A stretch of 64,000 bases of DNA, taken from Planctomycetaceae bacterium. Lineage in GTDB: Bacteria; Planctomycetota; Phycisphaerae; Phycisphaerales; SM1A02. Made by a program: the position numbers and the translations under genes. Under the pieces are notes generated by a model. The model had not been told where the DNA came from, did no database searches, and was given only the letters and a program-made list of their open reading frames with translations. This document shows, one piece after another, positions 1-64,000 of this stretch; the stretch's first letter is position 1; each line of letters begins with the position of its first letter. The stretch lies in the NCBI GenBank assembly GCA_021297795.1, contig JAJTGL010000004.1:10843-74842 (forward strand). The letters are read 5' to 3'.

Positions 1-3000
1 ATCTCTCGGCGGATGCCGCCCCTTTCTGCATGAAGGGCTACGTGATCGAGTGGAGTGGCGACTGCGACGGCGACGGCGTGGTCGACCTCGGCCAGATCGC
101 GGCTGGTGAGCTTGAGGACGTGAACGGGAACGGCCGCCCCGAATGCTGCGAGGGCGCGGGCGCTCCGACCGAGGATTGCAATGCGAACGGCGAAGCCGAC
201 GCGTGCGAGCTCGAGACCGACGGCGCGGACACCGATCTCGACCTCGTGCTCGACACGTGTGAGCGCGCGTTCGGCGACCTCGATCTCGACGGCGTGGTGG
301 GCGCGGGCGACCTCGCGCTGCTGCTTGAGGCGTGGGGGCTGACGGGCGAGGGCGCCGCGGGCGAACTCGTCGGCGATCTCGATCTCGACGGCGTGGTGGG
401 GGCGGCAGACCTGTCGCTCCTCCTCGCGCGCTGGGGCGAGCGCGCGCCGTGGGAACTCCCGACGGTCCGCGCGGTGAGCCCCGCGAACGGTCCCGCCGAG
501 GGCGGCACGCGCATCGCGATCACGGGCTGGAACCTCTCCGGCGCGACGTCGATCGAGATCGGCGAGGACGTGGCGACGGACGTGGTGGTGGTCGACGAGA
601 CGCGGATCCTCGCGACGACGCCGGCTGGCCCCGTGGGCCCGGCGACCGTGATCGTGCGCACGCCCGCGGACGTGGCCGAACTTGTCGATGCATTCACGTA
701 CGAGTCGACGTACTCGATCGTACCCACGATCACGTCGGTCTCGCCCTCGTCGGGACCGCTCGGAGGCGGTACGACGATCACGGTCACGGGCACGAACCTC
801 ACCGGAGCGACATCGGTGAAGGTGGGCACGGTGGCGTGCACGTCGGTGACGGTGGTGAGCGCAACGCAGCTGACGGCTGTGACCCCTGCGGGCACGGTGG
901 GTGCGAAGTCGGTGTCGGTCACGACGGCTGGTGGCACTGGCACCAAGGCGAGCGCATTCACGTACTTCGCCGTACCGACGATCACGGCGGTAGCTCCGGC
1001 ATCGGGACCACAGGGCGGCGGGACGACGATCACGATCACGGGTACGAATCTCACGGGCACGACGTCGGTTGCTGTGGCTGGCGTCGCGTGCACGGGCGTG
1101 ACGGTGGTGAGCGCGACGCAGCTCACGGCAGTGACGCCCGCCGCGGCAACGACTGGCGCCAAGACGGTTTCGGTGACGACCCCGGGCGGAACTGCCTCGA
1201 AGACGAATGGCTTCACGTATGTCCCGGCGCCGACGATCGCGTCGGTAAGCCCTTCGGTCGGACCTGTCGCGGGTGGCACGACGATCACGATCACGGGCAC
1301 GAACCTCACCGGAGCGACTTCGGTCAAGGTGAGCGCGGTGGCGTGCACGTCGGTGACGGTGGTGAGCCCGACACAGCTGACAGCGGTGACGTCCGCGGGT
1401 AACGCGGGTCTGAAGTCGGTCTCGGTGACGACACCGGGTGGCACGGCGACCCTACCAGGTGCGTTTACGCTCGTCGGACTACCCACGATCACGTCGGTGT
1501 CGCCGTCGGCGGGACCGACCGCGGGTGGCACGACGATCACGGTCACGGGCACGAACCTCACCGGAGCGACATCGGTGAAGGTGGGCGCGGTGGCGTGCAC
1601 GTCGGTGACGGTGGTGAGCGCAACGCAGTTGACGGCTGTGACCCCTGCGGGCACGGTGGGTGCGAAGTCGGTGACGGTCACGACGGCTGGTGGCACTGGC
1701 ACCAAGGCGAGCGCATTCACGTACTTCGCCGTACCGACGATCACGGCGGTAGCTCCGGCATCGGGACCACAGGGCGGCGGCACGACGATCACGATCACGG
1801 GTACGAATCTAAATGGCACGACCGCCGTGGAGGTCGGTGGTGTGGCGTGTACGGCTGTCACGGTGGTGAGTGCGACGACGGTGACGGCGGTGACGGCCAG
1901 CGGCACGGTTGGTGCGAAGTCAGTGTCGGTGACAACGCCTGGCGGCACCGCGACGAAGTCGAACGCGTTCACCTACCTGTTTGGTCCGACAATCGCATCG
2001 ATCGCGCCGGCTGCCGGGCCGAAGACCGGCGGCACGGCGTTGACGATACTCGGAACGAATCTGACAGGGACGACGTCGGTCAAGGTCAACGGAGTGTCGT
2101 GCACATCGGTGACGGTGGTGAGCGCAACGCAGCTGACGGCTGTGACCCCTGCGGGCACAGTTGGTGCGAAGCCTGTGTCGGTGACGACGGCAGCTGGCAC
2201 CGTGACGCGATCGAATGGTTTCACGTACATGTCGGCGCCGACGATCACGTCGGTATCGCCGACATCTGGCTCGATCTCGGGTGGTACCACGATCACGATC
2301 ACGGGTACGAATCTCACCGGAACGACGTCGGTCGCGGTTGCTGGCGTCGCGTGCACGGGCGTGACGGTGGTGAGTGCAACCCAGTTGACGGCAGTGACAC
2401 CCGCCGGGGCAACAACCGGTGCCAAGTCGGTGTCGGTGACGACACCGGGCGGAACGGCGACGAAGACAAGTGCCTTTGTGTACTTCCCGGTGCCGACGAT
2501 TGCAACGGTGACGCCGGCGGCGGGGCCAGCATCAGGCGGTACGACGATCGCAGTAACGGGCACGAATCTCACCGGCACGACCTCGGTGAAAGTGGGCACG
2601 GTGGCGTGCACGCAGGTGACGGTGGTGAGCTCGACGCAGCTCACGGCGCGCACTCCGGCAGGCGCGTCCGGCGTCAAATCGGTGTCGGTGACGACACCTG
2701 GTGGCACGGCGACCCTCCCAAGCGCATTTACGTATGTCGCAGCACCCACGATCACATCGGTGACGCCGGGGGCCGGGGCGCTTGCTGGGGGGCAGACAAT
2801 CACGATCACCGGCACAAACCTCTCGGGCGTGACGACGGTCACAGTGGGTGGAGTTCCTTGCACCTCGGTGACGGTGGTGAGTGCAACGCAGGTGACCGCG
2901 GTGACGCCAGTGGTGACTGCAGCGGGGGCAAGAGCAGTGTCGGTATCTTCGCCGGGGGGCACAGTTTCTCAGGCGAATGCGTTCATCTACTTCCCGCTGC

Positions 3001-4361
3001 CGCAAATCACATCGGTGACCCCTGCGATCGGGCCAAACACGGGCGGAACGACGATCACCGTGAACGGTCTGAACCTCCTCGGCACTTCGGAGGTGCGCGT
3101 GGATGGCTTCGCCTGCACGGGCGTGACGCAGGTGAGTGGTACGAGCGTGCGGGCCGTGACGCCTGCAGGAACTCTCGGAGTCAAGACGGTCTCGGTGACG
3201 ACTCCGGGCGGCACTTGGATTACGGCGGACGCGTTTACCTACGTCGAGGGCCCGTCGATCACCTCGGTGAGTCCGTCGTCGGGTCCCTTGGCGGGCGGCA
3301 CACCGATCACGATCACGGGCGTCGGTTTCACCGGGGCGACATCGGTCAAGATCGGCGGCGTGGCCTGTACGTCGGTGACCGTCATGAGCGCGACCTCGAT
3401 CACGGCGGTCACGCCGGCGGGTACGGCTGGTGCGAAGACAGTCGACGTTTCGACACCCGTAGGGACGGGAAGCCTGAACGGTGGGTTTACCTACGTGGCG
3501 CCGTGGTTCACGGTCCTCGAGCAGACTCCGAATGCATCGGTCGTGACGAACTCGATGCTGCGCAATGCGATCATCGCGACGGGTCTTCCCTGGCGTGTGC
3601 GTGACAACATCACGCAGATCGAGATGCTCCTGATTCCGCCCGGGACGTTCACGATGGGCTGCCAGGCGACGGCGACGTTGGACACCTTGGAGTTCTTGTG
3701 TTCCTCCTTCCCGAGTGAGGGACCTACCCATGCGGTGACGATCTCACAGCCGTTCTATCTCGGCCGCTATGAGGTCACTCAGGCACAGTTTGTCGCACGC
3801 TTCGGGTCGAATCCATCGTTCTTCACGTCCAGCTCTCCTCAGGTGAGCGTGGCGGAAATCCCGAATCGGCCCGCGGAGAACATGTCGTATCTGAACATCA
3901 CCGGGCCGAATGGATTCCTCGCCGGCACGGGGCTGAGACTTCCAACGGAGGCCGAATGGGAGTATGCCTGTCGCGCGGGTACGACGACCGCGTATCACGG
4001 GTACGTCGGGAATCTAGGCGGCACCAATCAGGTGGAGAAGGCGTCCGACATCGCATGGCACGGCCAGAACCAGTCTCCCTTGCAGACGCGGCCCGTTGGT
4101 TTGAAGGCGGCGAACGGACTGGGTCTCCACGACATGTCCGGCAATGTCCATGAATGGTGCAGCGACTGGTTCGATTTCTCCTTCTACACGCCGCTTCCAG
4201 TGACCGACCCGACGGGGCCCGCGACGGGCACGTCCCGCGTCTTTCGTGGAGGGAGCTGGGAGGACGGTCCGGTTTTGCATCGCTCAAGCACTCGGTTTGC
4301 TCTGCCCCCAACTCTGTCGTCGGCGAAGGTTGGCTTCCGCGTCGCGAGGAACCCCGGCTGA
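1..4361 (+). CDS. Large secreted multidomain protein, 5'-truncated at window edge: end of a C-type-lectin-like domain, dockerin-like repeats, about 12 IPT/TIG repeats, C-terminal FGE-sulfatase/SUMF1-like domain
   Basis: Frame stays open upstream of the ORF-track Met at 30 (LSADAAPFCMKGYVIEWSGD). Two DLDLDGVVGAxDLxLLLxxWG repeats; 12 PxI.sVsPxxGpxxGGtxitItGxNL units; C-term LPTEAEWEYACRAGT...DMSGNVHEWCSDW...RVFRGGSW...GFRVAR typical of the FGE-sulfatase family. Confidence 0.88.
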   Translation, partial: LSADAAPFCMKGYVIEWSGDCDGDGVVDLGQIAAGELEDVNGNGRPECCEGAGAPTEDCNANGEADACELETDGADTDLDLVLDTCERAFGDLDLDGVVGAGDLALLLEAWGLTGEGAAGELVGDLDLDGVVGAADLSLLLARWGERAPWELPTVRAVSPANGPAEGGTRIAITGWNLSGATSIEIGEDVATDVVVVDETRILATTPAGPVGPATVIVRTPADVAELVDAFTYESTYSIVPTITSVSPSSGPLGGGTTITVTGTNLTGATSVKVGTVACTSVTVVSATQLTAVTPAGTVGAKSVSVTTAGGTGTKASAFTYFAVPTITAVAPASGPQGGGTTITITGTNLTGTTSVAVAGVACTGVTVVSATQLTAVTPAAATTGAKTVSVTTPGGTASKTNGFTYVPAPTIASVSPSVGPVAGGTTITITGTNLTGATSVKVSAVACTSVTVVSPTQLTAVTSAGNAGLKSVSVTTPGGTATLPGAFTLVGLPTITSVSPSAGPTAGGTTITVTGTNLTGATSVKVGAVACTSVTVVSATQLTAVTPAGTVGAKSVTVTTAGGTGTKASAFTYFAVPTITAVAPASGPQGGGTTITITGTNLNGTTAVEVGGVACTAVTVVSATTVTAVTASGTVGAKSVSVTTPGGTATKSNAFTYLFGPTIASIAPAAGPKTGGTALTILGTNLTGTTSVKVNGVSCTSVTVVSATQLTAVTPAGTVGAKPVSVTTAAGTVTRSNGFTYMSAPTITSVSPTSGSISGGTTITITGTNLTGTTSVAVAGVACTGVTVVSATQLTAVTPAGATTGAKSVSVTTPGGTATKTSAFVYFPVPTIATVTPAAGPASGGTTIAVTGTNLTGTTSVKVGTVACTQVTVVSSTQLTARTPAGASGVKSVSVTTPGGTATLPSAFTYVAAPTITSVTPGAGALAGGQTITITGTNLSGVTTVTVGGVPCTSVTVVSATQVTAVTPVVTAAGARAVSVSSPGGTVSQANAFIYFPLPQITSVTPAIGPNTGGTTITVNGLNLLGTSEVRVDGFACTGVTQVSGTSVRAVTPAGTLGVKTVSVTTPGGTWITADAFTYVEGPSITSVSPSSGPLAGGTPITITGVGFTGATSVKIGGVACTSVTVMSATSITAVTPAGTAGAKTVDVSTPVGTGSLNGGFTYVAPWFTVLEQTPNASVVTNSMLRNAIIATGLPWRVRDNITQIEMLLIPPGTFTMGCQATATLDTLEFLCSSFPSEGPTHAVTISQPFYLGRYEVTQAQFVARFGSNPSFFTSSSPQVSVAEIPNRPAENMSYLNITGPNGFLAGTGLRLPTEAEWEYACRAGTTTAYHGYVGNLGGTNQVEKASDIAWHGQNQSPLQTRPVGLKAANGLGLHDMSGNVHEWCSDWFDFSFYTPLPVTDPTGPATGTSRVFRGGSWEDGPVLHRSSTRFALPPTLSSAKVGFRVARNPG

Positions 4362-4536
4362 TCCTTCGATGGAACCGTGCCGGGTAGCAGGCGGGTACGT
4401 GCCGGCGAGCGTCGGCACGCACCCGGCACGAGCGGGTGTGGCGCGAAGCGACCGAGACGCGGGACCTTGCAGCGCGCAGGTCCGGTGCCAGGAGCGTGCC
4501 GGGTGCTCGCGGGCACCTCGCGGTCTCCACGCGGCA

Positions 4537-4566
4537 CGGTTCCGTGCGGTTCCGTGCGGTTCCGTG
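4537..4566. repeat. 10-bp tandem repeat cggttccgtg x3
   Basis: Three perfect copies in the intergenic region after the TIG/FGE gene. Confidence 0.95.
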
Positions 4567-4644
4567 GGGCGGTCCATGCGAAGTTTTGACGTCGTTCACC
4601 CCGCGGCCGTCGTTTGCGTTCGCACCGGTTCGGTGTGCAGCGCG

Positions 4645-6288
4645 TCAGTCGACGAGCATGATGATCCGTAACCGGATCGTCACAGTCTGCCCCGGCTGGA
4701 GTTTCTCCAGTCGGCTGCCGCTTGCGCGCCATCGGTAGAGCGCGTTGCGAATCGCCTCGTCGATGCTGCCGTTGCCCGTCGAACGCACGAGTCGCGCCGT
4801 CATCGGAACGCCGTCGCGGCCGATTACGAGCTCGCCGATCGGATTGCGACGGATGCCATCGACGTAGTTGAGCGTGGTGAACCGCGGTCGCGCGGGCTTG
4901 AGCGTGATGCCCCTCGCGGCGAGCGGGCGACCGTTCTGCCAGTTCGCCATCGGCACGTCGATGATCGACGTCGGGTCGCTCTCGCGATCGGAGAGTTCGC
5001 CCGAAGGCGACACGGTGTCGCCGGGAGCCCCGGCGGGTGAAGGCGGTGCGGGCGTGTTCTGCGTTCCGTCGACCGGCGTCGGCCCGGGCACGCCACCGCC
5101 CTGCGTCCCACTCTTCGTCGAGACCGAGTTCGCGGCGTCGGGCGTTGCGTCCTGCGCGGGCGACGAGTCCGCGTCTGGGTTCGGCTCAATCGGCTTCTGC
5201 GGATCCTCGGTCGGCGGGCGAACGGTTGTCGCGCTCGGATCGGCGCTGTCTCGCGGGGGCGAGTTGGGCGAGGCACCCGGTGCCGCCGGGTTCAACGGCT
5301 TGCTCGGGTCGGCGCTCGACGGATCGGGCTCCGCGGAGGGATCCGTGCGTGGCTCCGCCAGAGGGTCGGTGCGGGTCGGATCCGGTGGCGTAGGCACCGG
5401 CTTCGTTCCATCCCCGGGAACCTTCGGCAATTCCTGCGGCGTCTCGGTCGGCGTCGGCGTCGGTTGCGCGGGATCTTCGCGTGGCGACTCGTTCGGATCG
5501 GAGGTTGGCGCTGTGGTTTCCGAGCCAGAGGCGGAAGGCGGCGCGTCGCCCGAAGACGGATCGGTGCGCGGCGCCTCGGGCGATGGCGGCTCTGGCGGAG
5601 GGAGCGGCACGGCACGCTCGGCGTCGCTCCCGCGCGCGACCGACGCTTCGGTCGGTGGCGTCGGCGCGGCAGGGCTCGCGGGTTCCTTCGCAGGCTCGAG
5701 CACGAGATTCGTGGGGGTGGGTGCGGTGGAGCCGGCGGCGCCGGCGGGCAGAGGCAGGGGGCTCGGGTTTGGCGACGAGGCGACCGTGGGGGTCGGTTCC
5801 GCAGGCGGCAGCGCCGACTGCTCGGTACCCCGCGAACCCGCCGCGACCTGCAGTCGGAACGCGGCCTGCTCCACTTCGGCGAGTTCGGCGAGGTGCTGCT
5901 GGTACTCCTCGTACCCGATCCAGTTCATCGTGACGGCGTTGCTCTCGTCGATGCCGAGCCGCACCTCCTCCTGCTCCTCGGGTGGAAGCTCGCGGTCGCG
6001 GTTCCGGCGCTCCTGCATCGCGCGACGTGCGCTCTCGGCGCTCCGACGTGCGCGATCGGTCTCGCGATCCATCGCGCGTTCCGCGTCGGTCCGGTCGGCG
6101 TGTCGATCGTCTTCCTCCGCCTCCCCCTCGCCTGGATCCGGTCGGTCGAGCCCCGCGTCGACGATGTCCTCGCGCGCAGCGCCGCTCCCGCCCATCAATC
6201 CCATCGCCGGAAACACGACCGCGACGTGCAGCAGCACGCTCAGCGCGAACGCCACGACGATCGGGAGGTTGTTGCGAAGCGACTGCAT
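4645..6288 (-). CDS. TonB-family energy transducer with long Pro/Ser/Thr-rich linker
   Basis: MQSLRNNLPIVVAFALSVLLHVAVVFPAM N-terminal TM; C-term IGELVIGRDGVPMTARLVRSTGNGSIDEAIRNALYRWRAS..TVTIRLRI resembles TonB C-terminal domain; next to exbD. Confidence 0.75.
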   Translation of the reverse strand: MQSLRNNLPIVVAFALSVLLHVAVVFPAMGLMGGSGAAREDIVDAGLDRPDPGEGEAEEDDRHADRTDAERAMDRETDRARRSAESARRAMQERRNRDRELPPEEQEEVRLGIDESNAVTMNWIGYEEYQQHLAELAEVEQAAFRLQVAAGSRGTEQSALPPAEPTPTVASSPNPSPLPLPAGAAGSTAPTPTNLVLEPAKEPASPAAPTPPTEASVARGSDAERAVPLPPPEPPSPEAPRTDPSSGDAPPSASGSETTAPTSDPNESPREDPAQPTPTPTETPQELPKVPGDGTKPVPTPPDPTRTDPLAEPRTDPSAEPDPSSADPSKPLNPAAPGASPNSPPRDSADPSATTVRPPTEDPQKPIEPNPDADSSPAQDATPDAANSVSTKSGTQGGGVPGPTPVDGTQNTPAPPSPAGAPGDTVSPSGELSDRESDPTSIIDVPMANWQNGRPLAARGITLKPARPRFTTLNYVDGIRRNPIGELVIGRDGVPMTARLVRSTGNGSIDEAIRNALYRWRASGSRLEKLQPGQTVTIRLRIIMLVD

Positions 6289-6323
6289 GGAGTCCGTTCG
6301 ATGAGCGTAGGCCGACCGCTGTC

Positions 6324-6866
6324 TCAACCTGCGGGGGCGCTGCCGGGGTTCCCGGTCAATGGAGCCGTTTCTGCCGCCTGCGACCCGGGCGCGGTGGGGC
6401 CAACCGCAGGCGGCGTGGTCACGGGCGTCTCGGCGTCGCGGATCACGGGGCCGCGCTTCTGCCGGCCCACGATGTTCACGTTGAACTTGCCCGGCTGCAG
6501 GCGATCCCACACGTCGAGCAGCAGCGCGGAACGATCGACCTCGGCGCTTCCATCCGCCAGCGCGAGATAGACGACGAGGTCGGGCGCACCGGTCCGGATC
6601 TCCTCGAGGCGCGAGGCAAGCTCGTCGAGCGCGATCGGCGCGCGATCGAGGTAGAGCCGCCCGTCGAGGTCGACCGAGATCGTCGCCGCCGGCACGGGCT
6701 TCGCCGCCGCGCCCGACTGGTACGTCTTCAGCGTCATCGGCACGAGGTCGACGCGTTCCATCATCATCACGCTGTAGATGAAGAACGTAAGGAGAAAGAG
6801 CATCACGTCGATCAGCGGCGCGAGCTCGATGCGCGGTTCATGGGTGGCGCGGCGAATCCGGAACAT
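6324..6866 (-). CDS. exbD: ExbD/TolR biopolymer transport protein
   Basis: RIELAPLIDVMLFLLTFFIYSVMM single TM with conserved Asp, periplasmic ExbD domain. Confidence 0.85.
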   Translation of the reverse strand: MFRIRRATHEPRIELAPLIDVMLFLLTFFIYSVMMMERVDLVPMTLKTYQSGAAAKPVPAATISVDLDGRLYLDRAPIALDELASRLEEIRTGAPDLVVYLALADGSAEVDRSALLLDVWDRLQPGKFNVNIVGRQKRGPVIRDAETPVTTPPAVGPTAPGSQAAETAPLTGNPGSAPAG

Positions 6867-6869
6867 GGG

Positions 6870-9584
6870 TCAGCCCTGCGGGGCCCCGCCGGAAGCCCCG
6901 CCGGAAGCCTCGCCAGAAGCCTCGGGGGCGTTCTCGCCGGCGGCGTCGCCGTTCGTCGCCGCGTCTCCGGGCTCGACCTCGTCCATCGGCGCGCTCGCGA
7001 CGCCGACTACCTGGTCGCCGTCCTTGAGCCGCACCACGCGCACGCCCTGCGTGTTGCGTCCGATCTCGCGGATCTCGGCGGCGGGGGTGCGCACGAGCAT
7101 GCCGCTCGAGGAGACCACGACCACCGAATCGGCCGACGCGATCGGAAGCACCGCCACCACCTCGCCGTTCTTGTCGTTGGTCTGGATGTCGATGCGGCCC
7201 TTGCCGCCGCGCGACTGGGCGCGCGTGGATCCGTCCTCGCTCTGGACGAGATACTCGCCGAACGCCGTTCGCTTGCCGAATCCGCGCGATGTGACGGTGA
7301 GGAGCGCGCGCGCGTCGTCGCAGCGCACGATGCCCACGACCGCGTCCGAATCGGCGAGCTCGATGCCCTTCACGCCCGCGGTGTCGCGGCCCATCACGCG
7401 CGCATCGTCCTCGTCGAACCGGATCGCCATGCCTTCCTTCGTCGCGAGGAGCACGTGGTCGGTGCCCGACGTCGAGATCACGCCGATGAGGTTGTCGCCC
7501 TCGTTGAGCGCGATGGCGATGATGCCGCCGCGGTTGACGTTGCGGTAGTCCTTGAGGCTCGTGCGCTTGACGCGGCCCTTCTGCGTGGCGAAGACGAGGT
7601 AGTCCTCCTTCTTCTCGAAGTCCTCGATCGGCAGGAAGGTCTTGACCTTCTCGCCCTCTCGGAGCTCGAGCAGGTTGACGATCGCACGGCCCTTCGCGGT
7701 GCGCGCCATCTCGGGGATCTGCCACACCTTGATGCGGAAGACGCGGCCCGTGTCGGTGAAGCAGAGGAGGTCGTCGTGCGAACCGCACACCATCACGTGC
7801 TCGGTGTAGTCGTCGTCGCGCTGCTCGGCGCCCTTGATGCCCTTGCCGCCGCGGCCCTGCGTGCGGTAGGTGTCGAGCGGCAGGCGCTTCACGTACCCGG
7901 CGTGGCTCACCGTCACCACACAGACGTGCTGCGGGACGAGCTCGCCCATCTCGAAGTCCTCGGCCTCGTTCGCCTCGATCGCGGTGAGGCGGTCGTCGCC
8001 GAAGCGCTCGGAGAGCGCGAGGGTGTCGGCACGCACGATCGCGAGGATCCTGCCCGCATCCGCGAGGATCGCCTCGAGCTCGTCGATCTTCGCGAGAAGC
8101 CCGTTGAGCTCGTTCGCAAGCTTCTCGATCTCGAGTCCGACGAGCTGGATCAGGCGCAGCGCGCCGATCGCGTCGGCCTGGACGCGCGTGAGACGCGCGC
8201 CGCCGTTGCCCTCGGTGAACGCCTTCTCGGCGCGCGCAATGAGGCGCTCGGGCACGATGTCGATGCGCGGATACGACGGCGGGATGCGGAACGCCCGCTC
8301 CATGAGGCGCTGGATCGCCTCGTCGCGGGTGCGGCTGGTGCGGATGAGGCGGATGACCTCGTCGATGTCGCACACCGCGTAGATCAGACCCTCGAGCTTG
8401 TGGGCGGCCTGGCGCGCCTGCCGGAGCTCGAACTCGCAGCGGCGACGGATGACGTCGCAGCGGTGATCGACGTAGCACTGGATCAGCTGGCGCAGCGAGA
8501 GCGTGCGCGGCTGATGATTGACGAGCGCGATGTTCTGGATCGAGTAGCTCGACTGAAGCGGCGTGAACTCGTAGAGCTGCTTCTCGACGGTCGCCGGGTC
8601 GGCGCCCTTCTTGAGGACGACCTGGATGCGCGTGCGCGCGTCGCGGCCCGAGTGGTTCTGGACCTGCGAGATGTCCTCGATGCGGCCTTCCTTGTGGGCC
8701 TCGACGATCTTCTCGATCAGCGCCGACTGCGAGACCTGGTAGGGGATCTCGTCGATCACGATCACGTCGCGGCCGGCCGACTTCTGGTGCGTCACGCGTC
8801 CGCGCACGACGATGCGGCCGCGGCCCGAGGCGTACGCCTCCATGATCCCGCGCCGGCCCATGATGATGCCGCCGGTCGGGAAGTCGGGGCCGGGCACGAG
8901 CTCCATCAGCCGGTCGACGCCGATGAGCGGGTCGTCGATCGTGGCGACGATCGCCGAGCAGATCTCGCGCAGGTTGTGCGGCGGCATCGTGCTCGACATG
9001 CCGACGGCGATGCCCGACGAGCCGTTCACGAGGAGGTTCGGGAACTTGCCGGGGAGAACGCACGGCTCCATGAGCCGCTCGTCGTAGTTCGGCTTGAAGT
9101 CGACGGTCTCCTTGTCGAGGTCCTCCATCATCGCCATCGCGGCGTGCGTCATGCGCGCCTCGGTGTAGCGCATGGCCGCGGGCGGGTCGCCCTCGATCGA
9201 GCCGAAGTTGCCCTGCTTGTCGACGAACATGTAGCGGGCCTTCCAGTCCTGGCCCATGTTCACGAGCGTCGGATAGATGACGCTCTCGCCGTGCGGGTGG
9301 TAGTTGCCGCTCGTGTCGCCGCAGATCTTCGCGCACTTGATCTGCTTGCGGCCGGGCGACAGCTTGAGGTCGTTCATCGCCACGAGGATGCGGCGCTGCG
9401 AGGGCTTGAGCCCGTCGCGCACGTCCGGCAGCGCACGATCCATGATCGTGCTCATCGCGTAGGTCAGGTAGCTCTCGTGGAGCTCGCGGTCGATGTCGAG
9501 GTCGATCACCGCGTCGACGCGGGCTTCCGGGGCGTTTCCGGTGGGCTTCTCGTCGGAGGGTTGGGCGGGGGTGCCGTCGGCCAT
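6870..9584 (-). CDS. gyrA: DNA gyrase subunit A
   Basis: [53 protein letters not shown] catalytic Tyr; GyrA-box-like QGRGGKG and C-terminal beta-pinwheel repeats. Confidence 0.97.
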
Positions 9585-9856
9585 GAGGGGTTCTCAGCGA
9601 GGTCGTGGTCTCAGCAGGGACGTGGTGTCCGCAAGGTCTCGGGATGCCGCCGCCGCGCGCTGGAAATCGCGGGAAGAGGCGGCTCCGGAGGGGCCTCGAG
9701 GGCTCCGCGCGGAGGGTCCGGAGTGTAGTCGAAAGGGGGCTTTCGCGCCCGACGGAAGCGCGGGGAAGACCGCGGTTCCCTGCGCGTTCGCCGCGGAAAA
9801 TCAGCGGGTTTTCCCGGCGCGCGGAGGAACGCGACCCGGAGGCGGTCCCCGGTCGA

Positions 9857-10453
9857 TCAGAGCGCGAGCAACGCCGCGCCGGCGACCGCCAGCACCACGC
9901 CAAGGGCGACGAGCAGGATCGCCGCGCCCTTCGCTGGCGGCGACCCGGCGTTCGAGCTTCCCATCTCCCCGCCGGGCATTCCGCCGAGTTCATCGGTCGT
10001 GAAGTCGCGGGTCTCGACGACGACGAGCTGGCCGAAGCTCATCGATGCTCCGGAGAACCGAAACCCCTCGTCGCTCGGTCGCTGGGCGCCCCGCGCGCCG
10101 TCCGCCGCCGCCGTTCCGCCGCTCGTGCCCTTCGGAGCGATCAGCGGCGACTCGATGCCCCGCATGGTCGCGTTCGCGGGGTCGGCCATCGTGCGGTCGA
10201 GTCCGATGTCGGGCTCCGGGCCGAGTTCGTCGGCGGCGTCGTCACCCGACTGCGCCGCATGCGCGTCTCGCGCGCGAAGGACCTCGTCGACGCCGGCGGC
10301 CTCGCCGCCGGAGCCATGCTGCGTTTCCCAGTCGAGCGACAGCGTCGACTCGTGCTCGAGCCGCAGGCGCTCGCCGTCGCGGGAGCGTGGCTTGCCGCCA
10401 TCGGCACCCTGGCCTTCGGGAGTGGGTCGTGGATCGTTCATCGCGGAGTTCAT
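9857..10453 (-). CDS. Uncharacterised acidic, low-complexity protein with C-terminal TM anchor
   Basis: MNSAMNDPRPTPEG...PAKGAAILLVALGVVLAVAGAALLAL; start ATG overlaps the stop of the upstream GTPase-like gene (ATGA). Confidence 0.6.
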   Translation of the reverse strand: MNSAMNDPRPTPEGQGADGGKPRSRDGERLRLEHESTLSLDWETQHGSGGEAAGVDEVLRARDAHAAQSGDDAADELGPEPDIGLDRTMADPANATMRGIESPLIAPKGTSGGTAAADGARGAQRPSDEGFRFSGASMSFGQLVVVETRDFTTDELGGMPGGEMGSSNAGSPPAKGAAILLVALGVVLAVAGAALLAL

Positions 10454-11541
10454 CGGGAGGACTCCTTTGCGCCGCTGCCGACATCGGACGGGCCGGATGG
10501 CTGTTGCGGATTCGAGATTTTCCGCGCAAGTCCTCCCAGGAGGACAAGCGCCCCTGCAAGCACGATGGCCCACGCGTACGCCGGAATGCGCGCGGGTCGA
10601 CGTCGCGGAACCGCGGCGGGCTCCGGGTGGCCGCGACGCTGCGCCTCGGCCTGCATCACCAGCGCCGCGCGCCGGCGAATCGCGTCGATCCGGTCGATCG
10701 TCCCGAGCAGGAAGTGCATCGGCTCGACGAGGTTCTCGACCGGGCGGCGCGTGGAGGGCTCGCGATACCCCGGCGACACCAGGCGCGAGCGCGTCGCGCT
10801 CGAGACGTACACGCGCGCGGAGCCGACGGCCTCGAGCACGGACCCGAGATGGCGCTCGGCGAACTGGCGCACGCCGCCCTCGCGCATGATCGTCTTGTAG
10901 CCGCGGTCGCACTTCGACAGGGCGATCGCGACCGGAATCGAACGGCCCTCCGGGCTCGCACGGAGGTGCTCGAGCATCGCGACGGTGGCGTTCGCGAGGT
11001 CGATCGACTCGCGCGAGCGCTCGGTCGCGCGCACGGGGTCGATCAGGAGGACGACCGCCGCGGTGCGCGCCAGCTGGTTGCCCACGGTCCAGCCGATGGT
11101 GAGCGTGCTCGGATTGCTGGGTGCGAACGCTGCGAGCAGCGCGGATCCCGGGAGATCCACGAGGATCAGCCGGCGGCGCGGTGTGCGGACGCCCTCGCCG
11201 GTCAGCGTGAAGTCCACGACGTGCTCGACGGCATCCTGCGTCGGCACGGGCCAGCTCTTCGCCTCGAGCGCGGCGACGATCGACTCGTTGGATCGCTTTG
11301 TGTCGAGATCGCCGAACTCGGCCTGCAGCGTCGTCGAGCCCGGGCCGGAGATCCAGGTGTCGCCGTCGGGGATGCGGCCGTTGAGGAGCGTGGTCGGAGT
11401 GCGGAGCGCGTCGAGGAGGCGCGCGATCCAGACCGTCTTGCCCGCACCAGGCCCACCGATCACGAGGATCGTGTCGCGCGGAACGGCACCGACCGGTGCT
11501 CGGCCTGCGGCCGTCTTGGGCGCGTTTGCTGCTTGCGACAT
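10450..11541 (-). CDS. P-loop GTPase-like protein with C-terminal TM helix
   Basis: MSQAANAPK..DTILVIGGPGAGKT (Walker A/G1), RLILVDLPGS (G3-like), IALSKCD (G4-like SKxD), C-term AYAWAIVLAGALVLLGGLARK. Confidence 0.7.
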   Translation of the reverse strand: MSQAANAPKTAAGRAPVGAVPRDTILVIGGPGAGKTVWIARLLDALRTPTTLLNGRIPDGDTWISGPGSTTLQAEFGDLDTKRSNESIVAALEAKSWPVPTQDAVEHVVDFTLTGEGVRTPRRRLILVDLPGSALLAAFAPSNPSTLTIGWTVGNQLARTAAVVLLIDPVRATERSRESIDLANATVAMLEHLRASPEGRSIPVAIALSKCDRGYKTIMREGGVRQFAERHLGSVLEAVGSARVYVSSATRSRLVSPGYREPSTRRPVENLVEPMHFLLGTIDRIDAIRRRAALVMQAEAQRRGHPEPAAVPRRRPARIPAYAWAIVLAGALVLLGGLARKISNPQQPSGPSDVGSGAKESSR

Positions 11542-11714
11542 CGCGAGACTCCAGGAGCGCGGATTCCCGCGGTCTCGATTCCGTCGAGGCCCGCGGTCAC
11601 TCGGCCACCGCAGCGTACAGCAAAGCACGCGCCCGGAGATGTGCATCCGCGGCCTTCCGGTAGAAGTGTGTCGGTCGGGAATGATTCGATCCGTCGACAG
11701 TGGGGCGTGACGCG

Positions 11715-12599
11715 TCAGCCCGCGCTGGCGGCCCAGTCGTCGCGCACGCCGACGATCGCGATTCCGTACCGATCGGCGGCCTCGACGACCTTCGGAAGGT
11801 CGACGACGATCACGCGTCCGACGCCGATCGCGATGCACCCGCCGCCGGCGCGGTGGAGGTTCTCGACGGTCGAGACGCCGATCGTCGGCACATCGGCGCG
11901 CATGTCGTGGCCGCGCCGGGCCGTCTTGAGCAGCGTCCAGCCGCGACGACGGCAGAGGACACCCGCGCGCTCGATCATGCGGTCGGTTCCCTCGACCGCC
12001 TCGACCGCGATCACGTCCTTCTCGCGCACGGCGATCGCCTGGCCGATGTCGAGCGCGCCGAGCTGCTGCAGCAGCGGCCAGCCGAACATGACGTCGCCGC
12101 GTTGTTCGGCGGATGGTTCGCGTCGGGTCATGGTGCCTTCACGGGCCATGTGATCGGGAATGTACGTGGTCGAGTCGATCAGCACGAGTCCCTCCCGGGC
12201 GAGATCGTCGGCGAGCACAGTGAGCAGCGTGGCGCTGCGGCGATCGTGGCGGAGCTTCCGATACCAGAGGTCGATCGCGCGCCAGTCCGGCAGTTGCCGG
12301 AAGATCTTGAGCGGATCGTGCATGCGCGCCTTCGCGACCCGGCCGACCATCACCGCCTCGCGCACGCCGAACTTCCGCGACAGCCGCAGCCAGCGTCCGA
12401 GCTGGACGACGCCCGCGGTGTCGAACGCATCGCACAGCGCGGGGAGCGCGGGATCGAACTGGTCGCGCAGCCCGACGCACGCCACGCGTCGGCCCGCGGC
12501 GCGGATCCCCTGCGCCACGATGATGGGCAGCGCACCCTGGCCGGCGATCAGGCCGACCGGTGGGAGCTCGCGTGCGGCGGTGGACTCGTGACTCGGCAT
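11715..12599 (-). CDS. lpxI: UDP-2,3-diacylglucosamine pyrophosphatase LpxI (DUF1009)
   Basis: GLIAGQGALPIIVAQGIRAAGRRVACVGL; VGRVAKARM; LPDWRAIDLWYRKLRHDRRSATLLTVLADDLAREGLVLIDSTTYIPDHMAREG; DIGQAIAVREKDVIAVEAVEGTDRMIERAG. Start could also be 12626. Confidence 0.88.
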   Translation of the reverse strand: MPSHESTAARELPPVGLIAGQGALPIIVAQGIRAAGRRVACVGLRDQFDPALPALCDAFDTAGVVQLGRWLRLSRKFGVREAVMVGRVAKARMHDPLKIFRQLPDWRAIDLWYRKLRHDRRSATLLTVLADDLAREGLVLIDSTTYIPDHMAREGTMTRREPSAEQRGDVMFGWPLLQQLGALDIGQAIAVREKDVIAVEAVEGTDRMIERAGVLCRRRGWTLLKTARRGHDMRADVPTIGVSTVENLHRAGGGCIAIGVGRVIVVDLPKVVEAADRYGIAIVGVRDDWAASAG

Positions 12600-12649
12600 C
12601 AGTGACTCGGCATCGGGACTCGGCATCGGGACTCGGCATCGGGGCTCGG
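12588..12649. repeat. 13-14 bp tandem repeat (gactcggcatcgg, about 4.5 copies) at the lpxI start region
   Basis: gtgactcggcatca gtgactcggcatcg ggactcggcatcg ggactcggcatcg gggctcggc. Confidence 0.9.
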
Positions 12650-12655
12650 CGCGCG

Positions 12656-13200
12656 TCAGGTGCTGGGCGAGGGGGCGCTTCCGCCCGACGGATTCTTGGG
12701 TCCCATCGGCAGGAAGCGCTCCGGGTCCGCCGTCACAGGGGCCGCGGCCTCCGCGGCGAGCCAGTCGACGAGCGGTTCGAGCTCGGTGCCGAAGCGCAGC
12801 ACCTCGCGGAGCGCCTCGCGTGCGAAACGCTCTCGGATCGAGTGCTCGATGAGAGAGTGGAGCGGGAGGTAGTAGCCGTGGTCGTCGAGGACGGCGATCG
12901 GCTTCGCATGATCACCGATCTGTCGGCCGACGAGCGTCTCGAAGAACTCCTCGAAGGTTCCCATGCCGCCGGGGGCTCGAGGTCGAGGAACTTGCGGGTG
13001 ATGATGCCCTCGACGCGGCCACCGGCCGCCTTGCAGGCGCGGGCGGCCTCGCCCATGAGGCCGAGTCCGCCTCCGCCGTAGACGAGGGTGATTCCGCGGT
13101 GGGCGAGGAGTTCGCCCGCCGCGCGCGCCGCGACCGCGAAGTGCGGATCGAGGCTGCGCGAACTCGAGCAGTAGAGCGTGACGGATCGGAGCGAAGGCAT
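12656..13200 (-). pseudogene. LOG-family protein (TIGR00730-type) disrupted by internal deletion/frameshift
   Basis: N-terminal half in ORF 12733-13200 (SVTLYCSSSRSLDP...ITLVYGGGGLGLMGEAARACKAAGGRVEGIITRKFLDLE) and C-terminal half in another frame, ORF 12656-12964 (GGMGTFEEFFETLVGRQIGDHAKPIAVLDDHGYYLPL...); the expected ~35-45 aa segment containing the RK motif is absent at ~12965-12990. Confidence 0.8.
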
Positions 13201-13220
13201 CGCGTGTACCTTACCGGGAG

Positions 13221-14387
13221 ATGGTCGGCACGGTCCTCGCGCTCCTCCTCGTCGGTTTCGCGCTCGCGCTGCCCGCGACGTGGCTGCTCGTGCGGCTCGG
13301 TCACCGCGTCGGTGCGCTCGACACGCCGGGCGTCGCGGGTCATGTGAAGGAGCTCCGGCGCGTGCCGAACATCGGCGGCGTCGCGATCTTCTGGGCCGTC
13401 GCCGGCCCGCTCGCCGCGGGCCTCGCTGCGGTGGCGTTCGCCCCCGACGCGCTTGCCGAACGGCTGCCCGGACTCTCCGTGCACCTCGAGCGCGTTGCCG
13501 GCGCGCGCGGCGATTGGCTCGTGATCCTCGCGGGAGCGTTCGCGATCCATGTGCTCGGTCTCGTCGACGACCGTCGCGCGCTCGGCGCCTGGCCGAAGCT
13601 GCTGCTCCAGGTCGCGATCGCGCTCGGCACCACGCTCTTCTCCGACGTGCGGCTCCTCCAGAACTTCCTCGCGGACTACCCCGGCGGCGAGGTGGCCAGC
13701 ATCGCGCTCACGGTCGCCTGGATCATCGTCGTGGTGAACGCGGTCAACTTCATCGACAACATGGACGGCCTCGCGGGCGGCATCTCGATGATCGCCGCGC
13801 TCGCGTTCATGGTGGCGACGATCCTGACCGGGCAGTGGTTCGTCGCGTCGGCGCTCGCGCTCCTCGCGGGCGCGCTCGGCGGATTCCTCGTCCTCAACAT
13901 CGCGCCCGCGCGCATCTTCATGGGCGATGGGGGCTCGCTCTTCATCGGCTACATGCTCGCGACGCTCGCGGCGCGCACGGTGTACATCGACACCGACCAC
14001 GCGGGCTACGCGCTCGGCAGCGCGTGGTACGGAGTGTTCATGCCGATCATCGTGCTCGCGATCCCGCTCTACGACGGCGTGTATGTCACGCTCTGGCGCA
14101 TCTCGCGCGGGAAGAGCCCGTTCATCGGTGGACACGAGCACATCTCTCACAGACTGGTCGAACTGGGGCTCTCGAAGCGTCGCGCGGTCGGCGTCCTCTG
14201 GCTCCTCACGGGTGTCACCGCGATGAGCGCGATCGGACTCGGGCTCCTGCGTCCGTGGCAGGCGGCGCTCGTCGGATTGCAGCTCCTCGGGATCTTCGCG
14301 GTGATGGCGGTGCTTGAGACGAGCGTCGCGCGGCGTGATTCGAACCCGCGACGCGATTCGAACCTGCGGCGGGGGGATGGCGCGTGA
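13221..14387 (+). CDS. Undecaprenyl-phosphate glycosyl-1-phosphate transferase (WecA/TagO/MraY family)
   Basis: LRRVPNIGGVAIF; LVDDRRALGAWPKLLLQ; VVNAVNFIDNMDGLAGG; PARIFMGDGGSLFIGY. Confidence 0.9.
   Translation: MVGTVLALLLVGFALALPATWLLVRLGHRVGALDTPGVAGHVKELRRVPNIGGVAIFWAVAGPLAAGLAAVAFAPDALAERLPGLSVHLERVAGARGDWLVILAGAFAIHVLGLVDDRRALGAWPKLLLQVAIALGTTLFSDVRLLQNFLADYPGGEVASIALTVAWIIVVVNAVNFIDNMDGLAGGISMIAALAFMVATILTGQWFVASALALLAGALGGFLVLNIAPARIFMGDGGSLFIGYMLATLAARTVYIDTDHAGYALGSAWYGVFMPIIVLAIPLYDGVYVTLWRISRGKSPFIGGHEHISHRLVELGLSKRRAVGVLWLLTGVTAMSAIGLGLLRPWQAALVGLQLLGIFAVMAVLETSVARRDSNPRRDSNLRRGDGA
14331..14366. repeat. 18-bp tandem duplication at the 3' end of the WecA-like gene (encodes RRDSNP/RRDSNL)
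   Basis: cggcgtgattcgaacccg cgacgcgattcgaacctg. Confidence 0.85.
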
Positions 14388-16750
14388 CGGGCCCCGCGCG
14401 TGCGGCCAACACGCTGCGCCTGATCGGTCTCGCCGGCATCCTTGTGGTCGCCGCGATGCGCGCGATGGTGTCGGTCGAGCCGAACGTCTGGTTCGCCGAC
14501 GTCGATCCGGCGCGCGATCCGATGCCGCTTCTCGCGCTCGGGGCGGCGAAGTCGCACGTGCTCGATCTCGTGATCCTCGCATCGGCCGCGCTCGCGCTCT
14601 TCGGCGAAGCGCGCGCGGGACGGGGTGTCCGTGTCCGGGCGCTGCTTCTCGCGCTCATCCCGGTGCCGATCGCCATACTCCATGCCCGCACGGGAATCGT
14701 GGCCGAAAATGGCTTCCGCGCCGACACGTGGATCGCGGCGATGCTGGCGCTCGTCGCGCTCGCGCATCTCGTCCGCGACCGGGCGTTGCGCGCGACGGCG
14801 CTCGCCGTGCTCCTCGGCGTGGTCGCGCTGCTCGCCGTGCGCGGCGCGGTACAGGTGCTCGTCGAGCATCCGGCGACGGTCGCCCATTTCGAGAAAACGC
14901 GCGACGAGTTCTTCGCGGCGCGTGGTTGGCTGCCCGATTCGAGCGCCGCACGCAGCTACGAGCGGCGTCTCATGCAGCCCGAGGCCTCGGGCTGGTTCGG
15001 CCTGTCGAACCCTTTCTCGACGATGATGGGCGTCGGCGCCGTCGGCTTTGCGGCGCTCGCCGTGCTCGCGCGGCGCGCGCAGCAGTCGGGAAACACGCTC
15101 CTCCTTGCACTTGCGGCGTGCGCGTGCGCAGCGCTTCTCCTCGTGAACGGCGGCAAGGGCGCGATCGGCGCGACGCTCATCGGTGCGGCGGTGCTGGTGA
15201 TCGCGGTGCGGCGCGGCGCGCCGATCTCGGCGCGCTGGATGCTCGTCCTTCCGGCGTCGATGCTCGCGCTCGTCGGCGTGCGGTGGCTGGTCGGCACACG
15301 GATCGATGAGCTGAGCCTCCTCTTCCGCGGCTACTACATCGAGGCGGGGCTCGGCATCCTCTTCGACACCGACTGGTTCCCGCTCGGCTGCGGCCCCGAT
15401 CGCGTGCAGGAGTTCTTCAACGCGGCGAAGCCCGCGAACTGCCCCGAGGACGTCAAGAGCCTGCACTCGATCTTCTTCGACTGGCTCGTCGCCTTCGGCG
15501 TCAGCGGATTCGCGTGGATCGCGCTCGTCGTGGCGATGTTCTGGCCGGCGCGCGCGGTGGTCGCGGCAGCGGATTCCGCGAATCGTGATGCCGATCGACG
15601 CGTCCCGCGCCTTGCGCTCGTCATCGCCGCGGGCGCGGGCCTCGCGGGCCTGTCGCTCGCGGCGACCGTCGAGGGGCCGATCCTCGATGCGTACTGGCTT
15701 GCCACGCGGCTTCTCGGTGTCTGCGCGTTCGCCCTCCTCGCCGCCTGTGCGGCGCAGGCGGCGCTCGTTGTTCCCGAAGCGATGCTGCGCTCGATCGCGT
15801 TCGCGATCGGCGCACTCGTCCTCGTCCACGCGCAGATCGAGACGGTCGCGTGGATGCCAGGGTCGTGCGTCCTCGCGCTTGCGCTCATCGCCTGCGCCGC
15901 CGATCTCGGCGGGGCCGCGGCGGGAGCGCCGCCGAAACGCGCTTCCGAAAGCCGCTTCGCGGTCAGTGTCTCGAACGAGCTCGCGGTCGCCGCGCTCGGA
16001 CTTCTCGCCGTCCTCTCGATGGCGATTGGCCTGCTGCTCGACGTCTCGCGTGCGGCACGCGTCGACGAGGTCGCGCGCGCGGTGGCCGCGGTCGCGGAGG
16101 AACCCGCGCGCGAGTACGACCTGCGCATGGATGCCGCGCGCCGACTGTCGGCGAACGACTACGCGTGGTCGCGCTTCGAGCTCGAGGCCGCGGTCATGCA
16201 GGCGCTCGCCGCGGCCGCGGTCGCGCGCGGGCCCGGCGCGGACGCCCGCGCGCCGATCGGCGAGCGCGAGATGGAGGCGATCCGACTTGCGGAGAAGAAC
16301 GCGTGGCGGCGGCAACTGCGCGGTCCGCGCGCGGACGCGCTCCGCGCCGACGTGGCGCTCGCCATCATTCGCCGCGCGTTCGCGGGTGGCGCGGCGTCGG
16401 GTTCAGAATCGTCTGGTCCCGAGTCTTCGGGCGCCGATCGCTGGAACGAGTTCGCGCTGCTTCGGGTCGTCGAGGACGGCGCGGAGGCGATGCCTCGCAA
16501 CCCGCGCCGCTGGATCGCGGTCGGCGAGGCGCGACGCATCCTGCGCGATCGGCTTCTCGCCGAGGATTTGCACTCGGTTGCCGAGGAGATCGCGGACCCA
16601 CGCGAGGCGTACGAACGCGCGTACCTCGTGAACGAACAGCTCGCGCTCGATCCGCTGGCGCAGCTCTCTCCGCGCGAAATCGCGATGCTCGAGCAGCAAC
16701 TCGGGCGCGCGTCCGGTGCGTCGTCAGCGGGACGCGACCCGCAGCGTTGA
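14384..16750 (+). CDS. O-antigen ligase/polymerase-like multi-pass membrane protein
   Basis: Many TM segments; GCGPDRVQEFFNAAKPANCPEDVKSLHSIFFDWLVAFGVSGFAWI resembles Wzy_C/O-antigen ligase loop; overlaps upstream gene by 4 nt. Confidence 0.7.
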   Translation: MTGPARAANTLRLIGLAGILVVAAMRAMVSVEPNVWFADVDPARDPMPLLALGAAKSHVLDLVILASAALALFGEARAGRGVRVRALLLALIPVPIAILHARTGIVAENGFRADTWIAAMLALVALAHLVRDRALRATALAVLLGVVALLAVRGAVQVLVEHPATVAHFEKTRDEFFAARGWLPDSSAARSYERRLMQPEASGWFGLSNPFSTMMGVGAVGFAALAVLARRAQQSGNTLLLALAACACAALLLVNGGKGAIGATLIGAAVLVIAVRRGAPISARWMLVLPASMLALVGVRWLVGTRIDELSLLFRGYYIEAGLGILFDTDWFPLGCGPDRVQEFFNAAKPANCPEDVKSLHSIFFDWLVAFGVSGFAWIALVVAMFWPARAVVAAADSANRDADRRVPRLALVIAAGAGLAGLSLAATVEGPILDAYWLATRLLGVCAFALLAACAAQAALVVPEAMLRSIAFAIGALVLVHAQIETVAWMPGSCVLALALIACAADLGGAAAGAPPKRASESRFAVSVSNELAVAALGLLAVLSMAIGLLLDVSRAARVDEVARAVAAVAEEPAREYDLRMDAARRLSANDYAWSRFELEAAVMQALAAAAVARGPGADARAPIGEREMEAIRLAEKNAWRRQLRGPRADALRADVALAIIRRAFAGGAASGSESSGPESSGADRWNEFALLRVVEDGAEAMPRNPRRWIAVGEARRILRDRLLAEDLHSVAEEIADPREAYERAYLVNEQLALDPLAQLSPREIAMLEQQLGRASGASSAGRDPQR

Positions 16751-17077
16751 CCGCGCGAATCCGCGCGTCATGACGATTCCGCGCGACGGCGGGAACTTCG
16801 CCATGCCTTCGGCGCGCAGCGGCACGGCCGGGCCGTTCGCGTACGCGTCGAACGCCGCGCGCGACGCGAAGTGGTAGCGCGTCTCGACGTCGGCGATCGC
16901 GCCTGCGGGCGCATCGGGCGCCAGCTCGAGTTCGACGAGCTCCGCATCGAGAGCGCCGGCCTTCACGACATCCGCGAGATGTCCGCCACGCAGCCATGCG
17001 ATGAAGTCGGCGCGCACCTCGGCGTTCGTGAAGGTCGAGCGCACGGAGTAGAGGAAGGTCTCACTCACCGGTGGCAT
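16724..17077 (-). CDS. DUF4286-family protein
   Basis: SETFLYSVRSTFTNAEVRADFIAWLRGGHLADVVKAGALDAELVELE...ETRYHFASRAAFDAY; overlaps the 3' end of dsbD. Confidence 0.65.
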   Translation of the reverse strand: MPPVSETFLYSVRSTFTNAEVRADFIAWLRGGHLADVVKAGALDAELVELELAPDAPAGAIADVETRYHFASRAAFDAYANGPAVPLRAEGMAKFPPSRGIVMTRGFARSTLRVASR

Positions 17078-19196
17078 CCTTCGCGGGCGTGGTGGCGGGA
17101 GTGGTCGCGGGAGACGTCGCGCGCGCCTTCTCGATCGCTTCGAGTACCTGCGACGGCGTGTACTCGGTCGCATTCATCACGACCGAACCATCGCGGCCGT
17201 AGACGAGGAGCAGCGGGATCGTCACCCGGTTCGAGGCCTTGAGCAGCGCGTTGCCCGCGACGTTGTTGCCGGTGAGATCGACCTTGATCGACGCGACGTC
17301 GTCGGCGTTCAGTTCCTTCGAGACCGCCGGCGTGTTGAGGACGAGCGCCTCGAGCGTCTTGCAGTTGGCGCACCACTCGGCGGTGAAGTCGACCACGACG
17401 ACCTTGCCCGCCTTCTGAGCGTCCGCCAGCCGTTCGGGCGTGTAGTAGGTCCAGTCGACGGGACCCTTCACGGTCTGCGAGAGACCGATGAGGACGCTCA
17501 CGGTGAGGACGAATGCGCCGACGCCGCCGAACACGAGGCGATGGAGCGCCCGCTTCGTGAGCACGAACGTCCGCAGCAGCAGCCAACCGCCCGCCGCGGC
17601 GCCGAGGACCGCGACGAACCACCAGTAGACCTGGCTCGGCGGCTCGGGCGGTGCGACGAGGAGACCTGCGGTTCCCGCGCCGATGAAGTACGCGGCTGCG
17701 GCGAGGAGCAGGAGCCCCATCACCTGCTTGATGAGATCGCTCGCGGGTCCGGTGCGCGGCATCTTCTCGATCCACGCCGGGTTTGCCGAGAGGACCATGT
17801 AGGGGAGCGCCATGCCCGTGCCGACGGCACCAAAGACCGTGAGGATCGTGGCCGGTCCCTGCGTCGTCGCCCACGCGACGGCGGTGCCCATGAGCGGCGC
17901 CGTGCACGGGGTCGAGAGCACCGCCGTCATGATGCCGAAGATGAACGAGCCGCCGTAGCTGTCGTGCTTCGCCTCGACCATGTAGACCCAGTCGGGCAGC
18001 TTCAGCGAGAAGAAGCCGGCCATGCCGATCGCCATCACGGCGATCACCGCGCCTACCGCGATCGTGAACGCGGGTGTCTGGAAGAGCTGGTTCGTGCTCG
18101 TGAATCCCTTGACGAACGCGAGCATCGCGCCGAGCGCGAGCCAGAACGCGACCACGCCGAGCGACATCACGAGTCCGAGCGCGAGGCACTTGGCGCGGCT
18201 CCCCTGCGCGGCCTGCGACAGTCCCATGATCTTCAGCGGGATCACCGGGAGGACGCACGGCGTGAAGTTGAGGAGCGCTCCGCCGACCGCCGCGACGAGC
18301 AGGAGAAGGAGGAACCCGATGCCGTTGGGATCGATCGAGAAGGTGTAGGAGAAGATCGGGAACTCGAGGAGCTCGGAGGGCTTGTCGCCCGAGCGGATGC
18401 GTCCGTAGACGGTCGGATCGAACGGGGGATCGAACGCGACGAACGCGGCGTTCGGCACGGTCTCCGTCGCTCCGGCGACGATCTCGATCCGCGCGACGAG
18501 GTCGACATCGGCAGGCCGGCTGCAGCCGGTCGCATCGCAGGCCTGGAACGACACGCGCAATGGGATCTCGACGACGCCGGGCTTCGCATCGGGCTTGACG
18601 GACAGCGGGATGAAGACGACCGGCGTGCCCTCGTAGACCGCGTAGCGCTTCTTGCCTTCGCCGACGTCGGTGTCGTAGCCGTGCTGCTCGGGCCACTGGA
18701 TGAACGCGGTGTTGAAGTCGATGCCGTCGATCGGCGCGCTTGACGTCGCGCCATCCGCGCCCTCCTTCAGGTTGAGCAGGATCTCGGTTCGGATCGCGCC
18801 GTCCCACGCGACCAGGCCATCCGCTGGCGGCACGGGGCCCGTCCAGATGTGGTAGCCCGGCTTCAGCTTCATCTCGATCGCGATCGGAATGTCGCCGCCG
18901 GGAGCAGCCTTCTCGGCCGAGAGCACGAGACGGGTGTCCACCTGGTCGCGCGAGTCGTTGAAGAGGGGTTCGTCCTCCGCCGACTTCCCCGCGTCCTTCC
19001 CGAATCCGCCACCAAGTCCGGAAAGACCGGGGATCTTGGGTGGATTCTGAGGGGCGGCGTCCGCCGTCGAGGTCTGCAGCAGGGCGAGGGCGATCGTCAG
19101 GCTCGCCAGCGCCGCCACGAAGGCGGCGCGGATTGCGTCCGGAAGTGCGCGAGGCGGAAAGACGCTCCTCGGTTCGGTGGTTCTCTCGATGCGCAT
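17061..19196 (-). CDS. dsbD: Thiol:disulfide interchange protein DsbD
   Basis: N-term DsbD-alpha-like domain, CcdA-like TM core (NFTPCVLPVIPLKIMGLSQ), thioredoxin VVVDFTAEWCANCKTLE. Confidence 0.92.
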   Translation of the reverse strand: MRIERTTEPRSVFPPRALPDAIRAAFVAALASLTIALALLQTSTADAAPQNPPKIPGLSGLGGGFGKDAGKSAEDEPLFNDSRDQVDTRLVLSAEKAAPGGDIPIAIEMKLKPGYHIWTGPVPPADGLVAWDGAIRTEILLNLKEGADGATSSAPIDGIDFNTAFIQWPEQHGYDTDVGEGKKRYAVYEGTPVVFIPLSVKPDAKPGVVEIPLRVSFQACDATGCSRPADVDLVARIEIVAGATETVPNAAFVAFDPPFDPTVYGRIRSGDKPSELLEFPIFSYTFSIDPNGIGFLLLLLVAAVGGALLNFTPCVLPVIPLKIMGLSQAAQGSRAKCLALGLVMSLGVVAFWLALGAMLAFVKGFTSTNQLFQTPAFTIAVGAVIAVMAIGMAGFFSLKLPDWVYMVEAKHDSYGGSFIFGIMTAVLSTPCTAPLMGTAVAWATTQGPATILTVFGAVGTGMALPYMVLSANPAWIEKMPRTGPASDLIKQVMGLLLLAAAAYFIGAGTAGLLVAPPEPPSQVYWWFVAVLGAAAGGWLLLRTFVLTKRALHRLVFGGVGAFVLTVSVLIGLSQTVKGPVDWTYYTPERLADAQKAGKVVVVDFTAEWCANCKTLEALVLNTPAVSKELNADDVASIKVDLTGNNVAGNALLKASNRVTIPLLLVYGRDGSVVMNATEYTPSQVLEAIEKARATSPATTPATTPAKDATGE

Positions 19197-19486
19197 GGGC
19201 GGTCATGGTACGGACCACGGATGGTTCCGTTGCCGCCCGACGGGGTCGGCCGGGCTTTCCGGCGACGATCGGGCGCACGGGCGTCGTTCCGAACGGTGCC
19301 CGTTCCAAGCCGCCCCGTTTCAAGCGGCCACCCCCGCACCGCCGATATCGCGGGGTGCGGGCCCAGGGCCCGTGTCGTCGGCGGAGCCGACGAAGTGACC
19401 CGCGGTTCCTCCCGCTCGGATCCCGTGCAATGCGGGGCGGCGAGAGGCGCGCGGCAGGCGACCGGAAGGCGCCCGGAAGGAATGCC

Positions 19487-20533
19487 ATGGCAGGCACCGA
19501 GGTTCTCAATCAATCCGACATCGACGCGCTGTTGAACGCGGCCAGCGAGCCTGCGGCGCCCGTCGAAGCGCCACCGACCCAGATTTTCTCCCGCGCGCGA
19601 CGCGATCGCGACAAGGTCGAGATCCGCCCCTACGACTTCAAGCGGCCCGAGCGCATCTCGAAGGACCAGATGCGTGCGCTCGAGATGCTGCACGAGACCT
19701 TCGCGCGAAACTTCGGAGCGTCGCTCTCGGGCTTCCTCCGCACGATCGTCGAGGTCCGCGTCTCGCACGCGGCGCAGATGACCTACCAGGAGTTCATCGC
19801 GGGACTGCCGAATCCGACGAGCTTCAATCTCGTCCGCTGCCCGCCGCTCGAGGGCCAGATCTGCCTCGAGGTGTCACCGCTGGTCCTCTATCCGATCATC
19901 GATCGCCTTCTCGGCGGCTCGAACAAGGAGCTCTTCGTTCCGCAGCGCCCGATGACGCTCATCGAGACGAAGCTCATCCAGAAGATCCTGCAGCGCGGCA
20001 TGGCGGCGCTGTCGGAGGCCTGGGCCGGCATCCGCAAGATCGAGTTCTCCCTCGGCGAGATGGAGTCGAACCCGCAGTTGGTGCAGATCGTCCCGCCGAA
20101 CGAAGTCGTCGTGGTTATCGGCTTCGAGGTGAAGTTGACGAACCGCGCAGGCCCGATGTCGCTGTGCATCCCGTACAACGCGATCGAACCGCTGATCGAG
20201 GATCTCTCGGCGCAGAGCTGGTTCGTCACCGGAAAGAACCAGACGGCGGGGGGCACGGCGGAGCGCATCGCCGGCGGGCTCTCGGCCGCGAAGGTCGAGC
20301 TCGACGCAACCCTCGCAACGACAACGATTTCCCTCTCGGAACTGCGGGCGCTGGAGGTGGGGGACCTGATCGTCACCAACCGACCGGCGTCGTCGCCCGC
20401 GGTGCTTGGCGTCGAGGGCAAGCCGAAGTTCCTCGCGAACGTCGGTCAGTTGCGGGGCAACCGAGCGCTGCGGATCGGTCGGCCCGTTGGCGCGAACGAG
20501 CGCGTCGACCTCGGCGGCGGTTCTATCTCCTGA
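19487..20533 (+). CDS. fliM: Flagellar motor switch protein FliM
   Basis: EVLNQSDIDALLNAA; YDFKRPERISKDQMRALEMLHETFARNFGASLSGFLRTIVEV; MTYQEFIAGLPNPTSFNLV; LGGSNKELFVPQRPMTLIE. Confidence 0.95.
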   Translation: MAGTEVLNQSDIDALLNAASEPAAPVEAPPTQIFSRARRDRDKVEIRPYDFKRPERISKDQMRALEMLHETFARNFGASLSGFLRTIVEVRVSHAAQMTYQEFIAGLPNPTSFNLVRCPPLEGQICLEVSPLVLYPIIDRLLGGSNKELFVPQRPMTLIETKLIQKILQRGMAALSEAWAGIRKIEFSLGEMESNPQLVQIVPPNEVVVVIGFEVKLTNRAGPMSLCIPYNAIEPLIEDLSAQSWFVTGKNQTAGGTAERIAGGLSAAKVELDATLATTTISLSELRALEVGDLIVTNRPASSPAVLGVEGKPKFLANVGQLRGNRALRIGRPVGANERVDLGGGSIS

Positions 20534-20560
20534 TCTGACGACGGGATAGAACAGGCTTCG

Positions 20561-20584
20561 GACTCCGCAGTTCGCTGCGGAGTC
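20561..20584 (+). terminator. 10-bp perfect hairpin with UUCG tetraloop 28 nt after fliM; no U-tract
   Basis: gactccgcag-ttcg-ctgcggagtc. Confidence 0.55.
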
Positions 20585-20629
20585 GGGGTGCGGACGCCGG
20601 GTCGGCCATGACGCAACCATCGCGCCTGA

Positions 20630-20658
20630 TTGACCTTTCGACGCGGGAGCGATATCTT
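20630..20658 (+). promoter_or_regulatory. sigma70-type promoter: TTGACC - 17 nt - TATCTT
   Basis: ttgacc (20630-20635), 17-nt spacer, tatctt (20653-20658); predicted start ~20665, directly at the first stem of the structured region. Confidence 0.6.
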
Positions 20659-20664
20659 TCGGGT

Positions 20665-21108
20665 TCCCTCCGAGGCATGTGTGGCTTCGGAGGGGTGTGT
20701 TCCGGTCAGCGTTGTCTGGCCGGTGTGCGACCGAACGGCGTGTCCCATGCTTTCGATTCCCGGTGACTCAACCCCCCGTGATCCGTCAAGCGGTAGGACC
20801 GTTCGGGCTGGACTCGACCGATGAGGCCTGAGAGGTCTCATCTTCGATTCGGCCCGGGCGCGGCGTGCGGCTTCGCGCAGGTGGATGTTCCGTTCGGACT
20901 TCGGTCCGCGATGGTGCATCCGACGACCTGCGCGGGCGGTGCGGCGATCGCGTTCGACATCCCCGGAGGTGTCCGCAGCATCGCGTGAGTAGCGCGAAGA
21001 AGCCGTCGGATGCAGCCGCGGGTTGGCCCGCGGCGTGTCCGCGGATCGCAGCCGGCCATGCGTGACTCGTGCCAGTGCACGGGTTCAGCGCATGGTCGTG
21101 TTCGTTTT
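20665..21108 (+). ncRNA. Candidate structured noncoding RNA or long nusA leader, class unknown
   Basis: Successive complementary segments: 20666-20673/20687-20694; 20702-20709/20716-20723; 20731-20738/20799-20806; 20821-20829/20833-20841; 20874-20887/20917-20934 enclosing cggac-TTCG-gtccg (20895-20908); gccgcggg-ttgg-cccgcggc (21015-21034); ccatgcg...cgcatgg (21056-21095) enclosing cgtgc-cagt-gcacg, followed by tcgtgttcgtttt. Confidence 0.55.
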
Positions 21109-21208
21109 GCGGCATCGTTTGCGCCGCAGTCAGTTGGGTCGGGTTCCTCCCGGCCGTCTTCGCTCCCGTCGCGACGCTTCGGCGCTCCCGACACACTTCC
21201 GTCTCCAA

Positions 21209-21284
21209 CGCATCGGTTCAGGCCGATGCGCACATCACAACGTCGTGCACCACGCGACGACATCCAAGCCGCGGTTCGCCGCGG
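21209..21284 (+). promoter_or_regulatory. Two further perfect hairpins in the nusA 5' UTR
   Basis: cgcatcgg(ttcagg)ccgatgcg 21209-21230; ccgcgg-ttcg-ccgcgg 21269-21284. Confidence 0.5.
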
Positions 21285-21322
21285 GACAATCCGCAACAAC
21301 CCGACAGAGGAAGCTCGCAATC

Positions 21323-22696
21323 ATGAACGCCGAAACCCTCCGCATCCTCGACTCCATCGCCCGCGACCGGAACATCGACCGGGAGCATCTCTTCCGCGAT
21401 CTCGAGATGGCGATGATCAGCGCCGCGCGCAAGCACTTCGACTCGCTCGACACCGAGGAGTTCGGCTGCGAGATGGACCGCCTCACCGGCCGGATCGCCA
21501 TCTGGCGCAACATCATGGATGAGGAAGGCAACATCGTCGAGCGCGAGAACATCCCGATCGAGCGGCTGGGCCGCATTCCCGCGCAGACCGCGAAGCAGGT
21601 GATGATCCAGAAGTTCCGCGAGGACGAGCGCAACGCCCTCATGGAGGAGTTCGCGAAGCGTCAGGGCGAGATCGTCACCGGCACCGTCGTGCGTCAGGAG
21701 GGCCCGGCCCTCATCGTGCAGGTCGACCGCGCCGAGGCGTTCATGCCGAAGTCCGAGCAGATCCCGGGCGAGATGTTCAAGCCGGGCGACCGCATCCGCT
21801 GCCTCGTGCTCGACGTGCGCGATGCGGGCAGCCAGGTCAAGATCATCCTGTCGCGCGCCTCGCCCGACTTCATCCGCCGCCTCTTCGAGGCCGAGGTCCC
21901 CGAGGTCGCCGAGCGCGTCATCGAGATCAAGGCGCTCGCCCGCGAGCCCGGCCAGCGCTGCAAGGTCGCGGTCGCCAGCGTCGACTCGAAGGTGGACGCG
22001 AAGGGCGCCTGCATCGGCGTGCGCGGCAGCCGCATCCGCAACATCGTCGACGAGGTCAACGGCGAGAAGATCGACATCGTGCTCTGGAACGAGTCGAGCC
22101 AGGTGCTCATCTCGAACGCCGTCCGTCCGGCGGCGGTCGAGGAAGTCAGCCTGTGCCTCGAGCTCGGCCGTGCGACCATCATCGTGCGCGACGACCAGCT
22201 GTCGCTCGCGATCGGCAAGCGCGGACAGAACGTGCGCCTCGCGGCGCGCCTCACCGGCTGGGACATCGACATCCTCACGCCGGCCGAGTTCGCGAAGGGC
22301 CTTGAGATCCTGCAGGAGACGCTGAAGCCGATCGAGGGCGTCAGCGACGAGATGCTCGACAAGCTCGGCGCGCTCGGCATGATCAGCGTGTTCGACGTCG
22401 AGGAGATCGGGCCTCAGCTTCTCGTCGAGGATCTCGGCGTTGATGTCGAGGTCGCCGAGACGATGTGCGCCGCGGCGTCGAACCGTGCGCGCGAGGTCGA
22501 GGTCGAGCGCGAGCGCGAGCAGGCCGAGGCGGCCGCCCGCGCCGCGGAGGATGCGGCCGCGACCGAGGCGATCCTCGGTGGCGGTGCGCCTGGTGCCGAG
22601 CCCGATGCCGAAGCCGAGAGTGCTGCGGACTCGATCCTCGGCACGTCGGCACCGGGCTCGATGCTCGGATCGAGGTCGGCGCGCTCCGATGGATGA
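21323..22696 (+). CDS. nusA: Transcription termination/antitermination protein NusA
   Basis: NusA N-term, S1 and KH domains (GACIGVRGSRIRNIVDEVNGEKIDIVLW; LAIGKRGQNVRLAARLTGWDIDI). Confidence 0.96.
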   Translation: MNAETLRILDSIARDRNIDREHLFRDLEMAMISAARKHFDSLDTEEFGCEMDRLTGRIAIWRNIMDEEGNIVERENIPIERLGRIPAQTAKQVMIQKFREDERNALMEEFAKRQGEIVTGTVVRQEGPALIVQVDRAEAFMPKSEQIPGEMFKPGDRIRCLVLDVRDAGSQVKIILSRASPDFIRRLFEAEVPEVAERVIEIKALAREPGQRCKVAVASVDSKVDAKGACIGVRGSRIRNIVDEVNGEKIDIVLWNESSQVLISNAVRPAAVEEVSLCLELGRATIIVRDDQLSLAIGKRGQNVRLAARLTGWDIDILTPAEFAKGLEILQETLKPIEGVSDEMLDKLGALGMISVFDVEEIGPQLLVEDLGVDVEVAETMCAAASNRAREVEVEREREQAEAAARAAEDAAATEAILGGGAPGAEPDAEAESAADSILGTSAPGSMLGSRSARSDG

Positions 22697-22716
22697 TCTG
22701 ATGGATGACCGCGGAC

Positions 22717-22782
22717 ACCGGCGCAGCGCCGGTTCCCCGCGTGAGCGTGTGTGAGGTCGTGGTCCCCGCGGTGGTCGCGGGG
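22717..22782 (+). promoter_or_regulatory. Two tandem hairpins in the nusA-infB intergenic region
   Basis: accggcg-cag-cgccggt (22717-22733); ccccgcg-gtggt-cgcgggg (22764-22782). Confidence 0.45.
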
Positions 22783-22891
22783 CGGTGTGAGGAGTGTCGG
22801 GAAGAGATCCAGAGGCAGGCACCGGTCGACTCCGATGTGTTTCGGAGCGTGATTCGGGCCCCTCTCGGGAACGTGTGGCAGGAGGAACTGC

Positions 22892-25800
22892 TTGTCGAAG
22901 AAACCAGCCCCGCTGAAGGTCCACCAACTTGCGAAGGAGCTCGGTGTGAGCTCCAAGGACATCGTCGCGCGATGCCAGACGGAGGAAATCCCTGACATCG
23001 TGAACCATCTGTCGCCGGTATCCGTCGGCCTCGCGGTCACCATCCGCGAGTGGTTCGCCAACGCCGGTGGCGCCACCGCCACGGCGACGATGGTCGAGGA
23101 ACCGCAGGAGGAGGCCGCATCGGCAGGCGCTGTGAAGCGCAAGGGATCGAACAAGGCGCCCGACGCGTCTTCCGAGAGCAGCGCCGCCGCGGCAACCGCC
23201 GGCTCGTCCGACGAGGGTGGCCGCGTCGTTGCGAAGCGCGCGACGAAGAAGAGCCCGGCGCCTGCTGAGCCGACGCCGGCACCTGCAGCGAAGCCCCGTG
23301 CCGCTGCGAAGGCACCCGTCGCGGACTCGACCGGCAGCGAGTCGTCGACGCCCGCGGCTCCGGTTGCGAGGGCGACCGATGAACCGCCGACGGCTCCGGC
23401 GGTTGCCTCGACGGCGTCGACCGCCTCGTCGCCGAACCCGGCCGCTCCGACCGTCGCCATTCCAGCCGTCGTGACCCCGCCTTCCGTCGCACCGTCGACC
23501 GCGGCGGCTGCTTCGACGGCGAAGACCGAGGTCGCGAAGGCTGCTGCGTCCGTCCCGGCCGCCGCCGGCCCGACCGCTGGCATCCCGTCGGCTGCGACTC
23601 CGTCGACGCCGAGCTACCGCATCCCCGCAGGACTGAGCGCGCGTCCGCAACCGCGTGCGGATCTCGGCGGAGCGAAGCCTTCGCCCGGTGGATCGGCGCC
23701 CGCGACGCCTTCCGCGCCCACGACACCGGCCCCGCGCCGCGTCATCACCGCGCCGCCGCCGCCGCCCTCGTCGCTCACCGACACCTCCGGTGCCAAGCCG
23801 GTGATGAACGTGCCGACGCGTCCGTCGGTGGTCGGCCCCGCCGGCCAGCAGCTCACGAACAAGGAGAAGACGCGGCTCTCGGGTCCGCAGGTGATCCGCG
23901 TCGAGCAGGCCGACAACCTTCCGACTCCGCCTCCGATGCGCCGCACCGGAACGGGCACCGGTGGTGCTCAGGGACGAACGGGTACCGGCGGCCGCGAGAT
24001 TCGCGGCCGTGGCGGCATCGGTTCGTCGCGATCCGGTCGTGCCGGTGAGTCCGCGCGCGTTGCGTTTGGCGCGCAGGACATCCGCGACCGTCAGGCACGT
24101 CTCGATTCATCGCGCGGCTTCATGACGTCGCACCAGCGTGCGGGTCAGCGCTCTCCGATGGGTGGCGGCGGCGGACAGCGTCTTGAGCGCAAGCCCGGCG
24201 AGATCCAGCAGATCCACGTCGCCGAACCGCTCACGATCAAGGAGCTTTCGGCCGCGACCGGCATCAAGGCGACCGACATCATCAAGAAGCTCTTCCTCGG
24301 CGGAACGATGGCGACGATCAACAGCGCCATCGACCGCGAGAAGGCGATCGAGATCATGATGGACTTCGACATCGACCTCGTCGTCGACGAGGCGAAGTCG
24401 GCTGCCGAGATCATCGAGGAGCGCTTCAAGGACCGCGAGCGTGTCGACGAGCGTCGTCGCGCGCCGATCGTGACCATTCTTGGTCACGTCGACCACGGCA
24501 AGACGAGCCTTCTCGACCGGATCCGCAAGACGAACATCGCTGCGGGCGAGGCCGGCGGCATCACCCAGTCGACGCGCGCGTTCTGCGTGCCCGTCAAGTC
24601 GGGTGACGTCGACCGCGTGGTCACCTTCATCGACACCCCTGGTCACGAGGCGTTCACCTCGATGCGCGCCCGCGGCGCGAAGGTGACCGACATCGTGGTG
24701 CTCGTCGTGTCCGCGGTCGACGGCGTCATGCCGCAGACCATCGAGTCGATCCAGCATGCGAAGGCGGCGGGAGTCCCGATCGTCGTCGCGATGAACAAGA
24801 TCGACCGACCCGATGCGAACGAGGCGAACATCCGCCGGCTCCTCGGCCAGCTCGCCGAGAACGGGCTCAACCCGGTCGAGTGGGGTGGCGACACCGAAGT
24901 CATCAAGACGAGCGCGACGCGCGGCGACGGCATCGAGGAACTGCTCGCGATGCTCGACTACCAGGCCGAGCTCCTCGAGCTCAAGGCCGACTTCGGCGGC
25001 ATGGCGCGGGGCACCGTCCTCGAGGCCTCCATCGAGGAGGGCCGCGGTCCGGTGGCGCGCGTCATGGTGCAGGAAGGCCGCCTCAAGAAGGGCGACTTCA
25101 TCGTCATCGGTCGCGGCTACGGCCGCGTGCGCGACATCATCAACGACAAGGGCGAGCGCGTCACCGAGGCGTTCCCCTCGACGCCGGTCGCGCTCTCGGG
25201 CATCGACGAACTCCCCGACGCCGGCGACAAGGCCTTCGTGGTCGAGTCGATCCGCGCCGCCGAGGAGGCCGCCGAGGAGCGTCGTCGCATCGACCGCGAG
25301 CGCGAGCTCGCGGCGCCGAAGATCACGCTCGACAACATCTTCAAGCATCTCGAGAAGCAGGGCCGCAAGGAACTCGCGCTCGTCGTCAAGGGCGACGTGC
25401 AGGGCTCGGTCGAGGCGCTCAAGGGCATGCTCGCGAAGCTGCCGACCGAGGAGGTCGCGATCAGCGTCAAGAGCGCGTCTGCGGGCGGCATCAACGAGTC
25501 CGACGTCACGCTCGCCGAGGCGACGAAGGCGATCATCGTCGGCTTCAACGTCACCTCGAGCGGCAAGGCCCGCCAGATGGCCGAGTCGAAGGGCATCGAG
25601 ATCCGTCTCTACGAAGTCATCTACGACCTCATCGACGACGTCACGAAGGCCGCGCGCGGACTCCTCGCCCCCGAGCTCAAGCTCGAGGTGCTCGGACACG
25701 CCGAGGTCAAGCAGGTGTTCAAGATCTCGAAGGTCGGCGCGATCGCCGGCTGCAACGTGCTCGACGGCGTCGTCGAGCGCAATGCGCAGATCCGCGTCAC

Positions 25801-25978
25801 CCGCGACGGCATCGTCATCGAGAAGGACCGTCGTCTCGAGCAGCTCAAGCGGTTCAAGGACGACGTCAAGGAAGTGCGCGCGGGCATGGAGTGCGGCATG
25901 AAGATCGTCGGTTACGACGACATCAAGGCCGGCGACGTGCTCGAGTGCTACAGGACCGTCACGGTGTCGAGGAGCTGA
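22892..25978 (+). CDS. infB: Translation initiation factor IF-2 (TTG start)
   Basis: Start ttg tcg aag aaa cca with aggagg SD upstream; IF2_N (VHQLAKELGVSSKDIVARC), GHVDHGKTSLLDRIRKTNIAAGEAGGITQ, DTPGHEAF, NKID. Confidence 0.96.
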   Translation: MSKKPAPLKVHQLAKELGVSSKDIVARCQTEEIPDIVNHLSPVSVGLAVTIREWFANAGGATATATMVEEPQEEAASAGAVKRKGSNKAPDASSESSAAAATAGSSDEGGRVVAKRATKKSPAPAEPTPAPAAKPRAAAKAPVADSTGSESSTPAAPVARATDEPPTAPAVASTASTASSPNPAAPTVAIPAVVTPPSVAPSTAAAASTAKTEVAKAAASVPAAAGPTAGIPSAATPSTPSYRIPAGLSARPQPRADLGGAKPSPGGSAPATPSAPTTPAPRRVITAPPPPPSSLTDTSGAKPVMNVPTRPSVVGPAGQQLTNKEKTRLSGPQVIRVEQADNLPTPPPMRRTGTGTGGAQGRTGTGGREIRGRGGIGSSRSGRAGESARVAFGAQDIRDRQARLDSSRGFMTSHQRAGQRSPMGGGGGQRLERKPGEIQQIHVAEPLTIKELSAATGIKATDIIKKLFLGGTMATINSAIDREKAIEIMMDFDIDLVVDEAKSAAEIIEERFKDRERVDERRRAPIVTILGHVDHGKTSLLDRIRKTNIAAGEAGGITQSTRAFCVPVKSGDVDRVVTFIDTPGHEAFTSMRARGAKVTDIVVLVVSAVDGVMPQTIESIQHAKAAGVPIVVAMNKIDRPDANEANIRRLLGQLAENGLNPVEWGGDTEVIKTSATRGDGIEELLAMLDYQAELLELKADFGGMARGTVLEASIEEGRGPVARVMVQEGRLKKGDFIVIGRGYGRVRDIINDKGERVTEAFPSTPVALSGIDELPDAGDKAFVVESIRAAEEAAEERRRIDRERELAAPKITLDNIFKHLEKQGRKELALVVKGDVQGSVEALKGMLAKLPTEEVAISVKSASAGGINESDVTLAEATKAIIVGFNVTSSGKARQMAESKGIEIRLYEVIYDLIDDVTKAARGLLAPELKLEVLGHAEVKQVFKISKVGAIAGCNVLDGVVERNAQIRVTRDGIVIEKDRRLEQLKRFKDDVKEVRAGMECGMKIVGYDDIKAGDVLECYRTVTVSRS

Positions 25979-25984
25979 TCGCGC

Positions 25985-26599
25985 ATGGCATCGCGACGCG
26001 ACATGTCCTCCGGCGAACGCCGGGATCGGGACGCAGGGCAGGACGACGCCGACATGCAGGCGCCGGTCCGGCGGCGGCGTGATCCCAACGCGGGTGCCGC
26101 GCGCGACGGCGGTCGGGGAGGTTCCTCGTCGAAGCCGGGCGCCAAGCCCGGTGGAAAGCCCGGTGGAAAGCCCGGTCGCGGCGGCACCACGCGACTGCGT
26201 GGTCCGCTCGGCGAGGAGTCGTCGCGGTCCGATCGCCCGCTGCAGGTTGCCGGCGAGATTCGCCGCGCGGTGCAGGCCGAGATCGGTCGTGGCCTCAACG
26301 ACCCGCGCGTGCAGGGACTCGTCTCGGTGACCGAGGTCGAGGTGCTGCCCGATTTCTCGGAGGCGCGCGTGAAGGTCTCCGTGCTTCCCGAGCACAAGGC
26401 TCCGCTCACGCTCTCGGGGCTGCGCGCCGCCGCGGGATTCCTGCGTCGGCGCGTGATGGACGACACGCGGATCGGCCGCGTGCCGAGGCTCGTCTTCGAG
26501 GTCGATGAGCGCTTCAAGCGCGAGACGGCCCTCGATGCGGCGATCCGCGCCGCATCGGCGGCTTCCGAGACAGCTGCACAGGAGGACAAGACGCGATGA
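25985..26599 (+). CDS. rbfA: Ribosome-binding factor A with repetitive GKPGGKPGGKP N-terminal extension
   Basis: QVAGEIRRAVQAEIGRGLNDPRVQGLVSVTEVEVLPDFSEARVKVSVL; downstream of infB. Confidence 0.88.
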   Translation: MASRRDMSSGERRDRDAGQDDADMQAPVRRRRDPNAGAARDGGRGGSSSKPGAKPGGKPGGKPGRGGTTRLRGPLGEESSRSDRPLQVAGEIRRAVQAEIGRGLNDPRVQGLVSVTEVEVLPDFSEARVKVSVLPEHKAPLTLSGLRAAAGFLRRRVMDDTRIGRVPRLVFEVDERFKRETALDAAIRAASAASETAAQEDKTR

Positions 26600-27847
26600 A
26601 GATCGAACTCGTCCGCGCACCGAAGTTCCAGGCGCTTGTTCGAAAGAGCTCGGGTGCCGCTCCGATCGGAGCCACGCCCGTTCTCCCTGGCCACGAGCCG
26701 AACGATCCGCTCGCCATTCTCCTGACGAACTACCTGCTCTGGGAAAGCACGCCGAAGCTCGCCGAGGATGCGCTCGCGCGGCTCTCGCGGCTTGTCGTCG
26801 ATGCCAACGAACTGCGGGTCATGCTCGAGCGCGAGGTCATCGAGACGCTCGGCGAGAAGTACCCCTACGTCGAGGAGCGCGCCACACGCCTGCGCGCCAC
26901 GCTGAACGACATCTTCCGACGGCAGCACCGGACCTCGCTCGACCATCTGCGCACGCTGTCACGCAAGGACCAGCGCGCGTACCTCGATGGGCTTGCCGAG
27001 ATCCCGCCGTTCGTCGCAGGCCGCACGTCGGTGGTGGCGTTCGAGAATCCAGCGCCGATCATCGATGATTCCATCGTCGAGGTGCTTGTCCAGCAGGGCG
27101 CCGCGGATCCGACCGCGACGGCCGCCGACGTCTGCGCGTGGATCACGAAGCACTACCGCGTGGAGGAGTACCTCAAGGTGTCCGGTTCACTCGATGCGCT
27201 GAAGCGCTCGGCGACCGGCGCGGGCGGTCGCAGTCCCTCGAGGCTGCGCGACGCCTACCTCGCGCGGCATGCGGGATTCCGCGCCGAAGTCGAGGCCGAG
27301 AAGGCCCGCATCGAGGCGGAGAAGCGTGCGCTCGCCGAGGCTGCGGTCCGCGAGGCGGAGGAGCGCCGGCTGGCGGAGATCGCCGCCGAGGAGCAGCGGA
27401 TCCGCGAGAAGAAGGAAGCCGAGGAGGCCCGTGTGCGGCTGCGCGCGGAACGCGAGGCCGCGCGTGTCGCCGCGATCGCGCAACGCGAGGCCGATCGCGT
27501 GGCGCGCGAGCAGGCACGTGTCGCGGCGGAGGCCGCGCGCATCAAGGCCGCCGAGGACCGTGCGAAGGCGAAGGCTGCGGCCGAGCTCGCCCGTGCGAAG
27601 GCTGCCGCCGAGCGCGAGCAGCAGCGCGAGAAGGCGCGCATCGCCCGCGAGAAGGAAATGGAGCGACGCCAGCGGGCGCGCGAGAAGCTCGAGGCGCAGC
27701 GCGCGGTCGCGCGCGCGCGCGAGGAGGCGCGTCGGCGGAAGTTGGCCGAGCAGCGTCGTCGCGAGTCGCTCGCGAAGGCGAAGAAGCTTGCCGCTGCGAA
27801 GAAGAAGGCCGCGGCGTTGAAGGCGAAGCAACTCGCTGCGGCCAAAA

Positions 27848-27960
27848 AGGCGGCAGCCGTGAAAGCCAAGCAGGCGGCAGCCGTGAAGGCCAAGCAGGCG
27901 GCAGCCGTGAAAGCCAAGCAGGCGGCAGCGCGGCAGCCGTGAAAGCCAAGCAGGCGGCAG
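27848..27960 (+). repeat. 24-bp tandem repeat (AVKAKQAA) with an embedded 8-bp duplication
   Basis: gcagccgtgaaagccaagcaggcg units; anomalous gcggcagcgcggcagc at 27922-27937. Confidence 0.9.
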
Positions 27961-28082
27961 CGCTCAAGGCGAAGACACTCGCCGCCGCGAAGAAGGCTGC
28001 CGCCAAGAAGGCTTCCGCGACGAAGAAGCCTGCGGCTGGCAAGTCGAAGTCGAGTTCGAAGTCCAACTCGAAGTTGGGGGCC

Positions 28083-28154
28083 AAGAGTTCGAACAAGAGT
28101 TCGAACAAGAGTTCGAACAAGAGCTCGACCAAGAATTCGAGCAAGAGTTCGACT
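28083..28154 (+). repeat. 12-bp tandem repeat (KSSN-type)
   Basis: aagagttcgaac x3 then degenerate copies. Confidence 0.9.
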
Positions 28155-28234
28155 GCGAGCAAGGCCTCTTCGAAGAACGCGCGGAAGTCGAAGGGCACGT
28201 CGCGATCCAAGACGGGTGCTCGCGGGCGGCGCCG

Positions 28235-31200
28235 GTGACGGTGCGCGTGGCATCGGTCCCCCGTGGTCTCCGAAGCCATCGATCCTTGCATCGAGTCGGT
28301 ACGGTTCTTTCTGGCATCGCATGGCCGATCGCGTCGTCGGTGGCGCTGGCGGGCTTCGTCGCGATCACGCTGCTTTCGGTTCCGTCATGCACGCAGCGGA
28401 CGGCCGAAATCGGTGCGCGATCGGGCGTGGAGCTCGCACCCTCGTCCGTGTGCGAGGCGTGGCTTCCGCTCCGCATCGGAACGTTTCCGATCGACCCGCG
28501 AACCACGTCGCCAGACGTGCTGCAGGCCAGCATCGCGTCGCTTCGCGCGCCCTTGCCCTCGGTGGAGCCATTGGCGCCGATGTCGGCGGAGCTCTCCGCG
28601 CTGCTTGGGCGTGCGGCGGAATCGCTTCGGCGCGGCGATGCGGCGGGGGCGCTCGAACTCGCCGACGAGGCGCAGCGCCTGGCTCCCTCGCGCATCGAGC
28701 CACTCGAACTCCAGCTGCTCGCGCAGCTCTCGATCGGCGATCGCGCGTCGGTGCGCGCCACGCTGGGTGCGGTTGTAAACCTCGCGCCCGCGAACGCGAT
28801 CGGACTGGCGTTCCGCGGACTCGATGCCGCGCAGGCGGGGAGAAGCGACGAGGCGCTCGGATACCTCGCGCACTTCCTCGGCCCCGATGCCATCCCGGCG
28901 CGCGGCGCTTCGATTCCGCTGCCGACGGCACCGGGTGAGCTCGAGGAAGTCGCCGCGTGCTGCGCGCTGCGGCTCGGGCATGCGGAGGTCGCGTTCGTCG
29001 CGCTCGATGCCGCCGCGAGGCAGCGGATCGGCGACGAGCCCGCGCTGCGACGACTTGCGCTGCTGCGCGCCGACGCCCTCGCCACGCTTGGTCGAATGGA
29101 CGAGGCCGTTCGGGTGCTCGAGCGCCTCGAGCAGGCGGATGCGCCCACGGCGGCCGACGCGACCGATCCGGTCGACGCCGGTTCGGCGTCGGACACGGTT
29201 GGAGTGCGCGAGGACGCGCGCTCACGCGTGCGGCCGGATGAGGTGGCGATGCTCGCGGCGTTCCGGCACGACGTGCTGGCGACGAGGACCGGCCGTGCCG
29301 ACGAGCGGATCCGATCGGTGGCCTCCGAGTTCCGAGCGCAGTCGTCCGACCCCGTGCTGCTCGATCGACTGCTCGCGTTGGCCTACGCGTGCTCCAGCGC
29401 CGGATGCGACGAGGTCGCTCGCGCCGAGCTCGCGGGCGATGGCGATGACCGCGTTCGACTGGCGCGCGCACTGGTCGTCGCCGCGCGGGCGTCGCGCTTC
29501 GGCGGTTCAGGCGCCGCGCGATCGGCGCACGAGGCGCTGGCGTCGGAGGCGCGCGCTCTGGTCGGCCGTCCCGCGCTCGATCCCTCGGCCCTCCGCGCTG
29601 TCCTGCGGTCTGCCGCGCAGTCCGATCCGCGCCGCGCCGCGTCGCTCGCGTGCGATCTCGTTCTTGCCGCGCCGAACGAGCTCGATCCGATCGCGCGCGC
29701 ATACATGGGTATCCCGACGGATCCGGACGCGCTCCTCGCGGCGCTCGATGCCGATGGTCGCACGAGTGCCTCCGATCCGCTGCGAAGCCGCGTGCTCGCG
29801 CGGCTCGGCTTCGCGGAGGACGCGCTGCTCGTGGCGGAATCAGCGCGTGGGCGCGACTCGGCCGCGTCGCCCGTGCTCGCGGCGTCGGCACTTGCGGCCG
29901 CGGAACTCGCGGACGTCACGATCCTCTCCGAGGTCGACGAAGTCGCGCGATCCGGCGCGGCCGCACTTGCTCCGACGCTGGCCCGTGCATGGACCCTGGT
30001 CGGTGACGAGACGCGCGCGACGGAGCGGGTCGCCGCGATCGGCGCGGACCGATCACCGAACGATGCGGCGACCATGCTTGCGCGGCAACTGGCGTCGCGC
30101 GGACGCACGCTGCTTGCGACGCGGCTCCCGATCGCGGACGAGTGCCTCGCGTTATCCGATGCGCTGGATCCCTTCGGGGGTGCGCTCGAGCAGATCGCGC
30201 AGCGGACTGGCACGCCGACGGAGGCAATCGGCCTCGCCCCGTGGGCGTTCGCAGTCGCGGATTCCACGCCATCGATCCCCGCCCGGCGCAAGCTGAGGCT
30301 CTTTCTCGAACTCGGTCAGGGAAGCATCGAGCGGCCCGCGGTGATTCCCGCGACCGGTTGGTCCGCGCGCTTCGACGCGCGCGTCCTCGCCGTCGAGGCC
30401 CTGCGGGCCGAGGCCGCGATCGCGGCGGCTCGGTCGCGTCCGCAGACCGTGGATGCCCAGGCCGCGCTCGCACGCACCCTCGTCGCCGCGGGCCGCATCG
30501 ACGAAGCCGCTTCCATCGTCGAGCGATGTGCGACCAACGACTCCGTCGAGGGAAACTCGCGTGCCGTCGGCGCGCTGCTCGCGGCGGCCTCCGACGTCGC
30601 GCGCCGCGAACCGGCACGTGCGCGGGCGATGTCGGGCGTCGCCGAGGCGCTACTGCCCCGGCTCGGTCGCGCGACGAGCGCCGACATGCTCGCGGCGATG
30701 CGCCTTGCGATCGCGACCCGCGCGGACGAGTTGGCGCTGTCCCGGCTCGCGACCCGACTCATCGAGCGATCGCGTCCGCTCGGGGCGCAGGATGTCGGGG
30801 GATGCCTCGAGCTCCTCGACACGTTGCGACGGATCGACGACGACCCGCTGCCGGCAGCACTCCTCGCCGACGCGATCGCCCGCGACGCGCGGGCGGACCC
30901 ACTCGCGCGTCGACGGATCGCGCGCACCGCGGTGGCGCTGCTCGCATCCTCCGGCGGCGGTTCGGAGCGGACGCGCGCGCTCGTGGTCGAGCTCGCCGCG
31001 GACGGCATCTCCGTCTTCGCCCGCGAGGGGGATCGGAGCGACGCACCGTCGGGCGACTCGGCCGAAAGCCCCGCGATCGACATCGGCCGCATGCTCGTGC
31101 GCGCGTCGGACGCGCATGCGTTGCTCGGCGACGACGCGGGGTGCAGGAAGCTCCTCGAGGCGGCGCTGCGGCTTCCCTCGCCGCCTGCGGAGGCCTACAA

Positions 31201-31717
31201 CAACCTCGCCTTCATCGCGATCGACCGAGGCGCCATCGATCCCGCGGTGATCGACCTGGCGGCGACGGCGCTGCGGCGTTCGCCCGACAACTCCTCGATC
31301 CTCGACACCGTCGGCGTGCTGCGCTACCGCCAGGGTTGGTTGCGCGATACGTCCGAGGGTCCTGGTGCGATCACCCTCTTCCGGCAGGCGCTGCGCAACC
31401 GGCCCGAGGATCCCTCGCTCGAAACGCTCGATCATCTCGGCGATGCACTCTGGCAGGATGGTGACCAGAAGGGCGCGATCCGCTGCTGGCAGCAGGTCGA
31501 GCAGGTGGCGCGGCTTCGCTATCCGCCGCAGGAGATCGCGCGCAACATCGAGGCGTTTCAGCGCGGCGAGTTCGGGCTGCCGCTGCTCGAGCCTGCCCAG
31601 CTGATCCGCCGGCTCTACGGACGTATCGTCGACCGTGCCGAGCGCAAGCTCGAGGAGGTTGCGCGCGGCGAGGCGCCATCGGTCCGGCCCGTCGAACTCG
31701 ACGCGGCATCGCGGTAA
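28235..31717 (+). CDS. Large TPR-containing lipoprotein-like protein (GTG start)
   Basis: Lipobox-like LLSVPSCT; C-terminal TPR-like AYNNLAFIAIDRG...ALRRSPDNSSILDTVGVLRYRQG...LETLDHLGDALWQDGDQKGAIRCW. Confidence 0.65.
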   Translation: MTVRVASVPRGLRSHRSLHRVGTVLSGIAWPIASSVALAGFVAITLLSVPSCTQRTAEIGARSGVELAPSSVCEAWLPLRIGTFPIDPRTTSPDVLQASIASLRAPLPSVEPLAPMSAELSALLGRAAESLRRGDAAGALELADEAQRLAPSRIEPLELQLLAQLSIGDRASVRATLGAVVNLAPANAIGLAFRGLDAAQAGRSDEALGYLAHFLGPDAIPARGASIPLPTAPGELEEVAACCALRLGHAEVAFVALDAAARQRIGDEPALRRLALLRADALATLGRMDEAVRVLERLEQADAPTAADATDPVDAGSASDTVGVREDARSRVRPDEVAMLAAFRHDVLATRTGRADERIRSVASEFRAQSSDPVLLDRLLALAYACSSAGCDEVARAELAGDGDDRVRLARALVVAARASRFGGSGAARSAHEALASEARALVGRPALDPSALRAVLRSAAQSDPRRAASLACDLVLAAPNELDPIARAYMGIPTDPDALLAALDADGRTSASDPLRSRVLARLGFAEDALLVAESARGRDSAASPVLAASALAAAELADVTILSEVDEVARSGAAALAPTLARAWTLVGDETRATERVAAIGADRSPNDAATMLARQLASRGRTLLATRLPIADECLALSDALDPFGGALEQIAQRTGTPTEAIGLAPWAFAVADSTPSIPARRKLRLFLELGQGSIERPAVIPATGWSARFDARVLAVEALRAEAAIAAARSRPQTVDAQAALARTLVAAGRIDEAASIVERCATNDSVEGNSRAVGALLAAASDVARREPARARAMSGVAEALLPRLGRATSADMLAAMRLAIATRADELALSRLATRLIERSRPLGAQDVGGCLELLDTLRRIDDDPLPAALLADAIARDARADPLARRRIARTAVALLASSGGGSERTRALVVELAADGISVFAREGDRSDAPSGDSAESPAIDIGRMLVRASDAHALLGDDAGCRKLLEAALRLPSPPAEAYNNLAFIAIDRGAIDPAVIDLAATALRRSPDNSSILDTVGVLRYRQGWLRDTSEGPGAITLFRQALRNRPEDPSLETLDHLGDALWQDGDQKGAIRCWQQVEQVARLRYPPQEIARNIEAFQRGEFGLPLLEPAQLIRRLYGRIVDRAERKLEEVARGEAPSVRPVELDAASR

Positions 31718-31718
31718 C

Positions 31719-31795
31719 AGCCCCCGTCGCCGCCCCTCGTCACCGCCCCCCGTCGCCACCCCTCGTCGTCGCCTCTCGTCGCCGTCCGTGGCGGG
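31719..31795. repeat. C/T-rich degenerate tandem repeat upstream of yebC
   Basis: cccccgtcgccgcccctcgtcaccgccccccgtcgccacccctcgtcgtcgcctctcgtcgccgtcc. Confidence 0.7.
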
Positions 31796-31865
31796 CGCGG
31801 AACCTCGGGTGTTTCGCGCTATCCTCTGCGTCCCGGAGCCTCCAAGACGGAGTCGAGCGAATCTC

Positions 31866-32576
31866 ATGGCTGGACACAGCGCCTGGAAGAACATCAAGCA
31901 CCGCAAGGCCGCCGTCGACAAGAAGCGCGGCAAGATCTGGAGCAAGTGCTCGCGCGCGATCATCGTCGCGGCACGGCTCGGCGGTGGCGATCCTCAGTTC
32001 AATCCGTCGCTGCGGATCGCGGTGGACCTCGCGCGCGCGGCGAACATGCCGCGCGACACGATCGAGAAGGCCATCAAGAAGGGGACCGGCGAGGGCTCGG
32101 CCGAGCACTACGAACCCGCGCGCTACGAGGGTTACGCGCCGGGCGGTGTCGCGGTGATCGTCGAGTGCCTCATCTCCAACGCCAACAAGGCCGCCGCCGA
32201 CATCCGCGTGATCTTCGACAAGAACGGCGGCAAGATCGGTGTCCCCGGTTCGGTCGCGTTCGGCTTCTCGCAGAAGGCGCAGATCATCGTGGAGGGCGGA
32301 AGCGAGGAGCGCCTGATGGAGGCGTGCCTCGATGCCGGCGTCGAGGACATCCGCGGTGACGGCGAGACGTTCCAGGTGCTCGGTCCACCGAACAACCTCA
32401 TCGCGCTGCGGACGGCGATCGAGGCGGCCGGCATGTCGGTCGACAGCGCCGAGATCGTTTGGATTCCCATGCAGACGGTCGAGGCCGACGGTGCGACGCT
32501 CGCCGAGGTCGAGAGGATCATCGACGCGCTCGAGGATCACGACGACGTGCAGAAGGTCTACACCAACCTCGCGTGA
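31866..32576 (+). CDS. yebC: YebC/PmpR family protein
   Basis: MAGHSAWKNIKHRKAAVDKKRGKIWSKCSRAIIVAARLGGGDP...NMPRDTIEKAIKKGTGE. Confidence 0.95.
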   Translation: MAGHSAWKNIKHRKAAVDKKRGKIWSKCSRAIIVAARLGGGDPQFNPSLRIAVDLARAANMPRDTIEKAIKKGTGEGSAEHYEPARYEGYAPGGVAVIVECLISNANKAAADIRVIFDKNGGKIGVPGSVAFGFSQKAQIIVEGGSEERLMEACLDAGVEDIRGDGETFQVLGPPNNLIALRTAIEAAGMSVDSAEIVWIPMQTVEADGATLAEVERIIDALEDHDDVQKVYTNLA

Positions 32577-32597
32577 TCGCAGGGTCTGGAGAGAGAA

Positions 32598-32628
32598 ACG
32601 CCGCGACGTGCGGTGCGCGTCGCGGCGT
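32598..32628. terminator. 11-bp perfect hairpin between convergent yebC and lipoprotein gene
   Basis: acgccgcgacg-tgcggtgcg-cgtcgcggcgt. Confidence 0.6.
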
Positions 32629-32683
32629 GGATCGTGCGGTGAAGTGCGCTGTGCGCGCGTATGACCAACGAGCCGAAGGTGGC

Positions 32684-33301
32684 CTAGCGGCGCTCCGGGA
32701 TCGGCTCGGGCGCAGCTGCCGGCGGGGGTGTCGGCTCCGCGAGCGGCTGCTCCGCTCCGGGTGCGAGTGCGGGTTCCGTGGCTTCGGCTGGCTTCGCGTC
32801 GCTCTTCTCTTCGTCCAGCGGCGGCGGCATCGGCGTCGGCTCGGAGGAGGCGGCCGGCTCGGTCGCCGGTGGCTTCACGGGTCCGAGCAGGGTTCGAACC
32901 TGCATGAAGTAGCGATCGGCCTCGTCCCAGACGTGCGCCGGGACGTCCATCTGCCGCGCCGTGAAGTCGACCAGCGGCTGGCCGAGTTCCTCGTCGCGTG
33001 CGAGGACGATCTGAAGCTTCCACTCCTCGCTTTCGCGCCGCGGGTCGCTGTACGGCGAGACGAACGTGCGCTTGAGCACGCGGAAGATCTCGATGCGGCG
33101 CGCGTCCTCATCGATGTAGACCTCGTTGTCCGAGACCTTCCAGTCGTCGTAGACGGGGCTCCGGGCGGTCGCGACCATCGCGGTCCAGAGTTGGTCTTCC
33201 GAGTAGCCGTCGAAGACCTGCGAACGGGTGGTGCAGCCGACGCCCGAAAGGGCAACGACCGAGGCGACCGAGAGTGCGGCGAACGTGGTGAAGGGGCGCA
33301 T
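32684..33301 (-). CDS. Putative lipoprotein, function unknown
   Basis: MRPFTTFAALSVASVVALSGVGC lipobox; charged globular domain plus Pro/Ala/Glu tail. Confidence 0.7.
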   Translation of the reverse strand: MRPFTTFAALSVASVVALSGVGCTTRSQVFDGYSEDQLWTAMVATARSPVYDDWKVSDNEVYIDEDARRIEIFRVLKRTFVSPYSDPRRESEEWKLQIVLARDEELGQPLVDFTARQMDVPAHVWDEADRYFMQVRTLLGPVKPPATEPAASSEPTPMPPPLDEEKSDAKPAEATEPALAPGAEQPLAEPTPPPAAAPEPIPERR

Positions 33302-33450
33302 GCGATGGCTCCAGCCTCGAGGAGAGGCGGGGGGTCATCGGCAATTTTCGACCCCGGCATCCACAACCCGCGCGCGCTTCATGATGGGTTCCCGGCTTCC
33401 CGGCGGCCCTCCGGCCGCGGCAGGCCGCGGATTCTCGGTACCTTCCCCCC

Positions 33451-34239
33451 ATGACCGAAACCCCCGCCTCCGGCGGTCAGCCATCCCCGGCGCCTACCGG
33501 GCGCGACCGACAGCTTCTCGCGAGCGGCATCCTGGGCGCCCTCTGGATCACGGTGCCACCGCTCGCGGGCTTCTACATCCTCTACGACCTGCAGGACATC
33601 GCGGCGTACCTGCAGAAGGACCTCGAACACGGTTTCTGGGCGTACGTCGCGGTCTTCGCGATCAGTGCCGGCCTCGGACTGCTGCCGACCTACTCGCAGG
33701 CCTTTCTCGGGGGCTGGGTCTTCGGCATGCAGTGGGGTCTGATCGGTTCGATCATGGGCTTCACCGGTGGCGCCGCGATCGGTTACCTCTTCGCACGCAC
33801 GGTGACGGGCGATAGCGTCGATCGGTGGATCGACCGCCACCCGAAGGGACGCGTGATCCGCGACGCACTTGCACGCGGATCGCTCGGGCGCACGTTCCTC
33901 GTCGTCACGCTGCTGCGGCTTCCGCCCAGTTCACCCTTCGCGATGACCAACTACGCGCTCGGTGCGACACGCGTGCCGTTCTGGCTCGCGATGGTCGCGA
34001 CGCCGATCGGCATGCTTCCGCGGACGGCGGTGGTCTGCTTCCTCGCAGCCGGAGCGGCGGGCACCGGTGCCCAGAACATCAAGGATGTCTTCGAGCAGCA
34101 GCCGCTCTGGGTGACGATCGCCGGCATCGCATCGGCGGTGATCGTCGTCGCGGTCATCGGGCAGATCGCGAAGCGCGCGCTTGCAAGGTACGCGCCCGAC
34201 TCCACGTCGGAATCGGCGGCGACGGGGGGCGGCCAGTGA
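33451..34239 (+). CDS. TVP38/TMEM64 (VTT/DedA-like) membrane protein
   Basis: LPTYSQAFLGGWVFGMQWGLIGSIMGFTGGAAIGYLFARTVTG...TFLVVTLLRLPPSSPFAMTNYALGATRVPFW. Confidence 0.8.
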   Translation: MTETPASGGQPSPAPTGRDRQLLASGILGALWITVPPLAGFYILYDLQDIAAYLQKDLEHGFWAYVAVFAISAGLGLLPTYSQAFLGGWVFGMQWGLIGSIMGFTGGAAIGYLFARTVTGDSVDRWIDRHPKGRVIRDALARGSLGRTFLVVTLLRLPPSSPFAMTNYALGATRVPFWLAMVATPIGMLPRTAVVCFLAAGAAGTGAQNIKDVFEQQPLWVTIAGIASAVIVVAVIGQIAKRALARYAPDSTSESAATGGGQ

Positions 34240-34493
34240 GGTTGGTGCCGCGGCCGCGTGTGAACCGCCTCGGACTGTCGCTCTTCGCGCTCTACTGCGT
34301 CGGCTACGCGATCTTCGTCCTCGCGGCGGCATTCGGGACCTTCGAGGGCGGTGCGGCGAAGGGCGGACTTGCCGGCGAGGCCGTCGCCGGCCTCTCGTGG
34401 GGCGTCGTCGGTGGGTTCGGCCTGATCATCGGAGCGTTCGTCCTCGCGGTGCTGTACGCGCTGCTCGCGCGCGATGCGGAAGGCGAGAAGTGA
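34236..34493 (+). CDS. DUF485-like small membrane protein (symporter partner)
   Basis: NRLGLSLFALYCVGYAIFVLAAAFG...GLIIGAFVLAVLYALLARDAE; GTGA overlap with previous gene; upstream of an SSS symporter as in yjcH-actP. Confidence 0.65.
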   Translation: MRLVPRPRVNRLGLSLFALYCVGYAIFVLAAAFGTFEGGAAKGGLAGEAVAGLSWGVVGGFGLIIGAFVLAVLYALLARDAEGEK

Positions 34494-34541
34494 GCGGAGG
34501 CCCGCAGCGGAACGGAGACCCATGGTGATCGGAGCCGAGAC

Positions 34542-36338
34542 ATGATCTACGAGACGAGCACGCTCGCGGTCGCGGTGTTCGCCGCCTTCGTTGGCGCGGT
34601 GCTTGCGCTGAGCTTCTGGCTCGGAGCGCGGGCGAGGAGCGCCGGCGGATACTTCGCGGCGCACGGACAGGTGGGCTGGTTCGTCAACGGGATCGCCTTC
34701 GCGGGCGACTACCTCTCGGCGGCGAGCTTCCTCGGGATCTGCGGGATGATCGCCTTCTTCGGGTACGACGGGTTCCTGTACTCGATCGGATACCTCGCCG
34801 GCTGGATCGTGGCGCTCTTCGTGATCGCGGAGCCGATCAAGCGCCTCGGGAAGTACACGCTGGCGGACGCGCTCGATGCGCGATTCCAATCGCGCGGCCT
34901 GAAGTGCGTCGCGGCGATCGCGACGCTCGTGATCTCACTCTTCTACCTGATCCCGCAGATGGTCGGCGCGGGTGCGCTCGTGAAGCCGCTGCTCGGTCTT
35001 CCGCACTGGGCCGGTGTGGCGATGGTGGGCGTCGCAGTGACCGCGATCGTCGCGACCGCGGGCATGGTGAGCACGACGTGGGTGCAGTTCATCAAGGGGA
35101 CGCTCCTCGTCATCGTCTGCGCGTTCGTGGTGGCGCTGCTCCTCGACAGGGGATTCGCGCTGCCAACGAAGCCCATTCCGGCAGGTGCGGTGCAGACGAT
35201 CCAGACAACCCCATCGGGAGTGCTTGTGAACGGTGCTCCGCTTGCCGAGGACAACGAACTCGACACGCGCCTGCGCGCGGAGCACGGTGTCGGATTCGGC
35301 AGCGTCGCCGCACTGCCGGGTGGCGGCGTGGCGACGGGCCCGCTCGGACCGATCTCGTACCTCGAGACCTTCGCGGGATCGACCGTAACCACGTGGCGAA
35401 AGTCGGTCGACGCGTCGACGGGGACGACCACGTTCACGCCGGTCGAGCGACAGGGTGCGGATCTCCTCCTCCCCGGCGCCAATCCCACCTTCAAGGGCGT
35501 ACGCGATGATCGGCTCGCGGCAAAGCTCGACTTCCTGTCGCTCATGCTCGCACTATTCCTCGGGACGGCGAGCCTTCCCCACATCCTGATCCGCTACTAC
35601 ACCGTGAAGGACGCGGCCGCGGCGCGGAAGAGCACGGTCGTTGGCATCGGCGCGATCGGCGCGTTCTACGTCCTGACGCTCTATCTCGGGATCGGTGCGA
35701 TGACGAGCGGCGCGCTGGATCCGACCGACTCGAACATGTCGGCGCCGCTCCTTGCGCGCACGTTCGGAGATGGGCTGTTCGCGGTGATCAGCGCGGTGGC
35801 GTTCACCACGGTGCTCGGTACGGTGAGCGGCCTCATTCTCGCTGGCGCGGGTGCGGTTGCGCATGACCTGATGAAGGACGTGCTTCGCATGAAGCTCGAC
35901 GACCGAGGCCAGGTGCGCGCGGCGAAGATCGCCTCCGTCGCGCTTGGGCTCGGCGCGGTGGTGCTCGGAATCCTCTTCGAGAAGATGAACGTGACCTTCC
36001 TCGTCGGATGGGCGTTCAACATCGCGGCGAGCGCGAACCTGCCTTCGCTGGTCATGCTGCTCTTCTGGAAGCGCACCACGAAGCAGGGCATCATCGCGGC
36101 GATGACGGTGGGGCTCGTTGGAAGCCTTGGCTGGATCCTCGGCTCCGCCGACACGCTCGAGAAGGTGTTCGGGATGACCGCGGCCGACGCCGCGTCCTCC
36201 GCGATCGTGCCGTTCAGCCAGCCCGCGATCGTGACCGTGCCGCTTGGTTTCCTCACGCTCGTCGTGGTGTCGCTCCTGACCGAGCGTGCTGGTGGTGCGA
36301 CGTCGCAGTCCCCGCAAGCGAACACCGCGCAGGCATGA
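34542..36338 (+). CDS. Sodium:solute symporter (SSS family, ActP-like)
   Basis: SAGGYFAAHGQVGWFVNGIAFAGDYLSAASFLGICGMI; LGTASLPHILIRYYTVKDAAAARKS. Confidence 0.88.
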   Translation: MIYETSTLAVAVFAAFVGAVLALSFWLGARARSAGGYFAAHGQVGWFVNGIAFAGDYLSAASFLGICGMIAFFGYDGFLYSIGYLAGWIVALFVIAEPIKRLGKYTLADALDARFQSRGLKCVAAIATLVISLFYLIPQMVGAGALVKPLLGLPHWAGVAMVGVAVTAIVATAGMVSTTWVQFIKGTLLVIVCAFVVALLLDRGFALPTKPIPAGAVQTIQTTPSGVLVNGAPLAEDNELDTRLRAEHGVGFGSVAALPGGGVATGPLGPISYLETFAGSTVTTWRKSVDASTGTTTFTPVERQGADLLLPGANPTFKGVRDDRLAAKLDFLSLMLALFLGTASLPHILIRYYTVKDAAAARKSTVVGIGAIGAFYVLTLYLGIGAMTSGALDPTDSNMSAPLLARTFGDGLFAVISAVAFTTVLGTVSGLILAGAGAVAHDLMKDVLRMKLDDRGQVRAAKIASVALGLGAVVLGILFEKMNVTFLVGWAFNIAASANLPSLVMLLFWKRTTKQGIIAAMTVGLVGSLGWILGSADTLEKVFGMTAADAASSAIVPFSQPAIVTVPLGFLTLVVVSLLTERAGGATSQSPQANTAQA

Positions 36339-36377
36339 CCTGCGCGGTGCGGGTTTCGATCGAGGGGCTTCACGCAG

Positions 36378-36435
36378 GGCGGGAACTCAGGCGCCGCAGC
36401 GGGAACTCAGGCGCTGCGGCGGAAGCTCACGCGCG
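36378..36435. repeat. 20-bp tandem repeat at convergent symporter/efp 3' ends
   Basis: gcgggaactcaggcgccgca gcgggaactcaggcgctgcg gcggaagctcacgcgcgg. Confidence 0.85.
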
Positions 36436-36981
36436 GCTGCGGTACGAGCCGTCGGCGGTCGAGATGATGACCTTCTCGCCGATGGTGATGAATGGCGGGA
36501 CGCGCGTCTTGAGACCGGTCTCGCAGGTCGCTTCCTTGAGCTGGTTGGTCGCGGTCGCGCCCTTGATGCCCGGCGGGGTGTCGGTGATCTCGAGCGTCAC
36601 CGTGAGTGGCAGTTCGACCGAGATCGGCTTGCCATCGCACCAGAGCACGATCATCTGCGTGTTCGGAAGGACGTAGAGCGCGAGGTCGCCGACGACCTCC
36701 TTCGAGAGTTCGACCTGGTCGTAGCTCTCGAGGTCCATGAAGACCGACTTGCCGTTCTGGTCGTAGAGATACTCCATCGTGCGGCGGTCGAGGTCGACCT
36801 GCTCGACGTCTTCGCCGGAGCGGAGACGCTTCTCGATCAACGATCCGGACTTCAGGTCTCGGATCTTGATCTGGACGAACGCCCGCAGATTGCCCGGCGT
36901 GCGGTGCTCGGTCTCGGTGATCAGGAAGAGCTTGCCATCCATCTTGATGGCCATGCCGGGGGTGAGTTCGGTGCTATTCAC
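36427..36981 (-). CDS. efp: Elongation factor P (Asn at the usual Lys/Arg modification position)
   Basis: MNSTELTPGMAIKMDGKLFLITETEHRTPGNLRAFVQIKIRDL...EITDTPPGIKGATATNQLKEATCETGLKTRVPPFITIGEKV. Confidence 0.93.
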   Translation of the reverse strand: MNSTELTPGMAIKMDGKLFLITETEHRTPGNLRAFVQIKIRDLKSGSLIEKRLRSGEDVEQVDLDRRTMEYLYDQNGKSVFMDLESYDQVELSKEVVGDLALYVLPNTQMIVLWCDGKPISVELPLTVTLEITDTPPGIKGATATNQLKEATCETGLKTRVPPFITIGEKVIISTADGSYRSRA

Positions 36982-37112
36982 GTGGAAAATCCTCTCGGGC
37001 CCCTGTTGCGGGGGAGTCGGAGCCTACCACAATCGCCTGCTCGGACGGAAGTCTCCGCTCGGTCGAGGTTTGCGACGGCGCGCGCGTGCTGGTGCGCGCC
37101 GAGGCGATCGGA

Positions 37113-37335
37113 GGCGGGGATCCCGAGGCGCAGCCTCGGCTGCCCGCCAGTTGCGAGCGCTCAGCCAGTTGGCGCGGCTCGGTCCAGAGCGAGCAAAGGC
37201 GGGGATCCCGAGGCTCAGCCTCGGCTGCCCGCCAGTTGCGAGCGCTCAGCCAGTTGGCGCGGCTCGGTCCAGAGCGAGCAAAGGCGGGGATCCCGAGGCG
37301 CAGCCTCGGCTGCCCGCCAGTTGCGAGCGCTCTAA
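37113..37335. repeat. 85-bp tandem repeat, about 2.6 copies, each with nested inverted repeats
   Basis: Copies start at 37113, 37198 and 37283: ggcggggatcccgaggcgcagcctcggctgcccgccagttgcgagcgctcagccagttggcgcggctcggtccagagcgagcaaa. Confidence 0.95.
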
Positions 37336-37364
37336 AACGAAAAGACCCCCGACCGAAGTCGGGG
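37332..37364 (-). terminator. Minus-strand intrinsic terminator: UUCG hairpin followed by T-rich tract
   Basis: Minus strand reads CCCCCGAC-TTCG-GTCGGGGG-TCTTTTCGTTTT; no annotated minus-strand gene immediately upstream. Confidence 0.75.
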
Positions 37365-38016
37365 GCGGAGGGAGGGAAAAGGGCTCTTTGAGGAGGAGTC
37401 TTGCGACTCAACTCAACAACAATGTGCACCCAAATCCGGGGTATGCAAATGACCGAGGGGATTTTTCTTGGAATCGTTCTCCCGATCGTTCCAAACCGCC
37501 TCTTCCGCGAGATTGCGGCAGGCTCCTAAGACCTTCCGTGAGGCGTCTCACTGCCCTCCATGAGGCGTCTCCATGTCTTCCGAGGCCTGCCAAGCCCCTC
37601 GGAGGCCTCCCAAACCCTTCCGAGGCCTGCCGTTGCGTTCGGGGGGCGAGGGACTGGCTCCATCCGGTATCGAACGGGCCGTTCCACCAAACGGGCGGGG
37701 AGCTTGGCAAGCCGCGATGGGATCCCCGCCGGAAGAGGCAGATGCGACGTGACCTGGATCGGAGAGGCAACTTAGATCTGGGGACGAGGCGTCCGCCGCA
37801 ACGTCCCCGGGCGCCGCGGGTACTGGCAGCTCGCCGCTTGCTCATTCGGCTCTCGCGGGGCCGCGGAGCCATCAGGGTGGGCCGTGCAGTTCCGGGAGGG
37901 GCGCAAGGGCACGGGTGCGGCAGCTATCCTGCCCACCCCTGCGCGCGGGGCCCGGCACCTCGTCCGATGGAGACATCCGCCCGCACGGTGCGTGAGATTT
38001 GAACTCAGAGAATCCT

Positions 38017-39228
38017 ATGACCGACTCGTCGAAGTTCCGCGTTCTCCCTCGCCTCCTGCCGCTTGGCGCAGCCCTCCTCTTCCTCGCGCCGGCCTGCGAA
38101 CGGGCACCCTCGGCGGCTCCGCAGGCGAACGCGCCTGCAGCGGCACCGGCTCCTGCCGCTGCTGCTGCGCCCGCTGCCGAGTCGACCACCTCGGCCCCCG
38201 CACCGGCGGAGGCGGCGACGCAAGCGCCGAGTGCACCGACCACTCCTCCTGCGGTCGCGGCCGAGGAGGAAGTCGAGACGGTCGATGGTCCGCCGCCGAT
38301 GCGCCTCGATCCGCCCGTCCTCGACTTCGGCATCATCGCCCCTGGGAAGGTCGCGGATGGTGTGGTTCGGTTGATCAACACGGGCCAGCGTGAACTGGAG
38401 GTGCTCACGGTGCAGCCCGGCTGCAAGTGCACCACGATCAACGACATCGCCGGCCAGAAGATCCCCGTCGGTGGCTTCATCGAACTGAAGTCGGCCATGA
38501 CCGCTCAGTCTGCGCCGGGCACGAAGCGCGCGGAGATCAAGATCCTCATCGATGGATACACCGAGGTCGTGAAGCTCGGTCTCGTGAACGAGGTCTCGCT
38601 GCCCGTGCGTGTGAGCCCGTCGTATCTCAACGCCGTCGATGGTCAGCCGCAGTCCGGACGCATCGTCGTCGAGTCGATCGACAAGAAGCCCTTCAAGATC
38701 TGCTCGGTGGGTGGCAAGAAGCCGAATCTCGTTGGCTTCGACCCCGAGAAGGACGAGCCGCGCAACCAGTACCTCGTCGATTGGGACTTCGCCCGCGACT
38801 TCCCCGACGGAAACGCGCCGCGCTACTGGGTCATCGAGACCGACCGCGAGGACTCGCCACTTGTCGACCTGTTCGTACGTCACCCGTCGACGCTTCCGCG
38901 TCCGTCGCTTCGACTGACCGACTACCGCCACACCTTCGGACGTGTCGAGGAAGGCACCAGTCACGAGTTCGTCGTCGACATCGGCGACCTCCCCGAGAAC
39001 GAGCGCGTCATCACGGCGGCCAGTTCCTCGAGCGCCGCGCGCGTCGAGCTCGTGAGCAGTGAGCGCGAGGGAAGCGTGACGCACGTTCGTCTGAAGGTGA
39101 CGCCGATGACCGGCACGCTGGGAGTGCAGTACGTCCCGTTCACGATCTACACGAACAGCAGGCAGCAGGCGACGGCCGTGTTCGGCCAGTGGGTTCCGAA
39201 GGGCACCACCGGCTGCTTCGGCCGCTGA
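38017..39228 (+). CDS. DUF1573-domain lipoprotein
   Basis: LLFLAPAC lipobox; PVLDFGIIAPGKVADGVVRLINTGQRELEVLTVQPGCKCTT. Confidence 0.85.
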   Translation: MTDSSKFRVLPRLLPLGAALLFLAPACERAPSAAPQANAPAAAPAPAAAAAPAAESTTSAPAPAEAATQAPSAPTTPPAVAAEEEVETVDGPPPMRLDPPVLDFGIIAPGKVADGVVRLINTGQRELEVLTVQPGCKCTTINDIAGQKIPVGGFIELKSAMTAQSAPGTKRAEIKILIDGYTEVVKLGLVNEVSLPVRVSPSYLNAVDGQPQSGRIVVESIDKKPFKICSVGGKKPNLVGFDPEKDEPRNQYLVDWDFARDFPDGNAPRYWVIETDREDSPLVDLFVRHPSTLPRPSLRLTDYRHTFGRVEEGTSHEFVVDIGDLPENERVITAASSSSAARVELVSSEREGSVTHVRLKVTPMTGTLGVQYVPFTIYTNSRQQATAVFGQWVPKGTTGCFGR

Positions 39229-39255
39229 ACTCGGCCGTACAACCAACCGAACCAA

Positions 39256-39285
39256 ACGTGCGGCGCCCCAGCGGGCGCCGCGCGT
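39256..39285 (+). terminator. Stem-loop (13 bp incl. one GU) after DUF1573 gene
   Basis: acgtgcggcgccc-cagc-gggcgccgcgcgt then tccttt. Confidence 0.65.
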
Positions 39286-39353
39286 TCCTTTGCGGGGGTG
39301 CGCGACGGTCCGGGCCGTGATCGAATGCCGGAGGCCGCGCGCCGTGACAGGCG

Positions 39354-40226
39354 TCAGGTCGCAAGTCCGGACATGATCATGCGGACTCCGACGTAGGCGA
39401 GGAGCACGGAGAGGATGCCGCGAATCAGTGCCGCGGGCAGCCGATAGACGAGTACCGCGCCGAGCGTGGCACCCACGATGGCCATCGGCGAAAGCACTCC
39501 GGCGAGGCTGAGGGCATCGGAGACCGTCGCGGTGGTCTTGCCCTCGGCGGCGAGCGCTGGAATGCTCGTGTTCTTCCAGGCGGCCCCGATGATGCAGATC
39601 GGGATCATCGCGCAGGCAGACGAGGCGACCGCTTGCTTGAGCGGGAGCTTTCCGAACTTCCGCAGGATCGGCACCATGATGGCGCCGCCACCGATCCCAA
39701 GCAGCCCCGACAGGAAGCCGCCGATCCCACCCGCGCAGATCGCGAGCACCCAACGCGTTTCGCCGACCGGCTGCTCCGCTGCGTCGGGCTTGCGACGCGC
39801 AAGAGCGATCAGTTCCGCTGCGGAGGCGTAGCAGACGAAGCCGCCGAAGAGGATGTACAGCCAGCCCGTCGGGATCGTGTTGCTCGTCGTGACGCCGATG
39901 AGCGCGGCACAGCCGCCTGCGACCGACATGACCGGCACGACATCCCGACGGATCGTGCCGCGACCGCGGTGCTTGCGGGTTGCGGCGGCGGCCACGCAGA
40001 CGTTCGTGATGAGCGCCGCCGCCTGATAGAGGTGGTACTGGGGACCGAAGAGGATGGTGACGGTCGGGATGATGAAGACCGAACCGCCAAGACCGAGAAG
40101 GCCGCCGAGGGTGCCGCCGATGAGGCCGATGACCGCGATGGCGGCGAGGTTGATCGGTGACCAGTCCAACGCCTCGCCACCGTAGCAAGTCCCCGTGCGG
40201 AACGCCTCCGCGTCGACGAGCTTCAT
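39354..40226 (-). CDS. Sulfite exporter TauE/SafE family protein
   Basis: GLIGGTLGGLLGLGGSVFIIPTVTILFG...GGIGGFLSGLLGIGGGAIMVPIL. Confidence 0.9.
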   Translation of the reverse strand: MKLVDAEAFRTGTCYGGEALDWSPINLAAIAVIGLIGGTLGGLLGLGGSVFIIPTVTILFGPQYHLYQAAALITNVCVAAAATRKHRGRGTIRRDVVPVMSVAGGCAALIGVTTSNTIPTGWLYILFGGFVCYASAAELIALARRKPDAAEQPVGETRWVLAICAGGIGGFLSGLLGIGGGAIMVPILRKFGKLPLKQAVASSACAMIPICIIGAAWKNTSIPALAAEGKTTATVSDALSLAGVLSPMAIVGATLGAVLVYRLPAALIRGILSVLLAYVGVRMIMSGLAT

Positions 40227-40761
40227 CCCCGCGAACCAAGCTTCGCTGGCACCCAGGGTGACGGTGAGATGACACGCCCGGCCCCAGTCGCAGGCTCGCG
40301 AGCGGCGGTGGGTCGGGTCTCCGCCCCGGTCGAGGCGTTCGCGCGGGGGGTGGAAGGGTCGGGACCGGGAAGGTCGACGTTCGCCGAGGCGCGCTCGTCG
40401 CAAGGGCGCAGGATCTGCCGGATGCACCGGTGGTCCGCACTGGGCACGAGGAGACTCCGGAATCCGGCGCGAAGTCTGAACGTCTTCCGTCCCGACGCGG
40501 CTTCTCCCACCGCGCAGGGCAGGCGATATCGGTGGCGTTCGACGACGGATCGCCTATCCTCCGCGGGCATGGCGCCGACGCGCGCCCCGATGCATGGACG
40601 CTTGGGTGATGGGAGACGACGGACCGGAAGGACTCGGTTTCGCGATGGCGCGACGCCGGGAGCAAACCCTGCGCTTGAACCTGCGTATCGATCCCCGCCT
40701 CAGGCAGGGATGCAGCGGAAGCGGACGGAGACCGGCGGGCGGACCAAGTGTGGAGCGAGCG

Positions 40762-41592
40762 ATGACGGCGGCACCCCATCAGACCCAACCACGATCGGCG
40801 GCGCGCGGATCCACGCGCGACGTTGTGGGGCTTGGTTCGTCGGGAGCTCGGGACCGTTCGGCCGCGATCGACGGCATCGTCACACCCCGTGCGCTGGCGG
40901 TCGCCTCGCTGGTCGCGGCGGTTCTGGTCGGCCTCGGGGTTGCGACGGGACGAACCGCGGAGAGTTCCTCTCGCGTGGAGCGTGCGGCCCTGGAGGCACG
41001 TCCTGCCGCGGCGGTGGTCGAGAGTCCCGAGGGAAACCCCGGTGTTGCCGCTGACGACGTGGCCGCAACGTGGTCGCTGCACGGCATCCTGAATCGGCTG
41101 CTGGTCCATCAACCTGCGAGCGACCTCGCTTTGGACTCCGGTTCGGCTTCGAACCTGTCGCTCACCGCCCCGGCCGTCACAGTCGGCGCGCCGCGGACCT
41201 TCGACGGACGTCCGCTGCGTGCGGTGCGCACGATGTCGATGGTGGTGACCGCCTACAGCCCGGACGAACGAAGCTGCGGTGCGAGCGCGGATGGCATCAC
41301 GGCAAGCGGGTACTCGGTGCAGGTGAACGGCGGCTGCCTGGTGGCGGCCGACCCCAAGGTGCTTCCGCTTGGTTCGCTTGTGAGCGTGCCCGGCTACGAC
41401 GGCGGTGCGGTGGTCCCCGTGCTGGATACCGGCGGAGCCATCAAGGGTCAGCGGCTCGACGTGCTCTTCGCGACCCATCGCGAGGCGCTCGAGTGGGGCA
41501 AGCGGACCATCGAGGTGACGGTGTGGGAGTACGACGACGGCAAGCCGAATGGCTTCAAGCGCGTGCGTCGCAAGGACCGTGGCGGCGTCTGA
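40762..41592 (+). CDS. 3D-domain (RlpA/MltA-like double-psi barrel) protein
   Basis: MVVTAYSPDERSCGASADGITASG...LVAADPKVLPLGSLVSVPGYDGGAVVPVLDTGGAIKGQRLDVLFATHREALEWGKR. Confidence 0.82.
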   Translation: MTAAPHQTQPRSAARGSTRDVVGLGSSGARDRSAAIDGIVTPRALAVASLVAAVLVGLGVATGRTAESSSRVERAALEARPAAAVVESPEGNPGVAADDVAATWSLHGILNRLLVHQPASDLALDSGSASNLSLTAPAVTVGAPRTFDGRPLRAVRTMSMVVTAYSPDERSCGASADGITASGYSVQVNGGCLVAADPKVLPLGSLVSVPGYDGGAVVPVLDTGGAIKGQRLDVLFATHREALEWGKRTIEVTVWEYDDGKPNGFKRVRRKDRGGV

Positions 41593-41618
41593 CGCCCGGA
41601 CCCACCCCGCAAGCACCC

Positions 41619-41685
41619 GTCCTGCAACCACGTGTCCTGCAACCACGTGTCCTGCAACCACGTGTCCTGCAACCACGTGTCCTGC
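41619..41685. repeat. 15-bp tandem repeat, 4.5 perfect copies, each unit junction creating CACGTG
   Basis: gtcctgcaaccacgt x4 + gtcctgc. Confidence 0.97.
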
Positions 41686-41708
41686 GATGATGAGGATCCG
41701 CAGCCCGT

Positions 41709-43277
41709 TCACGCGACCCCCTGCATGCCTCGCATGCGGTCGAGCACGCGGTAGTGGATCGCCTCCGCCACGTGCTCCTCGGCGACCCTTTCGCGCGCAT
41801 CGAGATCGGCAATCGTGCGCGCGACGCGCCGGATCCGGTCGTACGCGCGCGCGGACAGCCCGAGATCCTGCATCGCGCCCTCGAGAAGTCGCTGCGATCC
41901 ACCCTCGAGCACGCAGTGCCGATCGAGTTCGCGTCCGCCGAGCCGCGCGTTTGGACGATCGCGTCCCTGCCGGAGCTCCATGCGTCCGCGTGCCTCGAGC
42001 ACCTTCGCGCGCAGATCCGCGCTCGAGGCGCCGGACCGCGCAGACTGGAGGCTTGCGAACGGCACGGCGCGGATCTCGACATGCAGGTCGATGCGGTCGA
42101 GGAGAGGCCCGGAGAGCCGACCGATGTACTTGTCCTGCGCGCGCCGCTCCGAAAGGCTCGAGGCGAAGCCGCCGGCGTGCGACGGGTTCATCGCGGCCAC
42201 GAGCATGGTGCGCGCGGGAAACCGCATCGTGCCCTGCGCGCGCGCGATCGTGACGAAGCCGTCCTCGAGCGGCTCGCGCAGCGATTCGAGCGCGACGCGC
42301 GGATACTCGGGCAGTTCGTCGAGGAAGAGGACGCCGTGGTGGGCGAGGCTGACCTCACCGGGCCGCGGGATCGTGCCGCCCCCGACGATCGCGGCGGAAC
42401 TGGCGGTGTGATGCGGTGCGCGGAAGGGTCGCTCGCGGATCAGGCCCGCTCCGCGCGGTACCGCGCCGACCGAGGAGTAGATGCGCGTGACGTCGAGCGA
42501 CTCGTCCGGCGAGAGCGGCGGAAGGATCGCCGGCAGCGCGCGCGCCATCATCGTCTTGCCGCTTCCGGCTGGGCCGATGAGGAGGACGTTGTGTCCGCCC
42601 GCAGCCGCGAGCGCGAGCGCACGTTTCGCGGCCTCCTGGCCGCGCACATCCGCGAAGTCGATCGCCGCACCGAAGGGCGGGGGGCACGCGCCCGGCGGCT
42701 TCTCGGGGGTAAGGTCGTAGAGTCCGTTGACGAACCCGAGCGCCTCGCGCAGCTCGCCGACGCCGTAGACCTCGAGACCCTCGACTGCGGCGGCTTCGGG
42801 CGCGTTCTCGAGCGGGACGATGACGCCTCGAAGCCCCTGCGCCCGGGCGAAGGCCGCGAAGCTCGTCGCGCCTCGGATCGGACGCACCGCGCCGTCGAGC
42901 GCAAGCTCGCCCGCGATCCCGAACTTCGCGAGCAGGGGATCGGCGCTCTCGTCGATCACACCCTGCATGCGGAGGAGGGCGATCGCGATCGGCAGGTCGT
43001 ACACCGGACCCTCCTTGCGCAGATCGGCCGGCGCGAGGTTGATGGTGCATCGTCCGCGCGGCGTCGGGAGCTCGCAGTTGCGGAGCGCGGCCCGCACGCG
43101 GTGCGTCGACTCGCGCACCGACGCGTCGGGCAGGCCGATGATCGGCATGCCGGGCGAGGACGAGCGCTCGTCGGGACCACTGGCGGTGGCACCACCGTCC
43201 GACTGCGTCTCGTCGCACTCGATCTCGACAGGAAGGGCGTCGATCCCCCGGAGGGCAAAGCTGAGAATCCGCTGCAT
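41709..43277 (-). CDS. comM: YifB/ComM-family Mg chelatase-like AAA ATPase
   Basis: DVRGQEAAKRALALAAAGGHNVLLIGPAGSGKTMMARALPAILPPL; FRAPHHTASSAAIVGGG; GEVSLAHHGVLFLDELPEY. Confidence 0.93.
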   Translation of the reverse strand: MQRILSFALRGIDALPVEIECDETQSDGGATASGPDERSSSPGMPIIGLPDASVRESTHRVRAALRNCELPTPRGRCTINLAPADLRKEGPVYDLPIAIALLRMQGVIDESADPLLAKFGIAGELALDGAVRPIRGATSFAAFARAQGLRGVIVPLENAPEAAAVEGLEVYGVGELREALGFVNGLYDLTPEKPPGACPPPFGAAIDFADVRGQEAAKRALALAAAGGHNVLLIGPAGSGKTMMARALPAILPPLSPDESLDVTRIYSSVGAVPRGAGLIRERPFRAPHHTASSAAIVGGGTIPRPGEVSLAHHGVLFLDELPEYPRVALESLREPLEDGFVTIARAQGTMRFPARTMLVAAMNPSHAGGFASSLSERRAQDKYIGRLSGPLLDRIDLHVEIRAVPFASLQSARSGASSADLRAKVLEARGRMELRQGRDRPNARLGGRELDRHCVLEGGSQRLLEGAMQDLGLSARAYDRIRRVARTIADLDARERVAEEHVAEAIHYRVLDRMRGMQGVA

Positions 43278-43436
43278 GCGCGCGGTTCTAAACCACGCTC
43301 GCAGGCACTCTGCGATTTCCGGCAGAAAATCCGCGCGGAAACATCCGTGTGAAAATCACGCGGCAGGTGGTTGCGCCACCGCTGCACGCGGCGGCCGCCG
43401 CGAGCGATCGCCTCGCTCGGTCGCTTGCTCGATCGT

Positions 43437-46400
43437 TTATTCGAGGCCAGGTGCGAAGCCGCGTCGCATCGTGTTCTCGCACACCGCGCGCGGCTCGACG
43501 AACTGGAGCAGGTAGTCGCGGCCACCGGCCTTCGAACCGATGCCCGACATGCCGAATCCACCGAACGGCTGACGACCGACCAGCGCGCCGGTGATGCCGC
43601 GGTTGAGGTAGAGGTTGCCGACGCGGAACTCGCGCCGCGCGCGCGCGAGGTGCGCGGGCTTGCGGCTGTAGACGCCGCCGGTCAGCTTGTACTCGGGTGC
43701 ATTCGCGATCGCGAGCGCCTCGTCGAAATCCTTCGCATGGATCACCGCGAGCACCGGTCCGAAGATCTCCTCGCGCGCGATGCGCGCATCGGGCCTGATG
43801 CCGCTGAAGATCGTCGGTCCGACGTACGGCTTGCCGACCTTCGCCTCGAGACCCGCAGGCACCTCGAGCGTGAGTTCGTGCTTGCCCTCGCCCTTGCCGA
43901 TCTCGATGTACGAGCGGATCTTCCGAGCCGCCTCCTCGTCGATCACCGGCCCGATGTCGGTGCCGGGATTCGTCGGATCGCCGACGACGAGCGCCTTCGT
44001 CGCACCCACGAGGCGATGCAGGAACGGCTCATACGCGCTGCCGACCACGATCGCGCGGCTCGCGGCGGAGCACTTCTGTCCACAGAAGCCGAACGCGCTC
44101 TGGCGGACGCCGAGCACGGCTTCGTCGAGGTCGGCCGACGTATCGATGATGACGGCGTTCTTGCCGCCCATCTCGCAGACGACCTTCTTGACGAACTCCT
44201 GGCCCGGCGCGACGACTCCCGCCGCCTGCACGATGTCGAGGCCAACGGCCTTCGAGCCCGTGAACGCGATGAGCGCGACGCGCGGATCGCGGACGAGCGT
44301 TGCGCCGACCGTCTCGCCGGGGCCGGCCACGTAGTGCAGGACCTCGCGCGGTGCGCCCGCGCGCCAGAGGATCTCGCACATCGTGCGCGCGATCGACGGA
44401 GTCTGCTCGGCGGGCTTGACCACGACGGTGTTGCCGGTGACCAGCGCCGCGACCGTCATGCCGCAGCAGATCGCGAGCGGGAAGTTCCACGGCGCGATCA
44501 CGGCGGCGACGCCGCGCGGCTGGTACCACTGCTCGTCGAGTTCGCCGACGAAGCGCCCGAGCCGCTCTGGTTCGAAGAGCCGTGCGGCCTCGCGCGCGTA
44601 GTACTCGCAGAAGTCGATCGCCTCGCAGACGTCGGCGTCGGCCTCGCGCCAGACCTTGCCCGACTCCTTGACGATCACCGCGGAGAGCTCGTCGCGGCGC
44701 GCGCGCATCTCGGCGGCAGCGGCGACGAGGACTGCCGCGCGCGTCGCGTAGGGGCTGTCGCTCCACGCGGGGAACGCCGCGTGCGCGGCGGCGACGGCGC
44801 GCTTCGCGTCGTCGGCGGTTCCGGAGTTCGCGACGGCGGCGACCTGCGATTTCGCGATCGCGGCCGCGAAGTTCGTGCGCGCCGGCGCCTCGGCGAAGTT
44901 GCGCATCGGCTCGGTGAAGAACGCGCGGCCATTCGAGACGCCCTTCGGCGCGGCGCTCAGCGCGTGGCGCTCGGGGCCCTGTGCGATCCGCTCGATGCCC
45001 GGGTCCGATTCGAACGCGCGGTGTGGGCTCGCGAGGAGCTTCTCGGCCGACGCGTTGTCCTTGAATCCCGCCTTCAGCCACGACTCGTTCGAGCTGTTCT
45101 CGAGGAGGCGCCGTACGAGGTACGCCATGCCGGGGATCAACTCGCCGACGGGGCAGTACTCGCGCAGGCGGAGGTCGAGTTCGACCGCCGCGCTCTTCAG
45201 CTGGTCGCCCATCCCGTAGAGCATCTGGAGTTCGAGCGCCGACTTCGGGAGGCCGCGCTTCTCGAGGGCAGACAGCGTGGCGGCGATCGAACGCGCGTTG
45301 TGGCTGCCGAGCGCGAGCTTCACGCCGCCCTCGCCCTTCGTCGCGGGGGTCGATGCGACGAATGCCGCGGCCATCCGCTCGAAGCTCGCGTCGGTGTCGA
45401 TCTTGCGGCTCCACACCGGCACGGGCCAACCCTGCTGCTCGGCGTTGATGGTCTCGTAGTCCCAGTAGGCGCCCTTCACGAGGCGCACCGTCACCTGGCG
45501 GCCCGTGCGCTTCGACCAATCGATGATGCGGCGCGCGTCGTCGTCGCCCGAGCGGAGATACGCCTGCATCGCGAGGCCGGCGTGGAAATCGTGCTTCTCG
45601 CAGGCGCGCATGAAGAGCTCGAGCGTGAGATCCTTCAGCGCGAACTGCTCCATGTCGAAGTTGACGAAGACACCCTTCCGCTTCGCGGTCTCGAGGATCG
45701 GCCCGAGCGCGTCGAGCAGGCCGCGGATCGAGCCCTCGGTATCGATCGGATCGACGCGCGCCGAGAGCGAGCTGATCTTGATCGACACGTTCGTGCGCGG
45801 GATCGCGCCGAGGTGGTCGTTCTCGAGGCGGGGATTCGCGCCCCACGCGGCCACGGTCGCGGGCAGGTTCTCGATGAGGTCGAGGTACTTGCGGCGGTAG
45901 GCCTCGGCCTCCTCGTCGCTCACGCACGCCTCGCCGAGGAGATCCACCGAGAAGCAGAGCCCCGAGTCCCAGATCTTGCGCAGGTTCGGGAGCGAGCTCG
46001 CCGCGTCGGTGCCGCAGATGAACTTCGACGCCATCGACGTGATCTGCGTCGACATGGTCTTCGTGACCACGCCCTTCATCAGGACGCCCGCCTTGAGCGC
46101 GGTCGCCACGAAGGGCGGCGGCGTGACGCCGGGCTGCGCGAGGTAGTCGGTGAGGTGGTCGTAGACCGCGTCGTTGTCACGCAGCGTCGGGAAGCAGTCG
46201 ACGAAGCGGAAGATCTGGACCTTGAACGCCTCGTCCTGCATCGCCCAGTCCATCAGTCCCTCGGACCAGACGGCGAGCATGTTCGTCTTCGCGTTGCGCG
46301 CGCGCGTGAGGAAGTCGGTGCCGATCGCGACTGTCCGCGCCTCGAGCGCCGGATCCGCGGGCGCGATGGCGCGTCCGCCGGGTGCCGTGGGAGCGGCTGG

Positions 46401-46445
46401 TGCGGGAGCGGGAGCAGGCTTCTTCGACTTGAAAAACAGCGCCAT
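43437..46445 (-). CDS. putA: Bifunctional proline dehydrogenase / L-glutamate gamma-semialdehyde dehydrogenase
   Basis: PRODH domain (VRLVKGAYWDYE; YCPVGELIPGMAYLVRRLLENSSNESWL) and ALDH domain (PWNFPLAI; EMGGKNAVI; GFCGQKCSA). Confidence 0.93.
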   Translation of the reverse strand: MALFFKSKKPAPAPAPAAPTAPGGRAIAPADPALEARTVAIGTDFLTRARNAKTNMLAVWSEGLMDWAMQDEAFKVQIFRFVDCFPTLRDNDAVYDHLTDYLAQPGVTPPPFVATALKAGVLMKGVVTKTMSTQITSMASKFICGTDAASSLPNLRKIWDSGLCFSVDLLGEACVSDEEAEAYRRKYLDLIENLPATVAAWGANPRLENDHLGAIPRTNVSIKISSLSARVDPIDTEGSIRGLLDALGPILETAKRKGVFVNFDMEQFALKDLTLELFMRACEKHDFHAGLAMQAYLRSGDDDARRIIDWSKRTGRQVTVRLVKGAYWDYETINAEQQGWPVPVWSRKIDTDASFERMAAAFVASTPATKGEGGVKLALGSHNARSIAATLSALEKRGLPKSALELQMLYGMGDQLKSAAVELDLRLREYCPVGELIPGMAYLVRRLLENSSNESWLKAGFKDNASAEKLLASPHRAFESDPGIERIAQGPERHALSAAPKGVSNGRAFFTEPMRNFAEAPARTNFAAAIAKSQVAAVANSGTADDAKRAVAAAHAAFPAWSDSPYATRAAVLVAAAAEMRARRDELSAVIVKESGKVWREADADVCEAIDFCEYYAREAARLFEPERLGRFVGELDEQWYQPRGVAAVIAPWNFPLAICCGMTVAALVTGNTVVVKPAEQTPSIARTMCEILWRAGAPREVLHYVAGPGETVGATLVRDPRVALIAFTGSKAVGLDIVQAAGVVAPGQEFVKKVVCEMGGKNAVIIDTSADLDEAVLGVRQSAFGFCGQKCSAASRAIVVGSAYEPFLHRLVGATKALVVGDPTNPGTDIGPVIDEEAARKIRSYIEIGKGEGKHELTLEVPAGLEAKVGKPYVGPTIFSGIRPDARIAREEIFGPVLAVIHAKDFDEALAIANAPEYKLTGGVYSRKPAHLARARREFRVGNLYLNRGITGALVGRQPFGGFGMSGIGSKAGGRDYLLQFVEPRAVCENTMRRGFAPGLE

Positions 46446-46556
46446 GGGGAAGCGCGCAGTATAGATCGGCCCACCCTCCGGGCGGCCGCAGGAAACCGCG
46501 TGAAAGCGGGGGCCTGTTCGGGACTTCGTCTGCGCGGGAGCCGCGCGGCGCGCCGG

Positions 46557-48137
46557 TCAGAACGCCGGACGTCCCAACCCCGCCGCCGCGACCGCGCGGT
46601 CGTAGCAGCGGATCGTGCGGGTGGCGGCGCCATCCCAGTTGATGCCGCGGATCTCGAAGGCGCCGTGCTCGACGAGCTGGCGCGAGAGCGGCGGATGCCT
46701 CAGCACGGCGATGATCTTGTCGGCCATGTCCTCGATGTCCCAGAAGTCGACCTTGAGCGCGTGCATCAGCACCTCGCTCACGCCCGACGACTTCGAGATG
46801 AGGACCGGCACGTTGTGGCTCATCGCCTCGAGCGGCGCGATGCCGAATGGCTCGCTCACGCTCGGCATCACGTAGAGATCGGCCATCGCGAACACGCGCG
46901 AGATGTCGCGTCCGCGGAGGAACCCGGTGAAGAGCACCTTGTTGCCGATCCCCATCTGCGCGGCCATCTCGATCATGCGCTGCGCCTGGTCGCCCGAGCC
47001 CGCGACGACGAACTTCACGTTGTCCATGTACTCGAGGACCTTCTTCGCGGCCTGGATGAAGTACTCCGGGCCCTTCTGCATGGTGATGCGGCCGAAGTAG
47101 AGGACGATCTTGTCCTTCGAGTGGATCGGCTGGACGCCCGCGGAGGCGGGATCGAGGTCGACGCCGTTGTAGACGACGTCGATCTTCGAGCCGCTGACGC
47201 CGTAGCGGTTGATGCACACGTTCTTCGTGAGCATGCTCACCGCGATCGCGCGCGTCGCGCCGTGCATGCCGCGGCGCTCGATGTTGTAGATCTGCTGGTG
47301 CGGATGCTCGCCCGAGCGATCGAACTCGGTCGAGTGGACGTGCACGAGGAGCGGCTTTCCGCTGAGCTTCTGCACCGCGAGTCCCGCGGGGTACGTGAGC
47401 CAGTCGTGCGCGTGGATCACATCGAAGTCGAGGCCGCGCGTCGCATCGACGACGAAGCGCGCGTAGCGGTCGGCCATGCCGAGGAGATCGCCCGAGTAGT
47501 CGGCCGCATCGGCGCCGCGCGCGCCGACCGCCTCCTTGGGTCGATCCGCGGTCTCGGGCAGCGCCGTCGCGAGCGCATGCTCGACCGGATCGCTCGTGAG
47601 CTCTGGGAACGCGCCCGCCTTCGCGAGCGTGCGGATCCGTTCGATGCTCCAACCGGCCTCGCGCATCATGCGCACGCTCTCGGCGATGCGGGTGGGCGTG
47701 GCGGTGCCGCGCGACTCGTACACCGAGCCGTAGTCGCCGGGAATCTCGAGGAAACGGGTCGACGTGAACTCGTGGACGATCTTGCTCCACGACTCGCGCT
47801 CGACCGAGGTCATCTGGACGCCCGGCGTCGGCGCGGAGGTCGGAGCCTTGGGTGCCGTCGGGGGGTTGCCCACGCGCGACGCGACCGCTTGCGCGGGCTG
47901 CGCTGGTTTCGGCGCGGCCTCGGCCACGCCGTTTCCCTTCACGCGTTCGATGATCGAGCCCGGGCTCACGAGCCGCACGTGCGACGCGCTCTCCGCGGGC
48001 ACCGACTTCGGCAGCACGAACGTCACCTCGACGCCCTGGCGGTCGAGGGCCTTGGTGAGGCCGTAGCAGGCGGTCCCGAGGCCACCCGTGATGAAGGGAG
48101 GGAACTCCCAGCCGAGCATGAGTACGCGCAGTGCCAT
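46557..48137 (-). CDS. Glycosyltransferase (glycogen synthase/GT4-like)
   Basis: MALRVLMLGWEFPPFITGGLGTACYGLTKAL; VIHAHDWLTYPAG; YFGRITMQKGPEYFIQAAKKV; MPSVSEPFGIAPLEAMSHNVPVLIS. Confidence 0.9.
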   Translation of the reverse strand: MALRVLMLGWEFPPFITGGLGTACYGLTKALDRQGVEVTFVLPKSVPAESASHVRLVSPGSIIERVKGNGVAEAAPKPAQPAQAVASRVGNPPTAPKAPTSAPTPGVQMTSVERESWSKIVHEFTSTRFLEIPGDYGSVYESRGTATPTRIAESVRMMREAGWSIERIRTLAKAGAFPELTSDPVEHALATALPETADRPKEAVGARGADAADYSGDLLGMADRYARFVVDATRGLDFDVIHAHDWLTYPAGLAVQKLSGKPLLVHVHSTEFDRSGEHPHQQIYNIERRGMHGATRAIAVSMLTKNVCINRYGVSGSKIDVVYNGVDLDPASAGVQPIHSKDKIVLYFGRITMQKGPEYFIQAAKKVLEYMDNVKFVVAGSGDQAQRMIEMAAQMGIGNKVLFTGFLRGRDISRVFAMADLYVMPSVSEPFGIAPLEAMSHNVPVLISKSSGVSEVLMHALKVDFWDIEDMADKIIAVLRHPPLSRQLVEHGAFEIRGINWDGAATRTIRCYDRAVAAAGLGRPAF

Positions 48138-48309
48138 CCCAGTTCCGAACACCTTCTGCGCCGAAGCGCCCTTTGCCGCCCTCGACCCTGCGACCGGCCT
48201 CATGGCCGGTCGTCCAACCGCCCGTCGTGCTCCCGCCTTCCCGCGTCCCTGCCGCACGTGCTCCGTTGCGGCGGTCGCGCCTCACTGCAGAAGGCTCACT
48301 CCCAGGTGC

Positions 48310-48774
48310 TCATTCCTCGTCGCCGCCTCCGACGTCGCCGAGCGAGCGGAACGCCGCCTCGTAGGCGAGCAGGAACTTCTCGGCGAGTTCCGCCATCGGC
48401 AGGCCCTCGGCGCCAGGCAGCAGGTTCTCGAACGTGTACAGCTTGGCGTCGTCGCGGAAGTGCTTCACGGTGGGCACCTTGCCGCGCCAGCCGAGTTCGG
48501 CGAGCTCCTCCTCGACGAGTTCCTCGATCGGGTCGCCGAAGTGCATCAGGTCGGACTCGATCGACTCGCTCAGCCAGCGGTCGGGGGTGGCGAATCGCAC
48601 CATCAGGCCAGCCGGGGTCGAGGCGAGCTCGTACCACGCCGGCTCGGGGCAGTCCTTCGCATGGCAGCGGATCCGGTCGGCGAGCGACTCGATGCGCGCG
48701 AACGCACCGCGAGGGCCGACCGAGCCGGCGACGGCGGAGAGGACTTCCTGATGCTGGGCGGTGCTGGTGGTCAT
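48310..48774 (-). CDS. Conserved hypothetical protein
   Basis: Coherent acidic 154-aa ORF with normal composition between GT4 and prmC; no family recognised. Confidence 0.55.
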   Translation of the reverse strand: MTTSTAQHQEVLSAVAGSVGPRGAFARIESLADRIRCHAKDCPEPAWYELASTPAGLMVRFATPDRWLSESIESDLMHFGDPIEELVEEELAELGWRGKVPTVKHFRDDAKLYTFENLLPGAEGLPMAELAEKFLLAYEAAFRSLGDVGGGDEE

Positions 48775-49162
48775 CGGGGAGGGATCAAACGGAGGGACTT
48801 CGGACGAGGGCAGGGTGGCCGGATGAATCTCTCACCGCATCGTCCGACGGGCCGTGCAGCGATCGGTTCGATGGGGCGGCCATGGTAGCGGCCCGGTGCG
48901 GGTGGGGCGACAAGCGGCCGTCCCCGCTCGGGCTTTCAGGCGTGCCCGGCGGCCGCCTCGCCGGGGCGACGGTCGCGACGGACGCACAGGCGATCATGCC
49001 CCTCCGGAGCCTCGGAGGGGGTTCACGCGGTGTGCGGATTGCGTTCGCGCGAAAATTGCCCGTCGTGGAAATCTCTACCATCGGGGCCACCGGTCTCCCG
49101 TCTTCCGGATCCGCCGCCGCGAGGGGCCGCTTGCGGGGGAGGCTCGGACGGAAGGAGCGCCG

Positions 49163-50326
49163 ATGGTCGGTACGGATGCCGCGAGCGGGCCGCAGAACGC
49201 CCCCCGCAATCTCGCACAGAACTCCCAGCAGGACGCGCGCGCGTGGACCGTGCGCGCGCTGCTCGCATGGATGGTGCCGTTCCTCACCGAGCGCGAGGTC
49301 GACAGCCCGCGCGCGGTCGCGGAAATTCTGCTGACCTCCGTGCTCGGTGTCGAGCGCCTGCGCCTGTACATGGAGCCCGAGCGCGAACTCGCGCCGGAGC
49401 AACTCGCGCGGCTTCGCGAACTGGTGCAGCGCGCGGGCCGGCATGAACCGGTGCAGTACCTCGTCGGACGCTGGCCGTTCCTCGGGCGCGACTTCGAGGT
49501 GGCGCCGTGCACGTTGATTCCGCGTCCGTGCACCGAGGTGCTCGTCGAGCGCGCGCTCGCCTGGGTGCGCGAGCGAGCCGAACGCGACGCGTCGGCGACC
49601 TCGATCGAGGCCCTCGACATCGGTACCGGCACCGGGTGCATCGCGATCTCCCTCGCGCTCGGGATGCGCGCGATCCTCCGTCCGGATGGCGCGGGATGCC
49701 GGCCACTGCGCGCGGGCGATGCGGCGTCGCGCGGCGCGTCGGCAGCGGCGGTCACGCCGTCCGGTCCGCTGCGCGTTGCACGCGACATCTCGCGGGACAT
49801 CTCGCACGATGGCGCGGTCGACGTCACGGCTGAAAGCGCCGCCGACGCAGGTGCGGAGACGCCTGTGGAAGTCGGCGTGGGCAAACCCGCGTTCCGGATG
49901 GTCGCGACCGACATCGTCGCCGAGGCGATCGAGCTTGCCGCGCGCAACGCCGCGCGCCTCGGCGCCGAGATCGACTTCCGGCCCGGCGACATGTTCGCAC
50001 CGATCCCCGATGACGAGAGGTTCGATCTGATCGTGTCGAATCCGCCGTACGTGACCGACGCCGAATACGAGGAACTCGACCGGAACGTGCGCGAGTTCGA
50101 GCCGGCGAGCGCGCTGCGCGGCGGCGCCGATGGCCTCGCCTTCGTGCGCACCGTGGTGGCCGGCGCCGAGCGTCGGCTGCGTTCGGGTGGGCTTCTCCTC
50201 GTCGAGATCGGCTGGAAGCACGGCGATGCGGTGCGCAAGCTCGAGGGCCGGAGCGCGTGGAGCGCGATCGAGGTGCTGCGCGATGCCGACGGCCACGAGC
50301 GCGTGCTGGTCGCACACCGGGCGTAG
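49163..50326 (+). CDS. prmC: Peptide chain release factor N5-glutamine methyltransferase PrmC with large internal insertion
   Basis: PVQYLVGRWPFLGRDFEVAPCTLIPRPCTEVLVE; ALDIGTGTGCIAISLAL; DLIVSNPPYV. Confidence 0.9.
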   Translation: MVGTDAASGPQNAPRNLAQNSQQDARAWTVRALLAWMVPFLTEREVDSPRAVAEILLTSVLGVERLRLYMEPERELAPEQLARLRELVQRAGRHEPVQYLVGRWPFLGRDFEVAPCTLIPRPCTEVLVERALAWVRERAERDASATSIEALDIGTGTGCIAISLALGMRAILRPDGAGCRPLRAGDAASRGASAAAVTPSGPLRVARDISRDISHDGAVDVTAESAADAGAETPVEVGVGKPAFRMVATDIVAEAIELAARNAARLGAEIDFRPGDMFAPIPDDERFDLIVSNPPYVTDAEYEELDRNVREFEPASALRGGADGLAFVRTVVAGAERRLRSGGLLLVEIGWKHGDAVRKLEGRSAWSAIEVLRDADGHERVLVAHRA

Positions 50327-50356
50327 CCGGCGGAACGGCGCGGAGACGTGTGTCCG

Positions 50357-50380
50357 GAGACGTGCGGGCGCGCACGTCTC
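50357..50380. terminator. 10-bp perfect hairpin between convergent prmC and PAS/GAF/REC gene
   Basis: gagacgtgcg-ggcg-cgcacgtctc. Confidence 0.6.
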
Positions 50381-50386
50381 GCTGCG

Positions 50387-52111
50387 TCACTTCGTGGACG
50401 AGAGCGCCTTGCGCGACTCCTCGAGGAGCTGCGAGATCTCGATCGGCTTGAACAGGTGGCAGTGGAGGCCTTCCTGGCTCGAGCGCACGATCGAGTGGCT
50501 CGGGTCGTAGCCGAACGCCGTCATGAGGATCACCGGAACCTCGGGGCGCGCGTCCTTGGTGGCGCGGAACACCTCGTAGCCGTTCGCGTCGGGCATGCGG
50601 ATGTCGGAGATCACGAGGTCGAGCGGTCCCCGCGCGGCGGCGCGATCGCGCACCACGCGGATCGCCTGCGCGCCGTCGGCGCATTCGATCACGATCGCAC
50701 CCTGCTGCTCGAAGACCTCGCGCACGGTCGTGCGCGTGGTGGCGTCGTCGTCGGCGACGAGGATCGTCTTCCCGCCGAACGCGGGGTCGATGCGGCCCTC
50801 GCGCATGAACTCCTCGGCGCCGAGGATGCCGCGCTGGGCGGTGCCGACGTTGCGGAGAACCTCGTCGACGCGCGCCGCCTGCTCGGCCACCTCGGCCGCA
50901 AGCGCACGCGTCGCGTCGTCGGTCGTGCGCTCGCGCAGCGCGCGCAGCGTCGCCGCCAGTTCCTCGAGCGGCTTGGCCGCCTCGCGCGCGAGCGTCTCCG
51001 ACATCGCGCGCAACGTGTCGCAGCGCTCGGTGACGAGCAGGTCGAGCATGTGCAGCGAGAGCGCCACGTAGCGCCCCAGCAGCTCCGCGCCGATCCGGTC
51101 CTCGTCGTCGAAGTGGGCGCGCTCGGTGCTCTCGACGTTGAGGACACCCACCACGCGGTCGTAGAGGCGCAGCGGCACGGTCAGCGTGCTGGCGGCGCCC
51201 GGAAGGCCCTGCACGTAGCGGGGCTCCTGCGAGACATCGGCGCACACGATGCTCTTGCCCGTGATCGCGACCACGCCGCTCAGGCCGTTCGATTCGGCGC
51301 GCGCATAGATCCGCTGGCCGATCCCGAGCGGCGCGAGCCCCGAGCTGAAGACAAGCTCGAGCTGCCCCGACTGGCGGTTGGTGAGGCGGTACTCGAAGTT
51401 GTCGAAGCCGAGCACGCTGCGCGTGGCGCCGAGGACGCGCGATTCGAGCGTGCGCAGGCGTTCCGGCGGGTTCTGGGATCGGATCTCGTCGAGATCGAGC
51501 TCGAGAAGCGCCGCGCCGGCCTGATCGATCGCGTCGAGCCTGTCCTGGACGCGCCGCGCGGCCGTCGCATCGACGAGCAGCGCGACCGCTCCCTCGATCG
51601 AGGCACCACCCGAGCCGAGCATCGGCGTCATCACGACGTCGCACCACTTGCCCTGCGCGCGGAAGGTCGCGCGCACGCTCGACGCGGCGTGGTTCGTCGC
51701 AGCATGCGTGCGCCGCCAGTTCTGGATCGCGTGCACGCAAGCATCGGCGAAGCGCCGCATCGTCTCGGGCGGTTGCCGCGAGAGTCCGTGGTTCATCCAC
51801 ACGAGTTCGCCCGTCGGCTCGACGATGCCGACGCCCTCGCCGAGGAGTTCGAGCGCCCGTGTCGCGCGATCGGCCGAACCACTGCTCGCGCGCTCGGTGA
51901 TCGCGTAGTCGACCAGCGCCTGGCGCTGCGTCTCCGACAGTGGCGCGGTGCCGCGCAGTTCGTAGGAAAAGAAACCACGAGACCCGGAGGGGGTGGCATC
52001 GGGGGGTGAACCGCCCGAAGAACCGCCCGAAGAGCCGCCCGAGGGACGACCGCTCGACCCTCCATTCGGGCCTGATGGTCCGCTGTCGCTGTGCGCTTCG
52101 CTCGACATCAT
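50387..52111 (-). CDS. PAS-like / GAF / response-regulator receiver protein lacking a kinase domain
   Basis: ALELLGEGVGIVEPTGELVWMN; GAF-like region (TRSVLGFDNFEYRL...GVLNVESTERAHFDDEDRI); receiver TILVADDDATTRTTVREVFEQQG...DLVISDIRMPDANGYEVFRATK...MTAF...FKPIEI. Confidence 0.82.
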   Translation of the reverse strand: MMSSEAHSDSGPSGPNGGSSGRPSGGSSGGSSGGSPPDATPSGSRGFFSYELRGTAPLSETQRQALVDYAITERASSGSADRATRALELLGEGVGIVEPTGELVWMNHGLSRQPPETMRRFADACVHAIQNWRRTHAATNHAASSVRATFRAQGKWCDVVMTPMLGSGGASIEGAVALLVDATAARRVQDRLDAIDQAGAALLELDLDEIRSQNPPERLRTLESRVLGATRSVLGFDNFEYRLTNRQSGQLELVFSSGLAPLGIGQRIYARAESNGLSGVVAITGKSIVCADVSQEPRYVQGLPGAASTLTVPLRLYDRVVGVLNVESTERAHFDDEDRIGAELLGRYVALSLHMLDLLVTERCDTLRAMSETLAREAAKPLEELAATLRALRERTTDDATRALAAEVAEQAARVDEVLRNVGTAQRGILGAEEFMREGRIDPAFGGKTILVADDDATTRTTVREVFEQQGAIVIECADGAQAIRVVRDRAAARGPLDLVISDIRMPDANGYEVFRATKDARPEVPVILMTAFGYDPSHSIVRSSQEGLHCHLFKPIEISQLLEESRKALSSTK

Positions 52112-52280
52112 CGCGCTCGCATCCCGCACGGCGTCCTGCCGCGCGCTGACCCCGATCGGGGTTCGTCGAGAGTGTAGATCCTTCCAGCGCTCGTGTCGGA
52201 GTTCAAGCCCGGTTTCATCCCGTCTTTGGGTCCGCGCCAGACAACAGCAACGGGCATGGCGGGAAGGGCCGAACCCGTCG

Positions 52281-53369
52281 ATGATCACCAGTCCGCGCGA
52301 TCCGCTCGGTACACTCCCGGCCGTGTCCGACGCGTCCCGTGGAACTCCCCTTGGCGCCATCGCCGCGCGCACGGCAACCGTGCCGGACGCGTCTCGTGAG
52401 CGCGGTCTGTCGATCGCGGTACGTGCACGAGGTCTGACCAAGCGATTTGGATCGGTCGAGGCCGTCCGATCGGTGTCGTTCGAGCTGCCCGGACATGGTG
52501 TGTGTGGCCTGCTCGGCCCGAACGGCGCTGGAAAAACGACGACGATCCGCATGATCGCGGGTGTCCTGCTGCCCGATGCGGGTTCGCTCGAGGTCGCGGG
52601 GCATGATGCCTCCTCCGACGGCGCGCGGCTCCGCGCTTCGGTCGGGTACCTGCCCGAATCGGCGCCGCTCTATCCCGAACTCACCGTGCGCGAGCACATG
52701 CGTTTCCGCGCGTCGCTCCGAGGGCTTTCCGGTCGCGGCGCGCGTGCGGCGATCGACGACGCGATGGAGCGGACCGATGTCGCCCGCTTCGCCGATCGAT
52801 GCGCGGGCACGCTGTCGAAGGGCATGCAGCAGCGCGCGGGGCTGGCGCAGACGCTCCTCGGCGAACCGCGCGTCCTGATCCTCGACGAGCCGTCGGTCGG
52901 ACTCGACCCCGGGCAGACGCTCGCCTTCCGGGCGCTTGTGCGTGAACTCGGGAAGAGTCGCCTTGTCCTCCTTTCGTCGCATCTCCTCTCCGAGGTCGAG
53001 GACGTGTGCACCGAGCTCGTGCTGTTCGCCCGCGGGCAACTCGTCGCGCACGAGTCGATCGAGAGTTTCCGCGCCCGTGCCGGCGGAGGTCGTGCGTTCC
53101 GGCTCGAGAGCGACCGATCCTTGGCGCAGCTTGCGGCGATCGCCGAGGTCGCGCAGATCACCGAGGAGCGTCCGATCGGCACTGCCGATGGATCCGCCGG
53201 CGACGGCTGGTACGCCTCGATCGGCGAACTGCGGGAAGGCTCGTCGCGCAGCGATCTTGCGCGCGTCCTGCGCGGGGCGGGGGTCGCCGTCCGCGCGCTC
53301 GAATCGGCCGACGCGCGGCTCGAGGAGATCTTCGTCTCCCTCGTCGCCGGCAACGGAGGCGCGCGATGA
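52281..53369 (+). CDS. ABC transporter ATP-binding protein (GldA-like)
   Basis: LLGPNGAGKTTTIRMIAGVL; TLSKGMQQRAGLAQTLLGEPRVLILDEPSVGLDP. Confidence 0.9.
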   Translation: MITSPRDPLGTLPAVSDASRGTPLGAIAARTATVPDASRERGLSIAVRARGLTKRFGSVEAVRSVSFELPGHGVCGLLGPNGAGKTTTIRMIAGVLLPDAGSLEVAGHDASSDGARLRASVGYLPESAPLYPELTVREHMRFRASLRGLSGRGARAAIDDAMERTDVARFADRCAGTLSKGMQQRAGLAQTLLGEPRVLILDEPSVGLDPGQTLAFRALVRELGKSRLVLLSSHLLSEVEDVCTELVLFARGQLVAHESIESFRARAGGGRAFRLESDRSLAQLAAIAEVAQITEERPIGTADGSAGDGWYASIGELREGSSRSDLARVLRGAGVAVRALESADARLEEIFVSLVAGNGGAR

Positions 53370-56152
53370 CGGGCTCCCTCCGCCGGATCGCCGTGATCGC
53401 GCGCCGCGAGGTCGCCAGTTCCTTCGCGGGACCGACCGCGTGGATCGTGCTCGCGATCTCGGGCGCGGTCGCCTGCGCGGCGTTCTTCGCGGGTGTCTTC
53501 GAGGATGCGCGGCCAGCCACGCTGCGCAGCGCGCTCCTCGCGGCGGGCTGGGCGCTGCTCGCGACGGCGCCCGCGATCTCGATGCGCGCCTTCAGCGAGG
53601 AGTTTCGCCTCAAGACATGGGAGACGCTCTTCGCCAGTCCGCTGACGCCGATCGAGATGGTGCTCGGAAAGGCGATCGGATGCGCGGTGCTGGTCCTCGC
53701 GAGCCTCGTGCCGCTCGCGGTTCTCGTCGTTCCGCTCGAGGTTTACGCAGCGCCCGATCTCGGCGAAGCGGCCTGCGGACTCCTCGGGCTCTTCCTCGCG
53801 GGTCTTGCGGCCAGTTCGATCGGCATCGCCGTCAGCGCGGCGACCGCAAGCCAGACCGTCGCGTTCCTCGGAGCGTTTTTCCTTTGGTTCGCGCTCGTCG
53901 TCGGATCACGGCTGGCGGTCGGCGCGGTGCCGCTCGAGTGGGCGCCGACCGTGGCGGCGTGCGATCCCTTGCGAAGGCTCGAGGGCTTCGCGCTCGGACT
54001 CTTCGATACGGGCGCGGTCGCTTACTTCCTCGCGCTTGCGGCGGCTGGGCTTGTGACGGCGGTCGTCCTGCTCGAGCGGCTGCGCATCCGCTCGGCGCGT
54101 TCACGCATCGCGCGCGCTCTCGGTGCGCTCGAGGGGCCGGTCTTCGTCGTCAGCGCCTGGACGGCGCTCGCGGCGGCCGGCGTGCTGTTCGCACAGCCGG
54201 CGTTGCGCACCGAACTCGATGCGACCAAGACGCGCGCGTACAGCCTCGCGCCCTCGACCGAGGAACTGCTTGCGGGTCTCGAGGGTCCGTGGAAGGTCTT
54301 GCTCTTCGTGGACGCGGCGAAGTCCGATCCCGCGGTGCTGAGGCAGGTCGACGAGGTGCTCGAGCGCTTCCAGGATGCAAACCCTGCGATCGACGCGCGG
54401 CGCATCGACCCAACCGATCCCGCGTCGAGCGGCGTCTTCGAGGCTGAACTCGCCGGAATCGTCGCCATGCGCGCCGGCGACCTCGCGCGCAGCGAGGAAG
54501 CGATCCGCCGTGGACTCGAGGTCTTCGACGCGTTCCGTGCCGAGAGCGCGACGCAGCCCGCGGGTCTGCGCGCGGCGGCGGGGCAGTTGCCCGCCGAGAG
54601 TCCGGCGCGTCGCACGCTCGAGCAACTGGCGGGCATGTTCGCGCAGGTCGCCGAGGATGGCGGCCAGTTTCGTTCCCGCGTGAGCGAACTGGCGAAGACA
54701 AGCGCCACTCGCCCGCTGCCCGACATCGAAGGCGCGCGCAGCGCGCTTGCGCAGGGCTTCCGCCTGTGGAGCGATCAGCTCTCGTCGGCGGCGTCGATCT
54801 TCGCCGGATGGCGCACGCAGACGTCGCTACCAGCCGCGGTGCGCGGCGTCGCGCAGGCGCGCGTCGCGCCGTTCGAGGAGATGGCGATGAAGATGCTCGC
54901 GGCGCGGCAGGAACTGGAGGCGCTGCCGGCGCTCGAGTTCGACCTCCTCGGTCGCGAACTGACCGAGGGCGAGGCCGCCGTGGTGGTCGGTGCCGGGCGC
55001 ATGGCGACCGTTCCGGCGTGGCGGATCTTCCCGCGGTCCGGTGCGCTCGAGGGTGACGCGGGCCGCTACAGCTTCTCGTTCCGCGGCGAGGAAGTGCTCT
55101 CGGGCGCGATCCGCAGCATCGCTTCCGGCTCGATGCCCGAGGTCGTCTTCCTCCATGGCGAGCGCGACTCGCTCCTTCGCCGCAAGCAGGACTTCAGCGA
55201 CCTGACAGCCGTCGCCGACGCGCTTCGAAGCGCGGGCTTCGGCGTCACCGAGTGGACGCCTGGGCGCGGCGCGCGGCCGGCGAAGCGCGAGGGGCGTCCA
55301 CAGGTCTTCGTCGTGCTGCCGGCGCTCCGGCGTGCGCAACTCGAGCTCTCGCGCGAGGAGCGACTGCTCGCAACGATGGCCGCCGAACTCGTCGCCGAGG
55401 GCGCCCCGGTGCTCGTGACCGCCGGACGCAGCATGCTCGCGGTGCTCGGGCAACCCGATCCGTGGGACACGCTCCTCGAGCCCTTCGGGCTCTCGCCCGA
55501 TGCCGGCAAGGTCGTGCTCGAACTGGTTGCCCGCGACGATGGCACGCCCCAGTCGCAGTCGTGGCAACTGCTGCGTCGCGTGCCGGATTCGCCGATCGCG
55601 CCGCGCCTGGCAGGGCGGCCGATCCTCCTCAATCAGCCGCTCCCGATCGAATTCTCGCCCGAGGTTCCCGCGGGGGTCTCGCGCACCGTCGTCGCCGAGA
55701 TCGAGCCCGACCCCGCGCGCTGGATCTCGGACGACTGGCGCGGCGACGGCGATGGCGTGCGCGAGGTACCCGCGTCGAAGCGCCTCACCAAGGCGATTCC
55801 CGTGGCGGTGACCGCCGAGCGCTCGATCCCCGGCGGCATGCAGCGCGTGGCGATCGTCGGGAGCGGTGGGTGGCTGCTCACGAGCCTCGCCGATCTGTCG
55901 GACGACCTCGGCGGAGGACGCACCGCGCTCGGAAACGCTGGAAACCGCGAACTCCTCCTCGCGCTCACCGCCTGGCTCGCCGGACGCGGGGATCTCCTCG
56001 ACGCGGGTCTCTCGGGTCGCGAGGTTCCGCGCATCGAGGGACTCGGAGATGGCGCGCGTCGCGCGTGGCTTATCGCGGGCGTGCTCTTCCTCGTGGGCGG
56101 TCCGATCGCCCTCGGTGCGATCCACGTGGGTCGCCGGAGGCGTCGCGCATGA
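53366..56152 (+). CDS. GldF/GldG-like fused ABC permease and Gldg_uspA-type protein
   Basis: ABC-2 type permease N-terminus (EEFRLKTWETLFASPLTPIEMVLGKAIG), then long extracytoplasmic region (KTRAYSLAPSTEELLAGLEGPWKVLLFVD); ATGA overlap with ATPase gene. Confidence 0.82.
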   Translation: MTGSLRRIAVIARREVASSFAGPTAWIVLAISGAVACAAFFAGVFEDARPATLRSALLAAGWALLATAPAISMRAFSEEFRLKTWETLFASPLTPIEMVLGKAIGCAVLVLASLVPLAVLVVPLEVYAAPDLGEAACGLLGLFLAGLAASSIGIAVSAATASQTVAFLGAFFLWFALVVGSRLAVGAVPLEWAPTVAACDPLRRLEGFALGLFDTGAVAYFLALAAAGLVTAVVLLERLRIRSARSRIARALGALEGPVFVVSAWTALAAAGVLFAQPALRTELDATKTRAYSLAPSTEELLAGLEGPWKVLLFVDAAKSDPAVLRQVDEVLERFQDANPAIDARRIDPTDPASSGVFEAELAGIVAMRAGDLARSEEAIRRGLEVFDAFRAESATQPAGLRAAAGQLPAESPARRTLEQLAGMFAQVAEDGGQFRSRVSELAKTSATRPLPDIEGARSALAQGFRLWSDQLSSAASIFAGWRTQTSLPAAVRGVAQARVAPFEEMAMKMLAARQELEALPALEFDLLGRELTEGEAAVVVGAGRMATVPAWRIFPRSGALEGDAGRYSFSFRGEEVLSGAIRSIASGSMPEVVFLHGERDSLLRRKQDFSDLTAVADALRSAGFGVTEWTPGRGARPAKREGRPQVFVVLPALRRAQLELSREERLLATMAAELVAEGAPVLVTAGRSMLAVLGQPDPWDTLLEPFGLSPDAGKVVLELVARDDGTPQSQSWQLLRRVPDSPIAPRLAGRPILLNQPLPIEFSPEVPAGVSRTVVAEIEPDPARWISDDWRGDGDGVREVPASKRLTKAIPVAVTAERSIPGGMQRVAIVGSGGWLLTSLADLSDDLGGGRTALGNAGNRELLLALTAWLAGRGDLLDAGLSGREVPRIEGLGDGARRAWLIAGVLFLVGGPIALGAIHVGRRRRRA

Positions 56153-57639
56153 GGTGGATCCGATCCATCGTCGCGCTCGCGCTCGCCGCGCTTCTCGCCC
56201 TCGCGGCGCGTTCGCTTTCGGAGGAATCGCCCGACGCCGGTCCGGTGAGGCGGCCGCTCGTCGCCGAAGGCGCGCTCGACCCCGATCGCGTGGACCGCAT
56301 CGAGCTGGTCCGCGAGGGTCGGCGCACGGTCTTCGATCGGACGCCCGGCAGCGAGGGCACGACGTGGACGCAGACCGAGCCCGTCGTGCACGCGGCCGAC
56401 GGCTGGGCGGTGCGCCAGTTGATCACACGGCTCCTGAAGGCCGAGTCGGTGCGCCGCGTCGAGGGTCTGGCGGCGGCCGGCGATGCGAGCGCGACCGATG
56501 CCGAGCGGAAGGCGCTTGCCGACGCAGGGCTTCTCCCGCCGGTTGCGACCCTTGTCCTACGCGAGAGCCCGGCGGATGGCGGTGCGCCGCGCGAGTTCGT
56601 CGTCGAACTCGGTCGACGCAGCCTCGCGGGCCGCGCGTTCGCGCGCGTGCTTCGCGCGGGCGACGGCGCGACCGGAACCGGTGGCTACGACGTCGTCGAC
56701 AGCGCGCTGCACGAGTTCGCGCTCGAGCGCGACGTGCGCGACTTCCGGCGGCGCGAACTCTTCCCGGATCTCGGCGAGGTGGGACGCATCGCGTTCGAGT
56801 CGGGAGGTCGACGCGTGGTGCTCGTGCGCACGAAGTCGGGATTCCGCCTCGAGGCGCCCGTCGCCACGCGTGCGGACCGTCAGCAGGCCGAGGAACTGGT
56901 CGACGCGCTGCGTCGCGCGCGCTCGTCGGGCTTCATCGTCGATGAACCGCGCGAACCGTCGGTGTACGGGCTCGACCCCGCCGCCGCGCGGATCGAGATC
57001 GAACCGGCTGCGTCGGGCGCGACCGGGCGCGCGACGGGTGTTGACCCTGCGCGTCGCGCGCTCCGGATCGGCGATGCAGTGTCGATCGGCGCGCAGGACC
57101 GCTTCGGTCTGGTCGAGGGAACGTCGTCGGTGGTGCGGGTGCCCGCCGCCGAGATCGCGGCGATCGTGCCGCGCGTCGAGCGGTTGATCGACGCGGTCGC
57201 GACGGGCGTGCGGGCGCGGGATGTCGCCCGCATCGAGATCATGCTTGCCGGCGGCGCCGATCCGGCGACCGCTCCGCGCGAGCGGATCGAACTTGTCCGG
57301 GAAGTCGACGGTTGGAGCGCGACGCGCGTCCCGGCCGGCGAAGGCGCCGCACCGATCGTCGGGACGGCGTCGGGCGAGGCCGTCGACCGACTGCTGGCGG
57401 CGCTTGCCGAGACGCGCGCAGGTTCGGTCGAGATCGCGGCGTTCCCGCAGGACCTCCGCGTGGCGGAGATCGTGCTGCGCGGATTCGCGGGCGAGGCGCT
57501 CGATACGGTGCGCGTCGCCCGACGCGAGGGCGGACAGACGATCCTCGAGAACGGCGACGGCGTGCTTCGCGTCCACGGCTCGATCGATCTGCCCGTGTCG
57601 CCGGCGGATCTCGGATTCACCGCGAAGGCCGCGCGGTGA
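56149..57639 (+). CDS. DUF4340-domain protein
   Basis: LDPDRVDRIELVREGRRTVFDRT...WTQTEPVVHAADGWAVRQLITRLLKAESVRRVEG; ATGA overlap with GldFG-like gene. Confidence 0.75.
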   Translation: MRWIRSIVALALAALLALAARSLSEESPDAGPVRRPLVAEGALDPDRVDRIELVREGRRTVFDRTPGSEGTTWTQTEPVVHAADGWAVRQLITRLLKAESVRRVEGLAAAGDASATDAERKALADAGLLPPVATLVLRESPADGGAPREFVVELGRRSLAGRAFARVLRAGDGATGTGGYDVVDSALHEFALERDVRDFRRRELFPDLGEVGRIAFESGGRRVVLVRTKSGFRLEAPVATRADRQQAEELVDALRRARSSGFIVDEPREPSVYGLDPAAARIEIEPAASGATGRATGVDPARRALRIGDAVSIGAQDRFGLVEGTSSVVRVPAAEIAAIVPRVERLIDAVATGVRARDVARIEIMLAGGADPATAPRERIELVREVDGWSATRVPAGEGAAPIVGTASGEAVDRLLAALAETRAGSVEIAAFPQDLRVAEIVLRGFAGEALDTVRVARREGGQTILENGDGVLRVHGSIDLPVSPADLGFTAKAAR

Positions 57640-57696
57640 ACGCCGCTGGCCGCGCATGGCGTGCCGATCACCGGCTGCGACGACGCTCCGCGTGAT

Positions 57697-58833
57697 TCAT
57701 GCCCCGCGACCGGAAGCCGTCCAACGGTAGTGGAGGAGGGCGTCCTCGCCGCGACGGCGCACCGAGAGGAGTCTCGCACGGGGGATCGCGGCGAGCACTT
57801 CGGGCGCGAGTCCGCGTGCCGATCGTCGCGCGACATCGTCGGCGACGAGGAGCGGCGCCACGAACACCCACGCTTCGTCGAGGAGCTGCTCGCGCGCCAG
57901 TCGTCCGACAAGTCCGCCGCCCGCCTCGACGAGCACCGTGGCGACGCCGTCCGCGGCGAGCGCACGCAACGCCGGCTCGATGAGGTCGCCGTTACCGAGA
58001 GGAAGCACGCGTGCCCCGCGCGCGGCAAGCGCGTCGACGCGACGGCTGAATCCGTCGTCGCCGTCGTGTTCGCGTCGAACGAGCACGGTGGTCAGCGCCG
58101 GATCCTGCGCGATCACGAGCGCATCGATGGGCGTGCGGGCATCGGGATCGAAGACGACCCGCCGTGCGGTGCGATGGATGCGCACGTCGCGCGCATTGAG
58201 CCGCGGATCATCCTCGAGCACCGTGCCGATCCCGGTGAGGATCGCATCCACGCGGCCGCGCTCGCGATGCACCATCCGGCGCGAGCGTCCTCCGCTCAGC
58301 CAGCGGCTGTCGCCGTTCGCGAGCGCGATCGCACCGTCGATCGACTGGGCCCACTTCGCCGAGATCCACGGAAGCCCCGTGCGCACACGCTTGAGGAAGG
58401 GGAGCACGAGTTCCAACGCGCCGGCATGCGGCACGTGGAAGGCCGGGATCCCACGCTCGGCAAGCCGGGCGGCACCACCCTTCGCAAGCGGATTCGGATC
58501 GGCGACGGCGTAGACGACTTCGGCCACGCCCGCGTCCGCCAGCGCCTCGCTGCACGGACCGGTGCGGCCTCGGTGGTTGCACGGCTCGAGCGTGACGACC
58601 GCGATCGCGCCCCGCGCGCGCGGGCCGGCGGCGGCGATCGCGTCGACCTCCGCGTGCGGTCCGCCGCACTTGCGGTGATATCCCTCGGCGATCACGCTCC
58701 CATCGGTTGCGGCGAGCACGCATCCGACCATCGGGTTCGGCTCCGCGCCACCGTGGCCGCGGGATGCGAGCCTCGTGGCACGGTCGAGCAGTGCCGCGAT
58801 CCGCGCCTGCGGGAGCGTGGGCGCCGACCTCAC
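57697..58833 (-). CDS. ribD: Riboflavin biosynthesis bifunctional deaminase/reductase RibD (GTG start)
   Basis: GGAEPNPMVGCVLA; YHRKCGGPHAEVDAIAAAG; VTLEPCNHRGRTGPCSEAL; SIDGAIALANGDSRWLSG; VLVEAGGGL. Confidence 0.93.
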   Translation of the reverse strand: MRSAPTLPQARIAALLDRATRLASRGHGGAEPNPMVGCVLAATDGSVIAEGYHRKCGGPHAEVDAIAAAGPRARGAIAVVTLEPCNHRGRTGPCSEALADAGVAEVVYAVADPNPLAKGGAARLAERGIPAFHVPHAGALELVLPFLKRVRTGLPWISAKWAQSIDGAIALANGDSRWLSGGRSRRMVHRERGRVDAILTGIGTVLEDDPRLNARDVRIHRTARRVVFDPDARTPIDALVIAQDPALTTVLVRREHDGDDGFSRRVDALAARGARVLPLGNGDLIEPALRALAADGVATVLVEAGGGLVGRLAREQLLDEAWVFVAPLLVADDVARRSARGLAPEVLAAIPRARLLSVRRRGEDALLHYRWTASGRGA

Positions 58834-60773
58834 TCGTCGAACCCCGGCGTGGTCGCGAGCCAGCTCGACGGCATGGTCTCGGCCCGCATGCCAGGCGCAT
58901 CGCTGCGCTGGAGCAGCGTGATCTCGGCGATCAGCAGATCGTCCTCGGCGACGCCGGCCTCGAACGTCTCGAGCAGGCGCATGAGGAACTGCGTCCACTT
59001 CGGCGGCGCGATCGGTCGTGCGATCGTGTCGCGGAGCTGCTCCATGCCGAACCGCTCCCCGCGCGGATTCTTCGCGTCGTACGCGCCGTCGGTGAAGAGG
59101 ATGAGCGTGTCGCGCTCCTCGAGCTGGATGGTCACCTCGTCCTCGCCGAAGACATCGTTGTCGACGGCGCCGAGCATGAAGGTCGTCGAGGCGAGTTCGG
59201 TGACCTGTCCCTTCGATCGGTGGAAGATCGGCGGGTGGCCGGCGCTCGCATAGCGCATCTCGCCCGTGCGCGGATCGATCGTGAGGAGGAGGCCCGTCGC
59301 GTACAGGCGGTGCCGCGCGAGCAGGCGGTGGAAGTAGCGGTTGAGGCGCGCGAGCAGTTTCGCCGGGCCTTCGTCCGGGTGTTCGTCGCGCAGTCGCTCG
59401 ATCTCGCCGTGGATGCGCGCGACGCTCATCGCGCTCGCGAGGCCGTGGCCGGTGACGTCGATCAGCGTGAGGTAGAAGCGGCCGTCCGGGCCGATCCACG
59501 CGTGGATGAAGTCGCCGCCGATCTCGGCCGCGGGGCGGTAGCCGAAGTCGAAGCGCATCCACTCGGTCGTGAAGGGCTTCGGAAAGAGCGACTCGTGCAC
59601 GGCGCGCGCCTGCTGGTACTCGCGGCGCATCTCAAGGAACCGTCGCCCGACGAAGCCGGTCTTGAACCTGTCCTCGTGCCAGCGGAGCCGGAAGTAGCAG
59701 AGGACGAGGGCCGGCGCGAAGATGAACGGGAGCGCAAGCACCTTCACGCCCAGCACCGACCACGATTCCTGCGCGACCGCGAGGCCGAGGCTGAGGAGCA
59801 GCCAGCACGCGAGGAGGGGCGCGATCGGCTTGAGCGACTCGCGCCACGACCATGGCAGGAAGAGCGAGGCGGTGAAGTGCCAGAAGAAGATCGAGACGAG
59901 CGGGCTGGCGGGGATCGTCGGGATCGCGATCAGGAGCGCCGCCTCGAAGATGAAGTTGATGAGGCCGAGGATGAGGATCATCCGCGACGCTGCGGCGACG
60001 AGCTCGGCGCGCGTCAGCAGCTTCGGGCGCACCAGCAGTCCGAACCACGCCACGACGAGGAGATATGGTCCGCCGAGCGCAAGGAAGGTCCACCACGGAA
60101 GCGCCGCGGTGGGTGCGAGCGCATCGCCGCCACCGGCGGTGTCCGCGGCGTCGCCGGACGACGCGGCGGAGTCGTCGTTCGGTGCACCGTCGGCGGCCGA
60201 CCCGCCGGACTGACCGCTGTCACCGGACTCGTCGTCGAGGGAAGGCTTGTCGGCGGGGGTTGCGACGCCTGCGCGTCCCGACTCCTCGAGATACCAGCGG
60301 TCGGCCGGGCGCATCGGTGCCGCCGGAGCAGGCCGTCGGCGCTCCCGTCCGCTTCCGGCGACTCCGCGGGCCGCGTCCTTCACCACCGTGCTCAGCACGT
60401 CGAGCGTCGACACGACCGCTTCGCGACTGCGCTCGCGCTGACGCGCGATCTCCTCGCGCTCGCGGATCTCGGCGGCGATCGCCTTGGCGCGCTCATCGCC
60501 CGGTCGCGGGGCCAGTCCGGCGTCGGCGCGTCGCTCGGCCTGCTCGGCGCGACGCTCGATCGGCGTCGGCGCGCGCTCGGTCTCCGCGCGACCGATGATC
60601 CCCATCGAGTAGGCGACCAGCGTACCCGTCGACAGGATCTGGAAGACGACATACGCGATGCAGAGGTAGCCGAGTCGCCTGCGAAGCCATGTGGCAAGCT
60701 CGCGGTCGTACTCCGCGCGGATCGCGCCGCTCTCGAGCGGCACGTCGATGGCTTCGTCGTTCGGCCCGGCCAT
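58830..60773 (-). CDS. Membrane PP2C/SpoIIE-family (RsbU-like) serine phosphatase
   Basis: Multiple TMs then ESLFPKPFTTEWMRFDFGYRPAAEIGGDFIHAWIGPDGRFYLTLIDVTGHGLASAM...SAGHPPIF...LFTDGAYDAKNP. Confidence 0.9.
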   Translation of the reverse strand: MAGPNDEAIDVPLESGAIRAEYDRELATWLRRRLGYLCIAYVVFQILSTGTLVAYSMGIIGRAETERAPTPIERRAEQAERRADAGLAPRPGDERAKAIAAEIREREEIARQRERSREAVVSTLDVLSTVVKDAARGVAGSGRERRRPAPAAPMRPADRWYLEESGRAGVATPADKPSLDDESGDSGQSGGSAADGAPNDDSAASSGDAADTAGGGDALAPTAALPWWTFLALGGPYLLVVAWFGLLVRPKLLTRAELVAAASRMILILGLINFIFEAALLIAIPTIPASPLVSIFFWHFTASLFLPWSWRESLKPIAPLLACWLLLSLGLAVAQESWSVLGVKVLALPFIFAPALVLCYFRLRWHEDRFKTGFVGRRFLEMRREYQQARAVHESLFPKPFTTEWMRFDFGYRPAAEIGGDFIHAWIGPDGRFYLTLIDVTGHGLASAMSVARIHGEIERLRDEHPDEGPAKLLARLNRYFHRLLARHRLYATGLLLTIDPRTGEMRYASAGHPPIFHRSKGQVTELASTTFMLGAVDNDVFGEDEVTIQLEERDTLILFTDGAYDAKNPRGERFGMEQLRDTIARPIAPPKWTQFLMRLLETFEAGVAEDDLLIAEITLLQRSDAPGMRAETMPSSWLATTPGFDE

Positions 60774-60845
60774 GCCGCACCCATCCTAACGCGAGGACCC
60801 TTGCATCGTCACGGGTCCCGTGCGGATCATGCGTTTCGAATGAAA

Positions 60846-60871
60846 GCGCCCCCGCCGGATGGCGGGGGCGC
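60846..60871 (-). terminator. 11-bp hairpin downstream of fusA
   Basis: gcgcccccgcc-ggat-ggcgggggcgc; minus-strand 3' flank tttcattc. Confidence 0.7.
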
Positions 60872-60946
60872 GTTGGATGCGTGGGAGCGGCTGCGGGCGA
60901 CTTCGGCCGCACGGGAAACGTGCGGCACGAACTGCCGGAGATCCGA

Positions 60947-63058
60947 TCACTTCTTGAGAACGGCTTCCTTGAGCTTCTCAGGCATGACGCGGTAGGTGAG
61001 CGGCTCCATCGAGCTGGTCGCGCGACCCTGCGTCATCGAGCGGAGCGCCGTGGTGTAGCCGAACAGCTCGGACAGCGGCACTTCGCAGGTGAGGAGACGG
61101 GCGTTGCCGCGCATCTCCTGGTCGGTGATCTGGCCGCGGCGGGACGCGATGTCGCCCGACACGTTGCCGAAGAACTCGTCCGGCGTGGTGACCACGAGCT
61201 TCATGATGGGCTCGAGGAGGGCCGGCTTCGCCTTCATGACCGCCTCGCGGAAGGCGAGCATGCCGGCCTGTTCGAACGCGACCTGGCTCGAGTCGACGTC
61301 GTGGTACGAACCGAACACGAGCTGGACGCGCACGTTGATGACAGGGTAGCCGCCGAGAACGCCCGAGGCCGCTGCCTGACGCACGCCGTACTCGATGGAC
61401 GGGATGAACTCGCGCGGAACGACGCCGCCCGAGATCTTGTCCTCGAACACGATGCCGTCCTTCATCTTGAGCTCCGCCGCTTCCGCCTCTTCCGGAGTGA
61501 TCGGCATGACGGTGACGACGGCGTCGCCGAACTGACCGCGACCACCGGACTGCTTCTTGAAGAGACCGCGGACATCGTTGGCCTGGCCGGTGATCGTCTC
61601 GCGGTACGAGACGCGCGGCTTGCCCACGTTGACGCCGATCTTCATGTCGCGGGTGAGCTTGTTCTTGATGATCTCGAGGTGGAGCTCGCCCATGCCCGCG
61701 ATGATGGTCTCGCCGGTCTCCTCGTTGTAGTTCGAGCGGAACGACGGGTCCTCGCGGCGGATGGTGGTGAGCGCATCGCCGAGCTTCTTCTTGTCATCGG
61801 CGGTGATCGGCTCGATCGCCATCGAGATGACGGGCTCAGGGAAGGTCATGCGCTCGAGGATGATCGGGTTGTCGGGATCGCAGATCGTGTCGCCGGTGTA
61901 CGAGTTCTTGAGGCCGACGACGGCGACGATGTTGCCGGCGTCCACTTCCTCGAGCGCGTTGCGGTTGTTCGCGTGCATCTCGAAGATGCGGCTGACGTTC
62001 TCGCGCTTGCCGTTGCCCGGGTTGAGCACGCGGGTGCCCTTGTCGAGCTTGCCCGAGTAAACGCGGATGTAGGTGAGGTCGCCGTGGGTGTCGGACACGA
62101 CCTTGAACACGAGCGCGGAGAACGGAGCGGTCGGGTCGTGCGGACGGGTCATCGCCTGGTTGATGTCGTCCGGGTTGACGCCCTTGGTGTCGGGACGCTC
62201 GGTCGGATTCGGCAAGTAGTCGATCGCAGCGTCGAGGATCTTCTGAACGCCGATGTTCTTGAGCGCCGCGCCGCAAAGCACGGGGAAGCACTTGATCGCG
62301 ATCGTGCCCTTGCGGAGACCGGCCTTGATCTGCTCGTTCGTGATCTTCGACGCGTCGGTGAGGTACATCTCCATCAGGTCGTCGTCGACTTCAGAGACCT
62401 TCTCGATGAGTTCGGCGCGGTAGTACTCGGCCTTCTCCTTGAGATCTTCTGGGATCTCTTCATAGGTGATCGTGCCACCCTGGTCCTCGGTCGAGAAGCG
62501 AACGGCCTTCATCTCGACGAGGTCAATGACGCCCGCGAAATCGTTGCCCTTGCCGATCGGGAGCTGGATCGCGATGCCGTTGGCGCCGAGGCGCGAGCGG
62601 ATCGACGCGAAGGAGTAATCCCAGTCGGCGCCCATCTTGTCCATCTTGTTGATGAAGCAGAGACGAGGAACGCCGTAGCGGTCTGCCTGACGCCACACGG
62701 TTTCCGACTGCGCCTCGACGCCTTCCTTGCCGTCAAACACGGCGCACGCGCCGTCGAGGACGCGCAGCGAGCGCTCGACTTCGATGGTGAAGTCGACGTG
62801 GCCCGGGGTATCGATCAGGTTGATCTTGTACTTGACGTCGTCCTTCTCCCACGGGCAGGTCGTCGCGGCCGACTGGATGGTGATGCCGCGCTCTTGTTCT
62901 TCCTGAAGGAAGTCCATGGTCGCCATGCCTTCGTGCACCTCGCCGATCTTGTAGTTGCGGCCGGTGTAGAAGAGGATGCGCTCGGAGACGGTGGTCTTGC
63001 CTGCGTCGATGTGGGCGCAGATGCCGATGTTGCGGACCTTGGTGAGATCGGTAGCCAT
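60947..63058 (-). CDS. fusA: Elongation factor G
   Basis: MATDLTKVRNIGICAHIDAGKTTVSERILFYTG; ERGITIQSAAT; DTPGHVDFTIEVERSLRVLDGA; FINKMDKMGAD. Confidence 0.96.
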   Translation of the reverse strand: MATDLTKVRNIGICAHIDAGKTTVSERILFYTGRNYKIGEVHEGMATMDFLQEEQERGITIQSAATTCPWEKDDVKYKINLIDTPGHVDFTIEVERSLRVLDGACAVFDGKEGVEAQSETVWRQADRYGVPRLCFINKMDKMGADWDYSFASIRSRLGANGIAIQLPIGKGNDFAGVIDLVEMKAVRFSTEDQGGTITYEEIPEDLKEKAEYYRAELIEKVSEVDDDLMEMYLTDASKITNEQIKAGLRKGTIAIKCFPVLCGAALKNIGVQKILDAAIDYLPNPTERPDTKGVNPDDINQAMTRPHDPTAPFSALVFKVVSDTHGDLTYIRVYSGKLDKGTRVLNPGNGKRENVSRIFEMHANNRNALEEVDAGNIVAVVGLKNSYTGDTICDPDNPIILERMTFPEPVISMAIEPITADDKKKLGDALTTIRREDPSFRSNYNEETGETIIAGMGELHLEIIKNKLTRDMKIGVNVGKPRVSYRETITGQANDVRGLFKKQSGGRGQFGDAVVTVMPITPEEAEAAELKMKDGIVFEDKISGGVVPREFIPSIEYGVRQAAASGVLGGYPVINVRVQLVFGSYHDVDSSQVAFEQAGMLAFREAVMKAKPALLEPIMKLVVTTPDEFFGNVSGDIASRRGQITDQEMRGNARLLTCEVPLSELFGYTTALRSMTQGRATSSMEPLTYRVMPEKLKEAVLKK

Positions 63059-63447
63059 GACGGTTTCCTGAGGAAGTGCCGGGCCGACGGGCGCGGCGGT
63101 GGGGAAGGACGGATCGCCGCGGAGCGGCGGGTGAACCGGATTGAAGAGTTCTCGACGGGAGTGACGGGCGGAGACGCGCGGGTCGCGCGGTGCATCGCCT
63201 ACCTCAACCAGTCGCGCGGCGACGACCCGGTGCGCAGGCGCGCGCAGGGCTCGTCGACGGCGGGGGCTGGTTCGGAGTCGTTGGTCACTGGACGAGGGAT
63301 GCGAGAGGCGCGGTTTCGAGGAGTCGCACGGCGTGGCGGATGCCACCGCCGGAAACTCGGTCGAGTCGACGAGTGTAGGAAACTGCCCCGCGCAATGCAA
63401 CAGTCGCGGGTGCAAGCCCTTCCAATCCGCCGACCGGAGGGTTCATT

Positions 63448-64000
63448 TCACACGACCCTGACGAAACCGGCCTCCGGGATGCCCTCCTGGGCCAGGATCG
63501 GCTTCACCTCGGCGAGGTAGCGGCGGCCGTCCTCGACGTATCCGGCCGTGGGGGCGACCTCGGGGAGAAAGGCCGAGAAGTACGCGTTCAGGCGCGCCAT
63601 CGACAGTTCCCGAACGTACTTCGCCGCCATCGAGGCGAGGGCGACGGGGAGGTGGCGGTCCTCCGCGGCGACCTCGAAGCTGACCAGCAGGCCATTCCCG
63701 ACCTCGTAGGTCGAGCGCTCGAGGTCCTCGTGAAGCACCCGGACCTCCTCGCCCCGGGCGACGTGCGATTCGAGCTCCTCGCGGTACGACGCCCGACCGC
63801 CCTGCCGGTCGATCGCCACGAAGGCGGGGGTCCCGTCGCGGAGGTCGTCGAGTGCGCGAAGGGCACCGAAGACGAGCGACATGTTCACGCGCGCCTTGTT
63901 GCGGAGCGACCCGTAGAGGGCGTTGAAGTCCTCGGGGTCGAGGGCGCTGACGGCAAGGCGCTCGATGTGGATGCGCGCATCCTCGCAGGAGCGCGCCAGC
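63448..64000 (-). CDS. RNase HII-like (RNase H superfamily) protein, 5'-truncated at window edge
   Basis: Frame open to 63999 upstream of the track Met; LASMAAKYVRELSMARLNAYFSAFLPEVAPTAGYVEDGRRYL resembles the RNase HII ASxxAKxxRDxxM...GYxT block. Confidence 0.5.
   Translation of the reverse strand, partial: LARSCEDARIHIERLAVSALDPEDFNALYGSLRNKARVNMSLVFGALRALDDLRDGTPAFVAIDRQGGRASYREELESHVARGEEVRVLHEDLERSTYEVGNGLLVSFEVAAEDRHLPVALASMAAKYVRELSMARLNAYFSAFLPEVAPTAGYVEDGRRYLAEVKPILAQEGIPEAGFVRVV

Follow-up and report, generated by a model that had tools for sequence, protein, structure and literature searches.

It has long been asked how bacteria adjust their levels of NusA and IF2, and an attenuator for the operon concerned was predicted in 2010 (PMC2965389). 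This system, the rimP-leader, is a terminator ahead of rimP-nusA-infB with NusA proposed as its regulator (Naville and Gautheret 2010, PMC2965389), and neither leader ORFs nor larger conserved elements were part of its description. Autoregulation of the E. coli nusA-infB operon goes back to Nakamura 1985 and Plumbridge 1985, both as cited in PMC2965389. Short ORFs upstream of regulated genes are familiar from leader-peptide attenuators (ilvB1 of M. tuberculosis, PMC13236596, and the trp type) and from ribosome-sensing uORFs such as that of topAI (PMC12121999). Here we analyse the gap between fliM and nusA in a planctomycete genome, which, judged from its sequence and that of its relatives, is probably a leader-peptide transcription attenuator of nusA-infB with a terminator like that of the rimP-leader. 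To our knowledge, no sensor for the control of NusA and IF2 levels has been identified.

The element lies in a 64-kb window (the whole stretch of 64,000 nucleotides analysed; all features given below are on its plus strand), in the gap between the end of fliM at 20533 and the start of nusA at 21323. The presumed regulated gene, nusA (21323..22696), encodes the Pfam domains NusA_N, KH_5 and S1, and the closest solved chain to its product is 4mtn_A, named NusA (E = 5e-113); infB (22892-25978; Pfam IF-2) follows downstream. A TTGACC-N17-TATCTT promoter at 20630..20658 is the sole promoter-like site in the scanned interval 20000-21700, with none found between the terminator and 21700. The initial annotation had described the gap, this promoter and a series of stems as a candidate new structured RNA, and all of these are indeed present where it placed them. 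No tRNA or tmRNA was found in the 64-kb window. The gap also has open frames on the minus strand, 140-160 aa long; these were rejected as genes, since no frame is common to more than three genus genomes.

The RNA falls outside the known families that we compared. Neither the window nor 20 loci of the class reach the gathering score of any Rfam family, and no match at E up to 5-10 is relevant, so that the annotation's expectation of an RNA beyond Rfam is borne out under permissive filters as well. A divergent RNase P RNA, tmRNA or SRP RNA, of which the annotation had likewise seen no hallmark motifs at this locus, was rejected because almost every genus member has these RNAs somewhere else in its genome. 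A 6S RNA is unsupported, with no match in the window and only weak matches elsewhere in the genus.

Conservation within the genus is complete in our sample. In 16/16 genomes, a count that combines a covariance model of the core with a nusA search, the region between fliM and nusA holds the same block, in the order promoter, RNA of ~400-500 nt, and terminator-like hairpin with a U-rich tail, and the promoter is kept as TTGA-N17-TATNYT. A DNA search recovered the block in same-genus genomes, every time between fliM and nusA; the one in G003 was missed by this search and recovered by the core model and the nusA search.

The leader is also strongly folded. Against dinucleotide shuffles, the control that the annotation had proposed, 20663-21120 has a folding z of -6.28, and 0/100 shuffles are as low. 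Leaders of ten genus members range from -3.0 to -7.2, and 13 control stretches from the window from -2.4 to +2.6. Four predicted helices covary, three of them local and one long-range, as judged by exchanging arms between genomes, a statistic that ignores the relatedness of those genomes. The 5' hairpin H1 (20666..20694) has 91% of cells paired and 24 both-side changes versus 5.3 under arm swaps (14 genomes). Hairpin H4 (GAUGAGGCC...GGUCUCAUC, 20820..20842) is 95% paired, with 9 both-side changes versus 3.1 (p = 0.0015), and pairing in the terminator hairpin (21053-21098) reaches 98.6%, with 20 versus 7.6 (14 genomes). The long-range helix is predicted to join the region upstream of uORF1 (20720..20724, CCGGU in the window and CCGGUCUGC in most relatives) to the foot of the terminator (21048..21055), which it overlaps by ~3 nt. 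Its 9 aligned pairs with 21047-21055 are 87% paired, with 13 both-side changes versus 4.4, and 0/2000 arm swaps are as good. Compensatory examples include the change from CCGGUC/GACCGG to CUAGUC/GACUAG in L014, and CCGGUCAGC/GCUGACCGG in L006. The window itself has only 5 of these pairs, together with an alternative 7-bp register, UGGCCGG/CCGGCCA.

Of the seven stems that the initial annotation had named, those at 20666-20694, 20820-20842 and 21053-21098 are thus backed by covariation in 14 genomes, and the remainder fare less well. The local hairpin CCGGUCAG/CUGGCCGG (20702..20723), evaluated on aligned 5' ends, occurs in only 5/16 genus genomes. The 20731/20799 pairing is invariant among genus genomes and hence without covariation signal, and the stems at 20874-20934 and 21015-21034 lie within a stretch that fails to align between genomes. 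Two further helices, seg2:seg3 and seg3:seg4, are invariant or nearly so and therefore supply no evidence from covariation. Folding energy, covariation and the absence of an Rfam match together uphold a conserved structured RNA; the annotation did not mention the covarying long-range helix, the genus-wide conservation of the block or the two overlapping short ORFs that the block contains.

The first of these candidate ORFs, uORF1 (MLSIPGDSTPRDPSSGRTVRAGLDR, 25 codons, 20747..20824), lies in an open frame that is the best-conserved stretch of the leader. The second, uORF2 (55 codons, 20821..20988), begins within the ATGA that also contains the uORF1 stop; this ATGA lies at the base of H4, and the hairpin encloses both signals. 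The uORF1 stop column is common to 16/16 genus genomes and its ATG to 14/16, with length changing in-frame (25, 28 or 30 codons); any other ORF, on either strand, is common to at most 6 genus genomes. The two ORFs overlap by 4 nt in 16/16, and uORF2, which has no Pfam match, spans 36-88 codons in the genus and ends 24-89 nt upstream of the terminator. Amino-acid selection on uORF substitutions is not significant in the genus (p 0.16-0.29), frame 1 scoring higher, and no clear Shine-Dalgarno sequence precedes uORF1 in genus members. Protein-like codon conservation, which the annotation had named as a sign against an RNA gene, is therefore seen in the frame and, in this genus, not detected in the amino acids; we infer that the uORFs are translated in the genus from the conserved frame. 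The conserved core first taken for noncoding RNA is probably coding, and the noncoding reading is likely a misreading.

The same plan recurs elsewhere in the family, in other genera. Of 48 family leaders, most lie in a noncoding gap of 350-660 nt that precedes nusA and usually follows fliM, and nearly all of these 48 carry a GGNCACG...CGUGNCY hairpin with a U-rich tail. In alignments of sister species, the promoter-to-terminator block is conserved and divergence follows. Across 13 sister pairs, the RNA strand has 25 ATG ORFs with start and stop both conserved and the opposite strand 2, and the stop is shared by 26/55 conserved ATGs on the RNA strand versus 2/46 on the other; 12/13 pairs have at least one ORF with start and stop conserved. 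An overlap of uORF1 and uORF2 reappears in several pairs, of 4, 1 or 11 nt as derived from distances. The pooled test of amino-acid selection in the family is weak (p = 0.064), and codon-position bias is absent. Family uORFs thus appear conserved in frame and not in peptide sequence, which fits regulatory uORFs without proving translation. One close relative, with a 94% identical nusA (L108, CAMDMA010000018.1), carries the deposited title Candidatus Kuenenia stuttgartiensis, which looks wrong, as the nusA of this relative groups with Phycisphaerales.

In more distant Phycisphaerae, the coding signal of the ORFs reaches significance. In about ten of their leaders, a perfect TTGACA-N16-TATAAT promoter precedes nusA by 307-508 nt. 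About 26 have a Shine-Dalgarno sequence followed by a conserved uORF1 peptide, M..TGLANSAK (variants include MVLTGLANSAK, MILTGLAKSAK, MMxxTGKVSRAxA and similar), for which the coding test gives p = 0.02-0.03 with the true frame best. All of these ~26 leaders have an overlapping uORF2 of 37-58 codons, whose coding score is reached by 0/200 shuffles in a protein-guided alignment, a procedure that itself favours the true frame. Near the end of uORF2 and ahead of the terminator, five leaders (L152, L166, L168, L169, L174) have a site resembling a minimal ORF, with GGAGG and, 5-8 nt later, an AUG whose frame closes within one to four codons. Beyond the genus, the core covariance model has no convincing match in 397 class genomes: its matches are the genus members at the nusA site and one weak match (30.8 bits, at G179:C68), in a genome whose nusA lies elsewhere, at G179:C22. 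Homology across genera accordingly rests on layout and not on the model, and in layout the predicted leader plan is conserved across the planctomycete class.

In the window the predicted terminator consists of the hairpin at 21053-21098, with the stem CGGCCAUGCG/CGCAUGGUCG, and a U-rich tail at 21099-21108 (GUGUUCGUUUU), which is weak; it has equivalents in nearly all of the 48 family leaders. The GGGc...gCCC stem motif of the rimP-leader is found in many family members (GACGGGCCACG...CGUGGCCCGU), with GUGGG/CCCAC in other Phycisphaerae. The distance from terminator to nusA is 84-386 nt in the genus, so that an unseen nusA promoter may lie in between there. In distant Phycisphaerae the terminator is strong and often lies <35 nt before the nusA start, which leaves no space for a promoter, so that transcription would have to read through it into nusA; no other argument for a cis-acting attenuator is as strong.

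Comparison across genomes establishes the promoter, the four covarying helices, the ORF pair with its overlap, the position of the terminator and the class-wide plan, and from these sequence features we infer how the attenuator might work. Transcription would start near 20665 and yield a folded leader with the two overlapping ORFs, and the terminator (21053-21108) would set how much transcription reaches nusA. Ribosomes translating uORF1 would open H4, with the uORF1 stop and uORF2 start in its ATGA, and uORF2 translation would thereby be coupled to that of uORF1. The position or absence of the ribosome would decide whether the helix linking the region before uORF1 to the terminator foot can form, and its formation would in turn set the strength of the terminator. 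In other bacteria, NusA makes weak intrinsic terminators stronger, and it probably feeds back at this one. For a nusA-infB operon, it would be natural if control were tied to translation initiation (IF2) or to the NusA level. A more specific version is tentative, and we would sooner bet against it than for it: that the leader is a class-wide translation sensor for nusA-infB, in which IF2-dependent initiation on the coupled leader ORFs sets termination and NusA feeds back at that point.

Three other explanations must be weighed against the attenuator. The initial annotation had left open a standalone noncoding RNA, the option in its title, or a long nusA leader. A small RNA gene that acts elsewhere, with nusA served by an unseen promoter of its own, would suit the element's own promoter and terminator, its strongly covarying structure, and the long spacer, variable in the genus, downstream of the terminator. 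It sits poorly, however, with the block preceding nusA wherever it is found (397 class genomes, one weak match aside), with the lack of space in distant relatives for any nusA promoter between terminator and gene, and with conserved ORFs on the RNA strand. We regard it as unlikely; with the block before nusA in 16/16 genus genomes and the class terminator often so close to the gene, the leader option is much better supported.

A nusA leader of the rimP-leader type could instead be governed by NusA binding and NusA-stimulated termination only, with NusA sites downstream and the short ORFs untranslated. A terminator ahead of nusA is just what PMC2965389 describes, and the region directly before the gene offers a candidate site. 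Many family members have ACAACUCA repeats there, up to nine in tandem; three leaders (L060, L067, L070, from G425, G433 and G455) have 7-9 tandem copies of ACAACUCA/ACAACCCA in the 100 nt that precede nusA. Of 47 family leaders, 16 have AACYCAA within their final 120 nt, versus 2.0 expected, and of the ACAACYCAACAAC matches across 72 genomes, 25/43 are located in nusA leaders. The AACUCAA core of this motif resembles the RNA co-crystallised with M. tuberculosis NusA. NusA may bind the motif RNA (ACAACUCAACA), yet the window has only a weak counterpart, ACAACCC at 21296..21302, so that binding here is just a lead. Since this explanation also leaves the conserved overlapping ORFs and the long structured upstream part unaccounted for, it seems to us improbable as the whole story. 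The motif was also considered as a boxC-like tie to rRNA antitermination, an idea rejected because AACUCAA is in only 3/20 family rRNA leaders. The rRNA leaders of the family, upstream of 16S rRNA (L188-L213), have CUCUUUGACAAGUGAACAGUUGGG, GCGAGGAUGUG and ACAUCCUUGUGAUGCCA blocks in common. In the family genomes G018, G020, G021, G027, G204 and G428, the match to the 16S rRNA model is interrupted near position 873/874, which may reflect contig ends or an intervening sequence. Finally, ribosomes on the uORFs could shield the leader from Rho, with untranslated leaders being Rho-terminated and the hairpin only stabilising RNA ends. Translated uORFs are reported to shape Rho termination in M. tuberculosis, in a reference cited in PMC13236596. 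Yet the hairpin-plus-U terminator is among the best conserved parts here, and the leader is densely folded. Densely folded RNA is a poor Rho substrate, and we consider this explanation very unlikely.

The attenuator, if correct, comes with a large natural data set, a conserved overlapping ORF pair and covarying helices before a terminator, and with a definite proposal, namely that translation, and not only NusA, reads into the nusA-infB operon. Should the translation-sensor version hold, the cell would match a transcription elongation factor and a translation initiation factor to the state of its ribosomes. A literature search of partial coverage turned up no account of ORFs in a nusA leader, nor of such an element in Planctomycetes, and the layout with two mini-genes before nusA is apparently undescribed.

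Set beside the known systems, the element resembles the rimP-leader: in both, the 5' UTR of the operon with nusA and infB contains an intrinsic terminator, seen here in genus, family and class. The terminator of the rimP-leader lies 4-130 nt before the first gene and has a G-rich 5' arm and a C-rich 3' arm, and the resemblance extends to the proposed NusA feedback. The element differs in that its terminator comes after 300-450 nt of structured leader with two overlapping ORFs, in that its stem motif is GGNCACG and only sometimes GGGC/GCCC, and in that rimP is absent and nusA is the first gene: RimP_N (PF02576) is missing from 21/21 Phycisphaerales genomes (G000 plus 20 relatives) under a search that detects RimP in 10 control bacteria. 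With E. coli nusA-infB, to the extent that it is reported through PMC2965389, the element shares the operon and a proposed negative feedback by NusA; the leader anatomy differs, and NusA feedback here is only a proposal. Like the topAI uORF, it sets a short ORF and regulatory structure ahead of a gene, although the operon is unrelated and stall sensing belongs to the topAI type, the uORFs here being candidates only. With leader-peptide attenuators of the ilvB1 and trp types it shares a short ORF between promoter and terminator and covarying helices that could switch, whereas its ORFs are two and overlapping instead of one, carry no run of a sensing amino acid, and would control factors of transcription and translation where theirs control biosynthesis.
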